Below, in pieces: positions 1-64,000 of a DNA stretch of 64,000 nt. The first letter of the stretch is position 1. Every line of letters starts with the position of its first letter. The notes beneath the pieces were generated by a model that was given only the letters and a program-made list of their open reading frames with translations, was not told the origin of the DNA and ran no database searches. Origin of the DNA: Oscillospiraceae bacterium (GTDB lineage: Bacteria; Bacillota; Clostridia; Oscillospirales; Acutalibacteraceae). The DNA lies in NCBI GenBank assembly GCA_902762875.1, contig CACWPS010000006.1, positions 1-64,000 on the forward strand, given 5' to 3'. A program made the translations under genes and the position numbers.

Positions 1-68
1 GTCCACTTAATTGGAAATCTCCTGCCCAATATATTAAGGCTTTTATTCAAAATGGAGAAGTTTTCTAA
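1..68 (+). CDS. Transposase, C-terminal end only (partial)
   Basis: The frame starting at base 3 is open from the window edge to a TAA at 66-68. It encodes a short tail with the pattern LNWKSPAQY, which resembles the extreme C-terminus of integrase-core transposases of the IS3/IS481 type, where a conserved (L)NYK(T/S)PA(E/Q) motif precedes the stop. Everything upstream lies outside the window, so it cannot be judged whether the element is intact. No terminal inverted repeat was recognised in the next 90 bases. Confidence 0.45.
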   Translation, partial: PLNWKSPAQYIKAFIQNGEVF

Positions 69-154
69 TTTTGTAACACATCATTGACAAACCTACAAAA
101 TTTACAAAAAAACAAATTTTTTCTATTTTCTGTTTTAAAAGAAAAATCAATATG

Positions 155-188
155 TATAAAACACCCGTCAAAAGCAAAATGACGGGTG
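155..188 (-). terminator. Rho-independent terminator of the sugar transferase gene
   Basis: A 9-bp stem CACCCGTCA/TGACGGGTG at 162-170 and 180-188 is followed, in minus-strand direction, by a TTTTATA run. It lies just past the stop codon at 201. Confidence 0.8.
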
Positions 189-200
189 CTTTAATAATTA

Positions 201-1559
201 TTAATTCTTTTTATCTTGCGGGTTTTCTTCAAAAGCCTCTGTGCTTTGGTCAGGAGTAAGCAAGACAAGCAGGGTTCTGAAAATCAGCTTAATATCAAGC
301 CAAACGCTGTACTGATTAATATAGGTTAGGTCAAGTACAAGCTTGTCCTTGGGAGAAGTATTATACTTTCCGTAAATCTGCGCCATACCCGTAAGACCTG
401 CCTTTGCACGATGACGGTAGGCAAACTCCGGAAGCTCCTTAGTATACTTCACAACATTTTCAAGCATTTCGGGCCGAGGGCCTACTATGCTCATATCGCT
501 CTTTAAAACATTGATAAGCTGAGGCAGTTCGTCAATCCTGAATTTTCTTATAACCCTTCCAACCCGAGTTATGCGATCGTCGTTCTTTGTGACAGAGCGG
601 TGAATCGAGCCGTCCTCGGTTCTCATTGAACGGAATTTAAGCACATCAAAGGACCGACCCGCATAGGTCGCCCTCTTCTGTTTGTAGAATACGGGACCTT
701 TATCCTCTGCTTTGATGCAAATAGCGGTAATAAGGAATATCGGGGAGGTTATTAAAAGCCCTAAGCCTGCAATAGCCAAATCCATCAAGCGCTTAATAAT
801 TCTTTGCTCAAAGGTGATGCCCTTAACGGCGGCCTGTATCATTGATTTATCGTCGAAATAAACCCTTTTTCCGCTTAAAGCAACAATATCAGACAGCTCA
901 ACGCTGTAATAAATATCCTTTTTAAAGTGATAGCAGTACTCAACATATGCATTCCTTTCGGTGACCGAAAGATTGTAAAAGAATATTGCATCTGCCGAAT
1001 CAATTTCCTTAAATATATCAGGCTGATTAATATATACAACCTTTGTTATATTGTACTGCTTTTTATAACGCCCTACCTTTGCCATAATGCCTTCGGTCTG
1101 CTCGGAGGGTCTTGTTACAATAATACAGTTTTGCGGCTTTTTAAATGAAAAATACAGGTCGTTACAGGTATAGGACATCAAGACAATCAAAAATACCTGA
1201 ATAACATAAACCGCCAACAAAAGCAGCGGATACTCATACACGAATTTGCCGTTATGAACAACGGTTACATTCATTATGCACATAAAGAAATGTGCAACAA
1301 TATCCGTAAAAAACACCGAAAGAATAAGCGAATTGATTATGGGCTTGCTCTTGCGTTTGCCGATATCAAAGCCGCCGTATATAACAGACATCGCCATATA
1401 CATAATTACGAAAACGCCCAAGGTAACTATGGATGTTCTGGTAGGAATCAGCAAAAAGGCGTACTTTTGCCCGTAAATTATAAAGAAAACTGCAGCGCAA
1501 AGGCAAAACATCAATAGTTTAGTCAGTAAAAGCAACGATGATTCAAATTTCTTAAACAT
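201..1559 (-). CDS. Polyprenyl-phosphate sugar-1-phosphate transferase (exopolysaccharide initiating enzyme)
   Basis: 452 aa. Four or five hydrophobic segments lie in the first ~135 residues, then a CoA-binding-like middle region, another membrane segment (about 262-284) and the C-terminal bacterial sugar transferase domain. Diagnostic blocks include KRLMDLAIAG, FYKQKRA, DVLKFRSMR, DELPQLINVL and DMSIVGPRPE. Enzymes of this class (WcaJ/EpsL/CpsE type) move a sugar phosphate from a UDP-sugar to undecaprenyl phosphate and start extracellular or capsular polysaccharide repeats at the inner membrane face. No other glycan genes adjoin it here, so the donor sugar is unknown. It has its own promoter and terminator. 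Confidence 0.88.
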   Translation of the reverse strand: MFKKFESSLLLLTKLLMFCLCAAVFFIIYGQKYAFLLIPTRTSIVTLGVFVIMYMAMSVIYGGFDIGKRKSKPIINSLILSVFFTDIVAHFFMCIMNVTVVHNGKFVYEYPLLLLAVYVIQVFLIVLMSYTCNDLYFSFKKPQNCIIVTRPSEQTEGIMAKVGRYKKQYNITKVVYINQPDIFKEIDSADAIFFYNLSVTERNAYVEYCYHFKKDIYYSVELSDIVALSGKRVYFDDKSMIQAAVKGITFEQRIIKRLMDLAIAGLGLLITSPIFLITAICIKAEDKGPVFYKQKRATYAGRSFDVLKFRSMRTEDGSIHRSVTKNDDRITRVGRVIRKFRIDELPQLINVLKSDMSIVGPRPEMLENVVKYTKELPEFAYRHRAKAGLTGMAQIYGKYNTSPKDKLVLDLTYINQYSVWLDIKLIFRTLLVLLTPDQSTEAFEENPQDKKN

Positions 1560-1606
1560 AATAAAACTCTTTTCAAATGATATAGTTTATATTTGTTATA
1601 TTACGA

Positions 1607-1635
1607 ATTATACACTAATTTGTCACAAATTGCAA
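1607..1635 (-). promoter_or_regulatory. Sigma-A-type promoter of the sugar transferase gene
   Basis: On the minus strand TTGCAA (1635-1630) and TATAAT (1612-1607) are separated by 17 bp, giving a leader of about 40 nt before the ATG at 1559. Confidence 0.6.
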
Positions 1636-1701
1636 GCCTAATAATCAAACGGCACAGAAAAACCATATTTTCGCAGCTTAAAAGTATTTTTACCCAAAAA
1701 A

Positions 1702-1730
1702 TTGACTATTTTAAGTTTTTGTTTTATAAT
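1702..1730 (+). promoter_or_regulatory. Sigma-A promoter of dusB; implies a leaderless mRNA
   Basis: TTGACT and TATAAT are separated by 17 bp. The -10 element ends about 7 bases before the ATG of the next gene, so the expected first transcribed base is at or next to that ATG and no ribosome-binding site can be transcribed. Confidence 0.7.
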
Positions 1731-1737
1731 TGTATTT

Positions 1738-2706
1738 ATGAGAATAAAAAATATTGAAATAACGGGTTTTGCCTCGCTTGCCCCCATGGCAGGGGTCGCC
1801 GACCGTGCTATGCGGGAAATATGCCGGGAATACGGTGCGGCGTTTACCGTAGGGGAGCTTACAAGTGCACGGGGCATTACCCTTAACGACAAAAAATCAG
1901 CTTCACTTTTAAGCTGTGCAGAAAAAGAGCGCCCCTTTGCATCCCAGCTTTTCGGCAACGACCCCGAAATTATGAAAGAGGCGGCTCTGATTGCTTTAAA
2001 ATTTAATCCTGATTTTATTGATATTAATATGGGCTGTCCCGCGCCTAAGGTTGCGAGTAACGGCGGCGGAAGCGCTCTTATGCGTGAGCCTCGGCTTGCA
2101 GAGGAAATAGTAAGAGCGGTAGTACAGGCTGTAAATGTTCCCGTGACGGTAAAGATGCGTACAGGCTTTGACAAGGATAGCATAAACGCTCCCGAGCTTG
2201 CTCGGCGGTGCGAAAACGCAGGCGCAGCGGCGATAACCGTACACGGCAGAACAAGACCCCAGATGTACGCACCGCCCGTAGATTTAAAAACTATAGCCGA
2301 AGTCAAAAAAGCCGTGAAAATCCCCGTTATAGGTAACGGAGATATTACAGACGGCAAAAGCGCAAAGCATATGTATGAGGCTACGGGGTGCGATTTTGTA
2401 TCTGTAGGGCGTGCAGCACAGGGCAACCCCTTTGTTTTTAAGGAAATAAATGCCTATATGACGGGTAAGAGCTATTCCCCGCCCTCACTTGAAAAAAGGT
2501 TTGCGGTTATGATGCGGCAAATAAGACTTATGTGCGAATACAAAGACCCGTATATTGCAATGCTTGAATCCCGCAAGCATACGGCGTGGTATATGCACGG
2601 TCTTGAAGGTGCGGCGGCGCTTCGGCGTATGTGCGGAGAAATAAATAATATTTCGGATATTGAGGCAATTTGTCAAAAAGCACTTGAACAGAACCCGAAT
2701 TTGTGA
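1738..2706 (+). CDS. dusB: tRNA-dihydrouridine synthase (DusB type)
   Basis: 322 aa from the ATG at 1738. An upstream in-frame TTG lies inside the -35 element and is unlikely. FMN-dependent TIM-barrel reductase that makes dihydrouridine in the tRNA D-loop. Family landmarks: LAPMAGVADRAMR at the N-terminus (FMN binding), DINMGCPAPKV with the catalytic cysteine, VKMRTGFD, ITVHGRTR and IPVIGNGDI. Length is typical of DusB. No Shine-Dalgarno is visible ahead of the ATG, and the promoter places transcription start at the start codon. The yebC promoter overlaps its 3' end. Confidence 0.92.
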   Translation: MRIKNIEITGFASLAPMAGVADRAMREICREYGAAFTVGELTSARGITLNDKKSASLLSCAEKERPFASQLFGNDPEIMKEAALIALKFNPDFIDINMGCPAPKVASNGGGSALMREPRLAEEIVRAVVQAVNVPVTVKMRTGFDKDSINAPELARRCENAGAAAITVHGRTRPQMYAPPVDLKTIAEVKKAVKIPVIGNGDITDGKSAKHMYEATGCDFVSVGRAAQGNPFVFKEINAYMTGKSYSPPSLEKRFAVMMRQIRLMCEYKDPYIAMLESRKHTAWYMHGLEGAAALRRMCGEINNISDIEAICQKALEQNPNL

Positions 2707-2712
2707 TATGAT
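2684..2712 (+). promoter_or_regulatory. Promoter of yebC overlapping the dusB stop
   Basis: TTGAAC (2684-2689) and TATGAT (2707-2712) with 17-bp spacing. The -10 lies immediately after the dusB TGA, so yebC can be transcribed separately. Confidence 0.55.
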
Positions 2713-2743
2713 AGTTCAGTTATGAAAGGTTACGGTGATTAAT

Positions 2744-3478
2744 ATGTCAGGACATTCAAAATGGAACAATATTAAGCGTAAAAAAGAAAAGACCGATGCG
2801 GCGAAGGCTAAAATCTTCACCAAAATCGGCAGAGAAATCTCGGTTATAGTTAAAACAGGCGGCGCAAACCCCAACGAAAACAGCAAATTAAAGGACGCAA
2901 TAGCCAAGGCTAAGGCGGCGAATGTGCCCAATGAAAATATTGAAAGAATAATCAAAAAGGCGGCGGGCGACGGCGAGGCTAACAACTACGAGGAGCTTAT
3001 TTACGAGGGCTACGGACCGTCAGGAGTTGCGGTAGTTGTTGAAACCCTTACAGATAACCGCAACCGCACCGCAGGCGAGATGCGCCACTATTTTGATAAA
3101 TGCGGCGGTAATTTAGGTCAAAGCGGCTCGGTTATGTTTATGTTTGACCGCAAGGGGCTTATAAGAATTGAAGCCGAAGGTCTCGATGAGGACGCCGTTA
3201 TGGAGGCGGCGCTTGAAGCGGGTGCTGATGACTTTAATTTTGACGGTGATGTTTTTGAAATCTCCACCGACCCCAATGAGTTAGGCGCAGTACGAGATGT
3301 TCTCGAGGGCAATGGCTACAGCTTCCTTTCGGCAGAGGTTGAGTATGTTCCCCAAACAATGGCAACCATTGATGACGAGGAAACCGCCGCTAAAATGGAA
3401 AAGCTTATAGATATGCTTGAAGAAAATGACGATGTACAGGCAGTATGGCACAACTGGGATATGCCTGAGGAAGAGTAA
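2744..3478 (+). CDS. yebC: YebC/PmpR family regulator (translation/transcription factor)
   Basis: 244 aa from the ATG at 2744, giving the invariant N-terminus MSGHSKWNNIKRKK; a GTG at 2735 would add three residues and cannot be excluded, since GAAAGG at 2724-2729 is better spaced for it. The three-domain YebC fold is recognisable: KIFTKIGREI near residue 28, YEGYGPSGVAVVVETLTDNRNRT, and an acidic C-terminus. Members act as DNA-binding regulators, and some relieve ribosome stalling at proline stretches. In many bacteria it lies near ruvC; here it is monocistronic, with its own promoter and terminator. Confidence 0.93.
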   Translation: MSGHSKWNNIKRKKEKTDAAKAKIFTKIGREISVIVKTGGANPNENSKLKDAIAKAKAANVPNENIERIIKKAAGDGEANNYEELIYEGYGPSGVAVVVETLTDNRNRTAGEMRHYFDKCGGNLGQSGSVMFMFDRKGLIRIEAEGLDEDAVMEAALEAGADDFNFDGDVFEISTDPNELGAVRDVLEGNGYSFLSAEVEYVPQTMATIDDEETAAKMEKLIDMLEENDDVQAVWHNWDMPEEE

Positions 3479-3492
3479 AATCACTTACTATA

Positions 3493-3537
3493 AAATTCGC
3501 TCCCTGAAGTTTAGCTTACGAGAGCGAATTTTTTTAT
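3493..3537 (+). terminator. Terminator after yebC
   Basis: Stem AAATTCGCTC/GAGCGAATTT (3493-3502, 3522-3531) followed by TTTTTATTTT. Confidence 0.85.
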
Positions 3538-3543
3538 TTTCCC

Positions 3544-3570
3544 TGTTACCTTTTATCCTTTCCGTGCGTC
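3544..3570 (+). promoter_or_regulatory. Candidate ECF sigma (SigV/SigX-like) promoter
   Basis: TGTTAC (3544-3549) and CGTC (3567-3570) are 17 bp apart. The Bacillus ECF sigma factors X, W and V use TGAAAC/TGTAAC-type -35 and CGTC/CGTA -10 elements with 16-17-bp spacing. It stands 34 bp ahead of an operon that encodes its own ECF sigma factor, which supports autoregulation. This is a motif match only; no transcript start is known. Confidence 0.5.
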
Positions 3571-3603
3571 TTAAATATAGAAAAGCAAAACGGCGGTGCG
3601 GTT

Positions 3604-4998
3604 ATGGTATTCAGCAGTCTTCAGTTTATATTTATTTTTATTCCTATATTTTTCGCCTGTTACTACGCTGTTCCGAGCGGTTTAAAAAACAGCGTGCTGC
3701 TGATAGGCAGTCTCTGTTTTTACTTTATTGGCGCACTTCATAATCCCGAGCATTTTGCGATATTTTTAATAAGCATTATCCTTGACTACGCCGCTGCCCT
3801 AAAAATTGAAAGAACTGAAAAGCACAAAAAGCTCTTTTTGGTTGCAAGCGTTGCGTTTCACATCATAAGCCTTTCGGTATTCAAGTACTCGGGCTTTGTA
3901 ATCGGCGAAATCAGACGATTTGTGCCGAGCCTTGATTTTGCGGCAAATATCGTTCTTCCTATTGGAATTTCCTTTTACACCTTCCAAGGGCTTTCATATG
4001 TTATCGATGTTTACAGAGGTAAGGTTAAAGCGGAAAAAAGTCTGCTTGACTTTGCCGTTTACATAGCTATGTTTGAACAGCTTATAGCAGGACCTATAGT
4101 AACCTATAATCAGGTTGAAAAGGAGCTTCACTCAAGAAAAATTACAACCGCTGCGGTGCTTGACGGAATAGGCACATTTATTTTTGGCTTAGGGCTTAAG
4201 GTACTGCTTGCAAATCCTATCGGAAAGCTGTGGTCTCAGGTTTGCGCCATAGGCTTTGAAAGCATATCCACTCCCCTCGCCTGGTTGGCGATAGTAGCCT
4301 TTTCCTTTCAGATATATTTTGATTTTTTCGGTTATTCCCTAATGGCGGTAGGGCTCGGCAAAATGCTGGGCTTTAAATTACCCGAAAACTTTGACCACCC
4401 CTATTTAAGCCTTACTATGACCGAGTTCTGGCGGCGCTGGCACATAACCCTCGGCTCTTGGTTCAGGGAATATGTTTATATACCGCTTGGCGGAAACCGC
4501 AAGGGTAAAATTACCGAATTCAGGAATTTACTTATAGTATGGCTTCTCACCGGTATTTGGCACGGAGCAGGTTATAACTTCCTCCTTTGGGGAGCGGTGC
4601 TTTTTGTAATAATCGGTATCGAAAAACTTTTCCTTGGAAAATTTCTAAATAAGTATCCTTCTGTGGGACATATTTATATGGCATTGATTATCCCCGTTAC
4701 TTGGACGATATTTGCCGTGGAGGATTTGGGTCAGCTCGGGATATTTTTATCCCGTATGTTTCCCTTTTTCGGTCAGGGTGTATGGTCGGTTTTCAGGTTC
4801 GATTATCTTAAATACCTAAAGCTTTATTTTCCTTTTTTAATTGCGGGGGTTATTTTCTCAACAAAACTCCCCTATAAATTGCTAAAGCGCATTAAAAACC
4901 GCACTGTAATATGGGTGATACTCGCCGTTATATTCGCCGCAAGCGTTTACTGTATGTATAAGGGGCTTGACGACCCGTTTTTATATTTCAGATTTTAA
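3604..4998 (+). CDS. MBOAT-family O-acyltransferase (PatA/AlgI/DltB-like)
   Basis: 464 aa, about ten or eleven membrane helices. The MBOAT core is clear: a conserved block around RRWHITLGSWFREYVYIPLGG (about residues 278-298) and the catalytic histidine in LTGIWHGAGYN (about 318-328). Such proteins carry acyl groups across the membrane and hand them to a partner that O-acylates a cell-surface polymer: alginate (AlgI), peptidoglycan (PatA) or D-alanyl teichoic acid (DltB). The next gene, an SGNH hydrolase anchored outside the membrane, is the expected partner. The following sigma/RsiV-like pair suggests peptidoglycan as substrate; that is inference. No dltA, dltC or dltD is present. Confidence 0.87.
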   Translation: MVFSSLQFIFIFIPIFFACYYAVPSGLKNSVLLIGSLCFYFIGALHNPEHFAIFLISIILDYAAALKIERTEKHKKLFLVASVAFHIISLSVFKYSGFVIGEIRRFVPSLDFAANIVLPIGISFYTFQGLSYVIDVYRGKVKAEKSLLDFAVYIAMFEQLIAGPIVTYNQVEKELHSRKITTAAVLDGIGTFIFGLGLKVLLANPIGKLWSQVCAIGFESISTPLAWLAIVAFSFQIYFDFFGYSLMAVGLGKMLGFKLPENFDHPYLSLTMTEFWRRWHITLGSWFREYVYIPLGGNRKGKITEFRNLLIVWLLTGIWHGAGYNFLLWGAVLFVIIGIEKLFLGKFLNKYPSVGHIYMALIIPVTWTIFAVEDLGQLGIFLSRMFPFFGQGVWSVFRFDYLKYLKLYFPFLIAGVIFSTKLPYKLLKRIKNRTVIWVILAVIFAASVYCMYKGLDDPFLYFRF

Positions 4999-5010
4999 GG
5001 AGATTGTCTT

Positions 5011-5799
5011 ATGAAAAAGAAAAATATTATAACGCTTTTATCTCTTGGGGCTTTAATTATTGCCGTATTTGCGGTTGCTGTATTTAAAAAGCCTAAGCTA
5101 AAAGATACGCAGGTCTCATCTGCGCAGTCAGAACCAAGCAGTGCGGCAGAAACCTCTTCAGTCCCATCTGCCGAAGCTCTGCCATACGAAAGCGAACCCT
5201 CAAAGGAAGAAATCACCGATATTTCTATAAACGACTCCTTATTTATAGGCGATTCGAGAACTGTCGGTCTTATGGAATACGCCGGTCTTGCGGACGCAGA
5301 CTTTTTCTGCAATGTGGGAATGAGCGTTTACAACATCAATAAAAAGCCCGTTTCTGTTCCTAATGTCGGCAAGGTAACCTTTACGGAGCTTATTAACGAG
5401 AAAAAATACGGCAAAATTTATATAATGCTCGGAGTAAACGAAGTCGGTTATGAGACAAAGACCACCGTTTCCAAATATTCGGAATTGATTTCCCTTATAA
5501 TGGAAAAACAGCCCGACGCGACTGTGTTTATAGAGGCTAATCTTCATGTCTCAAAAACAAGATCAGACCGTGACAAAGCGGTAAACAACGCCGCGATTGA
5601 TAAGCTTAACGCCGAGCTTGAAAAGCTTGCAGACGGCAAAACAATTTTTTATCTTGATGCGAATACCGTATTTGATGATGGGACGGGAAACCTCTCTTCC
5701 GATAAAACGGAAGACGGAACGCATCTTTACGCTAAATATTACGCCGAGTGGGGCAGGTGGATTATAAGCCAAACCTCCTCACTTGTCGGGAAGGATTGA
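5011..5799 (+). CDS. Membrane-anchored SGNH/GDSL hydrolase (O-acetyltransferase partner, PatB-like role)
   Basis: 262 aa. One N-terminal membrane helix (residues 6-25) is followed by a Ser/Glu-rich linker (35-70), then an SGNH fold with the nucleophile motif GDSRT (Ser82), a GxN block in IYIMLGVNEVG, and the DxxH-type motif EDGTHL near residue 236. There is no lipobox, so it is anchored by an uncleaved helix facing outward. SGNH proteins beside MBOAT transporters usually transfer or remove acetyl groups on glycan hydroxyls. The stop codon overlaps the proposed TTG start of the sigma factor (TTGA), so translation is probably coupled. Confidence 0.82.
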   Translation: MKKKNIITLLSLGALIIAVFAVAVFKKPKLKDTQVSSAQSEPSSAAETSSVPSAEALPYESEPSKEEITDISINDSLFIGDSRTVGLMEYAGLADADFFCNVGMSVYNINKKPVSVPNVGKVTFTELINEKKYGKIYIMLGVNEVGYETKTTVSKYSELISLIMEKQPDATVFIEANLHVSKTRSDRDKAVNNAAIDKLNAELEKLADGKTIFYLDANTVFDDGTGNLSSDKTEDGTHLYAKYYAEWGRWIISQTSSLVGKD

Positions 5800-6293
5800 T
5801 TTTTACGAACAAGGAGCGCTTTTGCGAACAGATACGACTTTGCGAGAGGGCGATGTACTCTGTGGCTTTTTCGGTTTTGAAAAACGAGACCGATTCTGCA
5901 GAAGTACTCAGCGAAGCCATATACCGAGCTTATAAAAAGCTTGATACCCTCAAAAACGAAAAAGCCTTTAAGCCGTGGATTCTCAGAATCGTTCACAACA
6001 CGGCGGTTGAGGAAATCCGCAAAAATTCAAAGGTAATTGCTATGGAAGAAATCTCCGAACCGGTCTACTGTGGCTTCGAGCAAAAGCTCACCCAAAATGT
6101 AAGCTTAAAAAGTGCGGTTGACAGCCTTAAACAGCCCTACCGCACAGCGGTCATACTTTTCTATTACGAAAATCTTTCGGTCTTACAAATTGCACAAATA
6201 ACCGAAACAACCCCAGCAGCCGTTAAACAGCGGCTCTCAAGAGCGCGAAATATTCTCAAAGAGCTTTTGAAGGAGGATTTCAACAATGAATGA
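5796..6293 (+). CDS. ECF RNA polymerase sigma factor (SigV-like)
   Basis: About 165 aa. Region 2 includes YRAYKKLDTLKNEKAFKPWILRIVHNTAVEEIRK. Region 4 is an HTH with LKQPYRTAVILFYYENLSVLQIAQITETTPAAVKQRLSRAR. The start is uncertain: the frame is open from 5748, but TTG at 5796, overlapping the previous stop, gives a normal length; GGGAAGGA directly ahead is close. The start of the next gene overlaps its end by 8 bases. The RsiV-like partner downstream argues for the lysozyme/cell-wall-stress class typified by B. subtilis SigV. Confidence 0.85.
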   Translation: MIFTNKERFCEQIRLCERAMYSVAFSVLKNETDSAEVLSEAIYRAYKKLDTLKNEKAFKPWILRIVHNTAVEEIRKNSKVIAMEEISEPVYCGFEQKLTQNVSLKSAVDSLKQPYRTAVILFYYENLSVLQIAQITETTPAAVKQRLSRARNILKELLKEDFNNE

Positions 6294-7179
6294 TTTTGAT
6301 AAATACCTTAAAAGCAAAGCTAAAAGCGAATGCCCGGAAATTCCCGATTCTGTTAAAAACCTAATTGAAGAAACGCTTTCTAATCTTCCGATGCAAGGCG
6401 ACAAACCAAAAAAAATACGGGTATTGCCTCGCATTGCCTCAGCTGCCGCCTGTCTGATATTCGTAATGCTTTTTCTGCTCCCGAATATCAGCGTTGCCTA
6501 CGCCGAGGCGGTTGAAGAACTGCCGATTATCGGAAAAATAGTCAAGGTTGTAACCGTGAGAAATTATTTCTATTCCGACGATTATCACGAAATGGATATT
6601 GATGTGCCCGAGGTAAGCGGTGAAAACGGCGAAGCAGCAGACTATATCAACAAGGAGATAAGCGAGCTTACAGAAACGCTTGTAAATCAATTCTACAGCA
6701 ACCTTGAAGCTATAGGGGACGAGGGTCACAGCTCGGTTTATGTAGATTATGAAACGGTAATCAATACCGAAAAATGGTTCACCCTTAAAATCAGAGTTCA
6801 CGAGGCGGCGGGAAGCAGTAACACCTATTATAAATATTATCATATAAATAAGCTTAACGGTAACATTGTTAAGCTCGGCGATTTAGCAAAGGACGAGAGC
6901 TTTTATGATGTATTGGAAAAAGAAATAAAACGCCAGATGAAGGAACAAACAGAGCTTGACAGCAACAAGGTTTATTGGCTGGACGACAGCATAATCGGCA
7001 AGGATTTTGTCTCATTAGATTCCAAACACAATTTCTACCTTACAGAAAACGGCGATATGGTTATTGTATTTGATAAATATGAGGTAGCGCCCGGCTCAAT
7101 GGGAACTCCAGAATTCACAATAAGCAAGGATATTATCAAAGAGATTATAAAGCCTGAATTTAACAGTATTTTTTCATAG
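6286..7179 (+). CDS. RsiV-like anti-sigma factor with extracytoplasmic DUF3298 sensor domain
   Basis: 297 aa. A short cytoplasmic anti-sigma segment (1-45), one membrane helix (about 49-70, ending AYA), then an outer region with a DUF4179-like start (ELPIIGKIVKVVTVRNY) and a DUF3298/RsiV-type C-terminus: INKLNGNIVKLGDL and FDKYEVAPGSMGTPEF. In B. subtilis and C. difficile RsiV binds lysozyme directly and is then cleaved, releasing SigV, which induces peptidoglycan O-acetylation or deacetylation. Overlap with the sigma gene fits co-expression. Lysozyme as ligand is inferred from the family only. Confidence 0.82.
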   Translation: MNDFDKYLKSKAKSECPEIPDSVKNLIEETLSNLPMQGDKPKKIRVLPRIASAAACLIFVMLFLLPNISVAYAEAVEELPIIGKIVKVVTVRNYFYSDDYHEMDIDVPEVSGENGEAADYINKEISELTETLVNQFYSNLEAIGDEGHSSVYVDYETVINTEKWFTLKIRVHEAAGSSNTYYKYYHINKLNGNIVKLGDLAKDESFYDVLEKEIKRQMKEQTELDSNKVYWLDDSIIGKDFVSLDSKHNFYLTENGDMVIVFDKYEVAPGSMGTPEFTISKDIIKEIIKPEFNSIFS

Positions 7180-7186
7180 ACAAATT

Positions 7187-7224
7187 ACACGGCAGACGGA
7201 TTTGCTCCTCTGCCGTGTTTTTAC
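7187..7224 (+). terminator. Terminator of the acyltransferase/sigma operon
   Basis: Perfect 10-bp stem ACACGGCAGA/TCTGCCGTGT (7187-7196, 7209-7218) followed by TTTTACTTTT. It also separates this operon from the convergent aminotransferase gene. Confidence 0.88.
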
Positions 7225-7226
7225 TT

Positions 7227-8396
7227 TTATATTTCCTTTAAAAATTCGCCTATACGGCTTATTGCCTCTTTGATATGCTCTACCGAATAGCAGTAGGACG
7301 CACGGATAAAGCCCTCGCCGCTGTCCCCGAACGCAGTACCAGGAACCACCGCCACATTTTTACTGTAAAGCAGTTTTTCGCAGAACTCATCGCTCGTCAT
7401 TCCCGTGCTCTTAATGCTGGGGAAAGCATAAAACGCACCCCTCGGCTCACGGCAGACAAGCCCTATTTTATTAAAGCCCGAAACCATCATACGGCGGCGC
7501 ATATCGTACTGCTTAACCATATGCTCCACATCCTCGTCACAGTTTTTAAGCGCCTCAATAGCGGCATACTGGGAGGTTGTAGGGGCGCACATAATGGCAA
7601 ACTGGTGAATTTTAGTGATTTGGTCCATTATCTCCCTTGGGCCGCAGGCAAAGCCCAAACGCCAGCCCGTCATAGAAAAGGACTTTGAAAAACCGTTTAC
7701 CGTTATTGTTCTTTCCCACATTCCATTAATAGATGCGGGGGAAGCGTGGCGTTTACCGCTAAAGGTAAGCTCAGCGTAAATCTCGTCGGAGAGAACAAGT
7801 ATATTTGTGTCTTTAAGCACCTCCGCTATTCTTTCAAGGTCTTCCCTTTCCATTATAGCCCCTGTCGGATTGCAGGGATAAGGTAAGATAAGCAGCTTTG
7901 TGCGGTCGGTTATGGCATTTTTAAGCTCCTCGGGCGTGACCTTAAAATCATTCTCCGCCTTGGTTTCAATTATAACAGGGACACCCCCTGCAAGGCGGGT
8001 TATCGGCTCGTAGCAGACATAGCTCGGCTGGGGAATTATAACCTCGTCCCCGGGGGAAACCACCGCTCTTATACAGCCGTCTATTGCCTCGCTGCCGCCA
8101 ACGGTGACTAATATTTCCTCGTCAGGCCGGTATTTAACCCTGAACTTGCGCTCCATATAATCGGAAATTGCGGTTCTAAGCTGCATAATTCCCCAGTTTG
8201 AGGAATACTTAGTCCTGCCCTTTTCAAGGGAGGTTATGCCCGCCTTTCTAATCTGCCAAGGGGTTTGGAAATCAGGCTCGCCCACCCCTAAGGAAATCAC
8301 ATTATCCATTGTGGCGGCAATATCGAAAAACTTTCTTATTCCCGACGGCTTTATATCGGTAACCGTGGGATTTAAAACCTTAGAATAGTCTATCAT
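7227..8396 (-). CDS. PLP-dependent aminotransferase, class I/II
   Basis: 389 aa fold-type I aminotransferase. Visible: SLGVGEPDFQTP at the N-terminus, YPCNPTGA (Asn of the PLP ring contact), LVLSDEIYAEL (Asp-Tyr), the Schiff-base lysine in NGFSKSFSMTGWRLGFACGP, and the carboxylate-binding Arg in EGFIRASYCYS. Close relatives are annotated as aspartate, alanine or aromatic aminotransferases; the sequence alone does not settle the substrate. It overlaps the stop of the Lrp-type gene by 4 bases and belongs to the same T-box-controlled transcript. A leucine-reading T-box would favour a branched-chain or leucine-linked role, but this is inference. Confidence 0.85.
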   Translation of the reverse strand: MIDYSKVLNPTVTDIKPSGIRKFFDIAATMDNVISLGVGEPDFQTPWQIRKAGITSLEKGRTKYSSNWGIMQLRTAISDYMERKFRVKYRPDEEILVTVGGSEAIDGCIRAVVSPGDEVIIPQPSYVCYEPITRLAGGVPVIIETKAENDFKVTPEELKNAITDRTKLLILPYPCNPTGAIMEREDLERIAEVLKDTNILVLSDEIYAELTFSGKRHASPASINGMWERTITVNGFSKSFSMTGWRLGFACGPREIMDQITKIHQFAIMCAPTTSQYAAIEALKNCDEDVEHMVKQYDMRRRMMVSGFNKIGLVCREPRGAFYAFPSIKSTGMTSDEFCEKLLYSKNVAVVPGTAFGDSGEGFIRASYCYSVEHIKEAISRIGEFLKEI

Positions 8397-8875
8397 ATAA
8401 AGAACTGCCCCCTGCCGTCGTCTTCCTCGCCTACCAATTCAACATCCATTTCCTTATAGCGGCGAAGAACAAAATGGGTAGTAGTTGAGGTTACGGAATC
8501 GATAGTTGCAAGCTCTCTTGAGACAAAGCGGGCAATATCCTGAAGTGTTTTTGCCTTTACAACCACATTAAGGTCATACACGCCCGACATAAGGTAGACC
8601 GACTCCACCTCATCGTATTTCATAATCTTTTCGGCAACCTCTTCAAAGCCAAGGCCTGCTTTTGGTACAACATTTAATTCTATTATCGCCGAAACATAGG
8701 GGTTTTCCACCTTCTGCCAGTCAATTATCGCCTTGTAGCCCTTAACAAGTCCGTCTTTTTCCAGCTGTTTAATCTCGTTCTCAACCGTTTTTTCGTCAGA
8801 GCCTAACATCACGGCGATATCCTCGGCTGTGTATTTCGCATTGCGGGCCAATAATTTAAGTATTTCGTATTTCAT
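8393..8875 (-). CDS. Lrp/AsnC family transcriptional regulator
   Basis: 160 aa from the ATG at 8875, which has AAAGGAGG at 8891-8884; the frame is open further upstream but that part lies in the T-box. N-terminal winged HTH (KYTAEDIAVMLGSDEKTVENEIKQLEKDGLVKGY) and C-terminal RAM ligand domain with VYLMSGVYDLNVVVKAKT. Lrp/AsnC proteins bind amino acids and often control the neighbouring amino-acid gene. Translation of the aminotransferase begins inside its stop (4-base overlap), so the two are co-translated. Confidence 0.88.
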   Translation of the reverse strand: MKYEILKLLARNAKYTAEDIAVMLGSDEKTVENEIKQLEKDGLVKGYKAIIDWQKVENPYVSAIIELNVVPKAGLGFEEVAEKIMKYDEVESVYLMSGVYDLNVVVKAKTLQDIARFVSRELATIDSVTSTTTHFVLRRYKEMDVELVGEEDDGRGQFFI

Positions 8876-8894
8876 ATGTATGTCCTCCTTTAAA

Positions 8895-9143
8895 TAATAA
8901 AGCCCCGAACGCCAAAATGACATTCGGGACGAATAAAATCCGTGTTACCACCCTAATTCGGAACAAATTCCGCACTCAACGGTACAAATATACCTTTGTC
9001 CTTTAACGGAGACCGCCGTCTGCCCTTTCGGGAGCCGCTTAAGGGTAGCTTCACCTATAGACCGCCGAAGATTCACACCAACCATCTTCTCTCTTAAAGC
9101 GCAGTCAAAAGACTACTTATCCCTTTCAATGCGTTTGTCTGTT
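8895..9143 (-). promoter_or_regulatory. T-box leader (specifier best read as CUA, leucine)
   Basis: Minus-strand RNA with all T-box landmarks: AGAGAGAAG and GGTTGGTG in the Stem I distal part, GTGAAG before the specifier, the T-box core AGGGTGGTAACACGG (around 8955-8940), and a terminator CCCGAA/TTCGGG (8929-8902) ending in CTTTATTATTT before the ribosome-binding site. Aligning the specifier loop with the Phe (GAAG-TTC) and Thr (GAAC-ACC) T-boxes of this window gives GAAG-CTA, so the codon is at 9048-9046. A one-base shift would read GCU (Ala). The UGGU of the T-box matches an ACCA tRNA end. Confidence 0.85.
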
Positions 9144-9149
9144 TTCTTA

Positions 9150-9178
9150 ATGATAAACCATTTATCCCGTTTTGTCAA
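9150..9178 (-). promoter_or_regulatory. Promoter of the T-box/Lrp/aminotransferase transcript
   Basis: Minus strand TTGACA (9178-9173), 17 bp, TATCAT (9155-9150). The same unusual TATCAT -10 is used by the thrS T-box promoter. Confidence 0.75.
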
Positions 9179-9204
9179 GCGGGAATTGTTTTATTGATAT
9201 TAAA

Positions 9205-9543
9205 CGGGACGATGTGGGCATCGTCCCCTACGAATTTAGATATTCGATATTAGATGTTAGATGTTAGAACGAGAAAAACTAAATTTGACATCGCAGGGCG
9301 GGGCTTGCACCCGCCGTCTAATATCTAATGTCTAACATCTGGTAGGGGAGGGTCTCTGTGCCCTCCCGAAAGTTTTTGCGGATTAACGGGAGGGCACAGA
9401 GGCCCTCCCCTACGACAGTTAATTGAAATTTCGTATAAATTTGCGTCCTCGACTGTCCGTTACCTTGCAAACGGGACGATTGGGCATCGCCCCCTACACA
9501 AGCTAATTGAGTATGCGTAGGGGATGATGCCCACATCATCCCG
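9205..9543. repeat. Cluster of REP/BIME-like hairpin units
   Basis: Five full ~27-nt units plus one degenerate one: 9205-9231(+), 9342-9368(-), 9387-9413(+), degenerate 9433-9459(-), 9472-9497(+), 9517-9543(-). Each, read in its own minus sense, starts GTAG followed by a GC-rich palindrome such as GGGACGATG/CATCGTCCC or GGGAGGGC/GCCCTCCC. Two tail-to-tail pairs (9387-9459 and 9472-9543) have a 19-nt AT-rich linker. This fills the gap between the T-box promoter and the next gene. A 73-codon open frame across it is only repeat sequence. Confidence 0.75.
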
Positions 9544-9550
9544 TAAAAGA

Positions 9551-10096
9551 CTATTTCAAATTATCATCGTAATGCGCACGGTCGCCGCCGATAAATTTAG
9601 GTCTTACCCTTGCCGCTAAAACGGTAGCCGCACCTATACGGTTGTTTTTAAGGCGAACGGGCACAGCCACCTTTTTAAGGTGCATACCTATCATTGTAAA
9701 GCCTATATCAAGCCCCCCGTCGGCACGGATTTCCTCAAGTGCAACAGGCTCCTTGAATGAATTGTACGCCGCAGTTGCAAAGGAGCCGCCCGCCTTAGGC
9801 TGTGGCACAACATTTACAATATCTGCATACGGGACTGCCGCCCGCTCGGTAATAATCGCACGGTTTAGATGCTCACAACACTGTGCGGCTAAAAACACGC
9901 TCTTTTCTTCTGCCGCTTTATAAATGCCCTCAAAAACCTCTTTTGCGGTATCGGGTGACGAATCCGTGCCTATACGAGAGCCCAAAATCTCGCTTGTGGA
10001 ACAGCCTACAACCAAAATCTGCCCCTTTTTGAGACCTGCTGTCTCTATAATTTCCAAAGCGGCGTTATATGCCTGCTCCTTTAAATTTTCGCTCAT
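9551..10096 (-). CDS. YwlG/UPF0340 family protein (TIGR01440)
   Basis: 181 aa, the normal length for this conserved Firmicutes family of unknown biochemical function. Recognised by the N-terminal ILVVGCSTSEILGSRIGTDSS, AAQCCEHLNRA, VNVVPQPKAGGSFA and DIGFTMIGMHLKKVAVPVR. Homologues often lie near serine hydroxymethyltransferase or ribose-5-phosphate isomerase B; here it stands alone between repeats and the divergent pheST transcript. No signal peptide or membrane segment. Confidence 0.88.
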   Translation of the reverse strand: MSENLKEQAYNAALEIIETAGLKKGQILVVGCSTSEILGSRIGTDSSPDTAKEVFEGIYKAAEEKSVFLAAQCCEHLNRAIITERAAVPYADIVNVVPQPKAGGSFATAAYNSFKEPVALEEIRADGGLDIGFTMIGMHLKKVAVPVRLKNNRIGAATVLAARVRPKFIGGDRAHYDDNLK

Positions 10097-10172
10097 AAAA
10101 ACACTTCCTAAAGCAATTTATCTATATTCTACCACTTTTGAGTCTATAATCAAACATTTTTCGCAAAAAATC

Positions 10173-10204
10173 TTGACTTTTTTTTGAGGTAATGATATTA
10201 TAAT
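10173..10204 (+). promoter_or_regulatory. Probable promoter of the pheST T-box transcript
   Basis: TTGACT (10173-10178) and TATAAT (10199-10204). The 20-bp spacing is longer than usual, so one of the elements may be misassigned. Confidence 0.45.
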
Positions 10205-10207
10205 CTA

Positions 10208-10462
10208 AAATGCGCTGATAAAGGAAAGTAGGCTTTAATCTTCTTTCAGAGAGTCCTTGCCGAGGCTGAAAGCGAGGATATGCAGGGTTTCTTCCGAAGT
10301 TCCCTTTTGAGCAGCGCCGCTGAACGAGTTTTCCTGTAGGCGGCGACGGTGGGCACCGTTACAGCCACGGGAGTGTTTGCTCTTTGAGCGAAAAAACGGG
10401 TGGTACCGCGGAGATTTTTAATGCTTCGTCCTGTTACATGGGACGGAGTTTATTTTTTTACG
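10208..10462 (+). promoter_or_regulatory. T-box leader of pheST (specifier UUC, phenylalanine)
   Basis: Contains AAAGGAAAGTAGG at the Stem I base, the specifier loop CCGAAG-TTC-CCTTTTGAG (Phe codon), the T-box core ACGGGTGGTACCGCGG near 10396-10411, and the terminator CTTCGTCC/GGGACGGAG with TTTATTTTTTT (about 10424-10460). Uncharged tRNA-Phe would stabilise the antiterminator. Confidence 0.93.
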
Positions 10463-10473
10463 GAGGTTATACT

Positions 10474-11493
10474 ATGAAAGAAACGCTTGAAAAAATCAGA
10501 GAAGCTGCCGAAAGTGCCCTTAAAGCGGCGGCAGACGAGAGCGAAATTGAAAATTTAAGGGTTAAATACTTAGGCAAAAAGGGGGAGCTTACCGCAGTTT
10601 TAAAGCAGATGGGCTCCCTCTCCCCCGAAGAAAGACCTGTTATGGGTCAGCTTGTAAATGAGGCTAAGCAAAAGCTTGAAACCCTTATCGCCGAAAAGAA
10701 GACCGATTTAAAGGCAAAGGCTACCGAAATTAAGCTTAAATCCGAGACTATCGATATTACAATGCCCGCAAAAGAGGTTAAATGCGGCGGACTTCACCCC
10801 TTAAACCATGTTGTAAACGATATGATTGACATTTTCCAGTCTATGGGCTTTGATGTTGTGGACGGCCCCGAGGTTGAAACCGACCACTACAACTTTGAAT
10901 GCCTGAATGTTCCCGCAGACCACCCCGCTCGTGATATGCAGGACACATTTTACCTTGCAGAAAATCTGCTTTTAAGAACCCAGACCTCTGCCGCACAGAT
11001 TAGAACAATGGAAAACCGCAAGCCCCCTATCCGTGTTATCTGCCCAGGGCGTGTTTACAGAGCAGACGAGGTTGACGCAACCCATTCCCCTGTTTTCCAC
11101 CAGCTTGAGGGTCTTGTGGTAGATAAGGGCATTACAATGTGCGACCTTAAGGGCGTGCTTGAGCAGTTTGCCCACGAAATCTACGGTAGTGACACAAAGG
11201 TGCGCTTCCGCCCCTCCTTCTTCCCCTTTACAGAGCCCAGCGTTGAGGTTGATGTTTCCTGTAGCGAGTGCGGTGGCAAGGGCTGCAGAGTATGCAAGGG
11301 CGCAGGCTGGATTGAGATTTTGGGTGCAGGTATGGTACACCCGAATGTGCTTCGCTCCTGCGGAATTGACCCCGAGGAGTATTCGGGCTTTGCCTTCGGA
11401 ATAGGCATTGACCGCATCACCACCACCCGTTACAAGATAAGCGATATCCGTCTTCTTTTCGAGAATGACAAGCGCTTTCTTGAGCAGTTTTAA
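10474..11493 (+). CDS. pheS: Phenylalanyl-tRNA synthetase alpha subunit
   Basis: 339 aa from the ATG at 10474 preceded by ACGGAGG; the open frame upstream lies in the T-box. N-terminal coiled coil (1-90), then the class II catalytic core: motif 1 around [16 protein letters not shown], motif 2 [27 protein letters not shown], motif 3 [25 protein letters not shown] insertion has four cysteines, as in some bacterial PheS. It forms an alpha2beta2 enzyme with PheT, encoded 13 bp downstream. Confidence 0.97.
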
Positions 11494-11506
11494 GGAGGGC
11501 TAACAA

Positions 11507-13897
11507 ATGAAGATTTCACTTAATCATTTAAGAAATTATGTTGATATAAATGTATCCCCCGAGGAGCTTTGCGACCGTATGGTAATGGCGGGCTTCGAGG
11601 TTGAGGATATTGAAAAGCAGGGCGAAAACATCAAAAATGTTGTGGCCGCAAGGATTCTTAAAATCACACCCCACGAAAATTCCGACCATTTGCAAATTTG
11701 CCAAATGGATGTGGGAGCAGGCGAGCCTGTGCAAATTGTAACAGGTGCACAGAATATTCACGAAGGTGATTATGTTCCAGCCGCACTGGATGACAGCTAC
11801 TTACCTAACGGAGCACACATTGTTGCGGGCAAGCTCCGTGGTGTAGAGTCAAACGGTATGCTCTGCTCGGGGGGCGAATTATGCCTTACCGAGGCCGATT
11901 ATGAGGGCGCAGAGGTAAATGGCATACTCATTTTAAAGGGCGAGCCGAAGCCGGGTACCGATATGCGTGAGGTTTTAGGCTTAAATGATTACATTATCGA
12001 CTTTAAAATCACCGCAAACCGCCCCGACTGCAACTGCTTCTTAGGGGTTGCTAAGGAAATTTCGGTGGTACTGGGCACAAAATTCACCGCTCCCAAGCCC
12101 GAATATAAAACCGTAGGCGGGAATATTTCCGATTATATTTATATTGAGGTCAGAAACTTTGACCTTTGCCCCCGTTACATCGGCAGAGTGGTTAAAAACC
12201 TTAGAATCAAGGAATCCCCCGACTGGATAAAAAAGGCTATAACCGCCGCAGGTATGAGACCTATTAACAACATAGTTGATATTACAAACTTTGTTATGTT
12301 GGAAACAGGTCAGCCTATGCACGCCTTTAACTACAATGATATAAGGGGTCATCAAATAATCGTCCGCAATGCCGAGAACGGCGAGAGCATCACCACCATT
12401 GACGGCACAGAACATAACCTCAACTCCGATATGCTTGTAATCGCCGACGGCGAGCAGCCCTCCTGCCTTGCGGGAATTATGGGCGGTAAGGAATCGGAGA
12501 TTGAGAGCGACACCACCGATTTGTTCCTTGAATCCGCAAAGTTCCGCCGTGACAATATCCGCCATACGGGACGCACCTTAGGTATACGCACCGAGGCCAG
12601 CGGCCGTTATGAGCGTGGGGTTGACATTATGAATGTTGAGTATGCCTCCGAGCGGGCACTCCAGCTTATTTATGAGCTTGACGCAGGCGACATTATCGAC
12701 GGCGCTATCGACCTTAACAACGGTCTGCCTGAGGAAAGAGTTATCAATGTCACCACCGATAAAATTATGAGCCTTATCGGTGTTGATGTTCCCGATGAAA
12801 AGATTATCTCTATTTTAAACAGCTTAGGATTGCCCACAGTTGCTAACGGCAAGGAATTAACGGTAAGAGTCCCCTCTATCCGTGACGATATTGAGGACCG
12901 TGCCGACCTTGCGGAAGAGGTTATGCGTATTTACGGCTATGACCACATTGTAGGTAAGCCTATGCGTGGCGAGGTTGTTAGGGGTAAAAAACTGCCCGAG
13001 CGTATTAAGACCGATAAGATTAAGGACTTCCTTATAAGCGCAGGCGCAAGGGAAATTGCCACCTACTCATTTATCAGCTCCTCGGCGCTTGATACCCTAT
13101 TGCTCGACGAAAAGGACGAAAGAAGAAATCAGATTAAGATAATCAACCCCTTAGGTGATGAGTACTCCACAATGCGCACACAGCTTACCACAAGTATGCT
13201 TACAGTGCTTGCCACCAACATCAACCGCAAGATTACAAACGCAAGATTCTTTGAGGCATCAAAGCGCTTTGTTCCGAAATCCTTACCGATTACCGAACAG
13301 CCCGAGGAGCTCCCCACCCTCTCCATAGGAATTTACGGCAAGGATGAAGATTTCTTCACATTAAAGGGCATAATAGAGGGTGTAATGAAGCTTTGCGGAG
13401 CACATACACAGTACGAGAGAAGTGCCGAGCCCTATCTCCACCCGGGCCGTCAGGCGCTAGTTAAGGCAAACAATACCCCCGCCGCAGTTTTCGGCGAGGT
13501 TCACCCGACGGTTTCCGCCGCTTACGGAATCGACTGCCGTGTATATGTTGCCGAAATTAAGCTTGATGTTCTGCTTAATATAAACAAGCGCAAGACCCTT
13601 TACAAGCCCCTGCCTAAGTTCCCCGCCGTTGAGCGAGACTTTGCAATGCTCTGTGATGCCGATTTACCTGTAGGCGCACTTGAAAAGGCTATTACCAAGG
13701 GTGCGGGCAGACTGCTTGAGAGAATAGAGCTGTTTGATGTATATTCAGGCTCCCAGATTCCCGAGGGCAAAAAGAGCGTAGCCTACAGCGTATGGCTCCG
13801 TTCGGCGGACAGCACCCTTACAGATAAAGAAATCGAGACAGTAAGTGCCTCGATAATAAGTAATCTTGAAAAAACCGGTGCCGAGCTTAGAAAATAA
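11507..13897 (+). CDS. pheT: Phenylalanyl-tRNA synthetase beta subunit
   Basis: 796 aa, full length. N-terminal EMAP/tRNA-binding domain (about 40-150, HENSDHLQICQMDVG), B1/B3/B4 domain with TANRPDCNCFLGVAKE, the editing region with NNIVDITNFVMLETGQPMHAF, B5, a class II-like core and the C-terminal anticodon-binding FDX-ACB domain (FPAVERDFAMLCD to the end). AGGAGG ribosome-binding site. Co-transcribed with pheS under the T-box. Confidence 0.97.
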   Translation: MKISLNHLRNYVDINVSPEELCDRMVMAGFEVEDIEKQGENIKNVVAARILKITPHENSDHLQICQMDVGAGEPVQIVTGAQNIHEGDYVPAALDDSYLPNGAHIVAGKLRGVESNGMLCSGGELCLTEADYEGAEVNGILILKGEPKPGTDMREVLGLNDYIIDFKITANRPDCNCFLGVAKEISVVLGTKFTAPKPEYKTVGGNISDYIYIEVRNFDLCPRYIGRVVKNLRIKESPDWIKKAITAAGMRPINNIVDITNFVMLETGQPMHAFNYNDIRGHQIIVRNAENGESITTIDGTEHNLNSDMLVIADGEQPSCLAGIMGGKESEIESDTTDLFLESAKFRRDNIRHTGRTLGIRTEASGRYERGVDIMNVEYASERALQLIYELDAGDIIDGAIDLNNGLPEERVINVTTDKIMSLIGVDVPDEKIISILNSLGLPTVANGKELTVRVPSIRDDIEDRADLAEEVMRIYGYDHIVGKPMRGEVVRGKKLPERIKTDKIKDFLISAGAREIATYSFISSSALDTLLLDEKDERRNQIKIINPLGDEYSTMRTQLTTSMLTVLATNINRKITNARFFEASKRFVPKSLPITEQPEELPTLSIGIYGKDEDFFTLKGIIEGVMKLCGAHTQYERSAEPYLHPGRQALVKANNTPAAVFGEVHPTVSAAYGIDCRVYVAEIKLDVLLNINKRKTLYKPLPKFPAVERDFAMLCDADLPVGALEKAITKGAGRLLERIELFDVYSGSQIPEGKKSVAYSVWLRSADSTLTDKEIETVSASIISNLEKTGAELRK

Positions 13898-13900
13898 TAC

Positions 13901-13929
13901 TTGAACTTTTCTTAGAAAAGGTATAGAAT
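13901..13929 (+). promoter_or_regulatory. Promoter of the ireB-like gene
   Basis: TTGAAC (13901-13906), 17 bp, TAGAAT (13924-13929), starting 3 bp after the pheT stop. Confidence 0.5.
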
Positions 13930-13959
13930 ATAATTAATACTATATGAGAGGTGTTATGG

Positions 13960-14205
13960 ATGAATGACAGAACAATGACCTTTTCCATCGGCGACCAGAC
14001 CGAGCAGGAAATCAGAAACATACTGACCTTAGTGTATGACGCACTAAAGGAAAAGGGCTACAACCCGATTAATCAGATTGTCGGATATATACTATCCGAA
14101 GACCCAACCTATATCACCACTCATAAAAATGCACGCAATCTTATAAGAAAAATTGACCGTGATACCCTTTTGCAGTCCCTTGTAAGATATTATCTCAGTG
14201 CGTGA
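13960..14205 (+). CDS. ireB: IreB family regulatory phosphoprotein (UPF0297/YrzL)
   Basis: 81 aa from the ATG at 13960 with GAGAGGTG at 13946-13953. Nearly whole-length family signature: [72 protein letters not shown]. In Enterococcus IreB is a phosphorylated target of the PASTA kinase IreK and lowers cephalosporin resistance. In most Firmicutes it precedes ruvX (yqgF), which is absent here; a terminator follows directly. Confidence 0.93.
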
Positions 14206-14220
14206 CCATATGATTTATTA

Positions 14221-14248
14221 AAGCCGCCCAACAAGGCGGCTTTTTTAT
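14221..14248 (+). terminator. Terminator after ireB
   Basis: AAGCCGCC (14221-14228) pairs with GGCGGCTT (14235-14242), followed by TTTTTA. Confidence 0.88.
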
Positions 14249-14472
14249 TTGCTTACTTCTCTTTTTTCGGTACGCCCTGTAAGGTAATCAAGGGATACTC
14301 CGTAACAATCGGCTATTTTTATCAGTATATCAAGCTTAGGCTCTCTGGTCATTAATTCATAGTTTTGGTATGTTTTTTCGCTGATGTCGCAATATACCGC
14401 AACCTGCCATTGTGCTAAACCCCTTGCCTTTCGGCATTCTCTTAAACGCCTCGATAAAATATCTCTCATCAT
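14245..14472 (-). CDS. Small XRE-type helix-turn-helix regulator
   Basis: 75 aa, essentially a single HTH_3 domain: LRECRKARGLAQWQVAVYCDISEKTYQNYELMTREPKLDILIKIADCYGVSLDYLTGR. The start is preceded by AGGTGATGA. No effector domain. It faces a divergent promoter with a 16-bp palindrome at its +1 region, a likely operator, so it may repress the short gene on the other strand and itself. Confidence 0.88.
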   Translation of the reverse strand: MMRDILSRRLRECRKARGLAQWQVAVYCDISEKTYQNYELMTREPKLDILIKIADCYGVSLDYLTGRTEKREVSK

Positions 14473-14491
14473 TCATCACCTACAAATGTTC

Positions 14492-14545
14492 TTGACATTT
14501 TAATTATGAATGATTAAAATTAATTATATACCAACATTTGTTGGT
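14492..14545 (+). promoter_or_regulatory. Divergent promoter with palindromic operator
   Basis: TTGACA (14492-14497), 17 bp, TAAAAT (14515-14520), then the perfect palindrome ACCAACATTTGTTGGT at 14530-14545, just after the expected transcription start. Position and symmetry suit a repressor site for the neighbouring XRE protein (inference). Confidence 0.55.
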
Positions 14546-14569
14546 GATTATAATTTAGTAGGTGAAAAA

Positions 14570-14728
14570 ATGTCTGAAATTTGTCTTGAATGTTATAATG
14601 AAATAATGGGGACTAACATTAGATATTTGGTTTCTAAATTTACACGCATTTGCGCTTCGCACGACCCCATTTCTGCGCAGACAGAAATGAGGGGGAAGAG
14701 CCTCCCTTGCCTAAAGGGAGGTGGCTGA
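14570..14728 (+). CDS. Short cysteine-containing protein, probably truncated by a repeat
   Basis: 52 codons from ATG 14570 with TAGGTG upstream and a good promoter. The first ~16 residues (MSEICLECYNEIMGTN) resemble small clostridial CxxC proteins that continue with a second cysteine pair. Here the similarity stops and the rest of the frame reads through low-complexity repeat sequence beginning near 14665. Most likely a remnant, possibly still expressed. Confidence 0.4.
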   Translation: MSEICLECYNEIMGTNIRYLVSKFTRICASHDPISAQTEMRGKSLPCLKGGG

Positions 14729-14833
14729 GCGTAGCGAAGTCGGAGGGATTTTATTCAGCTTTCCACAAGTCCAATATCCCCCAGTCACGGCTTCGCGCGT
14801 GCCAGCCCCCGTGAGGCTTGCGGGGCCTTTTTT
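14665..14833. repeat. MITE-like intergenic repeat, mosaic copy
   Basis: A hairpin CATTTCTG/CAGAAATG at 14668-14689, then the block CCTCCCTTGCCTAAAGGGAGG (from about 14701), a GCTGAGCGTAGCGAAGTC segment, and a CCCCCAGTCACGGCTTCGC block (from about 14780). The same blocks, reordered, recur at 55159-55330, and the first recurs at 58759-59074. It ends in CCCCG/CGGGG plus a T run at about 14808-14833 that could terminate transcription. Confidence 0.6.
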
Positions 14834-14882
14834 TATAATAATAAAGTTTTTTCCGCAAATACTAACCCATAGGGTGAAAAAA

Positions 14883-15395
14883 ATGGTGATACTTTTTTCG
14901 GGGCGAAAAAGTGCGGTTGAAAAGGAAATTATAGAAATTTTATGCTCATTCGGAGCAAACTATATCTCGGATAAGGCGGTAAGCTCTGTAGGCGGGCGGT
15001 TTACGGTTATAAGCGAGTACAAGAAAACCGATATAAAATCAAAAAGCGGTATCGCCGTTTTTATAGACGATACCGACCGTTTTAAAAATCAGTTTTTTCC
15101 GAAAGGGATAATCGGAATTTGCGAGGACGGGAACTTAGCGGCGCTTAAAGCCTTTAAGGACAGCGAAACACCCGTTATAACCTGCGGTATGGGAGCTAAA
15201 AACACCGTTACCCTTTCAAGCTTTGGGGACGCTTCACTTTTAGCTTCCCTGCAACGCACCGTCACCGACTTTAAAGGTCAAGACATAGACCCCGCCGAGT
15301 TTAAAATAAAGCTTACTAAAAGATATTCGCCCTTTGCGGTTATGGCATCTGCGGCGGTGCTGTTGCTAATAGGCATAAAGCCCGATACTTTTTAA
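14883..15395 (+). CDS. Hypothetical protein, 170 aa
   Basis: Not recognised. The start at 14883 follows AGGGTG; upstream the frame runs into repeat DNA. It begins MVILFSGRKSAVEKEIIEIL and alternates beta-like hydrophobic stretches (FTVISEY, GIAVFIDD, GIIGIC, PVITCGMG) with polar helices, like a Rossmann-type or Mur-ligase-like alpha/beta fold. The C-terminus is hydrophobic (SPFAVMASAAVLLLIGI) and could be a membrane helix or buried strand. It converges on the malic enzyme gene with overlapping stop codons. Confidence 0.7.
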   Translation: MVILFSGRKSAVEKEIIEILCSFGANYISDKAVSSVGGRFTVISEYKKTDIKSKSGIAVFIDDTDRFKNQFFPKGIIGICEDGNLAALKAFKDSETPVITCGMGAKNTVTLSSFGDASLLASLQRTVTDFKGQDIDPAEFKIKLTKRYSPFAVMASAAVLLLIGIKPDTF

Positions 15396-16564
15396 AGCCT
15401 TGCTACGCCCGACTCCCTCGCCGCCTTTGCAACGGCTTTAGCTACTGTTGGGGCAATTCTTTCATCAAATGCCTTGGGCAGAATGTACTCCTCGTTAAGC
15501 TCCTCATCACTTACAAGGTTTGCCAGCGCATAAACCGCCGCCATCTGCATTTCCTCGTTAATATCGGAGGCTCTTACATCAAGGGCACCTCTGAAAATGC
15601 CGGGGAAGGCCAAAACATTGTTAATCTGATTCGGGAAGTCGGAACGGCCTGTGCCTACAACCGACGCACCGCCTTTTTTAGCCTCGTCGGGCATAATTTC
15701 GGGAACGGGGTTTGCCATAGCGAAGACCGCCGCACCCTTGTTCATTGTAGCAACCATTTCTTTAGTCACTACATTTGGAGCAGACACGCCGATAAATACA
15801 TCGGCGTTTTTCATTACATCAGCAAGACTTCCCTTTTCTCCCTTCGGGTTAGTCTTAAGGCTTAACTCGGTATGGGCGGGAGAAAGACCCTCCATACCCT
15901 TATAAATTGCTCCCGCCTTATCGCACATAATAAGGTTTTTAAGCCCTAATTTTAAGAGTAATTCACCGATAGCCGTTCCTGCCGCTCCCGCACCGTTAAT
16001 TACACATTTAATGTCGGTCAGCTTTTTGCCCGTTATCTTAAGGGCGTTTGTAACAGCCGCCGCAACGCAGATAGCCGTGCCGTGCTGGTCATCGTGGAAC
16101 ACGGGAATGTCACAGCGTTCCTTAAGCTTTTTTTCAATCTCAAAGCAACGGGGTGCGGCAATATCCTCTAAATTAATACCGCCGAAGCTACCCGAAATTC
16201 TGTAAACCGTATCCACAATCTCGTCCACATCGTTAGAGCGAATACAAATCGGGAATGCGTCAACCCCCGCAAACTCTTTGAAGAGCACGCATTTACCCTC
16301 CATTACGGGCATACCCGCCTCGGGTCCTATGTTGCCGAGGCCTAAGACCGCCGAGCCGTCGGTTACAACTGCGATTAAATTAGAGCGCCTTGTAAGCTCA
16401 AAGGATTTATTATAATCCTTTTCTATTTCAAGACAGGGCTGGGCTACACCCGGGGTATATGCAATAGACAAATCCTCCGCATTCTTAACCGAGGTGCGGG
16501 AAACAACCTCGATTTTTCCCTGCCATTCGTAATGCTTTTTTAATGCTTCTTCTTTTAAATCCAT
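15392..16564 (-). CDS. NAD(P)-dependent malic enzyme
   Basis: 390 aa, the short bacterial form. Decarboxylates malate to pyruvate. Visible: YTPGVAQPC near residue 36, VTDGSAVLGLGNIGPEAGMPVMEGK (substrate and metal site), FHDDQHGTA (metal ligand Asp), the Rossmann motif INGAGAAGTAIG, MANPVPEIMPDEA, and INNVLAFPGIFRGALD. No phosphotransacetylase fusion. NAD versus NADP preference cannot be read reliably. Monocistronic, with a weak TATACT -10 near 16603-16608 on the minus strand. Confidence 0.93.
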   Translation of the reverse strand: MDLKEEALKKHYEWQGKIEVVSRTSVKNAEDLSIAYTPGVAQPCLEIEKDYNKSFELTRRSNLIAVVTDGSAVLGLGNIGPEAGMPVMEGKCVLFKEFAGVDAFPICIRSNDVDEIVDTVYRISGSFGGINLEDIAAPRCFEIEKKLKERCDIPVFHDDQHGTAICVAAAVTNALKITGKKLTDIKCVINGAGAAGTAIGELLLKLGLKNLIMCDKAGAIYKGMEGLSPAHTELSLKTNPKGEKGSLADVMKNADVFIGVSAPNVVTKEMVATMNKGAAVFAMANPVPEIMPDEAKKGGASVVGTGRSDFPNQINNVLAFPGIFRGALDVRASDINEEMQMAAVYALANLVSDEELNEEYILPKAFDERIAPTVAKAVAKAARESGVARL

Positions 16565-16683
16565 TCTTTAACACCGTCCGAAATTTTGTATATAATACAG
16601 TATACCATATTTTTCACCACAATAACAGCATTATTTGAATAAAACATATCATTTTGTCAAAAATATTAAAAAGAAGGTGTGGT

Positions 16684-16983
16684 ATGGATAAAACAAAACA
16701 GCGAAATATAATAATCACCGTGATAGTATTAACCGCCGCCGCAGTGATAATTTTAATAACTGCGGGCTTTGCCGCAAAAAATCAAGACTATGTGCCCTCA
16801 AGCTGGGTTTTAAAAACCTACGGCAACAGCGTTGCCCTCTATAACGGGGATAAGGTAGCGGCTGTTTACGGCGATATTGTGCTTGACAATCTCCCGCCTG
16901 ACGACAAAAAAATCCTCGAAAGCGGCATAGCCTTCCCCACCCGTGAGGAGGCCGAACAGGCAATCGAGGATTATGACGGATAA
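16684..16983 (+). CDS. Small membrane-anchored protein with BofC C-terminal-like domain
   Basis: 99 aa from ATG 16684 with AGAAGGTG. One N-terminal membrane helix (residues 8-30), then an outer domain WVLKTYGNSVALYNGDKVAA ... LDNLPPDDKKILESGIAF ... AEQAIEDYDG. The spacing of these blocks resembles the C-terminal domain of BofC, the forespore protein that restrains SpoIVB signalling, and clostridial proteins sharing only this domain. Family assignment is by eye. It sits alone between two convergent housekeeping genes and ends 17 bp before mnmE. Confidence 0.6.
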   Translation: MDKTKQRNIIITVIVLTAAAVIILITAGFAAKNQDYVPSSWVLKTYGNSVALYNGDKVAAVYGDIVLDNLPPDDKKILESGIAFPTREEAEQAIEDYDG

Positions 16984-17000
16984 ATTTAATTTAATTTATT

Positions 17001-18362
17001 TTATTTTCCTACACAGAACCTGCGGAAAATTTCATCGGTGACCTCGTTTGTCACCCTTTTACCCGTAAGCTCAAAAAGGGCGGCAAGGGCATCATCTACG
17101 CAAACGCCTACTGCGTCCATAGTACAGCCGCCTTTAAGGGTGTTTATTGCTTCGTTTACTCCGTCAAGCGCCCTTACTGCACAGTCCCGCTGGCGCTCGT
17201 TTAAAAGCACCGCACTGTCGGGGTCAAGGTCGGCTGTTCCGCACACTTCGGAGATAGCCTTACAAAGCGTTTCATAGCCGTCGCCCTTTTTAGCCGAGGT
17301 TTCTACAATTTTAAAACCCTCAAAAGCCGATTTATCAAGCTTATTTGATAAATCGGTTTTGTTTATTATAACTATAACATTTTTGTGCTTTATACTGTCT
17401 ATCAAGGCAAAATCATCGCTGTCAAGGGGTTTTGTGCAATCGAAGACCGCAAGTATAAGCCCCGCAGTATTAAGCCGCTCTTTAGCTCTGTCAACCCCTA
17501 TGCTTTCAACCGTATCGTCGGTATCGTGTATACCTGCGGTATCCGCAAGGCGCAATACTATATCACCGACCGTTACGGTCTCCTCAATAACATCTCTGGT
17601 AGTGCCTGCAACCTCGGTCACTATTGAGCGCTCGGCACCGCTTAACATATTCATAAGGGTGGATTTACCAACATTCGGCTTGCCGACAATCGCAGTGTCT
17701 ATTCCCTCTCTTAAAATTCTGCCCGCATCATAGGTAGAGAGCATTTTATTAAGCTGTGTATCAGCATTTTCAAGCATTTTAAGGAAATTTTCATAATCAA
17801 GCCCCTCAATATCCTCATCGGGGTAGTCGGAAAAAGCGGCAATAGAGGCATCCGCCGCCACTAAATCCTCCTCTATTTCCTTGATTTTCTCACCCACCTT
17901 GCCTATATGTGCGGCTCTGGAAAGCCTTAACTGTGCTTCGGATTTTGCGGAGATAAGACCCATAATGCTTTCCGCCCTTGTAAGGTCGGTTTTACCGTTT
18001 AAAAAGGCACGCTTGGTAAATTCCCCCGCCTCGGCAGGGTATGCGCCGTTTTTAAGTATAAGCCGCAGTACCTCACGAAGCAGAATTCTGCCCCCGTGTA
18101 TCGATATTTCCACAACATCCTCCCCCGTATAGCTTTTGGGCGCACGGAAAACAAGGGCGACTCCATCGTCAAGCACCCTGTCGCCCTCCTTTATTTCGCC
18201 ATAGGCTCCTCGGTAACCTGCTAAATCCGAGAGCTTTTCACCGCTAAAGGTGAAAAACACCTTGTCGGCAATGCTGAGCGCCGACTCGCCGGAAATTCTT
18301 ATAACACCTATAGAGCTTTCGCCTAAGGGCGTGGCAATAGCCGCTATTGTTCGGTCGGACAT
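17001..18362 (-). CDS. mnmE: tRNA modification GTPase MnmE
   Basis: 453 aa from the ATG at 18362 with GGGAAGTGAG upstream; the frame is open 19 codons further but into repeat DNA. N-terminal folate-binding domain (TIAAIATPLGESSIGVIRISG), helical domain, and inserted GTPase: GKPNVGKSTLMN, DTAGIHDT, NKTDL. C-terminal catalytic motif FCVGK, where the cysteine is conserved. With MnmG it makes cmnm5U34 in tRNA. mnmG is not in the window, so the usual mnmE-mnmG pair is separated. Confidence 0.96.
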   Translation of the reverse strand: MSDRTIAAIATPLGESSIGVIRISGESALSIADKVFFTFSGEKLSDLAGYRGAYGEIKEGDRVLDDGVALVFRAPKSYTGEDVVEISIHGGRILLREVLRLILKNGAYPAEAGEFTKRAFLNGKTDLTRAESIMGLISAKSEAQLRLSRAAHIGKVGEKIKEIEEDLVAADASIAAFSDYPDEDIEGLDYENFLKMLENADTQLNKMLSTYDAGRILREGIDTAIVGKPNVGKSTLMNMLSGAERSIVTEVAGTTRDVIEETVTVGDIVLRLADTAGIHDTDDTVESIGVDRAKERLNTAGLILAVFDCTKPLDSDDFALIDSIKHKNVIVIINKTDLSNKLDKSAFEGFKIVETSAKKGDGYETLCKAISEVCGTADLDPDSAVLLNERQRDCAVRALDGVNEAINTLKGGCTMDAVGVCVDDALAALFELTGKRVTNEVTDEIFRRFCVGK

Positions 18363-18402
18363 TGTCTCACTTCCCATTTCAAAATTATATTTATACATTA
18401 AA

Positions 18403-18429
18403 CGGGACGATGTGGGCATCGTCCCCTAC
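18403..18429 (+). repeat. Single REP-like hairpin unit
   Basis: CGGGACGATG/CATCGTCCC plus CCTAC, identical to the unit at 9205-9231. It lies 41 bp upstream of the mnmE start and 17 bp after the next gene's stop. Confidence 0.75.
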
Positions 18430-18445
18430 AAATAAAGATATAAAT

Positions 18446-19708
18446 TTATATCTCAGGATGGCGCTTTTTAACCACGGAGAATGCGTCATAGGCGATATCC
18501 GCCGCGAGGGCGATATCCTCATCGGTAAGCGCCGCATTTATAAAGTGGTTGTGGTGTGAGGCGATAAACAGTCCCCGTGAAACACACTCGGCAACCCACT
18601 CCTGATGAAGCATTAGGCTGTCATCATTAGCAATTCTTAAATAAAACAGCGCAGGCTCTCCCGAAACAACAAGGCTAAAGCCATTTTCTTCCGCCGCCTT
18701 TTTAAAGGCGCTTGTCAGCTTTTCGCCCTTTTGGCGGAAGAGGGTCGGCGTATCAAGCCGTTTCATTTTATTTATACACGCAATGCATGCGGCAAATGGC
18801 ACAGCGCTCATCCAGTAAGAGCCTGTAAAGGAAAGGGAGGACGCCGCCGCCTTTAAAAATTCCCTACCGCAGGCGGCGGACATATTATAGCCGTTAGCCA
18901 GCGCCTTGCAGAAACAGATAATATCGGCTTTAATACCGTAATAATGGTCGCTCCCCGCAAGGTCAAGACGGAAGCCCGTTCTTACATCGTCAAAGATTAA
19001 AATAATACCGTGCTCATCGCAGAATTTTCTGACTGCCTGCCATTTTTCGTGGGTAGCGCAAACATTATCATAGAAATTGCCGTGGTCATAGGGCTGGGCG
19101 ATTATAGCGGCAATATCCCCGCCTGTTTCCTCCCAGGCTTTTTCGAGTGCTTCCATATCAAACCACGGGACAATTATATTATTTGCCACATCCTGCGGTG
19201 TAATTCCGGGATAATCCGCCTTCATAGCCCACGGGTCGTTGCCGTGGTAATAGCCCTTAAAAAATACCACCTTTTTCCTGTGGGTATAGGCTCTGGCACA
19301 GAGCACCGCAAAGGTGGTAGAGTCTGTGCCGTTTTTCATAAAATACGCCCAGTCGGCGGTGTCAACAGTATCCACCAAAAGCTCGGCGCACTCAATCATT
19401 TTATATGACGGTGCGGTGGTGCAGTTACCGCTTTTGAGCTGTTCGAGTGCGGCGGCGTCTACCTCGGGGTCGTTGTAGCCCAGCACATTAGGCCCATAGG
19501 CGCACATAAGGTCTAAGTATTTATTCCCGTCCATATCCCAAAAATAGGTACCCTCGGCCTTAGAGCTTATAAGGGGCCACTTTTCAAGGGGTAAAAACAG
19601 TCCCTCGGACGGGCCTAAATGCCCGTAAATTCCCGACGGGATTACATCAAGCGCACGGTTAAACCATTCACGGCTTTTATTATGTGAATATTCAGGATAT
19701 TTGCTCAT
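18446..19708 (-). CDS. Class III aminotransferase (glutamate-1-semialdehyde aminomutase-like)
   Basis: 420 aa PLP enzyme. Key blocks: WDMDGNKYLDLMCAYGPNVLGYNDP, FMKNGTDSTTFAVLCAR, FKGYYHGND, LIFDDVRTGFRLDLAGSDHYYGIKADIICFCKALANGY with the PLP lysine. It resembles hemL-type aminomutases and beta-amino-acid aminotransferases. No other tetrapyrrole genes are nearby, so heme synthesis is not supported. It heads a short gap (13 bp) from an SCP2-like gene and a YfbR-like gene on the same strand, suggesting one operon whose pathway is unclear. Confidence 0.8.
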   Translation of the reverse strand: MSKYPEYSHNKSREWFNRALDVIPSGIYGHLGPSEGLFLPLEKWPLISSKAEGTYFWDMDGNKYLDLMCAYGPNVLGYNDPEVDAAALEQLKSGNCTTAPSYKMIECAELLVDTVDTADWAYFMKNGTDSTTFAVLCARAYTHRKKVVFFKGYYHGNDPWAMKADYPGITPQDVANNIIVPWFDMEALEKAWEETGGDIAAIIAQPYDHGNFYDNVCATHEKWQAVRKFCDEHGIILIFDDVRTGFRLDLAGSDHYYGIKADIICFCKALANGYNMSAACGREFLKAAASSLSFTGSYWMSAVPFAACIACINKMKRLDTPTLFRQKGEKLTSAFKKAAEENGFSLVVSGEPALFYLRIANDDSLMLHQEWVAECVSRGLFIASHHNHFINAALTDEDIALAADIAYDAFSVVKKRHPEI

Positions 19709-19721
19709 TTAAGACTCTCCT

Positions 19722-20486
19722 TTAAGAAAGATACAGCGAAACACGGTCGAGTATGCGGTTGATATTATCAACCATAGAAAGCACGCCCGCAAGCCGTATG
19801 TTGCCCTTGCACATTTCGTTAATTGTGGAAACCGTACCGCCGAACAATCCGTAAGCCAAATCAATATCGGCAAACTCCATTATGGCTTTTGGGTTTTGAG
19901 CCTCGGTATAAAGGGTTTCAAAGCGGTGGTCTTTTATCCTTATTGTGACCTGCGCCTTATCCTTAATCCCTAAGGACACATCGCCGTCTACGGTATTTCC
20001 CGCAGAAATCATAGCTATGGAATCGGAGTTTGCAAGCCCCGAAATCGCCCCCGCAACGGTATACATTGTAAGCAATGTGCTTTCCTCAAAAAAGGCTCTG
20101 TCCTTTAAAGCCTCGTCTGACGGGCGCAAAAGCTCGGTAAGCCTGTTTGTAAGCTCGGTAAAGGTTCCGCTTAAAAACACAAGCAGTTTTATTATTCCCT
20201 TAACGGGCACACCGGGTTTTCCCTCGTTTATCATAAGATTAAACTTTTCGGGAGAAGAAAAGCTCATTTTACAGTCGGCATTTTCTGCTCCTTCGGTAAT
20301 TTTACAGCCCTTTTTATCAAAATGAAAGGTTCGGCAGGGACCGTTCTTTACATCGAAGCAAACAGAAATCGGTTTTTTAATTTTCTGTAAAATTTTCTTT
20401 GCGCTGTCATCAAGCTCGCAAAGCTTATGTAATGTGCCGAGTACGCCGTACATATTAGCGTACGCAAGCGCCTTTTGCTCAATCAT
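19722..20486 (-). CDS. SCP2-like sterol-carrier-fold protein, function unknown
   Basis: 254 aa, soluble. N-terminal helices, then a block with CFDVKNGPCRTFHFDKKGCKITEGAENADCKMSFSSPEKFNLMINEGKPGVPVKGIIKLL, reminiscent of the SCP2 lipid-binding fold (beta strands plus a per-residue background term and a small-group loading helix). A second similar pattern (TIRIKDHRFETLYTEAQNPKAIMEFADIDLAYGLFGG) suggests an internal duplication. Its stop-proximal start overlaps the YfbR-like gene by 4 bases (ATGA), so the two are coupled. Ligand unknown. Confidence 0.6.
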   Translation of the reverse strand: MIEQKALAYANMYGVLGTLHKLCELDDSAKKILQKIKKPISVCFDVKNGPCRTFHFDKKGCKITEGAENADCKMSFSSPEKFNLMINEGKPGVPVKGIIKLLVFLSGTFTELTNRLTELLRPSDEALKDRAFFEESTLLTMYTVAGAISGLANSDSIAMISAGNTVDGDVSLGIKDKAQVTIRIKDHRFETLYTEAQNPKAIMEFADIDLAYGLFGGTVSTINEMCKGNIRLAGVLSMVDNINRILDRVSLYLS

Positions 20487-21076
20487 TTTTCTTCCTCCTT
20501 TTGCTCGTCAAGGGATAGATAAAAGCTTGGTATAAATTCTTCTGCAAATATATCCGCCTCGGGGCAGTTAAGGCGCTTTATGCCCTCTCTTATGGTCTTT
20601 TCGGCTACCTCAAATTCACGGTTGCCCATTTTAAGCTCCTCAATGCACTTAATAAGGGCTGAAAGCTTATCCGCCGCCTTAACAAGCCGCTTTGTCTCGG
20701 TATCGGGGCTGAAAATCGGCTTAAAATCCTCTTTAAAATCCTCTGGGAGCATATTAATAAGGCTGTCCCCCGCCGCCGCCTCAATTTGCTTATAGGCAGA
20801 CTTGATTTCGCTGTTATAGTATTTAATGGGGGTTGGCATATCCCCTGTTATAATCTCGGTGGAATCGTGGTATACAGCCGCTAAGGCCGCTTTTTGCGAG
20901 TCGGCGTTTCCGCCTAAGCGCTTATTGTTAATAATCGCCAGTGCGTGGGCAATCTGTGCGGTTTCAAGGGAATGCTCGCTTAAATTCTCCCTGCGGGTAT
21001 TCCTCATAAGTCCCCAACGGTAAATATTTTTCATTCTCGACATCATCGCATAAAAATGATTGTACAAAATTTTCAC
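20483..21076 (-). CDS. HD-domain 5'-nucleotidase, YfbR-like
   Basis: 197 aa. YfbR signature at the N-terminus: FYAMMSRMKNIYRWGLMRNTRRENLSEHSLETAQIAHAL, then YHDSTEIITGDMPTPIKYYN with the HD pair and a late Asp in VKAADKLSALIKCIEEL. E. coli YfbR dephosphorylates 5'-deoxynucleoside monophosphates using a divalent metal. The start codon appears to be GTG, one base after AAAGGAT. It is the first gene of the operon reading into the SCP2-like and aminotransferase genes. Confidence 0.88.
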   Translation of the reverse strand: MKILYNHFYAMMSRMKNIYRWGLMRNTRRENLSEHSLETAQIAHALAIINNKRLGGNADSQKAALAAVYHDSTEIITGDMPTPIKYYNSEIKSAYKQIEAAAGDSLINMLPEDFKEDFKPIFSPDTETKRLVKAADKLSALIKCIEELKMGNREFEVAEKTIREGIKRLNCPEADIFAEEFIPSFYLSLDEQKEEEK

Positions 21077-21147
21077 ATCCTTTATTGAATATTATACCAT
21101 TAACTGTTATAATATCAATAAAGAATTTTAAAAAAGGATAGGATTAA

Positions 21148-23763
21148 ATGGATTTTTCTTATGTAAAGCATACTGCGCTCCGTCCGCAGAAAGAAAAATA
21201 CCTTTCAACCTTTGTTATCGCACTTATCACTGCGGCGGCGCTTTTTGTGCCGTATATAATTTTGGGCGAGGGTTATTTTATCTTTTACGGTGATTTCAAT
21301 GTTCAGCAAATACCCTTTTACAGTGAGTGCCACAAGGCTATTCGGGAGGGCAATATTTTTTGGAGCTGGACCACCGACCTCGGCGCTAACTTTATCGGCT
21401 CATACAGCTTTTATCTTCTGGGCAGTCCTTTCTTTTGGCTGACTATTCCTTTTCCTAACTGGATGGTGCCCTACCTTATGGGACCGCTTCTTATACTGAA
21501 ATTCGCCTGTGCGACCTTTACCTCATACTGCTATATAAGGCGGTTTACCCGCACCCCTCAGGCGGCAAGGCTCGGCGGTCTTTTATACGCATTCTCGGGC
21601 TTTTCGGTCTATAATATCTTCTTTAATCATTTTCACGAAGCTATCATTGTTTTCCCACTCTTGCTTTTATCGCTTGAGCTGTTGATTGCCGAAAACCGCC
21701 GCTTTGTATTTGCCATTACGGTGGCTCTTTGCGCAGTTACAAACTATTTCTTCTTCTTTGGAATGGTTGTCTTTACCGTTATTTACTTCTTTGTCCGCCT
21801 TTTCTCGGGCGCAATAAAGGTAAAGGCTTCCCGTTTCTTGGCTCTTGTATTCGAGGCGGTGCTGGGACTCGCCCTCTCCGCCTTTCTGCTGCTGCCCAGC
21901 ATTATGGCGATTACGGGCAACAGCCGTATTTCGGAGGTGCTGCTTGGTTGGAATGCGATTATGTACGGCAAGGAGCAAATTTACGCCAATATTTTGGAGT
22001 GCTTCTTCTTCCCGCCCGATATTCCCGCACGCCCCGTATTTTTCCCGAACGCCAATGTAAAATGGTCGTCTTTGGGCGGCTGGCTCCCCCTTTTCAGTAT
22101 GGTGGGCGTTTTTGTCTGGTTTTCACAGCGCAAAAATCATTGGCTTAAAAGGGTAATCGGCATTTCAATTTTTATGGCTATGGTGCCGATTTTAAACAGC
22201 GCATTTTATGCCTTTAACACCGCATATTACGCCCGCTGGTTCTATATGCCCATTCTTATGATGTGCCTTGCCACCGTTTCGCTTACAGAGGACAGTAAGG
22301 TAAATTGGTCTGTAGGCTACAAATGGGTTTTGGGAATAACCATCGCCGTCCCCCTGGTAATAGGCTTTTTCCCGCAGAAAAACAGCAATAATGACGGGCT
22401 GATTTTCGGTCTTTACTCCCAAAGCGAAGACGGAATGTATGTCTTCCGTTTTTGGGTGACCTGTGCTATAGCAATTTTAAGCCTTGTAATACTCGGTATG
22501 CTTTTAAAGCTGATAAAAACCGACCGAAAGGGATTTTACAGAGGTGCTACGGTCTGTGTATGTATAATTTCGGCGGTTTACGGGAATTTCTTTATCGCCT
22601 GCGGCCGCTCCCATTCCTATGAAATAAAAGACGTTATGATTGACCAGCTTATCGAGGGCGAGGTGGATTTAGAGGACGACAGTAATTTCAGGGTAGATGT
22701 TTATGACGGGGTGGATAACACCTCAATGTATTTAGGGCTTCCGGGTATTAATGCCTTTCATTCGGTGGTGCCTGGCTCAATTATGGAGTTTTACGATTAC
22801 ATCGGGGTTGAACGCAGCGTCGGCAGCCGTCCCGAAACAGATGTGCCGGCGATTCGCCCCCTTTTATCGGTAAAATACCTTTTAAACCGCAAGGACGGCG
22901 ATAGCTTTTTAGACGATTATAACGAGCCTTTGATGCCTGACTACGAATATATCAAGACAAGCGGAGGATATTATATTTACGAAAATAAAAATTATATCCC
23001 CTACGGATTTTCCTATGATTATTATATGAGCTACGAGTTCTGCGACTCATATGCAAAATCCGACCGTGCCTCGCTTATGCTTAAGGCGATACTTTTAACC
23101 GATGAGCAGATACTGAAATACGGCTATTTGTTCGATAATATAAAGGATTTAGAACTGCCCTTCTATAATTACGGGGAGAACGGCACTACCCTTTCGCTTA
23201 CAGACGAGGATATGGCATATGATTGCGAGCAGTTAAAGCAAACCTCGGCGGATTCCTTTGAGATAGACAACTACGGCTTTACATCCAAGGTCACAAGGGA
23301 CAAAGAAAACCTCGTCTTCTTCTCTGTGCCCTATGACGAGGGCTGGACAGCTACCGTAAACGGAAAAGAAGTTGAAATTGAAAAGGTAAACGCAGGCTTT
23401 ATGGCTGTAAAGGTGGATGCAGGGGTAAGCGAGATACGCTTTAATTACACCACCCCGGGGCTTGTAAACGGACTTTTGCTTACAGGTGGGGCTTGTATTG
23501 TACTCCTTATTTATATCATTATTTGGAGCATTTATAAAAGGCATCACTCACCCGATAATTACTATCCCGAGGGTGAAGAGCTTATAAAGAAATGGCGTGA
23601 GCAGGACAGAGAGGACGCCCTTAAAATACTCGCCGAGCGTTTCCCCGAAACACACAAGGAAAGCATATTAGACGACAATCCGGATATTAATATTCCCCAC
23701 ATTGAAAACGGCTTTGACGGTGGCTTCAAGATCGATTCCGATATGCTTGATGAAGATAAATAA
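21148..23763 (+). CDS. YfhO family membrane protein
   Basis: 871 aa with about 13 membrane helices, an outer soluble region (about 490-770) and a C-terminal cytoplasmic tail of ~90 residues. The YfhO signature includes GDFNVQQIPFY near residue 49, FLLGSPFFWL-like text, and GLLYAFSGFSVYNIFFNHFHE (about 146-166). In B. subtilis and Listeria YfhO works with CsbB/GtcA-type proteins to glycosylate teichoic acid outside the membrane, using a lipid-linked sugar. No partner flippase or glycosyltransferase is adjacent. The highly acidic C-terminal tail after the last helix is a lineage feature. Confidence 0.85.
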   Translation: MDFSYVKHTALRPQKEKYLSTFVIALITAAALFVPYIILGEGYFIFYGDFNVQQIPFYSECHKAIREGNIFWSWTTDLGANFIGSYSFYLLGSPFFWLTIPFPNWMVPYLMGPLLILKFACATFTSYCYIRRFTRTPQAARLGGLLYAFSGFSVYNIFFNHFHEAIIVFPLLLLSLELLIAENRRFVFAITVALCAVTNYFFFFGMVVFTVIYFFVRLFSGAIKVKASRFLALVFEAVLGLALSAFLLLPSIMAITGNSRISEVLLGWNAIMYGKEQIYANILECFFFPPDIPARPVFFPNANVKWSSLGGWLPLFSMVGVFVWFSQRKNHWLKRVIGISIFMAMVPILNSAFYAFNTAYYARWFYMPILMMCLATVSLTEDSKVNWSVGYKWVLGITIAVPLVIGFFPQKNSNNDGLIFGLYSQSEDGMYVFRFWVTCAIAILSLVILGMLLKLIKTDRKGFYRGATVCVCIISAVYGNFFIACGRSHSYEIKDVMIDQLIEGEVDLEDDSNFRVDVYDGVDNTSMYLGLPGINAFHSVVPGSIMEFYDYIGVERSVGSRPETDVPAIRPLLSVKYLLNRKDGDSFLDDYNEPLMPDYEYIKTSGGYYIYENKNYIPYGFSYDYYMSYEFCDSYAKSDRASLMLKAILLTDEQILKYGYLFDNIKDLELPFYNYGENGTTLSLTDEDMAYDCEQLKQTSADSFEIDNYGFTSKVTRDKENLVFFSVPYDEGWTATVNGKEVEIEKVNAGFMAVKVDAGVSEIRFNYTTPGLVNGLLLTGGACIVLLIYIIIWSIYKRHHSPDNYYPEGEELIKKWREQDREDALKILAERFPETHKESILDDNPDINIPHIENGFDGGFKIDSDMLDEDK

Positions 23764-23775
23764 TATATTAACGCA

Positions 23776-23813
23776 AAATCGGTTGCCCGTAAAAACGGAC
23801 AGCCGATTTTTTT
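23776..23813. terminator. Shared terminator between convergent genes
   Basis: AAATCGG...CCGATTT stem with GTTG/CAGC extension around 23776-23808, followed by TTTTTTA. It serves the YfhO-like gene and reaches the stop of the convergent phosphodiesterase. Confidence 0.8.
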
Positions 23814-24285
23814 ATATATTAATGATAATCGGCATTATGCCCTTTTCCTCTATATCAATAACTGCGTAGCTTTTATGGGAGTCACGGGGCTGTGAACAGG
23901 AGCCGGGATTCACAAGATATATTCCGTCTTCATATAATATTTGTGAGGTGTGGGTATGGCCAAATAGGGCGATATTGCAGTTAAGCTGTTTTGCGGTTTC
24001 CAGTAGCCGCTCTATTCCGTGCTTTACCCCTAAGGTATGACCGTGGGTATAAAAAATCCTTTTACCGCCTATTGTTTCAATATCAGAGGTCGGAAAGCTT
24101 GAAAAATAATCGCAGTTACCGCTTACAATATAAAATTTTTTATCGGGAAATTCCAAATTCATATCCTCGATATCGGGTGTGACATCCCCTAAAAAGAAGA
24201 TGTGCTTGGAGTCCTCCCTATCTTCAAGTATTCTGCGCACCGTTCTTTCGCTCTTGTGCGAATCGGAAATAACGGTAATTCTCAT
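23812..24285 (-). CDS. YfcE/MJ0936-type metallophosphodiesterase
   Basis: 157 aa single-domain calcineurin-like phosphoesterase. Metal-site motifs in order: ISDSHKS, FFLGDVTPD, VSGNCDYFS, FYTHGHTLGV and ALFGHTHTSQ, with NPGSCSQPRD at the end. Relatives hydrolyse phosphodiesters with Mn2+. In many Firmicutes this gene follows rph/rdgB, which are not here. Confidence 0.9.
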   Translation of the reverse strand: MRITVISDSHKSERTVRRILEDREDSKHIFFLGDVTPDIEDMNLEFPDKKFYIVSGNCDYFSSFPTSDIETIGGKRIFYTHGHTLGVKHGIERLLETAKQLNCNIALFGHTHTSQILYEDGIYLVNPGSCSQPRDSHKSYAVIDIEEKGIMPIIINI

Positions 24286-24355
24286 ATATTCACCTATTCT
24301 ATAATATATTTTAAATTCATAATATTAAATATACCAATAAACGGGGGATTTTTCA

Positions 24356-24616
24356 ATGGATAACAGTAAAATCGATAAAAAAAAGCTTATGGATGCGGTG
24401 ATTTCCTCCTCGGGCGGGAAAATCGACAAGGAAACCCTACAAGGGGCTGTCGAGGGAAAAAACATCGACCCCTTACTCAAAAATCTCTCAGCTGAGGACA
24501 AAGAAAAGCTGAAAAGCGTAATGTCCGACAAAAAAAGTATGGAAGCTGTGCTTAACAGTCCGCAGGCAAAGGCACTGCTTAAGGCGTTTTTAAAGGGTGG
24601 AGGAAAGAATGGATGA
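24356..24616 (+). CDS. Small hypothetical protein (helical, soluble), first of a three-gene set
   Basis: 86 aa, not recognised. Lysine- and aspartate-rich predicted helices: KIDKKKLMDAVISSSGGKIDKETLQGAVEGKNIDPLLKNLSAEDKEKLKSVMSDKKSMEAVLNSPQAKALLKAFLKGGGKNG. No signal peptide or cysteine. The preceding GGGGGAT is its ribosome-binding site. Its 3' end overlaps the next gene by 8 bases. The pair plus the membrane protein downstream look like one conserved unit. Confidence 0.7.
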   Translation: MDNSKIDKKKLMDAVISSSGGKIDKETLQGAVEGKNIDPLLKNLSAEDKEKLKSVMSDKKSMEAVLNSPQAKALLKAFLKGGGKNG

Positions 24617-24965
24617 TTTAGGCTCTAAGCTTACCGAACTATTAAATGACCCTGAAAGTATGAACCGTGTACGGCAGATGGCGGAAAGCATTTTAGGCGA
24701 GAGCGGCGGCGACGCTCCCGCCCCTGCCGCCTCGCCTGATATTTCCTCTATAGGCGATATGTTAGGCTCAGGCGAGCTTCAGTCTATAATATCCGTAATT
24801 TCCAAAATGAAGTCCGCCGAGGACGATTCCCGTGTACAGCTTATCTCCGCACTTCGTCCTCATTTAAGCGAGGAGCGCAGAAAACGAGCCGATACCGCAA
24901 TTAAAATTCTAAAATTATTAGATGCTCTTCCGCTGATAAAGGAAAGCGGACTGCTTAATTTGTAA
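24609..24965 (+). CDS. Small hypothetical protein, second of the set
   Basis: 118 aa from ATG 24609 with GGAGG 5 bases upstream. It begins with a predicted amphipathic helix (LGSKLTELLNDPESMNRVRQMAESILG), an Ala/Pro linker (GDAPAPAASPD), then another helical region ending ERRKRADTAIKILKLLDALPLIKESGLL. The DPESMNRVRQMAESILG stretch echoes the NSPQAKALLKAFLKG stretch of the preceding protein, so the two may be related or interact. Not recognised otherwise. Confidence 0.7.
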   Translation: MDDLGSKLTELLNDPESMNRVRQMAESILGESGGDAPAPAASPDISSIGDMLGSGELQSIISVISKMKSAEDDSRVQLISALRPHLSEERRKRADTAIKILKLLDALPLIKESGLLNL

Positions 24966-24971
24966 AGGTGA

Positions 24972-25098
24972 TAGCGTGAAAAATCACGCTAAAAATTATA
25001 AAGACGCCTGTTTCTCGCCTTTGTTGCCAAAGGCAACCGAAACAGATGCGATATAATAATCACCATTTCGTGTCTTGCAAAGAAATGGTGATTATTAT
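24972..25098 (+). promoter_or_regulatory. Structured leader: three tandem hairpins, the last covering a start codon
   Basis: Hairpin 1 TAGCGTG/CACGCTA (24972-24991); hairpin 2 CTGTTTC/GAAACAG with an inner GTTGCC/GGCAAC (25008-25045); hairpin 3 a perfect 17-bp stem at 25053-25069 and 25082-25098 with a 12-nt loop. The last stem buries the GGTG sequence and the first two bases of the ATG at 25097. Confidence 0.6.
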
Positions 25099-25486
25099 GG
25101 AAGATAATGAGTTTGCCCGCCAAAGCAGAGAGGCGGTAGAAAAAATGCGGGAGATGAACTCCCGAGCAAGAGTAGATAACAACGGGCAAAATATGCCCCC
25201 TGCTCCGCCATTTGTGCGTCTGCAGGGAAAGCGCCAAGGCACACCCCCGCAAAGGCAGCGGCAATCCGGTGCTCCTCCTTTGGAAAACTCTGTGCCAAAA
25301 AGCAAAGAGAGCGAAACTAACATAAAAAGTAAAGATTCAGGTTTTTTAAGCGGGCTTAACATACCTTTTTTAGATATGCTGTCCCGTGAGACCGATGTAT
25401 CCCTGATAATCGGTCTGCTGCTTATTTTAATGAGCGAAAAGGCGGACAAAAAACTCCTTTTTGCTTTGGTTTACATTCTCCTTTAA
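25097..25486 (+). CDS. Small hypothetical membrane protein, third of the set
   Basis: 129 aa from the ATG at 25097; alternative in-frame ATGs at 25046 and 25085 lie within the leader hairpins. A polar, Arg/Gln/Pro-rich N-terminus (residues 1-70) is followed by LSGLNIPFLDMLSRETDVSLIIGLLLILMSEKADKKLLFALVYILL, with two hydrophobic stretches at the C-terminus. The ending is like small spore-associated or septal proteins of Clostridia, but no family is certain. Confidence 0.65.
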   Translation: MEDNEFARQSREAVEKMREMNSRARVDNNGQNMPPAPPFVRLQGKRQGTPPQRQRQSGAPPLENSVPKSKESETNIKSKDSGFLSGLNIPFLDMLSRETDVSLIIGLLLILMSEKADKKLLFALVYILL

Positions 25487-25560
25487 GAGGAAAAAATTTG
25501 AATTTTATGCTTGCAAAAAAGTCATTATGTAAACTCGGACAACCTTATAAGTTTTTCAAC

Positions 25561-25692
25561 TTATCCACCGATATATTAACATTTTAGGGTTGTTTGGGAC
25601 GAGTTTTCGGGCTTTGCGGGCATTTTTCGGTGGATAACTATGTTGATAAGTTGAATAAATTTTTATTCATCGTAAAATGAATAAAAAATTTA
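25561..25692. other. Gene-free region with DnaA-box-like sites and an AT-rich inverted repeat
   Basis: The 25487-25881 gap has no gene. It contains TTATCCACC (25561-25569), its inverse GGTGGATAA (25629-25637) and TGTTGATAA (25641-25649, inverse of TTATCAACA), all one mismatch from the DnaA box TTATCCACA. They are followed by a 15-bp AT-rich inverted repeat at 25656-25670/25677-25692. No dnaA, dnaN or rpmH lies nearby. Confidence 0.4.
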
Positions 25693-25881
25693 TGTAAAGC
25701 TTTCGACAAAAGCCGACAGCATTTATTTTAGTTTTATTGCCTTGATTTATACATTAAACCGTCAGGGTATTCGTAAGTTTTGAAGATTAGATTTTTTTAC
25801 TTGACGGGGTAAAAAAATACTTTATTTTTTCTTTAAAATGTAGTATTATATAAAAAGCAAAGTTATTACAGAGGTACAGCA

Positions 25882-26562
25882 ATGCAAAGAACTAAATTAA
25901 AGGACAGAAAGCTTCCCGACTACACCCGAGGAGAAGAAATTTTCAATATGGTCTCCCACATAGTGGGCGGAGCCTTCGGTATTGTGGCACTTGTAACCTG
26001 TGTGGTCAAGGCTTTTTTAAACGGCGACCCATACCAGATAGTAAGCGCATTTATCTATGGCTTTTCGATGGTGGCACTTTATACTATGTCAAGCGTGTAC
26101 CACGGCTTAAAGCCGGAAATGCCCAAAAAGGTTATGCAGGTAATCGACCATTGTACCGTATTTATACTTATAGCGGGAACCTACACCCCCTGCGCTCTAT
26201 GTGCTTTGAGAGAGAAAAGCACCCCTCTCGGCTGGACCATATTCGGCATAGTGTGGGGTGTCTCGGCACTTGGGATTACCCTTAATGCGATTGACCTTAA
26301 AAAATATAATGTATTTTCAATCATCTGTTATCTGGCGCTCGGCTGGTGTATAATTTTTACCGGCAAGTCGGCGATTAACGCCATCGGCTTCCCCGGATTT
26401 TGGTGGCTGTTGGCGGGCGGAATAGCCTACACGGTAGGTGCGGTGCTTTACGGAATAGCCGGCAGAAGCGTACACCGCTATATGCACTCTGTATTCCATA
26501 TTTTTGTGGTCTTAGGCAGTGTTTTGCAGTATTTTTGCATACTGTTATATATTTTAGTATAG
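25882..26562 (+). CDS. Hemolysin III family (YqfA/PAQR-type) membrane protein
   Basis: 226 aa, seven membrane helices. Family motifs: EIFNMVSHIVGGAFGI at the N-terminus, MSSVYHGLKP, VMQVIDHCTVFILIAGTYTPCAL, and the C-terminal HRYMHSVFHIFVVLGSVLQY. The conserved Ser-His-Asp-His set matches the proposed metal-dependent hydrolase core of the PAQR/CREST superfamily. The haemolysin name is historical; a role in membrane lipid homeostasis is more likely. degV follows 10 bp downstream in the same direction. Confidence 0.92.
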   Translation: MQRTKLKDRKLPDYTRGEEIFNMVSHIVGGAFGIVALVTCVVKAFLNGDPYQIVSAFIYGFSMVALYTMSSVYHGLKPEMPKKVMQVIDHCTVFILIAGTYTPCALCALREKSTPLGWTIFGIVWGVSALGITLNAIDLKKYNVFSIICYLALGWCIIFTGKSAINAIGFPGFWWLLAGGIAYTVGAVLYGIAGRSVHRYMHSVFHIFVVLGSVLQYFCILLYILV

Positions 26563-26572
26563 GAGAATTAAA

Positions 26573-27445
26573 ATGAAAGATTATGTCATTATTACAGACT
26601 CTTCCTGCGACCTTACCCCCGCACTCGCAGTCGAAACACAAATTGAGGTTATCCCCCTGCAATTAACAATGGAGGGAAAGGAATACAAAAACTATCTTGA
26701 CGGCAGAGAAATTGACTCCAAGGCTTTCTACGCAAAGCTGCGTGAGGGTGTTACAGCAAGCACCTCCGCCGTTAATCCCGATGTATTTTCCGAAGCCTTT
26801 AAAAAAATACTAAACGAAGGCAAGGATATACTTTATTTAGGCTTTTCCTCGGGTCTTAGCAGTACTTTCCACGCAAGCACTATCGCCGCGGAAGACATTA
26901 TGCAGGCATATCCCGACAGTAAAATCTACTGCGTTGATACCCTTGCGGCATCATTAGGTCAGGGACTTCTTGTATACTTAGCCGCCAAGAAAAAGAAAGA
27001 CGGAGCTACAATCGAGGAAGTCCGTGATTTTGTAGTAGAAAACAAGCTTCACCTTTGCCATTGGTTTACTGTAGACGACCTTAACCACCTAAAGCGGGGC
27101 GGCAGAGTTTCGGCCACCACGGCGCTTGTGGGCACTATGCTTAATATTAAGCCTATCCTCCATGTTGACGATGAAGGCCACCTAATCAATGTCGGCAAGG
27201 TGCGCGGCAGAAAGGCCTCCATTGAAAGTATGGTTACACATATGAAGGAAAGCGCAATCAATCCCTCAGAGCAGACCGTGTTTATAAGCCACGGCGACTG
27301 CGAGGAGGACGCTCTCACCCTTAAGAAAATGGTAGAAAAGGAGTTTTCGCCTAAGAGAATAGAAATGAACACCATAGGTCCCGTTATCGGCGCACATTCG
27401 GGCCCCGGAACCCTCGCCATCTTCTTCCTTGGTGACAAGAGATAA
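26573..27445 (+). CDS. DegV family fatty-acid-binding protein
   Basis: 290 aa. Two-domain DegV fold: VIITDSSCDLTP at the N-terminus, TSAVNPDVFSEAF, YLGFSSGLSSTFHAS (lipid carboxylate-binding serines), VDTLAASLGQGLLV, VDDLNHLKRGGRVSATTALVGTMLNIKPIL and the ending GPVIGAHSGPGTLAIFFLG. FakB-type DegV proteins present fatty acids to the kinase FakA; no fakA is seen here. AGGAG ribosome-binding site. Possibly co-transcribed with the hemolysin III gene. Confidence 0.93.
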   Translation: MKDYVIITDSSCDLTPALAVETQIEVIPLQLTMEGKEYKNYLDGREIDSKAFYAKLREGVTASTSAVNPDVFSEAFKKILNEGKDILYLGFSSGLSSTFHASTIAAEDIMQAYPDSKIYCVDTLAASLGQGLLVYLAAKKKKDGATIEEVRDFVVENKLHLCHWFTVDDLNHLKRGGRVSATTALVGTMLNIKPILHVDDEGHLINVGKVRGRKASIESMVTHMKESAINPSEQTVFISHGDCEEDALTLKKMVEKEFSPKRIEMNTIGPVIGAHSGPGTLAIFFLGDKR

Positions 27446-27460
27446 TTCTTAATAAATTTC

Positions 27461-27498
27461 AAGCCCTAAGTCTTAGAAAAGACTTAGGGCTTAATTTT
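27461..27498. terminator. Bidirectional terminator after degV
   Basis: Perfect 14-bp stem AAGCCCTAAGTCTT/AAGACTTAGGGCTT (27461-27474, 27479-27492) followed by AATTTTT. It lies between convergent genes. Confidence 0.88.
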
Positions 27499-27501
27499 TG
27501 C

Positions 27502-28098
27502 TCAATCCTTAATAGCATCTAAAATAAGTTCAACGCATTTATCTATCCCGATTTTGCCTGAGTTTAGGCAAATATCGTAGTTCTTTGCATCTCCCCACTC
27601 ACGGTCGGTATAGTGCTTATAATAAATCTTACGCTTTTTATCCTTATCGGCAAGTCTTTGCTCGGGTCGCTTCTCGCTTTCGCCGTAAAGCTTTACAATC
27701 CTTTCGGCACGGGACTGTACATCTGCGTGAATAAACACATTAAAGCAGTCTTCCCTGTCCCTTAATACATAATCTGCTCCCCTGCCCACGATAACGCAGG
27801 GCTGTTCGGCAAGCTTTAATATAACCTGCCGCTGTACGCAAAAAATAAAGTCAGACATAGAAAGTCCGTTTTGCATAATGGGTATTCCCTGAGACATTGC
27901 GAAGGAAAAAATGCTTTTAGACGGAGAAAACTCACCGTTTTCCTCAATATAGCCTACATCAAAGCCTGTCTCGTCCGCAACCTGCTTTACAAGCTCCTTA
28001 TCATAAAAAGGAACGCCCAACCGTTCTGCCAGCAATTTGCCGACTGTTCTTCCTCCGCTGCCAAACTGACGGCTTATAGTGATAATATTTTTTGCCAT
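27502..28098 (-). CDS. Cytidylate-kinase-like family protein
   Basis: 198 aa. P-loop ISRQFGSGGRTVGKLLAERLGVPFYDKELV, where the Walker A is the GSGGRTVG variant typical of the Cytidylate_kin2 family, then VIVGRGADYVLRD and a lid-like region ending RKIYYKHYTDREWGDAKNYDICLNSGKIG. The nucleotide substrate is unknown. It lies 17 bp downstream of rodA on the same strand and probably shares its transcript. Confidence 0.88.
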   Translation of the reverse strand: MAKNIITISRQFGSGGRTVGKLLAERLGVPFYDKELVKQVADETGFDVGYIEENGEFSPSKSIFSFAMSQGIPIMQNGLSMSDFIFCVQRQVILKLAEQPCVIVGRGADYVLRDREDCFNVFIHADVQSRAERIVKLYGESEKRPEQRLADKDKKRKIYYKHYTDREWGDAKNYDICLNSGKIGIDKCVELILDAIKD

Positions 28099-28114
28099 AC
28101 CAAATCCCCCTTAA

Positions 28115-29245
28115 CTAATCGTGTAAATAAATAGTGCGTGAATTGCGGTGCATATACACATTAAGCACAAGCCCTATTCCGAGATAGAGGCAGAAAAGCG
28201 ATGTCCCGCCTGCGCTGAAAAAGGGCAGGGTAATACCGATAACGGGCAATATAGAAATACACATACCGATATTAATAACCATCTGTGCAAACAACAGCGA
28301 GAACATACCCACGCATATAAGCTTGCCGCTATCCTTTGAAGAAAGCTTCGCAACCCTAAGACAGCGGAAGCAAATCGCCGCAAGCAGTAAAACCACCGCC
28401 ATACAGCCTAAAAATCCCAGCTCCTCGCCGATGCTGACAAATATGAAATCGTTGTAGCCGTAGGGCACAATGCCGTTTTGGGTAAGGTCGCCGTTTAAAA
28501 GGCCCTGACCTGTTAAGCCGCCGTTTGCAAGCGCCATTCTTCCCCGCCACTGCTGATAGCCGATACCGCTTGTGTCGGCATTAAGGTCGAATATGCTCTG
28601 TATTCTCGCCCGCTGGTCATCATTCATTATAAAGAAATAAAGTATGGGCGAAGCCGCAAGGGCGGCGGCAATGGCGGCAACAAAATACTTCCATGAAACG
28701 CCCGCCGCCCAAAGCATAAACACTACAATAATTGCAAATACAAGGGCGGTTCCGTCATCACCCTGAATATGAATAAGCACAACGGGGAACGCTCCGTGTA
28801 AAACAACGGGAATAATATATTTAAGCTTGTTAATGTTAGGTTTAACCTTGCTTAAATGGGCGCTGAAGGTAATAATAAAGCAGATTTTCAAAAGCTCTGA
28901 CGGTTGGAAGGTAGTAATCCCTAAATCAAGCCACGCCTTATCGTCGGTGCCCTCGGGAGCAAAGCCGATAAAGAAGGTTAAAATTACGGGTATAACGCCT
29001 ACTGCCGCCGCTATGTACCAACGCTTTAAAAACTTTTCATAGTCAACAGCAGAGATTATAACCGCCGCAACCACACCCATAACCGTACATAAAAGCTGAA
29101 TTATTACGGGGCGGTAATTTTCGAGATAATGGGTTGCGGAAAAAACCGCCAAGCAACCGTAAAGGCTTGTAAAAATACAAATAATAAGTAAAATCTTATC
29201 GGATTCACGGATAAAATCCGCAATCCGTGCTAAAAAGTGCCGCAA
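28115..29245 (-). CDS. rodA: RodA/FtsW/SpoVE family peptidoglycan polymerase (RodA-like)
   Basis: 376 aa from TTG 29245, chosen because AAAGGAG stands 8 bases upstream; the open frame upstream includes the promoter. About ten membrane helices. SEDS landmarks: DDKAWLDLGITTFQPSELLKICFI, HIQGDDGTALVFAIIVVFMLWAAG, the catalytic-region GLTGQGLLNG, NDFIFVSIGEELGFLG and GITLPFFSAGGTSLFCLYLGIGLVL. It polymerises glycan strands from lipid II with a partner PBP2 during elongation. A second SEDS gene (ftsW) lies at the right edge of the window. Confidence 0.9.
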   Translation of the reverse strand: MRHFLARIADFIRESDKILLIICIFTSLYGCLAVFSATHYLENYRPVIIQLLCTVMGVVAAVIISAVDYEKFLKRWYIAAAVGVIPVILTFFIGFAPEGTDDKAWLDLGITTFQPSELLKICFIITFSAHLSKVKPNINKLKYIIPVVLHGAFPVVLIHIQGDDGTALVFAIIVVFMLWAAGVSWKYFVAAIAAALAASPILYFFIMNDDQRARIQSIFDLNADTSGIGYQQWRGRMALANGGLTGQGLLNGDLTQNGIVPYGYNDFIFVSIGEELGFLGCMAVVLLLAAICFRCLRVAKLSSKDSGKLICVGMFSLLFAQMVINIGMCISILPVIGITLPFFSAGGTSLFCLYLGIGLVLNVYMHRNSRTIYLHD

Positions 29246-29279
29246 GCGCCGCACTCCTTTCTTAGGTTTCTTTACCTTT

Positions 29280-29308
29280 ATTATATTGCATTTTGTGACA
29301 ATTTTCAA
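29280..29308 (-). promoter_or_regulatory. Promoter of rodA
   Basis: Minus strand TTGAAA (29308-29303), 17 bp, TATAAT (29285-29280), 35 bp before the TTG start. Confidence 0.75.
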
Positions 29309-29338
29309 GTATGGCTTTTAGATGTTAGACATTATATG

Positions 29339-29507
29339 CGGACAGTCGAGGACGCCTGTCCCTACAAAGGCAAATTTAATATTCGTAGGGACGGGCGTCC
29401 TCGACCGTCCGTTTTTATTTTACGAGGATAAGAGAGGAACGACACTCAGGTCGTTCCCTACGCATATTCAATTTACCGTTGTAGGGGACGATGCCCACAT
29501 CGTCCCG
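29339..29507. repeat. Two tandem REP/BIME-like paired hairpins
   Basis: Units 29339-29365(+) and 29385-29411(-) form one tail-to-tail pair; 29436-29461(+) and 29481-29507(-) form the next. Each pair has a 19-nt linker and spans 72-73 bp. Stems differ between units but stay paired: GGACAG/CTGTCC, GGACGG/CCGTCC, GGAACGAC/GTCGTTCC, GGGACGATG/CATCGTCCC. They occupy the space between rodA and the phosphopantetheinyl transferase gene. Confidence 0.75.
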
Positions 29508-29512
29508 TAAGG

Positions 29513-30085
29513 CTATTTATATTCCGCCGCCGACAGTATATATCCGTCCGTAATTTCTGTTGTAAGCTCAAACCCGTCATAATTATCCTTAAGCTTAAAA
29601 ACAGGGGTTACAAGCTCGGTCTTTGCCGCATCTGAGATTACTCCGCCCTTTGCCTTAACATATGCCTCTTTACGGGTCCAAAGGGTGTAAAATCGGTTTT
29701 CACAGTCACATTCATTTACATATTCGCTTTCCCTTAGAGTAAACAGCATATACTTATCCCGCTGTTTAAAGCTTTTCATATGCTCTATATCCACCCCAAC
29801 AGGCGAATCGGACACCGCACATACCGCATAATCCCCCGAATGGGAAATACTGAAAAAGCAGAAATCAAGGGTAGGCTTTCCGTTTTCATTGAAGGCAATG
29901 GTGAATTCTTCCCTGCCGTAAAGCTCTTTTATAATTTGTTTTAGCAAATACCGCCCCGCAAGGGTACGCTTTTGGTCATCAGGGCAGTAGTTTTTAATCC
30001 GCTCTTTAGTTTCAGGGAAATACTCAGCCGTTTTTTCATATTCAGTTTCCGATATATCACCGATATTAATTCTTCTTATTTCCAT
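29513..30085 (-). CDS. 4'-phosphopantetheinyl transferase (Sfp type)
   Basis: 190 aa. Sfp/AcpS superfamily: AGRYLLKQII, NENGKPTLDFCFFSISHSGDYAVCAVSDSPVGVDIEHMK (Mg2+-binding Asp), then FYTLWTRKEAYVKAKGGVI (catalytic Glu and Lys). It converts apo carrier proteins to holo form with CoA. No NRPS/PKS gene is in the window, so the target carrier is unknown. Its stop is 6 bp from the REP cluster. Confidence 0.9.
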   Translation of the reverse strand: MEIRRINIGDISETEYEKTAEYFPETKERIKNYCPDDQKRTLAGRYLLKQIIKELYGREEFTIAFNENGKPTLDFCFFSISHSGDYAVCAVSDSPVGVDIEHMKSFKQRDKYMLFTLRESEYVNECDCENRFYTLWTRKEAYVKAKGGVISDAAKTELVTPVFKLKDNYDGFELTTEITDGYILSAAEYK

Positions 30086-30151
30086 TTTTTTATCCTTATT
30101 CTTTTTAATATATTATAGCTTTTAAACACTAAAATGTAAATAAAAAAACAC

Positions 30152-30180
30152 TTGACATAATTAATTTAAAGATGTATCAT
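30152..30180 (+). promoter_or_regulatory. Promoter of the thrS T-box transcript
   Basis: TTGACA (30152-30157), 17 bp, TATCAT (30175-30180). Confidence 0.78.
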
Positions 30181-30186
30181 ACTAGT

Positions 30187-30442
30187 ATCAAGCTCGATAC
30201 TAAAGCGTTGAAAAGGACAGTAGCTTTTTAAAACGCCCTTTAAAGAGAGTATGTGCCGTCGGCTGGAAGCCATGCAGGGGTATAGAAAGTGAACACCGCC
30301 TTTGAGCGCCGTGGGTAGCAACACGGCCGTTTTATCTGCGTTAAGGATAGTAAAGCGCCGTTTTTTTAACGGAACACGGGTGGAACCGCGGAGTATTTTG
30401 TTTAGTGCTTCGTCCCTATTTTAGGGACGGAGTTTATTTTTT
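30187..30442 (+). promoter_or_regulatory. T-box leader of thrS (specifier ACC, threonine)
   Basis: AAAAGGACAGTAGC at the Stem I base, the AGAGAG motif, specifier loop GTGAAC-ACC-GCCTTTGAG (Thr codon at about 30293-30295), the core ACGGGTGGAACCGCGG near 30376-30391, and a terminator CGTCCCTA/TAGGGACG plus TTTATTTTTT ahead of thrS. Confidence 0.95.
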
Positions 30443-30457
30443 ATCGGAGGAATATAT

Positions 30458-32404
30458 ATGATTAAGGTAACTTTAAAGGATAATACGGTTAAGGAATTAC
30501 CAAAGGGCATTACCGCTTACGAGGCGGCAAAGGAAATAAGTATGGGGCTTGCCCGTAATGCCTGCGCCGCAGTAATAGGCGGCAAAAATGCAGACCTTAG
30601 GGACACGCTCGACAGCGACTGCACCCTCGAAATCCTGACCTTTGAGGACGATTACGGACGCCGCACATTCCGCCACACCGCCTCTCACATTATGGCTCAG
30701 GCGATAAAAAGGCTGTATCCTAATGCCAGGCTCGCTATAGGCCCCGCCGTTGATGAGGGTTTTTATTACGATTTTGATATTGACGAAAAATTCACACCCG
30801 ACGACCTTGCAAAGATTGAGGCGGAGATGAAAAAAATCGTCAAGGAGGATATTAAAATTGAGCGCAGTCTCAAAACAAGGGACGAGGCTGTAAAGTATTT
30901 TGAGGAAAAGGGCGAGCCCTACAAGGTAGAGCTTGTTTCCGATATTCCCGAGGGTGAAAAGATAAGCTTTTACACTCAAGGCGATTTTACCGACCTTTGC
31001 GCAGGGGCTCACCTTATGAGCACAGGTATGGTAAAGGCATTTAAGCTCACCTCTGCTACCGGCGCTTACTGGCGGGGTGATGCCAATAAAAAGATGCTCT
31101 GCCGAGTTTACGGTACCGCCTTCCCCAAGGCAAGCGCTCTTGAAGAGCACCTTAATATGCTTGAAGAGGCGAAAAAGCGTGACCACAACAAGTTAGGCAG
31201 AGAGTTAGAGCTTTTCACCACGGTTGATGTTATTGGTCAAGGACTGCCCATAATGCTGCCTAAGGGTGCTAAAATGATTCAAATTTTACAGCGCTTTGTT
31301 GAGGACGAGGAGGCTCGCCGTGGCTGGCAACTCACCAAAACCCCCTATATGGCAAAAAGAGAGCTTTACAAGCTTTCGGGACACTGGGACCACTACCTTG
31401 ACGGAATGTTTGTATTAGGCGACCCCGAGGACGAGACTAAGGATTGCTTTGCACTCCGTCCTATGACCTGTCCCTTCCAGTATCAGGCATATTTAAACCG
31501 TGCCCGCTCCTACCGTGACCTGCCGCTACGCTATGATGAAACCTCTACCCTCTTCCGCAATGAGGACAGCGGCGAAATGCACGGACTTATCAGGCTTCGC
31601 CAGTTCACCATTTCCGAGGGTCATTTAATGTGCACCCCCGAGCAATTAGAGCAGGAGTTTAAGGGCTGTCTTGAGCTTGCTATTTATATGCTTAAAACCT
31701 TAGGCCTTTACGAGGATGTTTCCTACCGCTTCTCCCAGTGGGATCCCAATAACCGTGAGAAGTATATCGGAACCCCCGAACAATGGGACGAGGCACAGGG
31801 AATTATGGGCAAAATCCTTGACCACCTTGAAATTCCCTACGCAATCGGCATTGACGAGGCGGCGTTCTACGGTCCTAAGCTCGATATTCAGATAAAGAAT
31901 GTCTACGGCAAGGAAGACACACTTATTACCATTCAGATTGACCAGTTGCTGGCAGAGAAGTTCGGTATGGAATATGTTGACCGTGACGGTCAGAAGAAAA
32001 ACCCCTACATCATTCACCGCACCTCGCTGGGCTGCTACGAAAGAACCCTTGCACTGCTTATCGAAAAATACGCAGGCGCCTTCCCGCTGTGGCTGGCCCC
32101 CGTACAGATTAAAATGCTCCCGATTGCCGACCGCCACCTCGACTACGCCTACGAGGTTAAAAAGCTTTTGGAGGAAAAGGGACTTCGGGTTGAAATTGAC
32201 GACCGCAACGAGAAAATCGGCTATAAGATTCGTGAAGCAAGACTCCAGAAGGTGCCGTATATGCTCGTTATCGGCGATAATGAGGTTGAAAACCGCACCC
32301 TCTCTGTAAGAGAGCGGGGCGAAAACGGCGACCTCGGTTCAATGAGCGTTGACGAATTTATAACCCGTGCCGTAGAAGAGGATAAAAACAAAGTCAGAAA
32401 ATAA
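30458..32404 (+). CDS. thrS: Threonyl-tRNA synthetase
   Basis: 648 aa, full length. N-terminal TGS domain (1-62), editing domain with HTASHIMAQAIKRLYP (zinc/catalytic HxxxH) and CAGAHLMSTG, class II core with motif 2 FRNEDSGEMHGLIRLRQFTISEGH, the zinc-binding CPF in MTCPFQYQ, HRTSLGCYERTLALLIEKYAG, and the C-terminal anticodon domain (WLAPVQIKMLPI onward). GGAGG ribosome-binding site 8 bases from ATG 30458. Controlled by the T-box. Confidence 0.97.
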   Translation: MIKVTLKDNTVKELPKGITAYEAAKEISMGLARNACAAVIGGKNADLRDTLDSDCTLEILTFEDDYGRRTFRHTASHIMAQAIKRLYPNARLAIGPAVDEGFYYDFDIDEKFTPDDLAKIEAEMKKIVKEDIKIERSLKTRDEAVKYFEEKGEPYKVELVSDIPEGEKISFYTQGDFTDLCAGAHLMSTGMVKAFKLTSATGAYWRGDANKKMLCRVYGTAFPKASALEEHLNMLEEAKKRDHNKLGRELELFTTVDVIGQGLPIMLPKGAKMIQILQRFVEDEEARRGWQLTKTPYMAKRELYKLSGHWDHYLDGMFVLGDPEDETKDCFALRPMTCPFQYQAYLNRARSYRDLPLRYDETSTLFRNEDSGEMHGLIRLRQFTISEGHLMCTPEQLEQEFKGCLELAIYMLKTLGLYEDVSYRFSQWDPNNREKYIGTPEQWDEAQGIMGKILDHLEIPYAIGIDEAAFYGPKLDIQIKNVYGKEDTLITIQIDQLLAEKFGMEYVDRDGQKKNPYIIHRTSLGCYERTLALLIEKYAGAFPLWLAPVQIKMLPIADRHLDYAYEVKKLLEEKGLRVEIDDRNEKIGYKIREARLQKVPYMLVIGDNEVENRTLSVRERGENGDLGSMSVDEFITRAVEEDKNKVRK

Positions 32405-32416
32405 AAGATAATATTT

Positions 32417-32455
32417 AAGCCCTCGGCTTTTGATAAATTCAAAAGCCGAGGGCTT
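32417..32455. terminator. Terminator between thrS and ligA
   Basis: Perfect 17-bp stem starting AAGCCCTCGGCTTTTGA (32417-32433) with partner at 32439-32455. T tracts on both sides are weak but the hairpin is strong; it lies between convergent genes. Confidence 0.75.
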
Positions 32456-32472
32456 CCTTAATACATATAAAA

Positions 32473-34464
<1,992 letters not shown>

Positions 34465-35148
34465 TCAATGCACCGCACCGTAATCATTAATAAGCCCCGC
34501 AGTGTTGTCCTGCTCGCTCTCTATTACATTTGTAAAGGCTTCGGGCGTTGTGCCCACAATAATTGTCTGCGCCGCCATAGCCTGATTTTTTACCGAAATC
34601 CCGCCGTTATAGCCCGTTATCACAAGACTTCCGCTTATATCCATATCCACCATAACGATATGCAGCACCTGATTTATACCCGCCGCCTTAAATTCGTGGG
34701 AAAAATTCACCCTTGCCGTGGCGGTAAGCTGCATTTTAAAATGAATCTTAGGACCGTAACCGCTTGTATAAGTACTTGAAAAGAATGTGCCCAAGGGGAT
34801 ATATAAATCGTAATATTCATTTTCCGAAATAATCCCTGACAGGCGGTTTGAAATAAGGCTTTTAAGCGAATTTATCTTTACAATGTCGGTTTCAAGGCTC
34901 GTCACCCTACCCGATTCCTCCCGTGAAAGAGAAACAATATCGTTATAGGATACATTCTGCTCGCTTAAAATATCCAAAATCGCCTTATTTGAGGCATCTA
35001 AAAGCAGTGTTTCCGCCGCACTTTCGGCGTACCGCAGAATTACAGGCCGCATTTTATAAAATACAACCGAAAGAAGCACCGCAACCGCAAGCAGTACTGC
35101 GGCTGTTTTAATTAAGAAAGCATTTTCACAGCGTCTTCGTCTTTTCAC
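34465..35148 (-). CDS. yunB: Sporulation protein YunB
   Basis: 227 aa. Basic N-terminus, one membrane helix (about 12-32), then the YunB body: ESAAETLLLDASNKAILDILSEQNVSYNDIVSL, PLGTFFSSTYTSGYGPKIHFKMQLTATARVNFSHEFKAAGINQVLHIVMVDMDISG, and a VKNQAMAAQTIIVGTTPEAFTNV C-terminus. In Bacillus it is made in the mother cell and needed for normal spore formation. A sigma-E promoter was not identified. Confidence 0.92.
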   Translation of the reverse strand: MKRRRRCENAFLIKTAAVLLAVAVLLSVVFYKMRPVILRYAESAAETLLLDASNKAILDILSEQNVSYNDIVSLSREESGRVTSLETDIVKINSLKSLISNRLSGIISENEYYDLYIPLGTFFSSTYTSGYGPKIHFKMQLTATARVNFSHEFKAAGINQVLHIVMVDMDISGSLVITGYNGGISVKNQAMAAQTIIVGTTPEAFTNVIESEQDNTAGLINDYGAVH

Positions 35149-35241
35149 AGCACCACCGCCTTCCGCAATAACATATTACGGAAAGTGGCACGCTAATGTT
35201 AATAAATTATACCACTTTTTTTTAATTTATTCAATAATTCC

Positions 35242-35270
35242 TTGACTTTTTTAAGGAATTAAAGTAAAAT
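35242..35270 (+). promoter_or_regulatory. Promoter of the tRNA-Leu/tRNA-Val region
   Basis: TTGACT (35242-35247), 17 bp, TAAAAT (35265-35270). Predicted start near 35277, 54 bp before the broken tRNA-Leu copy. Confidence 0.6.
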
Positions 35271-35330
35271 ATCATTTGTCGCAATAAGTAATACTTCTTC
35301 ACTATTCACTATTACTTATTACTTCAAGAT

Positions 35331-35352
35331 GCGGGTGTGGCGGAATTGGCAG
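35331..35352 (+). pseudogene. Truncated tRNA-Leu 5' end (22 nt)
   Basis: Exactly repeats the first 22 nt of the intact tRNA-Leu that follows (plus the two bases before it), from the acceptor strand to the GGCAG of the D-arm, then changes abruptly to unrelated hairpin sequence. It cannot fold as a tRNA. Confidence 0.85.
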
Positions 35353-35493
35353 TTTTGCGCCGAGCGCCTCCTGCGGAGGATACAGCGAGTGCGCAAAAGG
35401 CGCTGCGGTCGAAAAATTTTGCCGCTCCAAGGCAAAAAATTTTTCGGGCACCGCAAGAGTCACGCATGCGGCTGCCCTCGGAAACTTTAATAT
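35353..35493. repeat. Inserted hairpin-rich segment between the two tRNA-Leu starts
   Basis: About 140 bp holding TTTTGCGC/GCGCAAAA around a GCGCCTCCTGCGGAGG block, then a long stem GAAAAATTTTGCC/GGCAAAAAATTTTTC (about 35409-35445). No coding potential. Flanked by the tRNA-Leu 5' direct repeat. Confidence 0.6.
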
Positions 35494-35576
35494 GCGGGTG
35501 TGGCGGAATTGGCAGACGCACTAGCCTTAGGAGCTAGCGCATTAGCGTGCAGGTTCAAGTCCTGTCACCCGCACCA
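35494..35576 (+). tRNA. tRNA-Leu, anticodon UAG
   Basis: 83 nt including genomic CCA. Acceptor GCGGGTG/CACCCGC with discriminator A, anticodon stem CTAGC/GCTAG around loop CTTAGGA (anticodon TAG), long variable arm as in leucine tRNAs, and T-arm GGTTCAAGTCC. It would read CUA, the codon proposed for the T-box at 9046-9048. A CCCCAAAG/CTTTGGGG hairpin follows at 35579-35602. Confidence 0.95.
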
Positions 35577-35641
35577 AACCCCAAAGGCACAAGTCTTTGG
35601 GGCTACTTATTCACTTTTCACCCTTACTTTAAAAATTATAT

Positions 35642-35718
35642 GAAGGCATAGCTCAGTTGGTTAGAGTACCTGCTTGACATGCAGGGGGTCGGTGGTTCAA
35701 GTCCACTTGTCTTCACCA
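35642..35718 (+). tRNA. tRNA-Val, anticodon GAC; integration site of a genomic island
   Basis: 77 nt with CCA. Acceptor GAAGGCA/TGTCTTC, D-arm GCTCAGTTGGTTAGAGT, anticodon loop TTGACAT within CCTGC/GCAGG (anticodon GAC), T-arm GGTGGTTCAAGTCCACT. Its 3' 46-47 nt are repeated at 47677-47722 with one G missing. Confidence 0.95.
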
Positions 35719-35719
35719 A
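35673..35719 (+). other. Left attachment repeat (attL) of the island, in tRNA-Val
   Basis: From the anticodon loop CTTGAC to the base after CCA. Direct repeat of 47677-47722; the only difference is five G here versus four there. Confidence 0.82.
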
Positions 35720-35723
35720 GCCC

Positions 35724-35768
35724 GAAGCCTCGACACGCAGACGCGTATCGAGGCTTCTTCTTTTTTAG
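35724..35768 (+). terminator. Terminator after tRNA-Val
   Basis: GAAGCCTCGA (35724-35733) pairs with TCGAGGCTTC (35748-35757), followed by TTCTTTTTTT. Confidence 0.85.
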
Positions 35769-35770
35769 GC

Positions 35771-36082
35771 TTAAAACCTAGCGTTTAAGCCGTATTTTAT
35801 CCGATATTTATAATTCAGAAGATAGGGCTTTATCTGGTTTTTAATTAAAGCTTTGTAACCGTCTAGAGTGCTTTATCTGACTGTCAAGGACATATAATCG
35901 TTAATCCACCTGTCCAGCCACTCCCCGAGAGTCATACTGCTTTCCTCTGTCAAATCCGAATCACGGTAGGTTTCAATAAGCGTATGCAGCTTTTCTGTAA
36001 GCTCCTTCTGGTTTTTTGCAAGCACATAGCAGTAAACAGGCTCTTTCTTCTTCACGGCAACCCCGTATTTTACACCAAGCAC
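35771..36082 (-). pseudogene. Tyrosine integrase, N-terminal remnant with nonsense mutation
   Basis: Reads from GTG 36082: an arm-binding-like start (KKKEPVYCYVLAKNQKELTEKLHTLIETYRD), then the SAM-like core-binding domain (MTLGEWLDRWINDYMSLTVR). A TAA at 35875-35873 interrupts it, and the same frame goes on as STLDGYKALIKNQIKPYL to a stop at 35771. The normal family text has a residue in place of the TAA. The whole catalytic domain (R-HxxR-Y) is missing, so it is inactive. Confidence 0.82.
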
Positions 36083-36244
36083 CGTTTAGCAGGCAACTAG
36101 CAACCACATATCGAATCGAAGCCTAAAGCGGCGAAGAATGGCTTAAACACGGCGTTTTCGGTCGGCTCTGCGGTCCGATGTGACCCGCATAGGTGGTGCG
36201 CACGCCACCTATGCTTTCTCCTGCTTTTTTATCCACCCTGTGTT
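36083..36244. other. Gene-free stretch with an inverted repeat
   Basis: No coding sequence. Holds a 10-bp inverted repeat GCATAGGTGG/CCACCTATGC at about 36188-36215, with no T tract, probably part of the degraded integrase region. Confidence 0.5.
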
Positions 36245-36544
36245 TTAGTCACAGCTATACTGCCTTCTTTGTATATACGGTATTGTATTGTATTGTTTTG
36301 TATCATTGATTTTCCGACTTAACTCGACGCTTTGTAATTGCCGTGTATAAAAATATTCAACCGCCTCTTGAAATGGGAGAATTGTATAGATAAGATTTCC
36401 GTTTTGCATCAAACGGGTGGTTGTTTGATTTGCTCTAAAAACAAACCAGCCTAAAGGCATTAACATAAATGCGGCGGGAAATTTGTTGTTTCCCACCGCT
36501 TGATATTTAATAAAATGTCTTCCTATTTCTGCAAAGGTGTTCAC
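36245..36544 (-). CDS. Doubtful hypothetical ORF, 99 aa
   Basis: Open from GTG 36544, which lacks a visible ribosome-binding site. The middle (FPAAFMLMPLGWFVFRANQTT) looks protein-like, but the C-terminus is low complexity (TIPYIQRRQYSC) in a TATTGTATTG-rich stretch. Probably a fragment of a lost island gene. Not recognised. Confidence 0.25.
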   Translation of the reverse strand: MNTFAEIGRHFIKYQAVGNNKFPAAFMLMPLGWFVFRANQTTTRLMQNGNLIYTILPFQEAVEYFYTRQLQSVELSRKINDTKQYNTIPYIQRRQYSCD

Positions 36545-36580
36545 GGTAAATTTTCCGAAATATCACTGAAGTACACCAAG

Positions 36581-36610
36581 GGCTGTTGCAAGTAAATAAC
36601 AGCCTTTTTA
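36581..36610 (+). terminator. Hairpin terminator, plus-strand orientation
   Basis: GGCTGTT (36581-36587) pairs with AACAGCC (36598-36604), followed by TTTTTA on the plus strand. The neighbouring gene ends on the minus strand at 36615, where the hairpin has no T tract. Confidence 0.55.
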
Positions 36611-36614
36611 CCAT

Positions 36615-38624
36615 TCATAATATATCTTTTAGCTTCTTTCCGTCTATGAGTGCATAAAACCGCTTGCATATTTCCCTCTCTTCGTCTGTAAGCTCAGAAC
36701 GGTTTTCAATTCCCTTAAAACGCTCGTATGTGTAATACTCCACGCCGATATCGTTTATCCGCTTCATCATTTCCTTGTCATCAAGCGGCAACGCTACTCC
36801 TTGAGGGTCTGTAATAAATCTATTACATCCCGGGAATGCAAAATGTTCTCCGGTTCCGGGACCGTATGCGTGATAGGGCTTAATTACAACACCCCTTTTC
36901 ATAAGCCCTTTAAGCTTATCAAAATGTGTTTTGTAAATATCCGCAGGAAAACAGTTTTCCTGCTTGCATATTCCTGCCGCCAATCCGCAAACCTCGCCTA
37001 ACACGCCGAGAGTTCTCATTACCCTTACACAGGCAAAGGCAATATGAGTTGCGCTTACAACTCTGCCGCCTAAGAAAAGATTTTTAATATCTTTGGAGTA
37101 AAGACACCTGTAGGGCACGGGATAATGCTCTTTTATGCCCCTGTGTATTGCGCAAGAGCGAAAAGGCTCGTCAAACATAGCGGTATTTTTAGGATCGGGA
37201 TAATGAATGTCTATATCCCATGTAAGCGACGCAGTTGCATCAGGATACGGGATATGCTTTTCAATATCGTTTTCCGTTAAGATGTGCTCGCCCTTTACAC
37301 GGTAGCTTTCGCGTTTTCCACCCAGAGGCGAAACCCAATTAAGCTTGCGATCTTTAAATCGGTCTTTTTCCTTCGAGCGATTTTTTATAAATGACCAGTT
37401 GCAGAATATTGTCATCAAGGAATAATCCCTGATATATTCTGTTTCGAGAGCCATATCTCGGAACTGTCCTACTTCCCACTCCCAATCGCCTGAGAACACC
37501 TTATAGGAATTTTCCTCATTAAATTCAATTCCCCAATCAACATCAGGAAAAAATGAGTCGCCGTCACACACGGAGGTATTCCAGGTTATCGTCATTCCCA
37601 TAACCATATTATCGGCTTTATCCGGCGCCATCTGTTCGCCAAATTCAGCTTTAGCTTCTCTGCCGTACATAACCTCGGCACCGCCTAAGCGCGAAAGAGT
37701 TGCATCGCCGGTGCAATCGGCAAAAAGTCTGCCCTTATACCGTTTCATTTTTCCGGTATAAATATTTTTGGTAGTTACCGAAGTTATGATATCGTTTTCT
37801 TTCTCGATGGCTACTATATGCTCGTTGAGAAAGACTCCGTATTTTCCGCCTGCCCACTGTCTTGCGGTACGAAAAGCATTAAGCTTACGGTCATCTTCAT
37901 AAACGCTTTTTTCAAAAGAACCTGGACTGCCATATACCGGAGATATTTCTTTAAGTACATTTCCGAGTGCGGGATAAGGCTCGGAACGGATAAATCCTCC
38001 AAGTCCTACCTTAATTTCGGAGCTGTTACAGCCGCCGAGTACCGGTCTGTCCTGAATAAGCGCCGTGTTAAGTCCCTCGTACACGGCGGTGAGTGCCATA
38101 CATACACCTGCTATTCCGCCGCCGCAAACTATTAAATCATAAAAAGTATCGGTTTCCTCGACAGAAACGCCCGATGCTTTTTCACGGAATTCCTCTGTAT
38201 TGCGAGGTGCGTCGTTTATATCGGTTGACAAATAAATCGCATCGCACCTTCCGTTAAAGCCTGTCAAATCGCAAAGTGACAGCTTTTGTTCTGCTGATTC
38301 TGTCTCTACACAGCCCGCATACTGCCAGTCCCAGCTTTCGCCGTTGTTTCCGAGGATATTTTGGAAGTATTTATCCCCAAGCTTTAAGCGGAATATCCCC
38401 GCAGCTGAGCCTCTTTTCCATACGGCAGTCCAATTGCGTGTTCTTACCCAAGCATGCCATTCACCGCTATTGGGCAGTTTAATTGTTGTTGTCGCATCAG
38501 CAACAGGCACACCCATACCGTGAGCCATAACATAAGAAGAACCCATTGTTTCCATAGACTGTTGGTCTACCACCCAGCCGCCTAAGTTTTGGAAGCTTTC
38601 AGCTTCAATAAATAAACTGCTCAT
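36615..38624 (-). CDS. FAD-dependent oxidoreductase with N-terminal carbohydrate-binding-like domain
   Basis: 669 aa, no signal peptide. Residues 1-135 form a beta-rich module (FIEAESFQNLGGWVVDQQ ... HAWVRTRNW ... RCDAIYLSTD) like the golvesin/xanthan-lyase-type domain seen on glycan enzymes. From about 160 comes the FAD_oxidored Rossmann domain: DLIVCGGGIAGVCMA, VLGGCNSSEI, ADCTGDATLSRLGGAEV, and PYRCLYSKDIKNLFLGGRVVSATHIAFACVRVMRTLGVLGEV near the end. Proteins of this family occur in polysaccharide utilisation loci, but their reaction is mostly unknown. It is the last gene of a minus-strand run with an SDR and an AraC regulator, and the second FAD_oxidored gene of the island is its shorter relative. 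Confidence 0.8.
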   Translation of the reverse strand: MSSLFIEAESFQNLGGWVVDQQSMETMGSSYVMAHGMGVPVADATTTIKLPNSGEWHAWVRTRNWTAVWKRGSAAGIFRLKLGDKYFQNILGNNGESWDWQYAGCVETESAEQKLSLCDLTGFNGRCDAIYLSTDINDAPRNTEEFREKASGVSVEETDTFYDLIVCGGGIAGVCMALTAVYEGLNTALIQDRPVLGGCNSSEIKVGLGGFIRSEPYPALGNVLKEISPVYGSPGSFEKSVYEDDRKLNAFRTARQWAGGKYGVFLNEHIVAIEKENDIITSVTTKNIYTGKMKRYKGRLFADCTGDATLSRLGGAEVMYGREAKAEFGEQMAPDKADNMVMGMTITWNTSVCDGDSFFPDVDWGIEFNEENSYKVFSGDWEWEVGQFRDMALETEYIRDYSLMTIFCNWSFIKNRSKEKDRFKDRKLNWVSPLGGKRESYRVKGEHILTENDIEKHIPYPDATASLTWDIDIHYPDPKNTAMFDEPFRSCAIHRGIKEHYPVPYRCLYSKDIKNLFLGGRVVSATHIAFACVRVMRTLGVLGEVCGLAAGICKQENCFPADIYKTHFDKLKGLMKRGVVIKPYHAYGPGTGEHFAFPGCNRFITDPQGVALPLDDKEMMKRINDIGVEYYTYERFKGIENRSELTDEEREICKRFYALIDGKKLKDIL

Positions 38625-38634
38625 ATTTTACTCC

Positions 38635-39339
38635 TCAAAGCGGATTTACCTGCTTATCAATACCCCAAACCGTAACATCCTCAACAACTGCTCTTTGAGG
38701 AAGCTCTGCAATGTAAAGAACAGTTTGCGCTATATCCTCAGGCAAAAGCTTATCCGTGGTTTCACCTATTCCGCACGAGCTTTGGAAGCCTGTGCTTGCC
38801 GAAGAAGGAATAACGCAGGTTACTCTTACATTGTAGGGCTGCATTTCAAGATACATACCCTTTGAAAAATTAAGCACTCCGGCTTTTGCGGCCGCATATA
38901 CCGACCAAGTCGGCCAACACTCTTTTGCGCAAACCGAGGATATATTTATCATTGTGCCGGTTTTTTGTTGCTTCATCATATCTGCAAATTCTCGGCAACC
39001 ATATATAACGCTGTTCAGGTTAAGCTTTATTGTACTGTCTATTTCCTCTACCGACAGTTCGCTTACTTCCTTAATTGCCACACCACCGCCCGCATTATTT
39101 ACGAGAATATCAAGTCTGCCGTATTTTTCTGTAATAAACTTTTTGACTGCGTTCCAATCTTCAGGCTTTGTAACATTCATAACAAACGATGAATCCGCAC
39201 CTGTTTGAGTCTTTGCGGCGTCAAGCTTTTCTTTATTTCTTGCGGCTATTACCACTGTATAGCCCTTGTCGGCAAAGGCTTTTGCGGTTGCCTTGCCGTA
39301 TCCGCTTGAAGCACCTGTTATTAAAACAATTTTACTCAT
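38635..39339 (-). CDS. Short-chain dehydrogenase/reductase (SDR)
   Basis: 234 aa classical SDR. TGASSGYGKATAKAFADKGY (cofactor), NNAGGG, then catalytic residues: Asn in LNLNSVIYGC, Ser in INISSVCAKE, and Tyr-Lys in YAAAKAGVLNFSKG. Near relatives act on sugars, polyols or ketones; the substrate cannot be read. It is 10 bp from the FAD oxidoreductase start and 18 bp after the AraC gene, so likely co-transcribed. A carbonyl-hydroxyl conversion of the sugar handled by the FAD enzyme is a reasonable guess only. Confidence 0.87.
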   Translation of the reverse strand: MSKIVLITGASSGYGKATAKAFADKGYTVVIAARNKEKLDAAKTQTGADSSFVMNVTKPEDWNAVKKFITEKYGRLDILVNNAGGGVAIKEVSELSVEEIDSTIKLNLNSVIYGCREFADMMKQQKTGTMINISSVCAKECWPTWSVYAAAKAGVLNFSKGMYLEMQPYNVRVTCVIPSSASTGFQSSCGIGETTDKLLPEDIAQTVLYIAELPQRAVVEDVTVWGIDKQVNPL

Positions 39340-39357
39340 ATGTATTTCTCCTTTAAT

Positions 39358-40203
39358 TTATTTTATAGGTATTCTTATTTCCCAAGAAAAGCCGTCTTTA
39401 TCCATATCACCGGGATAAACCTCCGTAGTTGGTATATCCGTTCTTTTTTCGAGACCGGCAGACGGAAGCCATTCATATAGAATTTTTGTATACATTAAAG
39501 CCACATAAGCATCATCGGTGCTGCATAGAGTAAAAACCGCCCATTCGGTTTTCGGCAAAATTACCTCTGTCAGCTCATTGCAGACTGCCTGTTTCGTTTT
39601 TGCACCTATTACGCATTTGACAGTGCCGTCCGGCATATTGTCATAAATAGCATAGAGCTTGCCGTCCTCTGATACCGACAGCACCTCACGGTCAGCACCG
39701 TCGGAATAAAAGTCTGACCATACGGTTTCGCAGCAGTCAGAGTCATTCTCATCGGAAATCCCGCAAAAACCGAGGATATGCATATCCTCTGTTTTCATTA
39801 CCTTTATCGGTACGCTTTCAAGTCCTGTTCTTCTAAGCTCAAATGAAGGCTTGGACAATACCTCAACCGCGATATCGCCTTTTTTGAGTGAAATCGGGGA
39901 TACACCGTGCATCGCCTTAAACGCCGTTGTGAAGGCGGACTGATTAGAATAACCGTATTTTTCCGCAATGTCTGAGATATCTCCCGTGTCTTGACGGATA
40001 ATTTCAAATGCCGCAAGCGAAAGTCGGCGTTTCCTTACGTACTCTCCGACAGGTATTCCTACCACAAACGAAAAAATCCGTCTGAATTCATAGACCGAAA
40101 GACCTGTAATTTGTGCAAGGGTTTCACAGTTGATTTCTTCTGTTATGTGATCTTCAATATAGTCAATAACGCTATTTACTGATTTTATTCCATCGAAAAT
40201 AAT
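39358..40203 (-). CDS. AraC-type regulator with GyrI-like effector domain
   Basis: About 281 aa. N-terminal double HTH (SVNSVIDYIEDHITEEINCETLAQITGLSVYEFRRIFSFVVG ... GYSNQSAFTTAFKAMHGVSPISLKKG) and C-terminal AraC_E_bind/GyrI-like ligand domain (VPIKVMKTEDMHILGF ... FSWEIRIPI). The start is unusual: AAGGAGGG at 40214-40207 is followed in frame by ATT ATT (40203-40198) with no ATG, GTG or TTG at the right distance. The frame is open to 40272, where a GC-poor stretch looks like promoter. It leads the SDR and FAD genes. Confidence 0.8.
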   Translation of the reverse strand: MIFDGIKSVNSVIDYIEDHITEEINCETLAQITGLSVYEFRRIFSFVVGIPVGEYVRKRRLSLAAFEIIRQDTGDISDIAEKYGYSNQSAFTTAFKAMHGVSPISLKKGDIAVEVLSKPSFELRRTGLESVPIKVMKTEDMHILGFCGISDENDSDCCETVWSDFYSDGADREVLSVSEDGKLYAIYDNMPDGTVKCVIGAKTKQAVCNELTEVILPKTEWAVFTLCSTDDAYVALMYTKILYEWLPSAGLEKRTDIPTTEVYPGDMDKDGFSWEIRIPIK

Positions 40204-40307
40204 AGACCCTCCTTGAAAAATATATTTATATTTTATCATACATCCATTATGATTACTTTGTTTTTTTTGCACTTTTTAATTGATAAAGTTGTTCGACTCT
40301 CGTCAGC

Positions 40308-41033
40308 CTAATGTATTTGAGATTTTAAATATTGCCTTGGGCTTATAGCTTTAATGCTTTTGAAAACGCGGGAAAAATATGCCGGATTTGAAAACCCGCA
40401 TTCCTCGGAAAGCCGGCTTACAGATATTTCTTCACCGTAAATATCAATAAGCTTGCATGCGTGCTCGATACGAATTGAGTTTACAAATCGGGCAGGAGTT
40501 TTACCGGTCGCAATTTTAAATTTAGCCCGAATATAATCCTCGGCATAACCTGACAGATTTAGCGCTGATGTAACATTGAAATCAGAATTTAAAGCATTTG
40601 TTGATATATCCTTTATTATCCTGTCAATTGCAATATCGGTCTGTGATGAAGCTTTAAAGGTTTGCAGTAAGGAAATGATATAACAGTTTATAAGCGAGTT
40701 TAAATATGAGCCGTCAGAAAATTTATTATCATATATCAGCTTGCCGAGTATTCTGCTGTCGGTAGTGGTTTTTATAGAAACAGGACGATCAAAAAGCAAT
40801 AGATTATCAAAACTCCCGCCTATTGAAATGTTTTTAAATCCGTTTTCCGATACCGAGCCGTGCATTATATCTTTTGGTACAATAATTGCTGTTCCGCTTT
40901 CAAAGGGTATGTCTCCGTTTTCTGTTTTTAAATATCCGTTTCCTTCTAAATAAAGCATTATTTCGCAAAAAGTATGCTTGTGCATGGGATAGCTTATAAC
41001 TCCGTCTTGCGTTATACTGATGTGATACTCCAT
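40308..41033 (-). CDS. AraC family regulator with N-terminal cupin
   Basis: 241 aa from the ATG at 41033, six bases after GGGGTG; a GTG at 41042 is an alternative. N-terminal cupin sugar-sensing domain (SYPMHKHTFCEIMLYLEGNGYL ... IIVPKDIMHG), linker, then two HTH motifs ending GFSNPAYFSRVFKSIKAISPRQYLK. Diverges from the GH16 operon and most likely activates it; that promoter has a good -10 but no clear -35, as expected for activator dependence. Confidence 0.88.
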   Translation of the reverse strand: MEYHISITQDGVISYPMHKHTFCEIMLYLEGNGYLKTENGDIPFESGTAIIVPKDIMHGSVSENGFKNISIGGSFDNLLLFDRPVSIKTTTDSRILGKLIYDNKFSDGSYLNSLINCYIISLLQTFKASSQTDIAIDRIIKDISTNALNSDFNVTSALNLSGYAEDYIRAKFKIATGKTPARFVNSIRIEHACKLIDIYGEEISVSRLSEECGFSNPAYFSRVFKSIKAISPRQYLKSQIH

Positions 41034-41122
41034 ATTCTTCACCCCACGAAAATTATATCACAAATCTATCTTTTGTGCAAATATTTCTATATTGTGTTAT
41101 AGCAAAAAAATTAATGGTATTG

Positions 41123-41128
41123 TATAAT
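41123..41128 (+). promoter_or_regulatory. Activator-dependent -10 element of the GH16 operon
   Basis: TATAAT at 41123-41128 with no matching -35 at 16-18 bp, 45 bp before the GH16 start, in the divergent region shared with the AraC gene. Confidence 0.45.
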
Positions 41129-41173
41129 TTTTATGGCTCTCTGAAAAAATTACATCGGCAAGGAGATAAAATA

Positions 41174-42070
41174 ATGTTAACAACAGAAAACAAGCAAATG
41201 ACAGTAAACGGTACAAATTATTATCTTGTGTGGAATGACGAATTTGACGAATCCGAGCTCAACCGCGAAGTTTGGAAGAATTTCGGTACACCGTCTGATG
41301 ATGAGGCCGTAATTATTGACCAAGACGGCAACAGGCAAGCTTTCCACGGCAAGCGTCATCAAGTTAAGTGTGACGGCGTTTACACTAAGGACAGTTGTGC
41401 AATAATAGATGCGATACACGAAATTGATGCGGACGGCGAACATTCCTTTATAAACCGACAGATTTCCACATCGGGTACAATGGGCTATAAATACGGTTAC
41501 CTTGAAATATGTGCAAAGCTTCCCGGTCATCCTAACGCAGTTGCTTTTTGGCTTGGAAGTGAAATCAGTGATATTACGAATGCATTTACTGAGCTTGATA
41601 TTTTTGAGACAATAAGCGCTTCGGATGATAATGATTGCAAAGCATTAACAAATATCCATTCTTGGGATCAAGAACCTTCTCAAAAGAATTCGCTTGATAA
41701 TTATCCTGATGAAAAGAAAAAGGCAACCAAATATTGCGAAACTCTTTCAAAAGAATTTCATATTTACGGCTATGAGTGGAATGAGAATGTTATGAATTTT
41801 TATCTTGACGGCGAGTGCTATTACAGCTTCGACATTAATAACAGTGTTTTAAGTAAAAAGCCAAACGGCAAAGATAATACCGATACATTCCGTCAGCCTA
41901 TGCGTGATTTAAGACTTTCCTCTACAATGGGATTGGGCTTTTACGGTCCTATCTGGTCTGTCGGAGATCCTGAAAAAGCAGAATTGTTTATTGATTATGT
42001 CAGGCTTTATCAGCGGCCTGAGGATAATGGCGAGCTTTATATAAACGGTAAAATCGTTAATCCGTTTTAA
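41174..42070 (+). CDS. Glycoside hydrolase family 16-like beta-glycanase, cytoplasmic
   Basis: 298 aa from ATG 41174, ribosome-binding site AAGGAG. GH16 jelly-roll signature: LVWNDEFDESELN at the start, GYKYGYLEICAKLPGHPNAVAFWLG, and the catalytic motif ELDIFE (Glu140, Asp142, Glu145), then FHIYGYEWNENVMNFYLDGE and DYVRLYQ at the end. GH16 enzymes cut beta-1,3(4)-glucans, galactans or carrageenans; the exact substrate is not evident. No signal peptide or anchor, unlike most GH16, so it should act inside the cell on imported oligosaccharides. GH5 follows 32 bp downstream. Confidence 0.88.
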   Translation: MLTTENKQMTVNGTNYYLVWNDEFDESELNREVWKNFGTPSDDEAVIIDQDGNRQAFHGKRHQVKCDGVYTKDSCAIIDAIHEIDADGEHSFINRQISTSGTMGYKYGYLEICAKLPGHPNAVAFWLGSEISDITNAFTELDIFETISASDDNDCKALTNIHSWDQEPSQKNSLDNYPDEKKKATKYCETLSKEFHIYGYEWNENVMNFYLDGECYYSFDINNSVLSKKPNGKDNTDTFRQPMRDLRLSSTMGLGFYGPIWSVGDPEKAELFIDYVRLYQRPEDNGELYINGKIVNPF

Positions 42071-42102
42071 TAATTAAATATGTTTTAGAGGTAAAAGTTA
42101 TT

Positions 42103-43215
42103 ATGAATAAGATTAAAAACTTCAGTAAAGGTATGGGTATAGGCGGTTGGCTTACAAATTATAAACGCTTTAATACTTTGCCTAATGATTGGCGTATGCC
42201 TATTACCATCGGTGATATGGAGCATTTTGCAAGCTATATCACCGCTTGGGATGCTGAAAATATAAAAAATATGGGATTAGACCATGTCCGTGTCGGTTTT
42301 GACCAGATTGTTATGGAGTATTATGAAAATCCGTATCATTATCGTGAAGAAGTTTTCGGTTACCTTGAAAACTTTGTGAATGAGTGCGAAAAACGGGATT
42401 TGCGAGTTATTCTTAATATGCACAAGGCGGTAGGTAACTATTGTGATATTATTGAGAAGGTTTCTCTATTTGAGTCGGAGGAGCTGCAAGAGCGTTTTAT
42501 TGCCCTCTGGGTTGAACTGGAAAAGAGATATTCTAATCATAGTGAGGTTGTGTTTGAGCTTTTAAATGAAGTGCTTGACATAGACCCTGAATTATGGAAT
42601 TCGCTTGCTGACCGCACAATAAAAGCTATTCGTGAAATTAACCCCGACAGATATATTATTGTAGGCAGTACTTGTTGGAATAAGCCGCAAAAGCTTCCTT
42701 TCCTTAAGGTATGGGACGACGATAAAATTATATATACATATCATATGTATGATCCTCATGAGTTCACTCATCAGCGCGGCGTTTTGCAATCTGCACATCA
42801 TTATTACAACCGTGTTATGCCGTATCCCGCAACTACACGCGAGGATATGGAACATTATGACGGATTTGCTCAGCTTATCAGAAACGATCCCTCTGCAAAG
42901 GCATATCCTGATGCTAAGGCTATTGATTACGATTGGATTTGTGATTACCTGAAACCTGCAAAAGAATTTGCAGAAAAAAATCCTGATAAAATACTTTGGC
43001 TTGGTGAATTCGGTACAATTCGTCATTGTCCGATCGAATACCGTGAAAATTATATGCGTGATGTTATTCGGTTTGCAAAGGAGAGCGATACACCTTTCTG
43101 CGTGTGGAATTATTTAAGTACACCATACGACGGCAACCGCTTCAGCCTTGTGGACGATGATACAAGAAAGATTCTGAGTCCTAAGTTAGCTGAAATAATC
43201 AAAGGCAATGTATGA
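42103..43215 (+). CDS. Glycoside hydrolase family 5-like beta-glycosidase, cytoplasmic
   Basis: 370 aa. N-terminal SKGMGIGGWLTNYKRFN, then TIM-barrel GH5 features: HVRVGFDQIV, RVILNMHKAVGNYC, acid/base in FELLNEV (Asn155-Glu156), HMYDPHEFTHQ, and the nucleophile in LWLGEFGT (Glu302), followed by WNYLST. GH5 cleaves beta-linked glucans, mannans or related glycosides with retention. No signal peptide. AGAGG ribosome-binding site. It overlaps the transporter gene start by 4 bases (ATGATG). Confidence 0.9.
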   Translation: MNKIKNFSKGMGIGGWLTNYKRFNTLPNDWRMPITIGDMEHFASYITAWDAENIKNMGLDHVRVGFDQIVMEYYENPYHYREEVFGYLENFVNECEKRDLRVILNMHKAVGNYCDIIEKVSLFESEELQERFIALWVELEKRYSNHSEVVFELLNEVLDIDPELWNSLADRTIKAIREINPDRYIIVGSTCWNKPQKLPFLKVWDDDKIIYTYHMYDPHEFTHQRGVLQSAHHYYNRVMPYPATTREDMEHYDGFAQLIRNDPSAKAYPDAKAIDYDWICDYLKPAKEFAEKNPDKILWLGEFGTIRHCPIEYRENYMRDVIRFAKESDTPFCVWNYLSTPYDGNRFSLVDDDTRKILSPKLAEIIKGNV

Positions 43216-44090
43216 TGAACGGTGTTACAATTTTTCTCTTAATTTCATCTGTTGTCTGCTCAACTGCAAGAGCGGTTTTTTCAAAAAAGCTCGGAGTGTT
43301 AAACGGCAGTAAATACGGTTTTTATATTACACAAACCGTTTTATTTGCCACCTCAGCGGCAGCGATATTTGTTTTAAACATTAAAAGTATCGGCCGTCCA
43401 TCGGTAACGGCAGTAATTTTAGCGGTGGCTTACGGTATTTTTACGGTATCTTCACAATGGACTTATACTATAGCGCTTACAAAGGCCCCTGTATCGGTCT
43501 GCGCTATGGTTTATTCCTTTGGATTTATTATCCCGACCGTTTTCGGAACTGTCCTTTGGCACGAACGGGTTAATGCATTTAAAATAATAAGTATACTGCT
43601 GTGCATATGCACTATCATTCTTACATCTGTTAAAAAAGATGATAATTCCAAAAAAATGCACAGTTTGCCGTTTTCGCTTATTGTAGCCATGCTGTCATCA
43701 GGCGGTCTTGGAGTCGTGCAAAAGCTTCAGCAAAAAACCGCCGCCCGCAGTGAGACGGGAGTGTTTTTGTTTCTCGCTTTTGTGTTAGCGGCGTTTTTGT
43801 CATTAGCGGCTTCCTTTGCAAAGCGTGAAAAAGCTACACAAAAAATTTGTATTAATTCGGCTCTTGCATTTTACATATTTATTGTCGGAGTCTCGATGGC
43901 TGTAGCAAACACGGCAAACACTATTCTTGCAGGACTTCTTCCGAGCGCCGTTGTATTCCCGATCGTAAACGTCGGAGTTATACTTGCATCTTTGGCGATA
44001 TCTGTTATAATACTCAGAGAAAGAATAAGCAAAAACCAAATTGCCGCTTTCGCCTTAGGAATAACGGCAATACTGCTTTTCAATTTATAA
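43212..44090 (+). CDS. EamA/DMT-superfamily transporter
   Basis: 292 aa, ten predicted membrane helices in two repeats of five (the first beginning VTIFLLISSVVCSTARAVFSKK, the second PFSLIVAMLSSGGLGVVQKLQQ), with the usual charged ends. The DMT superfamily moves small metabolites, including amino acids and sugar derivatives. It is the only transporter in the island, so uptake of a mono- or disaccharide or export of a by-product is plausible but unproven. Overlaps GH5; deacetylase follows 15 bp later. Confidence 0.8.
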   Translation: MMNGVTIFLLISSVVCSTARAVFSKKLGVLNGSKYGFYITQTVLFATSAAAIFVLNIKSIGRPSVTAVILAVAYGIFTVSSQWTYTIALTKAPVSVCAMVYSFGFIIPTVFGTVLWHERVNAFKIISILLCICTIILTSVKKDDNSKKMHSLPFSLIVAMLSSGGLGVVQKLQQKTAARSETGVFLFLAFVLAAFLSLAASFAKREKATQKICINSALAFYIFIVGVSMAVANTANTILAGLLPSAVVFPIVNVGVILASLAISVIILRERISKNQIAAFALGITAILLFNL

Positions 44091-44105
44091 AGGGGGTTAA
44101 GAGTT

Positions 44106-44894
44106 ATGATTCAATATCATGTCTATCCGGGCGGGTTAAAACGTATAGTGACCTTCAGCTTTGACGATGGCTCTCAAAACGATGTTAGGCTTATATCACT
44201 TTTTGATAAGTACAGGCTTAAAGCAACATTTCACCTTAACGGAAAAAACTATATAGGAAAAACAGAAAATGTAAAAGCAATTTATCAAAATCATGAAATC
44301 GCCTGCCATACGCTTTCGCACGGTTGGCCTTCAAGAATGCCTAACGCTTCGCTCGTTACGGAAATAATGCGGGACAGGGAGATTCTTGAAAAAATATCCG
44401 GCTATCCGGTAACGGGTATGTCATACCCCAGCGGTTCTTATAACAGCAATGTGATTTCGGTGATGGATTCCTGCGGTATTGAGTATTCAAGAACCGTAAA
44501 AGCAACAAATGATTTTGATTTGCCCGAGGATTTTTTGGAGTGGAATCCTTCCTGCCACTTTAAAAGCGCTATGCCGCTTGCCGAAAGGTTTTTAAGGGAT
44601 ATAGACAGCCAATGGACAAAGCCTCTTTTCTACATTTGGGGTCATAGTCACGAAATAAGAAATGAAGATGACTGGGAAGAGACAGAAGAATTGCTTAAGC
44701 TGTTAGCCAATAATAATAAGATATGGTACGCTACGAATATTGAAATATTCGATTACATTTCAGCGCAGAAAATGCTTAAAATCTCTGCCGATGAAAGGAT
44801 TTTTTATAATCCGACCGCAACCGACTTGTGGGTTGAAAAGGACAAATCTAAAATAATAAAAATTCCGGCAGGGACAAGAATAATTGCTGATTGA
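44106..44894 (+). CDS. Polysaccharide deacetylase-like protein (CE4/NodB fold), cytoplasmic
   Basis: 262 aa. FSFDDGSQ supplies the metal and base aspartates (Asp20, Asp21), and HTLSH the two zinc histidines (His68, His72); YPSGSYNS and an FYIWGHSHE block complete the NodB-like barrel. CE4 enzymes remove N- or O-acetyl from chitin-type, xylan or peptidoglycan sugars. No signal peptide, so it probably deacetylates imported oligosaccharides. Last gene of the GH16 operon, preceded by GGGGG. Confidence 0.87.
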   Translation: MIQYHVYPGGLKRIVTFSFDDGSQNDVRLISLFDKYRLKATFHLNGKNYIGKTENVKAIYQNHEIACHTLSHGWPSRMPNASLVTEIMRDREILEKISGYPVTGMSYPSGSYNSNVISVMDSCGIEYSRTVKATNDFDLPEDFLEWNPSCHFKSAMPLAERFLRDIDSQWTKPLFYIWGHSHEIRNEDDWEETEELLKLLANNNKIWYATNIEIFDYISAQKMLKISADERIFYNPTATDLWVEKDKSKIIKIPAGTRIIAD

Positions 44895-44929
44895 GGAAAA
44901 TATACTGACGGTTTTGTTAGAATTCCCTT

Positions 44930-44963
44930 CATTAAGAACGCCTTTGTGGCGTTCTTAATGTTT
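44930..44963 (+). terminator. Terminator of the GH16-GH5-transporter-deacetylase operon
   Basis: Perfect 13-bp stem CATTAAGAACGCC/GGCGTTCTTAATG (44930-44942, 44948-44960) followed by TTT. The T tract is short. Confidence 0.65.
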
Positions 44964-45012
44964 CATAGCGGATTTTCTTGGATACCGTCTGCAAGCACTA
45001 TATTTACTAAAG

Positions 45013-46266
45013 TTATATTCCTATTACATTCCGAATATCTTTTGAATCAACATCCGCAAGGCGGCAAGCTTGCTTTACGGCAAGAGCCGCCGCGACTCCT
45101 GCCGCTTCACCGATTCCTACACAAATAGGCATGGCTCGGAAATTAGAGTGCGCTATATGCGTACCTGAAATGTTTCTTCCGCAAAGCAGCAGATTTTCTT
45201 TGATTTCGGGCAACAAGCAACGGTAAGGAACGGTATAGCCCACAGCCTGCTTGAAACCGTGTTGTACTCCCGTTTTATCAAGTCCGGCACCTGTGATATT
45301 ATGTACATCAAAATTGAAATGGGCGTCTTTGACGACATAATCGGGGAATACTTTCGCCTCTAATATATCCTGCTCATTAAGGGTATATTTCCCCTTGAAG
45401 TGACGGGTTTCTCTCACACCGATAAGCGAGGCGGAGCTGATTATAAAACAGTTTTCATAACCCGGGACATATTCTCTCAAATATTTAATAATATCATCTA
45501 TTTGCCTTCGGCAAGTGATAGTTGCTTTTGTCAAATCGTTGGCATTTGTGCCGTCAATTCCAACAGCGTTGGTCATATTGCAGGTAACCACCCCCGGCAA
45601 GGTTGTTCGATAGGTTAATATGTGACCTGCCGGATAAGGAATATGTTGCTTGGCAAGGGCCTGAAGCTCACCCTTCTCGGTTTGATAGGTTGATTCAAAG
45701 GAAGGGAGAAAAACTGCGCGGTCACAGTCTACTCCGCCCACCTTAAACATAAGGGTTGCAGGCTGCATTTTGTTATCGTTTTCACGGCCTAAAACAAACG
45801 CCGCACCGGCGCGGGCGGCAATATCACCGTCACCGGTAGCGTCTACTGTGATTTTGGCATAAATATCGGTCATACCCGATTTGTTTACAACAGTAGCGCC
45901 TAATATTCTATCTCCGTCACAAATAGCGTCGTAGGCGAAGGTATAAAGCAGTATGCGAACGCCTGCTTCATCCAACATCTCAAAATACAAAGTTTTCAGT
46001 TTTTCGGGGTCTATGAGCGTGGGATTATCCGATTTAAATTCGTTTTTCTCTGCAGAGCGACGAAGAATTTCGTGATATAAAGGACTGCCGCAGGTTCCTG
46101 TCCAGTGACTCATAAGTCCCGAAGTGGAAATGCCGCCGATATCACCGCACTGTTCAACCAAGGTTACCCTTGCACCGTTTTTTGCAGCGCTGTATGCTGC
46201 TGCAAACCCTGAAGGTCCGCTGCCTAAAACCAAAACTTCCGTGTGTAATTCATTCTTTTTAATCAT
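45013..46266 (-). CDS. FAD-dependent oxidoreductase (FAD_oxidored family), no extra domain
   Basis: 417 aa from ATG 46266, seven bases after AGGTG; an upstream ATG at 46287 is possible. Rossmann VLVLGSGPSGFAAAYSAAKNGARVTLVEQCGDIGGISTSGLM, DATGDGDIAARAGAAFVLGREN, and the shared C-terminal blocks TVPYRCLLPEIKENLLLCGRNISGTHIAHSNFRAMPICVGIGEAAGVAAALA. Same family as the 669-aa protein of the island but lacking the beta-rich module. Diverges from the PocR/AraC regulator. Reaction unknown; an oxidation of a sugar, glycoside or sugar acid is inferred from the context. Confidence 0.85.
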   Translation of the reverse strand: MIKKNELHTEVLVLGSGPSGFAAAYSAAKNGARVTLVEQCGDIGGISTSGLMSHWTGTCGSPLYHEILRRSAEKNEFKSDNPTLIDPEKLKTLYFEMLDEAGVRILLYTFAYDAICDGDRILGATVVNKSGMTDIYAKITVDATGDGDIAARAGAAFVLGRENDNKMQPATLMFKVGGVDCDRAVFLPSFESTYQTEKGELQALAKQHIPYPAGHILTYRTTLPGVVTCNMTNAVGIDGTNANDLTKATITCRRQIDDIIKYLREYVPGYENCFIISSASLIGVRETRHFKGKYTLNEQDILEAKVFPDYVVKDAHFNFDVHNITGAGLDKTGVQHGFKQAVGYTVPYRCLLPEIKENLLLCGRNISGTHIAHSNFRAMPICVGIGEAAGVAAALAVKQACRLADVDSKDIRNVIGI

Positions 46267-46334
46267 ATCCAAACACCTCGGTTTCATTTTACGGTGTTTA
46301 ATATCAAATTACATTTATTTTCTTGCAAGAAATA

Positions 46335-46363
46335 TTTACAAACCTGCAAATTTTATATATAAT
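46335..46363 (+). promoter_or_regulatory. Promoter of the PocR-AraC regulator
   Basis: TTTACA (46335-46340), 17 bp, TATAAT (46358-46363). A TTGCA...TGCAA dyad spans 46323-46349 and may be an operator for the divergent pair. Confidence 0.55.
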
Positions 46364-46379
46364 AACAGTGGGTGACAGT

Positions 46380-47252
46380 ATGAAAGAGAAACTGATTTAT
46401 GACATAAATCAATATATTGCGTACTTGAATAACAGCGGATTATTTGTTACCGTACACGGCAAAGGTATCAGCGGACTTTTAGAGCACAATATCCATAGTC
46501 ATCCGTTTTGCTCTCTTGTTAAAACCGACAGGAATGCGTGGGATAAATGTATACGGTCTCAGCAAAAGGTTTTCAAACAATACAGACAAGACTGTCTGTT
46601 CGGTATGTGCCATGCGGGAATGGAAGAATATGTTTTCTTTGTAAATGAAAAGACCTTTGTGAGCGTAAGCGGATACGGCATCAACAAAAAAACAGCGACA
46701 GAGCGGATAAACCGTCTGTCGCAAGAGTTTTATCTTAATAAATCAGAGTTGCTGCACATATACGAAACTACTCTTAAACATCAAACAGAGGATACGGAAG
46801 CCTTAAATACCTTGATAAAGCCACTGTGCCATATGCTGAGCTTACTGCAAATATTGCTTACGGACATTCCCGAAACAGAAACAAAAAATGCGGTGTTTAA
46901 TTCGCTGTTAGCTTATGTACAGCGTAACTTTATGAATGACATTACCATTTGGGATATAGCACATGCCTGCGTTTGCTCGGAATCTACCGTGAGTCATCTC
47001 TTTCGGCAGTATATGGGCAAGTCGGTTAAAAAATATATTGCCGAGCTTCGCATCAATCAGGCAAAGAAGCTGTTAAGCACCAGCGATTTACCTATAGGTA
47101 CAGTTGCACAGATGTGCGGCTTTTCAAATATCGGCTATTTCCCGACAGCCTTCAAAAAAGTCGTCGGCATTAGTCCTACAGAATATCGCACTCAAACGAG
47201 CGGTCGGCGACCTGATACAGGCGGCAGCACCAAATTTGCAATTAAAAATTAG
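46380..47252 (+). CDS. AraC family regulator with PocR sensory domain
   Basis: 290 aa from ATG 46380 preceded by GGGTGA. Residues ~5-160 resemble the PocR ligand domain (CSLVKTDRNAWDKCIRSQQKVFKQYRQDCLFGMCHAGMEEYVF, with the conserved cysteines), then the HTH pair (NDITIWDIAHACVCSESTVSHLFRQYMGKSVKKYIAELR ... CGFSNIGYFPTAFKKVVGISPTEYR). PocR-domain regulators often respond to small organic compounds such as diols. It probably controls the divergent FAD oxidoreductase gene. Confidence 0.87.
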   Translation: MKEKLIYDINQYIAYLNNSGLFVTVHGKGISGLLEHNIHSHPFCSLVKTDRNAWDKCIRSQQKVFKQYRQDCLFGMCHAGMEEYVFFVNEKTFVSVSGYGINKKTATERINRLSQEFYLNKSELLHIYETTLKHQTEDTEALNTLIKPLCHMLSLLQILLTDIPETETKNAVFNSLLAYVQRNFMNDITIWDIAHACVCSESTVSHLFRQYMGKSVKKYIAELRINQAKKLLSTSDLPIGTVAQMCGFSNIGYFPTAFKKVVGISPTEYRTQTSGRRPDTGGSTKFAIKN

Positions 47253-47676
47253 GCAAACCGTGTTTCTACCCGGTAATCGATTGCCAATAATCTGTATAAA
47301 TGCGAAAAACTGAATGATTACTAATAGCCATCTGATGTGATAGTATTTTGGCGCAACATCCGATAGGTATCTTTGATTTTAACGGTGGAAAGTGTGGCTT
47401 TATAAATCAAGGAAAAATAAGCGGATTATAAAATCAAACTTAAAAGCAATAACAAAACTATGGTTTTAAAAATCTTTATAAAAAATATCCTTCCAAATTA
47501 AAGCGAGAGGCGGATACTTTGCATTTTCTTCAAAAATTCCTTCCGATCACATACCTGATCATTTACCGTTTCGGAGTACTCGGAAGCAGTGGATATAAGA
47601 GTTCCGAATAATGTGGCTTTCCGAGCGGAAGGGGTCGGAGAAAGCTATTTTAAGCGTAAAGTGCCATTGGAGATGC
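47253..47676. other. Gene-free right end of the island
   Basis: 424 bp, AT-rich, stop codons in all frames. No recognised gene, terminator or repeat; likely degraded element DNA. Confidence 0.5.
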
Positions 47677-47722
47677 CTTGACATGCAGGGGTCGGTGGTT
47701 CAAGTCCACTTGTCTTCACCAA
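47677..47722 (+). other. Right attachment repeat (attR): copy of the tRNA-Val 3' half
   Basis: Matches 35673-35719 except for one missing G. It contains the anticodon-loop end, T-arm and CCA but no 5' half, so it is not a tRNA gene. Confidence 0.85.
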
Positions 47723-47724
47723 AA

Positions 47725-47755
47725 ATCCCGAATGCGTCAGCGTTCGGGATTTCTG
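47725..47755 (+). terminator. Hairpin after attR, probably the original tRNA-Val terminator
   Basis: AATCCCGAA/TTCGGGATT stem (about 47725-47750) followed by TCTGCTT. It occupies the same place after CCA as the terminator after tRNA-Val at the left end. Confidence 0.6.
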
Positions 47756-47789
47756 CTTATTGAGGTAGAACAAAAAGGACTGAAATCAA

Positions 47790-48025
47790 ATGTATATAAC
47801 AAGTTGGTTTCAAGCAGCAGATTATGTTAATATGGATGCCGTGATTGCCTTTGGCGAAAAGGAGCCGGGTCAAAAAAACAAATGGATTGCATTACTGCTT
47901 TGTTCGGCGTCCACCGTTTTTACGAAGGTAAAATCGGTACGGGTGTTTTGTATTTATTGACACTCGGTGTTTTTGGTCTTGGAGTTTTGATTGATTTCTT
48001 TGCAATCCTTTTCAGAAAATCATAA
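47790..48025 (+). pseudogene. TM2-domain membrane protein, frameshifted
   Basis: ATG 47790 opens [17 protein letters not shown] and reaches [10 protein letters not shown], the first half of a TM2 helix pair. The frame then slips near 47905, and the rest, [33 protein letters not shown], continues one frame over to a TAA at 48023. The usual LGxFGxHRFY link is shortened, so a small deletion is likely. AAAGGA stands upstream. Could be real gene loss or a sequencing slip. Confidence 0.75.
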
Positions 48026-48064
48026 GCTTTCTCACAATTATTTTCCTACAAGAGTGACAAAACC

Positions 48065-48095
48065 CCCTCAGACTACAGTCTGAGGGAGTTTTTAT
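48065..48095. terminator. Terminator between TM2 remnant and sleB-like gene
   Basis: CCCTCAGACT/AGTCTGAGGG (48065-48074, 48077-48086) followed by AGTTTTTA on the plus strand; A-rich before the stem on the other side. Confidence 0.75.
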
Positions 48096-48106
48096 ATTCA
48101 AGCTAA

Positions 48107-48757
48107 CTAACTGCAAAACCTATGATTTCCTATCGTTGTTATAACGGGGCGGGAGAAAATCCATTTGCTTGTTGCGGTGCTCGGATTGTAGTAATAAATT
48201 GCGCCGCCGCTGGGGTCAAGGCCGTTTATCGCATCCCGTGCGGCACTGTAGGCACTGTCCTCGACTGCCTCATAAAACTGCCCGTCATAAAGGCAGGAAA
48301 AGGCGCCCTTTTGATAAATTACGCCCGAAAGGGTGTCAGGAAATGAGGGGTGTTCGATTCGGTTTAATATAACCGCTCCGACTGCCACTTGACCGAGATA
48401 GCTTTCTCCCCTTGCCTCGGCAGAAATAATGCGTGCCAACAAATCGTAATCCGAGGAGTTATACCCGCCGTAAGAATTACTGCCCGAAGTTACCCCGAGT
48501 GCTTCAAGGGTCTTCTCCCCCGCTATGCCGTCGGGCTGGAGACCATTATCCCGCTGAAAGCTTTTTACGGCAGACTGTGTCCTTGTGCCGAAAATTCCGT
48601 CCACGGTATAGTCGTAATAACCCTTTTCCTTTAACGCCTGCTGAACAGCCCTCACCTCATCCGAGCGAGAGCCGATTTTTGATAGCCCCGAGACAGAGAC
48701 TCCGCAAAGACCAAACAGCATTGTAAGAGTAAGCAAAATTACGAAAATGCGTTTCAT
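48107..48757 (-). CDS. sleB: Spore cortex-lytic enzyme, SleB-like
   Basis: 216 aa from ATG 48757 with AAAGGGTGG upstream. Signal peptide (MKRIFVILLTLTMLFGLCG), PG_binding_1 repeat (SDEVRAVQQALKEKGYYDYTVDGIFGTRTQSAVKSFQRDNGLQPDG), then the Hydrolase_2/SleB catalytic domain: LLARIISAEARGESYLGQVAVGAVILNRI with the catalytic Glu, and IYYYNPSTATSKWIFSRPV. It degrades the spore cortex during germination or acts on vegetative wall. No ypeB partner is adjacent. Confidence 0.88.
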   Translation of the reverse strand: MKRIFVILLTLTMLFGLCGVSVSGLSKIGSRSDEVRAVQQALKEKGYYDYTVDGIFGTRTQSAVKSFQRDNGLQPDGIAGEKTLEALGVTSGSNSYGGYNSSDYDLLARIISAEARGESYLGQVAVGAVILNRIEHPSFPDTLSGVIYQKGAFSCLYDGQFYEAVEDSAYSAARDAINGLDPSGGAIYYYNPSTATSKWIFSRPVITTIGNHRFCS

Positions 48758-48841
48758 TATTCCATTCCACCCTTTTAGATTTATTATCAATATCCTGCCC
48801 GAGGTTATAAAAAATATTCTTTTTTATGTAAAAAAATATTT

Positions 48842-48908
48842 TTCGTCAAAAAAATTATTAATTCCCTGCCCTGCTTTGACAAATTATATACACTCACCGC
48901 CGTATAAT
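48842..48908 (+). promoter_or_regulatory. spoIIE promoter, Spo0A-activated sigma-A type with 21-bp spacing
   Basis: TTGACA (48876-48881) and TATAAT (48903-48908) are 21 bp apart, too far for normal sigma-A recognition but the same as the Spo0A-dependent spoIIE promoter of B. subtilis. A 0A-box-like TTCGTCA (inverse TGACGAA) lies at 48842-48848, and TGTCAAA overlaps the -35 on the opposite strand. Confidence 0.6.
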
Positions 48909-48940
48909 TAGTATGAATAAAAATACGGCGGTGATTTTAA

Positions 48941-51250
48941 TTGAAGGATATTGTAAAAATATCAAAAAAAACGGAAAAATTTAATTACAGCGAGTTGATT
49001 GCGGCAATAGCTACCCATATTTTTGTGGCGGTGGCGGGCTTTATTGCCGCCCGTGCGACGGTTGCGGACAAGCTTTTACCATTTGGGCTTTCCTTAGCGT
49101 CAGGAGCTTCCCTTACATACACCCCCGCAGCGGCAATAGGGGTATTTTTGGGATACTTTATTCCGGCCCTTGATACGGGCGGTTTTCGGTATATAGCGGC
49201 AATGTTTGCCATAATCGCCATAAAGTTGTTATTAAGCGGATATAAAAGGCTGACGGAAAATCCTGTATTTTTAAGCTTTATATGCCTACTTGCAAGCTTT
49301 TTAACCTCGGCGGTAACCCTTAGCGGGCTTAATTTCAGTTTTCTTAACATACTTGCAGAGTCGCTGCTTGCGGCGGGCGGGACATATTTTATAAGCCGCT
49401 TATTTCATTCACTGCCAAAAGCAGTAAGCGGGCTTACCGGGGACGAGCTTGTTTCGCTTTTCGCAACCCTTAGTATAATTATGACGGGCATTAACGGTAT
49501 TAGCTTTAACGGTATTTCCCTCGGGCACATATTAGGCATTACACTTATTCTTACTGCGGCTAAATACGGGGGTACGCTTTCGGGCGCAGTTTGCGGCACA
49601 ACCGTCGCATTATCACTTATTTTAAGCGGCACTGCGGGAGAAATAGCTGTGATTTACGCCTTTATGGGGCTTATTGCAGGTGTATTTTCCTCATACGGTA
49701 AATATATTCAGGTGACAATACCGCTCATTTTCAGCCTTGTAGGGTCTGTAATCACAGGCAACCCGATACTAATTGCCGCCACCGTGATTGAAGCGGCGCT
49801 GGGCTCCGCCCTATTTTTGGCTTTACCGAGACGGCTATCGGTACACATAAGCCGTCTGTTTTCGGTTTATCCTAAGCTTGTAACCCCCGACGGCTTTAAA
49901 AGGTCACTCTCAATGAAGCTTAATGTTGCGGCAAGTGCGCTGTGCGATGTTTCCGAGACGGTAGACCAGGTCTCCGCCGAGCTTTCCAAGATTAACTCCC
50001 CCGATTTCGGCACTGTTATTAACGCTATTGAGCAGGATGCCTGTGTAGGCTGTAAGCTTAGAATTCATTGTTGGGAAAGCCGCCGTGACAGCACGGTTGA
50101 AGCGATACTCGGAATGACAAAGGCCATAAAGGAAGGCTCAAGAACACCCGAAAACGGTGCGCCCGAGGAGTTTCGGGGCAGATGCCTTAGGGTGTCACAG
50201 GTTGCTAATGCCGCCTATAAGCGTTATTCTGACTACACCTCCAGAATAGCCGCCGAAAATCGCATTGATGAGGTGCGCTCGGTGGTGTCCGACCAGTTTG
50301 ACGGAATATCCTATATGCTAACAGAGCTTGCAAACGACCTCGAAAAGGACGGAAAATTCGATAATTCCACCGCCGCAAAGGCTTCGGCGGCGCTTAAAAA
50401 CCTCGGGCTTAATACAGAGGAATGTACCTGCAAAATTGATAAATTCGGCAGAATGAGCCTTGAAATGAAGGTGAAAAAACAGCCTGACACCGTAATAAAT
50501 AAATTGCAGATGATGAAGCTATTATCGGTTGTATGCGAGCGTGATTTTGACCCACCCGCAATTAATACGACCGGCGACAGTATATTCCTCACCCTTAACG
50601 AGCACGCCGCAATAAGGGTTGATGTGGGTGTAGAACAAAAATGCGCCTCCGACTCGGCAATGTGCGGCGACGCCTACAGATATTTTTTTGACGGCAAAGG
50701 GCATTTTATTATGATTCTTTCCGACGGTATGGGAACAGGCGGAAGGGCGGCGGTTGACGGCGCTATGGCTTCGGGGCTTATGAGCCGTCTTATAAAGGCG
50801 GGCTTCGGCTATGACTGCTCCCTTAGAATACTTAATTCCTCAATGCTCTTTAAATCAACCGATGAATCCCTTGCTACCGTGGATATTGCAAGCATAGATT
50901 TATTCACAGGTCAGGTTGAGCTTTACAAGGCAGGTGCCGCACCAACCTTAATAAGGCGTTCAGGGCGAACGGGAAAGGCGGAAAGCACCTCCCTGCCGGC
51001 AGGCATTCTGCGTGAAATAAGCTTTGACAAGGCGGTTGTGAAGTGCAAAATCGGGGATATTGTGGTGCTTATGTCGGACGGAGCAACAGTAGAGGGAACC
51101 GACTGGATTAGAGAAGAAGTCGAAAACTGGAGCGACGGCACAGCCGAGGAGCTCGCAGAGCGCATATGCGAGGGGGCTAAACGACGCCGAAGCGACAATC
51201 ACCTTGATGATATTACGGTTATGACCGCAATTCTCAAAAAATCGGTATAA
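48941..51250 (+). CDS. spoIIE: Stage II sporulation protein E (PP2C phosphatase)
   Basis: 769 aa, from TTG 48941 with GGTG 9 bases upstream. About ten membrane helices in residues ~18-300, a regulatory middle domain with CVGCKLRIHCWE, and a C-terminal PPM phosphatase: CGDAYRYFFDGKGHFIMILSDGMGTGGRAAVDG, KSTDESLATVDIASIDLFTGQVELYKAGAAPTLIRR, DIVVLMSDG and DDITVM. It dephosphorylates SpoIIAA to release sigma-F in the forespore and interacts with FtsZ. Full length and apparently intact. Confidence 0.96.
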   Translation: MKDIVKISKKTEKFNYSELIAAIATHIFVAVAGFIAARATVADKLLPFGLSLASGASLTYTPAAAIGVFLGYFIPALDTGGFRYIAAMFAIIAIKLLLSGYKRLTENPVFLSFICLLASFLTSAVTLSGLNFSFLNILAESLLAAGGTYFISRLFHSLPKAVSGLTGDELVSLFATLSIIMTGINGISFNGISLGHILGITLILTAAKYGGTLSGAVCGTTVALSLILSGTAGEIAVIYAFMGLIAGVFSSYGKYIQVTIPLIFSLVGSVITGNPILIAATVIEAALGSALFLALPRRLSVHISRLFSVYPKLVTPDGFKRSLSMKLNVAASALCDVSETVDQVSAELSKINSPDFGTVINAIEQDACVGCKLRIHCWESRRDSTVEAILGMTKAIKEGSRTPENGAPEEFRGRCLRVSQVANAAYKRYSDYTSRIAAENRIDEVRSVVSDQFDGISYMLTELANDLEKDGKFDNSTAAKASAALKNLGLNTEECTCKIDKFGRMSLEMKVKKQPDTVINKLQMMKLLSVVCERDFDPPAINTTGDSIFLTLNEHAAIRVDVGVEQKCASDSAMCGDAYRYFFDGKGHFIMILSDGMGTGGRAAVDGAMASGLMSRLIKAGFGYDCSLRILNSSMLFKSTDESLATVDIASIDLFTGQVELYKAGAAPTLIRRSGRTGKAESTSLPAGILREISFDKAVVKCKIGDIVVLMSDGATVEGTDWIREEVENWSDGTAEELAERICEGAKRRRSDNHLDDITVMTAILKKSV

Positions 51251-51253
51251 GAA

Positions 51254-51285
51254 AAGCCTCCGAAAAATTCGGAGGCTTTAGTTTT
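51254..51285. terminator. Bidirectional terminator between spoIIE and the alcohol dehydrogenase
   Basis: AAGCCTCCGAA/TTCGGAGGCTT stem around 51254-51279 followed by TAGTTTTT. Confidence 0.82.
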
Positions 51286-51297
51286 TAGAGTGTATTA

Positions 51298-52443
51298 TTA
51301 CATCAGGCTCTTATAAAGCTCGATAATATCCTCAACGCTGGTCTCTCTCGGGTTGCCGGGACGGCAAGCATCTGCATAAGCAGATTCAGCAAGAGCAGTA
51401 ATATCCTCTTCCTTAACGATACCCTTTAAGGTGGTGGGGATTCCAACATCCTCAGCAAGCTGACGGACAGCGTCAACAGCCGCCTTGCGGTACTCGTCCT
51501 GAGTCATAGAGTCAACGCCCTCAACGCCCATAGCCTTTGCAATATCCTTATACTTCTCGCCTGTGTACTCGGCATTGTAAGCCATAACAGTGGGAAGAAG
51601 GATAGCGCAAGCCTTACCGTGGGGTGTGTCATAATAAGCAGAAAGGGTATGAGCCATAGAGTGGTCAACACCGAGGCCTACATTGGAGAAGCCCATTCCC
51701 GCAACATACTGACCGAGAGCCATACCGTCACGGCCTTCCTTGCCGTTCTTAACAGCGTCACGGAGTGAACGGGCGATAATCTCAATAGCCTTAATGTGGA
51801 ACATATCCGAAAGCTCCCAAGCACCCTTAGTTATGTAGCCCTCAATAGCGTGGGTAAGAGCGTCCATACCTGTAGCGGCGGTAAGAGCGGCGGGCATTGT
51901 AGCCATCATATCGGGGTCTACAACTGCAACAACGGGAATATCGTGAACATCAACGCATACGAACTTACGCTTTTTCTCAACATCGGTGATAACATAGTTG
52001 ATAGTAACCTCAGCGGCAGTACCTGCTGTGGTCGGAACAGCGATAATCGGAACGCACTTATTCTTTGTGGGAGCTACACCCTCAAGAGAACGGACATCCT
52101 CAAACTCGGGGTTGGTGATGATAATACCGATAGCCTTTGCGGTATCCATAGAAGAGCCGCCGCCGATTGCAACAATACAGTCAGCTCCGCAAGCCTTGAA
52201 TTCCTCAACGCCGTGCTGAACATTTTCGATGGTGGGGTTAGCCTTAATATCGGTATAAAGCTTGTACTCTATTCCCGCATTATCGAGAATATCGGTAACC
52301 TTCTGTGCAACGCCGAATTTTACAAGGTCGGGATCGGAAGCAACAAAGGCTTTTTTAAAGCCGCGGCTTTTAATCTCGTCCGGAATGGCGTTAATTGCAC
52401 CCGCACCGTGATAGGAGGTCTCATTCAACATAAATTTGTTCAT
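51298..52443 (-). CDS. Iron-containing alcohol dehydrogenase (FucO/DhaT-like)
   Basis: 381 aa group III ADH. N-terminal YHGAGAINAIPDEIKSRGFKKAFVASDPDL, NAD-binding CIVAIGGGSSMDTAKAIGI, PTTAGTAAEVT, iron ligands in ATGMDALTHAIEGYITKG and the HSMAHTLSAYYDTPHGKACAILLP block. Relatives reduce lactaldehyde, propanediol aldehyde or acetaldehyde. Monocistronic with a strong ribosome-binding site (AAAGG). Codon use is very biased, suggesting high expression. Confidence 0.92.
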   Translation of the reverse strand: MNKFMLNETSYHGAGAINAIPDEIKSRGFKKAFVASDPDLVKFGVAQKVTDILDNAGIEYKLYTDIKANPTIENVQHGVEEFKACGADCIVAIGGGSSMDTAKAIGIIITNPEFEDVRSLEGVAPTKNKCVPIIAVPTTAGTAAEVTINYVITDVEKKRKFVCVDVHDIPVVAVVDPDMMATMPAALTAATGMDALTHAIEGYITKGAWELSDMFHIKAIEIIARSLRDAVKNGKEGRDGMALGQYVAGMGFSNVGLGVDHSMAHTLSAYYDTPHGKACAILLPTVMAYNAEYTGEKYKDIAKAMGVEGVDSMTQDEYRKAAVDAVRQLAEDVGIPTTLKGIVKEEDITALAESAYADACRPGNPRETSVEDIIELYKSLM

Positions 52444-52564
52444 AGGGAATCACCTTTCCTTTATAAATTTTACCATTTAATTATACAGCAATTTTTTTGT
52501 TAAATCAATAACAAAATAGTAAACAATATATTATTTTTTTATATAACTGTTATTAATTTAAGAC

Positions 52565-53299
52565 TTAAGAAGCGCTTTTAAGCTTTTCAAGAAGCTTCTT
52601 TGAACTCTCATAAGCCTTGGCGGCCTGCTTTTTATTTTGCATTGTGGTTTCGCTTATTCTGCGGCAGGATATTTGCAGACCCTCTGGCAATTTACCGAAT
52701 TGCTCCGATTCGGTAGCGGTATAAAATTCCTCGCCGAATTTAAGGGGCTCGCCCTCTAAAAGAGCGCCGCTCTGCGGAAGCCCGTTTATATACTCATAGG
52801 TCTCACTGTCGGTAATATACAGCATTGCGTTTTCGTCACCTGCGAGCATCGCCTGAAGCTTTGAAAGCATAGTATACTTATACTGTGAATCACCAGTTGT
52901 ATTTGAAAAGCTTACATTAACAACCTGAACATTTATCTCGCCGTCGCCGTTTGTATCCTCGGAATATTTTTTAAGATAATCGGCTATTCCCTCCGTTTGT
53001 GCGTCAAGCGCAGTAGTATGTGTAAAGTAGACCACCTGAAGGTCGTATTCTGTCTTTGTGGCACATTGAGCTATTAAAACCGCTAAAACTGCAACGGACG
53101 CAACAATCGCCACTACACACCACTTATAATGAAACCAGAAATTATCACATTTTTCCTTGGGTGTTTTAGGAACTATTGCAACCTCGCTGGGTTTAGGCGG
53201 GGCTTTCATTTCCCCGCTCTGCATTTTTTTAAGCTCTAAAAATTCCTGACGGGCTCTTCTCTGCTCCTCTAATATTTCGTTAGTCTTTTTTTCAGCCAT
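52565..53299 (-). CDS. Hypothetical membrane-anchored protein, 244 aa
   Basis: Not recognised. A charged N-terminal segment (EILEEQRRARQEFLELKKMQSGE), one membrane helix (about 60-82, YKWCVVAIVASVAVLAVLIAQCA), and an outer domain of alternating strands and helices: YDLQVVYFTHTTALDAQTEGIADYLKKYSEDTNGDGEINVQVVNVSF ... NAMLYITDSETYEYIN, which resembles a periplasmic-binding-like alpha/beta fold. The cytoplasmic coiled-coil-like start could contact a partner. Acidic DTNGDGEIN may bind Ca2+ (inference). AGGTGATA ribosome-binding site. Confidence 0.7.
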   Translation of the reverse strand: MAEKKTNEILEEQRRARQEFLELKKMQSGEMKAPPKPSEVAIVPKTPKEKCDNFWFHYKWCVVAIVASVAVLAVLIAQCATKTEYDLQVVYFTHTTALDAQTEGIADYLKKYSEDTNGDGEINVQVVNVSFSNTTGDSQYKYTMLSKLQAMLAGDENAMLYITDSETYEYINGLPQSGALLEGEPLKFGEEFYTATESEQFGKLPEGLQISCRRISETTMQNKKQAAKAYESSKKLLEKLKSAS

Positions 53300-53412
53300 A
53301 TTATCACCTACTTTAATATACCACCAAAATCAAAGGTTTTCAAGCAGGCTATAGGTTATTTCTGTAAACATTTTTTTAACATATTTTATTAATCTGCTTC
53401 TAAATTCAAAAA

Positions 53413-53443
53413 TGCCGCCGAAGACTTGCATTTTCGGCGGCAT
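53413..53443 (-). terminator. Terminator of the long ECF sigma gene
   Basis: ATGCCGCCGAA/TTCGGCGGCAT stem; in minus-strand direction it is followed by TTTTTGAATTTAG. It lies 10 bp past the stop at 53453. Confidence 0.85.
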
Positions 53444-53452
53444 CGGTTAAGC

Positions 53453-55006
53453 TTATTTGTATTGAATTAAAACATCACAATAACAATTCGGCGAGGGCAT
53501 TTTAATCGCCCCTGTTCTTTGCACGTATTTGAGAACTACCTCATACATCCCGATAAATATATTATGGCACATACGATCCGCATCATCGTTTAAGTGCTTG
53601 GGGAACAGCTTTTTATATCCCGAAATAAACTTATTTACTATTTCAGAATACTCAGGTATAAGGGGTGCAAAATATTTGTCTGCTATAGCTTCAAATTCTG
53701 CCTTTTGTTCTTTGGTGAAGAAGGGAGCCGTAACAAAAAAGCTTCCGTCTTCTCTTTTCACAATATAGCCGTCCCTGATCGCATCCGCTGCGGAATAGGT
53801 ATCCTCCGTTGTACCGTTGCACAAAATATCCTCGCATACATTAATGTAATTAGCGTACATCATTTTTCGGAATTTAATACCCGAAACAAGATATGAGGTA
53901 TGATTGCAACTCCCTCTACTTCCTAAATTAGCAGAATGCTGTCTGCTGATTCCTATTCTGTGATGTTTGCCCGTTTCCATATTTCCGATGTAGCACCATT
54001 CGTTACCGTCATATCTTTTCTTAAAGGCAGGATACGGTAGACTGTTGTAACGCCAGCTTGCATAGGAAAACGCCATAACTCCGTAAAGATAAAATAAATC
54101 AGCTTCACTTTTTTCTGCCTTATAGAAATCGATAGCTGCCGCTTCCTCGGCTATACCGTCAAGAGCCTTGAGTAGCTTTTCCATAATAGGCATAAGCGCT
54201 TTTTCAGCGTTTTCTTCACAGTAAATACCGTATTTATCCGACCAAATTACAAAATCGGTTTGATATTTTCCATTGGAAACTTCAATAATTGCTTCCCGTT
54301 TTAATAGATTTTGGATTCGCTCCTCAATATAGTATGCGGGAACGCCGCATAGCTTTGCTAATTCTTCAATACTATTCGCCTGTTCGTAGCAATAATACAA
54401 AATATTTTGTGAGAGAGCATCGTCAATATATACGGTGGGGAAAGGAATGGTTTTGCCGTTATAATTCCCGTTTCCGTATATATCGAGCCACATTTTCACA
54501 GGTCTTAAAGCAGTTTCTTTCATATCGGTACACTCCTTTTTCAGTTTCTTCCGAGCTTCGCTAAGGCGCCATCTTACGGTGCCTTCAGGAATTTTGAGCC
54601 TCTCGGAGATGGTTTTAGTTGAAAGACCGTCATAGTAGTAAAGAACGATGATGTCACGGTATATTTCAGAGAGCATTGCGATTTTCGTTCGCAAAGAGTC
54701 GTAGATTTCTTCCTCTTCATCGAAATACTCATCCTCAAAAGGCAGTTTCTCAAGCGTGTCATAAGAATACATCGCGCGCTGTTTTCCCATATTACGCCTA
54801 AAGCTTTTTGTCACATTGTTGGCTATACTCCAAAGCCACGGCTCAAATTTGTTTTCATCTCTGAGCTTCGGCAATTCACGAACTACGGTAAATAATATTT
54901 CCTGTGCAAGCTCGTCTGCTTCTTCACGAGAGTATGTATGGTTAATAGCATAACCGTAGACCTTTTCAACATAGCTTTCAATGACTTCCTGTTTCACCGT
55001 TCTCAT
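53453..55006 (-). CDS. ECF sigma factor with ~345-residue C-terminal extension
   Basis: 517 aa. Residues 1-165 are a normal ECF sigma: region 2 (ELAQEILFTVVRELPKLRDENKFEPWLWSIANNVTKSFRRN) and region 4 (MLSEIYRDIIVLYYYDGLSTKTISERLKIPEGTVRWRLSEARKKLKKE). The remainder holds a winged-helix-like segment (SIEELAKLCGVPAYYIEERIQNLLKREAIIEVSNGKYQTDFVIW, about 205-250) and a long soluble region with no membrane helix and a recurring Tyr/Trp pattern. No anti-sigma gene is adjacent, so the extension may regulate the sigma domain, as in other extended ECF groups. Ligand unknown. Confidence 0.83.
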   Translation of the reverse strand: MRTVKQEVIESYVEKVYGYAINHTYSREEADELAQEILFTVVRELPKLRDENKFEPWLWSIANNVTKSFRRNMGKQRAMYSYDTLEKLPFEDEYFDEEEEIYDSLRTKIAMLSEIYRDIIVLYYYDGLSTKTISERLKIPEGTVRWRLSEARKKLKKECTDMKETALRPVKMWLDIYGNGNYNGKTIPFPTVYIDDALSQNILYYCYEQANSIEELAKLCGVPAYYIEERIQNLLKREAIIEVSNGKYQTDFVIWSDKYGIYCEENAEKALMPIMEKLLKALDGIAEEAAAIDFYKAEKSEADLFYLYGVMAFSYASWRYNSLPYPAFKKRYDGNEWCYIGNMETGKHHRIGISRQHSANLGSRGSCNHTSYLVSGIKFRKMMYANYINVCEDILCNGTTEDTYSAADAIRDGYIVKREDGSFFVTAPFFTKEQKAEFEAIADKYFAPLIPEYSEIVNKFISGYKKLFPKHLNDDADRMCHNIFIGMYEVVLKYVQRTGAIKMPSPNCYCDVLIQYK

Positions 55007-55158
55007 CTGCCTTTCACTTATTAAGTGTCTGAAAAAGGAGTTTTGTTGGGTGGTTTTAAATAATTTATATATTTAATTATAACATAGCGTGTCCGTTCGT
55101 CATATACTGTACTGCGAAAGTATACAAAAGACAAAAAGACTGTAGCATTAAGATTAAA

Positions 55159-55330
55159 CTGCACAAAATGAAAGCCTTAGTAAGCAAAAGGCCCCCTTGC
55201 CTAAGGGGGGCTGTCACGGCGAAGCCGTGACTGGGGGATATTTTTGTTTCGGTAAAAACCAATCATATCCCTCCACCGCCGTTCGGCGGTCCCCCTCCCT
55301 TTAGGCAAGGGAGGCTTTAAATTGTGCAGA
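55159..55330. repeat. MITE-like element with inverted ends
   Basis: Ends CTGCACAA (left, from 55159) and TTGTGCAG (right) are inverted, followed inward by AAAGCC and CCTTGCCTAAGG-type blocks on both sides. Inner palindromes: GTCACGGCGAAGCCGTGAC and CCGCCGTTCGGCGG. Block order resembles the copy at 14665-14833. No open frame. It fills most of the gap between the ECF gene and gap. Confidence 0.65.
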
Positions 55331-55371
55331 GTGTCTTCAATACGACAGTCCCTGTGTAAATTAGGTCTCGA

Positions 55372-56403
55372 TTAGATTTCAGCGAAATACTTAATGGTAC
55401 GAACCATCTGGCTTGTATAGCTGTTCTCGTTGTCATACCAGGAAACAACCTGTACTTCATAAAGGTCGTCAGCAATCTTAGAAACCATTGTCTGAGTTGC
55501 ATCGAAGAGTGAACCGTAACGCATACCGATAACATCGGAAGAAACGATTTGATCCTCGTTGTAACCGAAGGATTCAGAAGCAGCAGCCTTCATAGCAGCG
55601 TTGATGCCTTCCTTAGTTACATCTGCTCCCTTAACAACAGCGGTAAGAATGGTGGTAGAGCCGGTCGGAACAGGAACACGCTGAGCAGAACCGATAAGCT
55701 TGCCGTTGAGCTCAGGAATTACAAGACCGATAGCCTTAGCAGCGCCTGTTGAGTTAGGAACGATGTTTGCAGCGCCTGCGCGTGCACGGCGAAGGTCGCC
55801 CTTTCTGTGAGGACCGTCAAGAATCATCTGGTCGCCGGTGTAAGCGTGGATAGTGCTCATAATACCACTCTGGATAGGAGCATAATCGTTAAGCGCCTTA
55901 GCCATAGGAGCCAAGCAGTTTGTGGTGCAGGAAGCAGCAGAAATGATGTTGTCTTCCTTAGTAAGGGTCTTTTCGTTAACGCTGTAAACGATAGTGGGAA
56001 GATCGTTGCCTGCAGGAGCAGAAATAACAACCTTCTTAGCACCGGCATCGATATGAGCCTGTGACTTTTCTTTAGAGCAGTAGAAACCTGTGCACTCAAG
56101 AACAACATCTACGCCGATTTCGCCCCAAGGAAGATCCTTAGCGTCCTTCTCAGCATAAATCTTAAGTGTCTTGCCGTCAACAGTAATGGTGCCTGCCTCG
56201 TCATCAGCGGAAACGGTGTGAAGATTCTCACCGATGAAACCGCAGTAACCGCCCTGTGCTGTATCATACTTTAAAAGATTAGCAAGCATAGAGGGCTTTG
56301 TAAGGTCGTTGATAGCTACTACATCGTAACCCTCAGCGCCGAACATCTGACGAAATGCGAGACGACCGATACGGCCGAATCCGTTAATTGCAACTTTAAC
56401 CAT
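55372..56403 (-). CDS. gap: Glyceraldehyde-3-phosphate dehydrogenase, type I
   Basis: 343 aa. NAD-binding [19 protein letters not shown], catalytic cysteine in [65 protein letters not shown], and the C-terminal [22 protein letters not shown]. Converts glyceraldehyde-3-phosphate to 1,3-bisphosphoglycerate. AAAGGAGGT ribosome-binding site. Not in an operon with pgk/tpi here. Strongly biased codons indicate high expression. Confidence 0.97.
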
Positions 56404-56541
56404 TGGAATTACCTCCTTTATTTTTACATTTTCTATTTTAACCTATTTCGCCGTTATTTTCAAGTGCTTTGTTTAAACTTTAACAATTTTTTTAATTTTT
56501 ATATAATTTGGCATAATAACTCCATATGCGGAGGTCACATT

Positions 56542-57132
56542 ATGATATATTTGCCAAAAACTTTTGAACGGTATTTGTCTGCGCTGAGACTTTATGTTCA
56601 AATTTCCTGTTTAAAGGGCGGCGGATTGAAACAGCTGTCCCAGCTTAGAACAATAAGTCTTGCGGAGGCTTTTTATTATAAAGACCAACTAACCCCTATA
56701 GATATAATAAAGCTTTCAAACTCCCTCTTAGGTGCGGCGGTTATTGTTCTTATGCAAAGGGGCATCAGGCTCTCGGCTGTTTTTTCGGGCGGCGGAGTGC
56801 ACCTTATAAGCAGGCGGCTTTATACTGCCCTTTTATCGGAGCTATTTAAGGTTAGCAAAGACTGCTGTAAAATAAAAGTGAGTACAGATCCGCAAAAAAT
56901 TATAATAAAAGCCGAGGGAATATGTATTTCCGACATTATCCCACGGCTTATTAAGGCATTAAAAGGGTTTTATTTTTTTGAAAGGGCAACAAATACCCTG
57001 CTCATAGTAATTCCAAGTGAAGAAACCAAGCTTAAATCACAGCCTGTGGAAAACGAATGGTGTTATATTTTAGACCGATTTTCCCCTGTAAACATCTGGC
57101 TTTTAAACGAAAAAAGTGAGGGTATACCATAG
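56542..57132 (+). CDS. Hypothetical protein, 196 aa
   Basis: Not recognised. ATG 56542 has a perfect GGAGG 8 bases upstream; the frame is open earlier but without a site. Soluble, basic, with a helical first half (PKTFERYLSALRLYVQISCLKGGGLKQLSQLRTISLAEAFYYKDQLTPIDIIKLSNSLLGAAVIVLMQRG) and a strand-rich second half (IRLSAVFSGGGVHLISRRLY ... IKVSTDPQKIIIKAEGI). The order faintly recalls a histidine-kinase-like dimerisation helix and degenerate ATPase, as in SpoIIAB-type folds, but no ATP motif is clear. It ends base-to-base against the convergent gene (TAGCTA). Confidence 0.7.
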   Translation: MIYLPKTFERYLSALRLYVQISCLKGGGLKQLSQLRTISLAEAFYYKDQLTPIDIIKLSNSLLGAAVIVLMQRGIRLSAVFSGGGVHLISRRLYTALLSELFKVSKDCCKIKVSTDPQKIIIKAEGICISDIIPRLIKALKGFYFFERATNTLLIVIPSEETKLKSQPVENEWCYILDRFSPVNIWLLNEKSEGIP

Positions 57133-58701
57133 CTATATTCCCGCAAGGAGAGCCTCGGCGGTTTTAAGACCGTCGGTTGCGGCGGACATTATTCCCCCCG
57201 CATACCCCGCGCCCTCGCCGCAGGGGTAAATTCCGCTGTGGGTAAGGCTTTGTCCGTCCTCACCCCTTAGTATCCTTACAGGGGACGAGCTTCTCGTTTC
57301 GGGTGCAGTAAGCACAGCCGATTCGTCTGCAAAGCCCTTTATCTTTTTATCAAAGAGCAAAATCCCCTCTTTTAGGCTGTCACTAATAAACTTAGGGAAA
57401 ATCTTTTCAAAATCAGCATACGCAAAGCTTGGTTTTATGGTAGGCTTAACCCTTGTAATTTCAAAGGGCTTGCCGAAAACAAAGCTTCCCACCGTGCTTA
57501 CAGGCACCACGCCGCCGAAAAGTGCATATGCCGCCTGTTCGGTTTTTCTTTGCAATGCACAGCCCGCCAGCACATCATCGCCTATTAAATCGTCGGGCTC
57601 AACGCTTACAAGCAGAGCGCTGTTGGAGTTTTCGCCGTCTCGCCTGCTCCTGCTCATACCGTTTACCGCAATACCGCCCGCCTCGCTTGAAGCGTTAATC
57701 ACCTCGCCGCCCGGGCACATACAAAAGGTGTACACTCCCCTGCCGTTTTGAAGATGCACCGCCAACTTATAGTCGGCGGCACCGAGTGCGGGGTGAGAGG
57801 CGAAATCACCGTACAGCGCCTTATTTATATCACTTTGCAGGTGCTCAATCCTAACCCCCATGGAAAAGGGCTTTCGTATCATCTTAACTCCCTTGTTTTT
57901 AAGCATCATAAAGGTATCCCGTGCGGAGTGACCCGTAGCTAAAATAAGGTGTTCACAGAGGATTTCCTGCGTTTCTGTTATGGCAGAAACAAGTATTCCA
58001 TCCCTAAAGCACAAATCGCACAGCTTTGTTTCAAACCGCACCTCGCCACCTAAGGAAATGATTTCCTTTCTAATGTTTTTCACAACATCAACAAGTATAT
58101 CCGTTCCGATATGGGGCTTTGCGTCGGTCAAAATATTTTCGGGTGCACCGTGCTTATAGAGCTCCTCTAAAACCGCACGGCAACGGAAATCTTTAATTCC
58201 TGTGTTTAGCTTTCCGTCTGAAAAGGTACCCGCACCGCCCTCGCCGAACTGTACATTTGATTCGGCATTAAGCTCTCCGCCCGCAAAAAATCGGTTTACA
58301 TCTGCGGTTCTCGCATCAGCGTCCCGCCCACGCTCAAGCACTAAGGGCTTTAGCCCAGCACGGGCGAGAAAGAGGGCCGCAAACATTCCCGCAGGGCCAA
58401 AGCCGACAACAATCGGCCTTGTTTTAGGGTGTTTATCACTATTTTGCCACACATACTTGATTGGAGAATAAAGTGAAGCATTTTTGGCTTTTTTTAATAC
58501 GGAATTTTCATTTACATTTAATTCCGCAAGCAAGGAACAGCAAAAATGCAATTCACTTTTCTTTCTTGCGTCAACCGATTTTCTGTAAAGCCGTACCGAT
58601 TTAACGGCAGATCCATCAACTTTAAGAGACTTAGCGGCATAGGGTTTTAAGTCACTAAAATCAGCATCAAGGGGTATATTTACATTATTAACAAGCAGCA
58701 T
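57133..58701 (-). CDS. NAD(P)/FAD-dependent dehydrogenase (COG2509 type)
   Basis: 522 aa from ATG 58701 with AGGAGGTG; the frame is open 66 codons further but through repeat DNA. A small N-terminal domain (1-95) precedes the FAD Rossmann motif RPIVVGFGPAGMFAALFLARAGLKPLVLERG, QFGEGGAGTFSDGKLNTGIKD (family signature), HLILATGHSARDTF, PFSMGVRIEHLQ, and the C-terminal GIYPCGEGAGYAGGIMSAATDGLKTAEALL. Widespread but poorly characterised oxidoreductase. Monocistronic. Confidence 0.9.
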   Translation of the reverse strand: MLLVNNVNIPLDADFSDLKPYAAKSLKVDGSAVKSVRLYRKSVDARKKSELHFCCSLLAELNVNENSVLKKAKNASLYSPIKYVWQNSDKHPKTRPIVVGFGPAGMFAALFLARAGLKPLVLERGRDADARTADVNRFFAGGELNAESNVQFGEGGAGTFSDGKLNTGIKDFRCRAVLEELYKHGAPENILTDAKPHIGTDILVDVVKNIRKEIISLGGEVRFETKLCDLCFRDGILVSAITETQEILCEHLILATGHSARDTFMMLKNKGVKMIRKPFSMGVRIEHLQSDINKALYGDFASHPALGAADYKLAVHLQNGRGVYTFCMCPGGEVINASSEAGGIAVNGMSRSRRDGENSNSALLVSVEPDDLIGDDVLAGCALQRKTEQAAYALFGGVVPVSTVGSFVFGKPFEITRVKPTIKPSFAYADFEKIFPKFISDSLKEGILLFDKKIKGFADESAVLTAPETRSSSPVRILRGEDGQSLTHSGIYPCGEGAGYAGGIMSAATDGLKTAEALLAGI

Positions 58702-58758
58702 TTTGCACCTCCTGTTTCTTAACGGTTCTATTCCTAATGCTGGGGTTCTATGAGATTT

Positions 58759-59074
58759 CGCCTCCCTCTGACGAGGGTGCGGGTTGCCAGTGGCAACCTC
58801 TAAGCGTGAGCTTAGAAGCACCGACCGAGACGGGAGACGAGACGGTGGCACGGCAATGCGCCCCTTGCCTAAAGGGTGCGGGTTGCCTGTGGCAACCATT
58901 GGACAAAGTCCAATAGCACCGACCGAGGCGGCAGCCGAGACAGAGGGCCGACCGTTAGGTTGGCGAGGGGATTCCCGTGACGGAGGGAGAGAAAGGGTAA
59001 GATTGCGAGAAAACGCAACTTTTTCTCTCCCTCAGTCTCGCTTCACTCGACAGCTCCCTCGTCAGAGGGAGCCA
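58759..59074. repeat. MITE-like element, about 315 bp
   Basis: Inverted ends CTCCCTCTGACGAGGG (58762) and CCCTCGTCAGAGGGAG (ending 59071). Inside are GGTTGCCAGTGGCAACC and GGTTGCCTGTGGCAACC palindromes, paired GCACCGACCGAG blocks and a CCTTGCCTAAAGG block shared with the other elements. It lies between the FAD dehydrogenase start and the ftsZ terminator. No gene. Confidence 0.68.
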
Positions 59075-59113
59075 AGCTAAACCCCAAAATTTACAAAAGA
59101 ACCTTCTTAACAA

Positions 59114-59143
59114 ACAAGCAGCCGCCTGACAGCGACTGCTTGT
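59114..59143 (-). terminator. Terminator of ftsZ
   Basis: Minus-strand stem ACAAGCAG/CTGCTTGT (59143-59136, 59121-59114) followed by TTGTT. Confidence 0.65.
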
Positions 59144-59170
59144 ATTATATTTATTATCAAAAGCCTGTTA

Positions 59171-60250
59171 TTAGTTTTCCTTGTTGAAGAAGCTGATAAC
59201 ATCGGTGTAGCTCTCATCATCATCGGCAGCGCTACCGATAAGAGAAGCTAAATCGTCCTTCTTGTCATCCTTTTTATCATCGCCGAGGCCTGTAGCAACA
59301 ACAGTTACACGGATAGTATCCTCGAGGGTATCATCAAGCTGAGCACCCCAAATGATGGTTGCATCCGGATGAGCCATATCTGTGATGATAGAAGAAGCGA
59401 GCTCAACCTCTTCAAGGCCGATATCGTCAGAACCTGTAATGCTGATGATAATGCCGCGGGCATTCTCCATAGAGGTCTCGATAAGGGGACTGCTGATAGC
59501 CGCACGTGCCGCCTGCTCTGCCTTGTCACGGCCTGTAGCAACGCCAACGCCCATATGAGCATAGCCTGCGTCCGCCATAATAGACTTAACATCGGCAAAA
59601 TCAAGGTTTACAAGAGCGGTTACATTGATAAGCTCGGAAATGCTCTGAACGCCCTGACGGAGAACATCGTCCGCAATGTAGAAAGCATTTTTAAAGGTAA
59701 TCTTCTGCTCCGAAACAAACTTAAGGCGCTCGTTGGGGATAACGACAAGGCTGTCCACCTGCTCACGGAGAGCCGCAATGCCAGACTCAGCCTGTGTCAT
59801 ACGTTTTTTACCTTCAAAAGCGAAGGGCTTTGTAACGATACCTACAGTAAGGATACCAAGCTCCTTTGCGATAGACGCAACAACGGGAGCCGCACCTGTA
59901 CCTGTACCGCCGCCCATGCCTGCGGTAATGAAAATCATATCCGCACTGCGGATAGCTGCGGTAATCTCATCCCGTGATTCCTCAGCCGCCGCACGGCCGT
60001 TATCGGGGTTTCCGCCCGCACCCATACCAGAGGTGGTCTTGTCCCCAATCTGAATCTTCTGATTCGCCTTAGACTGAAGCAAAGCCGCCTTATCAGTATT
60101 AATAGCTATAAACTCGACGCCGCGTACGCCGGCCTCAACCATACGGTTTACAGCGTTTCCGCCGCCGCCGCCGACACCGACAACCTTAATCTGTACAACA
60201 TTCTCTTGTTCTTCTGCTACTTCAAATGGCATTTCAAATTCCTCCGTCAT
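59171..60250 (-). CDS. ftsZ: Cell division protein FtsZ
   Basis: 359 aa tubulin-like GTPase forming the division ring. [25 protein letters not shown], GTPase signature [16 protein letters not shown]7 loop [11 protein letters not shown], and [17 protein letters not shown] short C-terminal linker and the conserved tail ([10 protein letters not shown]) are acidic. GGAGG ribosome-binding site; own promoter upstream. Sporulation partner SpoIIE is also in the window. No ftsA precedes it. Confidence 0.97.
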
Positions 60251-60294
60251 TATGTAAAATAGATATTATTCGCATAATTACATATTATATAATG

Positions 60295-60323
60295 ATATTA
60301 ACATATCCTTTTTTAAATTTCAA
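60295..60323 (-). promoter_or_regulatory. Candidate promoter of ftsZ
   Basis: Minus strand TTGAAA (60323-60318), 17 bp, TAATAT (60300-60295). It lies in the 153-bp AT-rich gap between ftsQ and ftsZ. Confidence 0.5.
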
Positions 60324-60403
60324 CACTTTTTATTACATTTTTGTAATTTTTTTATTTTTTTCAAAAACTTATGGCTTTTTAAGCGTCTTATTTGCAATAT
60401 TTT

Positions 60404-61189
60404 CTATTCAATACTGCCTGCTACGAAGGTGCCCTCGGTATTACTCTCGGTCCACATACTTAAATTAATTTTACCCGTCTTTGTTTCCTCGATATTTTTT
60501 ATCATTCCCGAAAGATGGGCAAATTTGTTTTGCAGAAAGTTTGATGTGCCGAGATTGACAATAAAGCGATTTTCGGTTTTAAGGGTAATATTAAGCTCGT
60601 CTGTTACATCTATGCAGTTAAGCGACACGCCGTATTCATCAGCCAATTTACCGATTTCGGTTATTAATTCTTCAGATTTTTCAGACGAAAGGGAAACCTC
60701 CTTACCGAGGGTGCACTTAACACCGCCAGCCCGTACTTCAAGGAGAGACTCGGGCTTTTCTTCTGTGATTTCAAGCACATAGCCACTCCGGCTTACCGTG
60801 CAGTAGGCACCGTCCCCGTAATAACAGGCGTAAGGTAGGGCATCCTTTACGGTAATTGTAATACTGTCGGGAAGAGTCCGCTTAATTTTAACGCTTTCAA
60901 CATAGGGTAGTTTTTCCCTTAAGGCATCGGTCTTAACAGAGGAAACAAAAAGATTATCCCCAAGCTTGATACCGCTTGAAGAGATTATCTGCTCCGCCGT
61001 GTACCTTTCACTGCCCTTTGCGGTTATATTCTTTATCGGAAAAAACACCGTCAGCGACAAAATAATGCCGACTACGGCGAGCAAAACGACAAACAGCGAA
61101 AAACCGATAATCATTCGCCGTTTTCTTATTCTGCGCTGGCGGGCTTTTCTTTTTTTCAAAAACTCGTCGTTTTCCACAGTCCTTTTCAA
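60404..61189 (-). CDS. ftsQ: Cell division protein FtsQ/DivIB
   Basis: 261 aa from TTG 61189, which follows TAAGGA at the murA stop; the frame is open 12 codons more inside murA. Very basic cytoplasmic start (KKRKARQRRIRKRR), one membrane helix (about 30-54), a POTRA domain (FFPIKNITAKGSERYTAEQIISSSGIKLGDNLFVSSVK), then the FtsQ beta domain (LPYVESVKIKRTLPDSITITVKDALPYACY). Divisome assembly with FtsL/DivIC. Translationally coupled to murA (4-bp gap). Confidence 0.88.
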   Translation of the reverse strand: MKRTVENDEFLKKRKARQRRIRKRRMIIGFSLFVVLLAVVGIILSLTVFFPIKNITAKGSERYTAEQIISSSGIKLGDNLFVSSVKTDALREKLPYVESVKIKRTLPDSITITVKDALPYACYYGDGAYCTVSRSGYVLEITEEKPESLLEVRAGGVKCTLGKEVSLSSEKSEELITEIGKLADEYGVSLNCIDVTDELNITLKTENRFIVNLGTSNFLQNKFAHLSGMIKNIEETKTGKINLSMWTESNTEGTFVAGSIE

Positions 61190-61193
61190 GCTA

Positions 61194-62453
61194 TCAATCC
61201 TTACTGTATTTAATATCAGCGCCAAGTGCGCTTAAAACCGATACAATATCGTCATAACCACGCTCTATGTGGTGAATATCACCTATCTTAGATTCCCCGT
61301 AAGCCGTAAGCGCCGCAATAACCAGCGCCGCACCGCCCCGTAAATCGGTGGATTTGCAGTCTGCGGCGGAAAGCTCCTCTACACCCTCGGTCACCGCAAT
61401 TTTTCCCTCGGTTTTAATCTTAGCACCGAAGCGCTTAAGCTCATCAATATAACGAAAACGGTTTTCAAATATGTTTTCAACAAAAACCGATGTTCCCTCT
61501 GCGACGGTTAACATCGCAACTACAATAGGTCCTGCGTCGGTGGGAAAGCCGGGGTAAACAAGACTTCTTACGGTGGGCACCCTTTTAAGTCGCTCTGGTG
61601 CCGACAGGGTAATACTCTTGCCCGAAAGCTCTACCTCGCACCCCGCCTCTCTAAACACCCAAAGGGTAGAAACCATATGGGACGGCATAATATTACACAT
61701 TGTGATTTTTCCGCCGGTAACTGCGGCACAGGCCATATATGTTGCCGCCGCTATTCTGTCGGGGATAATAGTATGCTCGGTACCGCCAAGCCTTTCTACT
61801 CCGTAGATTCTGATACAGTCCGACCCAGAACCGTAAATTCGGGCTCCCGCACTGTTAAGAAAATCGGCAAGGTCGCTTATTTCCGGCTCCTTTGCCGCCC
61901 CGTGAATTGTTGTCACACCCTTTGCGGTAGCCGCCGCAAGGATAATATTTTCGGTAGCGCCCACGCTCGGAAAACCAAGACTTATTTCCGCCCCTCTAAG
62001 TCCCTTTTCGGCGGTGCAGATTAGATAGCCGTGTTCCTCGTTTACGGTGACCCCCATTCGCTCGAGAGCAGAAAGGTGCAAATCAATAGGACGGGGGCCT
62101 AATTCACAGCCGCCGGGACTGCTTATTACAGCCCTGCCGCATCTGCCTATAACCGCACCTAAAAAAACTACGGAGGAACGCATTTCCCGCATTAGGTTAT
62201 CGGGAATTTCGTATGCGTTTATTCCCTTACTGTTTACAGTCACGGTGTCGCCCTCGGCTTCACAGTCACAGCCGAGAGCCCTTAAAATTTTAATGGAAGT
62301 ATTAACATCTGAAAGTGCGGGGCAGTTATGTATTACACATTCCTTTTCGCACAAAACGGTTGCCGCAAGCACGGGAAGAACGCTGTTTTTCGCCCCCTGA
62401 ACAGTTATACCGCCGTATAGCTTTTTACCGCCGTTTACTATTATTTCGGACAT
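61194..62453 (-). CDS. murA: UDP-N-acetylglucosamine 1-carboxyvinyltransferase
   Basis: 419 aa. N-terminal KLYGGITVQGAKNSVLPVLAATVL (KN motif), RSSVVFLGAVIGRCGRAVISSPGGCELGPRPIDLHL with the catalytic cysteine (fosfomycin-sensitive form), HTIIPDRIAAATYMACAA, and VYPGFPTDAGPIVVAMLTVAEG. First committed step of peptidoglycan synthesis. Its place inside the division cluster, between murG and ftsQ, is seen in several Clostridia. Confidence 0.96.
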   Translation of the reverse strand: MSEIIVNGGKKLYGGITVQGAKNSVLPVLAATVLCEKECVIHNCPALSDVNTSIKILRALGCDCEAEGDTVTVNSKGINAYEIPDNLMREMRSSVVFLGAVIGRCGRAVISSPGGCELGPRPIDLHLSALERMGVTVNEEHGYLICTAEKGLRGAEISLGFPSVGATENIILAAATAKGVTTIHGAAKEPEISDLADFLNSAGARIYGSGSDCIRIYGVERLGGTEHTIIPDRIAAATYMACAAVTGGKITMCNIMPSHMVSTLWVFREAGCEVELSGKSITLSAPERLKRVPTVRSLVYPGFPTDAGPIVVAMLTVAEGTSVFVENIFENRFRYIDELKRFGAKIKTEGKIAVTEGVEELSAADCKSTDLRGGAALVIAALTAYGESKIGDIHHIERGYDDIVSVLSALGADIKYSKD

Positions 62454-62544
62454 TTACCGCACCCTCTCACAGTAGTCATTGGTAATACTTTTCAATGACA
62501 AAAAACTTTTTCACAGTTCATACTATGCGAAAGTACGGAAATTG

Positions 62545-63657
62545 TCACGCTCCCGTATATAATTGCATTAAAACATCGTAAATTCTTTTATTTGAGTCCA
62601 AAATTGCGTGTTTGACCGCCGCATTGCCCATCTTCTCTAAAAGGGGCTTATTTTCAATTATTTTTGAAACGGTACTAATAAGGCTTTCGCCGCTTAAATC
62701 CTTTTCCTCAAGGATTTCCGCCGCACCCGCCTTTTTAAGGGTCATAGCGTTATGGTACTGGTGATTTTCCGCAACATAAGGTGAGGGAATCAGCACCGAC
62801 GGCTTGCCTAAGCAACAAAGCTCGCTTAAGGTAATTGCTCCCGCACGGCATATCACAAGGTCGGCCGCCGCCATACATATATCCATATCGTTAATGTATT
62901 CTCTCACATCAATAAGCGGCGACAGCTCCACGCCCTCAAGCGAAGCCATCATAGCCTCATACCCTATTTTGCCTGTGCCGTGAATATGATAAAATTTATC
63001 GGTGCCGCTGTGCCATTTAATAAGACCGGTCACAGCCTCATTAATGCGTCTTGCCCCTAAAGAGCCGCCGAAGGAAAGTATCAGCGGGCGGTTATCAAGA
63101 CCTAATTCAGCCCGTGCCTTCTCCCTTGTAATGTTCAAAAGCTCGCTCCTTACGGGGTTTCCCGTAATAATCGGCGGTTTTTTTAGGTTCAGTCGGTTTT
63201 GGGCCTCGGGCATTGCGAGCATTACCCTATCAGCCTTATCCGCAAGCATTTTTGTGGTTACGCCGGGAAAGGCATTTTGTTCGTGTATGGCCGTTTTAAT
63301 GCCTGATTTTTGTGCCTCACGAAGCACCGGCCCGCTCACATAGCCGCCTGTGCCCACAACTATATCCGGTGCTATCTCCTTTAAAAGCTTTTTTGAAGTA
63401 TGTGAAGAGGATATGGCCTTTCCCACCGCCTCAATATTCTTCACTATACTTTTAGGGCTTAAACTCCGCCTAAAGCCCGCAACATCAATTGTGTGAAAAT
63501 CGTAGCCCTTCTCCGGCACAAGCTTCGCTTCAAGCTTATCCGCCGTGCCAATATAGGAAATTTCTGCATCGGGGTGGCGCTCCTTTATATATCCCGCTAT
63601 TGCCAGTGCGGGATTAATATGCCCCGCAGTACCGCCGCCTGCAAAAAGAATTTTCAT
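62545..63657 (-). CDS. murG: Undecaprenyldiphospho-muramoylpentapeptide GlcNAc transferase
   Basis: 370 aa GT28 enzyme making lipid II. FAGGGTAGHINPALAIA (first glycine-rich loop), VVGTGGYVSGPVLREAQ, IHEQNAFPGVTTKML, LSFGGSLGARRINEAV, and the donor-site ICRAGAITLSELCCLGKPSVLIPSPYVAENHQYHNAM. AAAGGAGAG ribosome-binding site. 14 bp after the ftsW gene. Confidence 0.97.
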   Translation of the reverse strand: MKILFAGGGTAGHINPALAIAGYIKERHPDAEISYIGTADKLEAKLVPEKGYDFHTIDVAGFRRSLSPKSIVKNIEAVGKAISSSHTSKKLLKEIAPDIVVGTGGYVSGPVLREAQKSGIKTAIHEQNAFPGVTTKMLADKADRVMLAMPEAQNRLNLKKPPIITGNPVRSELLNITREKARAELGLDNRPLILSFGGSLGARRINEAVTGLIKWHSGTDKFYHIHGTGKIGYEAMMASLEGVELSPLIDVREYINDMDICMAAADLVICRAGAITLSELCCLGKPSVLIPSPYVAENHQYHNAMTLKKAGAAEILEEKDLSGESLISTVSKIIENKPLLEKMGNAAVKHAILDSNKRIYDVLMQLYTGA

Positions 63658-63671
63658 CGCTGTACTCTCCT

Positions 63672-64000
63672 TTAAGATTTTTCAATGGTTGCTCCTCTTG
63701 ATATCGAAAGCACTATACCCATTTCGGCAAGCAAGATTAGCAGTGAAGTTCCGCCGTAGCTGAAAAACGGAAGACTTATTCCCGTATTGGGAATGGTATT
63801 TGTTACAACCCAGATATTAAGCATAGCCTGAAGACCTACCTGAAAGGTAAGACCTATTGCTAAAAGGGAGCCGAATTTATCCTTGGCCCGCATTGCTATC
63901 GTAAATCCCCGCCAAACAAGCAGGCAGAAAAGCAAGATAATTACAAGGGCACCTATAAGTCCCAATTCCTCGCATACTATTGCAAAAATAAAATCGTTGT
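63672..64000 (-). CDS. ftsW: FtsW/SpoVE-type SEDS glycosyltransferase, C-terminal part (runs off the right edge)
   Basis: About 109 codons visible, beginning with NDFIFAIVCEELGLIGALVIILLF and including the SEDS C-terminus LQAMLNIWVVTNTIPNTGISLPFFSYGGTSLLILLAEMGIVLSISR. Position directly ahead of murG identifies the septal FtsW/SpoVE branch rather than RodA. The first two-thirds lie outside the window. Confidence 0.92.
   Translation of the reverse strand, partial: NDFIFAIVCEELGLIGALVIILLFCLLVWRGFTIAMRAKDKFGSLLAIGLTFQVGLQAMLNIWVVTNTIPNTGISLPFFSYGGTSLLILLAEMGIVLSISRGATIEKS

Follow-up and report, generated by a model that had tools for sequence, protein, structure and literature searches.

In Bacillus subtilis, the sigV-rsiV-oatA operon has been described as a lysozyme switch (PMC5014341, PMC6066255). 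Its anti-sigma factor RsiV is cut by signal peptidase at Ala64-Gln65-Ala66, and the A66W substitution is reported to block this cut (PMC6066255). Y261 is one of three tested lysozyme-binding residues of RsiV; in the Y261A variant lysozyme binding remains and activation is weaker. Lysozyme binding is not universal among DUF4163/DUF3298 proteins. The csfV operon of C. difficile is listed as pdaV, prsA2, csfV, rsiV, and lbpA (PMC5014341, PMC9044953). For acyltransferases, FXYXXF is described as the acyl-shuttle motif of MBOAT-SGNH systems (PMC12148441). Here we analyze a 64,000-nucleotide stretch of DNA from an uncultured Clostridia bacterium (hereafter the window), in which a SigV/RsiV-like pair shares one operon with MBOAT and SGNH proteins. 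Judged from its sequence, this operon is probably a switch dedicated to envelope acylation, one that may respond to lysozyme. Since the pairing occurs in two separate lineages, it appears to form an inducible armour circuit whose composition is new.

Organization of the operon

Four tightly packed genes were confirmed, all on the plus strand (Table 1). A previous reading of the sequence alone (the sequence-only reading) had proposed a single operon with its own ECF-type promoter and one terminator, and all of these were found at positions 3544-7218, in the order promoter, MBOAT, SGNH, ECF sigma, RsiV-like, and terminator. The upstream T-run hairpin sets the operon apart from the yebC-like gene. 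A sigma-70 promoter scan found 8 candidates, compared with 8.6 in shuffled sequences. A sugar-transferase gene is located at 201-1559 of the window, and a search of the same genome for the PdaC family gave no match.

Table 1. Positions of the operon features in the window
Feature	Position	Strand	Details and basis
T-run hairpin	about 3492-3532	+	3' of yebC-like gene; RNA fold -15 kcal/mol, z -4.4
ECF-type promoter TGTTAC-N17-CGTC	3544-3570	+	-35 TGTTAC 3544-3549, 17 bp spacer, -10 CGTC 3567-3570
MBOAT acyl-group transfer protein, 464 aa, WHG histidine	3604-4998	+	Pfam MBOAT, E 2.3e-24
Codons of C-terminal FLYFRF (fits FXYXXF acyl-shuttle motif)	4978-4995	+	Sequence, relatives, motif as described in PMC12148441
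SGNH enzyme, membrane-anchored, 262 aa	5011-5799	+	Pfam Lipase_GDSL_2, E 2e-13
ECF sigma factor, SigV-like, 165 aa	5796-6293	+	TTG start overlaps SGNH stop; Pfam, NCBIfam
RsiV-like anti-sigma factor, 297 aa, DUF3298 at residues 199-281	6286-7179	+	NCBIfam RsiV, PDB 5JEN
Codons of Ala73-Glu74-Ala75 (AxA)	6502-6510	+	Alignment with Ala64-Gln65-Ala66 of B. subtilis RsiV
Terminator hairpin of the operon	about 7187-7218	+	RNA fold -20.8 kcal/mol, z -7.4

The MBOAT and SGNH proteins

The window MBOAT is the sole MBOAT match in its genome. As expected for MBOAT-SGNH pairs, it has the catalytic histidine (WHG) and the C-terminal FLYFRF, and its partner is a separate SGNH enzyme with Ser-Asp-His (S82, D235, and H238). 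The SGNH residues S82, G103, N143, D235, and H238 are invariant in all 20 aligned proteins, and hydropathy places a hydrophobic segment at residues 6-24. FXYXXF ends 14 of the 15 MBOATs compared, the exception being the L076 MBOAT, at a distance of some 6 kb from sigV-rsiV. NCBIfam lists a single family for the window MBOAT, DltB (E = 2.7e-43), with 148.6 bits against an equivalog cut-off of 375. A DltB or teichoic-acid reading was rejected because this score is far below the cut-off and FXYXXF sits at the end of the MBOAT itself. According to Pfam, MBOAT and SGNH are two proteins and not an AT3-SGNH fusion as in OatA, which bears out the proposed replacement of OatA by a two-protein pair. The sole AT3 match in the genome falls within an open frame of 378 aa on a different contig.

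Contrary to the sequence-only reading, two-protein machines of this kind are not known chiefly from Gram-negatives: of the 20 best-matching SGNH relatives that lack a linked RsiV, 17 have an MBOAT nearby, and the PatA1/PatB1 and CcsH/CcsI pairs are published as Gram-positive systems. MBOAT-SGNH pairs are common in Clostridia.

A 20-sequence SGNH profile compared with PDB by sequence found no chain named PatB, OatA, or PatB1 among 23 sequences with E up to 0.1, and its best matches are esterase- or lysophospholipase-like. These closest structures are what would be seen if the SGNH protein were an acyl-removing esterase and the operon trimmed acyl groups instead of adding them. We consider this very unlikely, given that the SGNH gene adjoins a shuttle-motif MBOAT in the window and at the other MBOAT-holding window-type loci, that FXYXXF is nearly constant among the MBOATs compared, and that most relatives lacking a linked RsiV likewise have a neighbouring MBOAT.

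The RsiV-like protein and its putative lysozyme-binding face

The anti-sigma factor matches NCBIfam RsiV with E = 1.4e-70 and 237.9 bits, 12 bits short of the curated cut-off of 250, and is therefore named RsiV-like. It is the sole Pfam DUF3298 match in the genome (E = 4.3e-18), and its outer domain matches the solved RsiV-lysozyme complex (PDB 5JEN, E = 9e-38, residues 73-288). An N-terminal part is followed by a hydrophobic segment at residues 50-68 (hydropathy) and then by AxA at residues 73-75. In the alignment, A73-E-A75 corresponds to A64-Q-A66 of B. subtilis RsiV, and LPIIGKIVK to IPVIGKIVK. The protein is thus predicted to have a membrane segment, a signal-peptidase AxA site, and a protective helix region.

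Half of the 16 lysozyme contacts (8) are identical to those of B. subtilis RsiV in the window protein, compared with 64 of the 185 residues (35%) elsewhere in the outer domain. Among the lysozyme-binding residues S169, P259, and Y261, the window protein keeps S169 and P259 and has Ser in place of Y261; seven further contacts differ. S169 and Y255 are the two that it keeps of the three residues touching the lysozyme active site. All nine window-type proteins reaching position 261 have S, A, or V there. The S168-S169-x-T171 and Y255-E256-xx-P259-G260 loops are retained in most window-type proteins, with S169 changed to Thr in L071 and T171 to Ser in L029 and L030. In the second lineage described below, S169 is not Ser in any of seven proteins, and P259 is Cys or Tyr in four of the seven. 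The underlying RsiV alignment (A2) left out L092 and L070 (a stop within the frame), L063, L065, L074, L079, L080, L081, L086, L088, L089, and L031, of which the contact table took back L031, L079, L080, and L088. The claim of such a sensor is upheld for an RsiV-like protein with half of the lysozyme contacts kept. The putative lysozyme-binding surface, whose lack the sequence-only reading had named as a ground for refuting it, is in part retained, with S169 and P259 in place and Y261 replaced.

The domain might also sense a ligand other than host lysozyme, such as a bacterial muramidase, a peptidoglycan fragment, or a different lysozyme class. The loss of Y261 throughout the window-type proteins, the eight differing contacts of the window protein, the changes at S169 and P259 in the second lineage, and the existence of DUF4163/DUF3298 proteins that bind no lysozyme are all consistent with this alternative, whereas the two loops retained in most window-type proteins, together with S169 and Y255 in the window, argue against it. 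We regard it as rather unlikely.

The sigma factor and the promoter motif

The usual ECF -35 box in B. subtilis is of the AAAC type. We saw this type in the second lineage and, among unlinked sigV heads, at 7 of the 30 compared (out of 32 unlinked loci; L063 and L084 have no sigma match). In the window-type sigma factors, the helix for recognition of the -35 box (region 4.2) is changed, and the -35 box is changed as well. The window sigma factor matches Pfam sigma-70 region 2 (E = 3.2e-11) and region 4 (E = 1.3e-12), and its score against NCBIfam SigV, 106 bits, is below the cut-off of 190, so that it is only related to SigV.

With the final patterns, the window-type motif is found at 10 of 10 window-type heads, preceding MBOAT in the nine that start with MBOAT (L071 begins with SGNH), and the second lineage's own motif at 9 of 9 of its heads. 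Neither motif is found at 20 control loci, which have MBOAT/SGNH or SGNH and no visible sigV. These counts were given by the third pattern pair. With the first pattern, nine of the ten window-type heads were hit (all but L083) and one of the nine second-type heads (L092). The second, looser pattern found nine window-type heads (all but that of the window), eight second-type heads (all but L087), seven of the 30 unlinked heads of sigV, and one control in 20 (L117). Because the heads were already in view when the patterns were widened or fitted, the controls alone are independent. Control stretches were counted from the starts of tblastn matches, not from gene starts; L108 and L115, two of these 20, lack an MBOAT, and L034 counts among the controls solely because no sigma gene is visible in the 254 bp before its contig end. 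L028 and L032, being identical, were counted as one; L085 is nearly a copy of L086; and L036 ends within the SGNH gene, with its sigV-rsiV out of view.

In the genome of the window, TGTYACNTTTN{13,14}CRTC matches the window promoter alone and the reversed control pattern matches twice. G026 and G062 also have one motif match each, in each case at such an operon. No second match was found ahead of sigV in the genome of the window, and genome-wide motif counts are not above those of the reversed control in several genomes.

Recurrence and genomic surroundings

Further genomes of the genus share this four-gene order, as do G093, from another family, and L083 in G199. Since it recurs with different neighbours, the four-gene unit should be considered above chance. 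The sequence-only reading had called for a search for this gene order and the promoter motif, and both were found elsewhere, the motif at every window-type head. Among the best 40 RsiV-like loci in the class sample, eight include an SGNH gene within their unit; at the other 32, no neighbour recurs more than twice (same-strand genes within 250 bp, by eye, near-identical genomes aside). The linked proteins are split over two parts of both the RsiV tree and the SGNH tree, and a single clade was rejected for each (AU test, P = 6e-42 and 7e-27, respectively). The second lineage has a different gene order as well as its own promoter motif. Its module includes a DHHW protein in L037 (Pfam), with similar frames seen by eye in L038, L039, and L040. 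The linked loci L071, L085, L086, L087, L090, and L092 have no MBOAT in the stretch examined.

It is highly improbable that sigV-rsiV simply landed next to an acyltransferase pair without controlling it. The 32 of 40 loci without an SGNH neighbour and the genome-wide motif counts, which do not exceed the reversed control in several genomes, would be compatible with such a chance neighbourhood; against it stand the motif ahead of MBOAT in the nine MBOAT-first heads, the single match in the genome of the window, the two separate associations, and the changes in both the -35 box and the sigma helix.

We did not find consistent exopolysaccharide or polysaccharide-synthesis genes in the flanks (by eye, and by Pfam for ten proteins of eight loci). 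The flanking genes speak against an exopolysaccharide locus as a general rule, and the consistent exopolysaccharide linkage that the sequence-only reading had held against itself is so far not seen. A peptidoglycan transglycosylase adjoins the operon in L083, the only peptidoglycan gene among the eight copies scanned. It is conceivable, though in our view somewhat unlikely, that the same switch and acyl machine act on another acceptor, namely a secondary cell-wall polysaccharide, a teichoic-type polymer, or an exopolysaccharide, so that lysozyme would be hindered only indirectly. Gram-positive PatA1/PatB1 is described as acting on secondary wall polysaccharide and CcsH/CcsI probably on cellulose (PMC12148441, PMC7710045), and the second-lineage module, like CcsH/CcsI, has a DHHW protein; none of the chains hit by the SGNH profile bears the name of a peptidoglycan O-acetyltransferase, and a sugar-transferase gene is present in the window. 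On the other hand, the flanks inspected and the transglycosylase of L083 argue against another acceptor, and the SigV effectors named in the published accounts target peptidoglycan or teichoic acid. Another acceptor and another ligand could both be true.

In L029, a recombinase-like gene precedes the operon and phage-like genes follow it (by eye). A scan of viral contigs with the window protein found none, and a scan with the alignment found one 35-residue match at the extreme start of contig L134, which is otherwise full of phage-like genes (by eye). This match is a cut gene and speaks neither for nor against phage carriage.

Proposed mechanism and implications

From the operon structure, the protein families, the catalytic and shuttle residues, the promoter motif alongside the changed sigma helix, and the recurrence of the unit, all seen in the sequence, we infer a self-contained, self-amplifying stress switch in which a lysozyme-type signal releases the sigma factor and leads to O-acylation of the envelope, most likely of peptidoglycan; we give this model about an even chance. 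At rest, the RsiV-like protein would keep the sigma factor at the membrane. A muramidase (lysozyme being the likeliest) would dock on the outer domain of the RsiV-like protein, signal peptidase would cut the AxA site, and a site-2 protease would then complete the release. The freed sigma factor would fire the promoter at 3544, so that all four genes rise together. The MBOAT would load acyl groups, probably acetyl from acetyl-CoA, on the C-terminal tyrosine of FLYFRF and pass them to the SGNH enzyme and from there to a cell-wall glycan, most likely peptidoglycan, which lysozyme would then cut less well. Overall, the operon, promoter, RsiV-like sensor, and MBOAT-SGNH effector of the sequence-only reading were retained, and its confinement of the effector mainly to Gram-negatives was not.

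More tentatively, and short of an even chance, RsiV-type receptors could be general plug-in sensors for envelope acylation. sigV-rsiV would have been joined to MBOAT/SGNH at least twice in Clostridia, the window lineage would then have evolved its own code of sigma factor and -35 box, insulating it from ordinary SigV, and the two lineages would sense different muramidases or other wall-attacking ligands. If these readings are true, the wall armour of some Clostridia is inducible, with a two-protein machine replacing OatA and a receptor that may sense lysozyme, and the widespread MBOAT-SGNH family gains a testable function. The locus would also offer a natural instance of sigma factor and promoter changing their code jointly, and the RsiV variants would form a set for probing what else the receptor fold senses.

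Comparison with known systems

Like B. subtilis sigV-rsiV-oatA, the window operon has a SigV-like sigma factor, an RsiV-type anti-sigma factor (AxA, DUF3298), a probably self-regulated arrangement, and an acyltransferase effector. It differs in having separate MBOAT and SGNH proteins instead of the fused AT3-SGNH OatA, in having the effectors ahead of the sigma gene, in its -35 box (TGTYAC, not AAAC type), and in the replacement of Y261. The C. difficile csfV operon shares the clostridial host and the RsiV sensor, and there too an effector gene (pdaV) is named first; that named effector, however, is a deacetylase, and no MBOAT or SGNH is among the genes named in those accounts.

The peptidoglycan O-acetylation pair PatA/PatB, as described in PMC12148441, resembles the window pair in an MBOAT with C-terminal FXYXXF and a separate SGNH protein, probably anchored by one N-terminal helix. 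PatA/PatB is Gram-negative and accompanied by the esterase Ape1, that description includes no sigma/RsiV switch, and the window SGNH profile finds no PatB chain in PDB. PatA1/PatB1 and CcsH/CcsI are, like the window pair, Gram-positive MBOAT and transferase pairs, but PatA1/PatB1 is described as acting on secondary wall polysaccharide and CcsH/CcsI is proposed to act on cellulose, with CcsI of the DHHW type and no RsiV switch in these descriptions (PMC12148441, PMC7710045). DltB/DltD of teichoic-acid D-alanylation likewise combines an MBOAT with an SGNH partner; FXYXXF is at the end of the MBOAT in the window, whereas in Dlt it is described as carried by DltX (PMC12148441).

Organization of the operon

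The four genes of the operon are tightly packed: the start of the sigma factor gene overlaps the stop of the SGNH gene, and the start of the RsiV-like gene overlaps the end of the sigma factor gene. The identical overlap pattern is found at four loci in other genomes (L029, L031, L033 and L035). A yebC-like gene and an opposite-strand aminotransferase-like gene (both named by eye) flank the unit, and RNA folding places T-run hairpins on both sides of it. Judged from its sequence, the operon is a single packed gene unit with a promoter motif of its own, and all the parts named in the sequence-only reading (MBOAT, SGNH, ECF sigma factor and RsiV-like gene) are present. In the genome itself (22 contigs, 1.69 Mb; the window spans positions 1-64000 of contig C6), this MBOAT and this RsiV-like protein are the sole matches to the MBOAT and DUF3298 families, respectively. 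The window also holds three T-box leaders above the Rfam gathering score.

Coordinates of the operon genes and of features observed in the window and in other loci
Feature	Locus	Position	Strand	Basis
MBOAT gene	window	3604-4998	+	Pfam/NCBIfam MBOAT
SGNH gene	window	5011-5799	+	Pfam/NCBIfam Lipase_GDSL_2
ECF sigma gene	window	5796-6293	+	Pfam/NCBIfam sigma-70 regions 2 + 4
RsiV-like gene	window	6286-7179	+	Pfam/NCBIfam DUF3298
T-box leader	window	8922-9138	-	Rfam
T-box leader	window	10206-10436	+	Rfam
T-box leader	window	30199-30420	+	Rfam
SGNH relative with GNSM	L108	6214-6780
SGNH relative with GNSM	L115	6046-6603
DUF4358 gene	L037	7084-7539
DUF4358 gene	L040	7568-8047
Fused sigma/anti-sigma frame	L085	3365-4714	-
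Fused sigma/anti-sigma frame	L086	4268-5605	+
Recombinase-like and phage-like genes	L029	683-2676, 8639-12882		by eye
RsiV-like protein end	L134	25-129
Glycosidase genes	L031	992-3070
Glycosidase genes	L035	1215-3197

Loci related to the operon

Protein searches identified full or contig-cut copies with the same gene order at L028 (identical to L032 of genome G077), L029, L030, L031, L033 (G062) and L035 (G026). Two further loci carry the MBOAT-SGNH pair: L036, a second locus of G026, then reaches the contig end, and L034 (G036), near a contig end, has no sigma factor gene in the following 254 bp. An RsiV-type match was found in 7 of 60 relatives (own genome counted; one match is weak and one lies at a contig end), and an SGNH match in 8 of the 61 genomes of the genus (own genome included). 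L035 and L036 carry two different window-type SGNH and MBOAT sequences, each cut by a contig end, and represent either two operon copies or a mixed assembly. Recombinase-like and phage-like genes flank the copy in L029. A viral contig (L134) also carries, at its beginning, the end of an RsiV-like protein whose gene is cut by the contig end; the contig's other frames, judged by eye, resemble genes for phage tails and wall lysis. Alpha-N-acetylglucosaminidase and alpha-rhamnosidase genes lie beside the copies in L031 and L035, as would be consistent with a lifestyle of feeding on glycans, perhaps in association with a host.

In a class-wide sample, the RsiV model was matched by 138 of 391 genomes, 18 of them above its cut-off. 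The 40 best-scoring stretches were fetched, with the window's own locus and a single fragment excluded; two of the places lie on the same stretch, from G380. SGNH shares the unit at 8 of these 40 best loci (L071, L073, L083, L085, L086, L087, L090 and L092), which bear four family codes, and two of the eight have MBOAT as well: L083 and L073, the latter from another family with an MBOAT 72% identical. For the other 32, leaving near-identical genomes aside, inspection by eye shows no same-strand neighbor recurring more than twice; L063 and L076 have a phosphoesterase-like gene downstream, and L060 and L069 have an EamA-like gene upstream.

A second lineage of linked loci

Four loci (L037, L038, L039 and L040) show the order SGNH-DUF4358-sigV-rsiV-MBOAT-DHHW, with Pfam names for L037 only. 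The order is SGNH-DUF4358-sigV-rsiV in L085, L086, L087 and L092 and SGNH-sigV-rsiV in L090, with no MBOAT within these five stretches. An SGNH profile matched 77 of the 391 class genomes (E up to 1e-20), and its nine best places are all RsiV-linked, as were the proteins from which the profile was built. None of the 20 places ranked next has a sigV or rsiV match, and MBOAT is nearby in 17, so that the earlier claim of MBOAT-SGNH machines being known mainly from Gram-negatives fails for Clostridia. Four of the 20 (L102, L110, L111 and L116) have the order SGNH-DUF4358-MBOAT-DHHW; the second-lineage sigV-rsiV therefore sits between DUF4358 and MBOAT. In a tree of 39 RsiV proteins, the linked ones fall in two places and a single clade is rejected (AU test, P = 6e-42); the SGNH tree is concordant (P = 7e-27). 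The same distribution could come from one old association followed by many losses, but the simplest reading of these sequences is two separate sigV-rsiV/SGNH associations.

DUF4358, a small protein whose start is lipoprotein-like, is found near SGNH in many loci with or without sigV-rsiV. An odd arrangement in L085 and L086 is a single open frame (450 and 446 aa) that encodes a sigma factor together with its RsiV-type membrane anti-sigma factor; in L085, Pfam finds sigma-70 regions 2 and 4 followed by DUF4179 (under cut-off), PdaC and DUF3298.

Promoter motifs and the sigma factor helix

All 10 window-type heads (the window, L028, L029, L030, L031, L033, L036, L073, L083 and L071) have the motif TGTYACNTTTN13[CA]RTC, 59 to 84 bp upstream of the first gene, and all 9 second-type heads have AACTTTT-N11-14-RTCTA; both patterns were fixed after the heads had been viewed. 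Neither occurs at 20 control loci without visible sigV; the second is also found at 7 of 30 unlinked sigV heads. Two earlier patterns each matched 9 of 10 window-type heads, the second of them also one control, L117. Mean majority identity is 0.79 over the 27 bp promoter, compared with 0.74 over the 20 bp that follow and 0.49 over the 60 bp that precede it. Genome-wide, TGTYACNTTTN{13,14}CRTC occurs once each in the window's genome, G026 and G062, always at such an operon; 2, 6 and 3 times in G077, G093 and G178 (one each at an operon); once in G245; and not in G036, G076 or G199 (L083 of the last has AGTC, outside that pattern). Since a reversed control pattern gives 0 to 4 matches per genome, uniqueness by itself is weak.

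Window-type sigma factors also differ in region 4.2. Position 151 is Arg in 10 of 10 (Leu in 34 of 39 others), position 148 Ser in 9 of 10 (Tyr in 36 of 39) and position 146 Gln in 9 of 10 (Arg in 35 of 39); at 146 the window protein itself has Arg, with Gln at 145. Only one other protein, that of L076, sister of L083 in the RsiV tree, has such a helix. These results suggest a joint change of the helix and the -35 box, and the window sigma factor would read the window promoter.

The putative RsiV-like sensor

The RsiV-like protein scores 237.9 bits on the NCBIfam RsiV model (cut-off 250), and its best PDB match is the RsiV-lysozyme structure 5JEN (E = 9e-38). By sequence it is a membrane anti-sigma factor in which the AxA site and the region after it are as in RsiV (PMC6066255). 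The 16 lysozyme contacts of Bacillus subtilis RsiV listed in Table 2 of PMC5014341 were mapped by alignment to that protein. Eight are identical in the window protein (H139, S168, S169, T171, D225, Y255, E256 and G260), against 64 of 185 positions elsewhere, and P259 is also retained. The contacts that differ are E88, S93, K137, E163, T165, Q166, A167 and Y261, the last substituted in 9 of 9 window-type proteins reaching it. Unlinked RsiV proteins in the comparison retain 2 to 11 of the 16. The second lineage may have a different ligand, since position 169 is Ser in none of 7 proteins and position 259 is Pro in only 3 of the 7.

The acyl-transfer pair

The WHG histidine is present in the window MBOAT, whose sequence ends with FLYFRF. 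According to PMC12148441, a C-terminal FXYXXF is the acyl-shuttle motif of PatA, whose tyrosine passes acetyl to the SGNH partner. This ending is present in 14 of 15 MBOATs compared, the exception being the distant MBOAT of L076. The SGNH protein has a single N-terminal hydrophobic segment (hydropathy), and S82, G103, N143, D235 and H238 are invariant across 20 aligned proteins. Among the PDB matches of a profile of these 20, taken up to E = 0.1, no chain is named PatB, OatA or PatB1. The pair is, as far as these motifs indicate, a complete acyl-transfer pair. Two SGNH relatives (L108 and L115), both next to a DUF4358 gene and lacking an MBOAT in the fetched stretch, have GNSM replacing GDSR at the catalytic serine block and are possibly altered enzymes.

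Proposed function and comparison with known systems

The packed unit, its own promoter motif, the AxA anti-sigma factor, the complete acyl pair and the repeated linkage are features that the sequences show. In the proposed mechanism, the RsiV-like protein would sense lysozyme or a like enzyme and would be cut by signal peptidase and site-2 proteolysis, and the acyl group would be acetyl. Peptidoglycan is the probable acceptor by analogy with OatA and PdaV, the known SigV effectors in the literature excerpts consulted, and a transglycosylase gene adjoins the L083 operon; however, the scanned neighbors of the other seven loci include no peptidoglycan gene.

In the Dlt system the shuttle motif is borne by a separate protein, DltX (PMC12148441), whereas in the window it lies on the MBOAT C-terminus. 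This difference, and a score far under the cut-off of the NCBIfam DltB model, place the window pair with the MBOAT-SGNH kind. In the open-licence literature covered, no paper was found joining RsiV to an MBOAT-SGNH pair. Large ECF classification papers may list this neighborhood. What we rate as new here is a putative SigV/RsiV-like switch, of a known kind, in which the effector differs and the promoter motif has changed.
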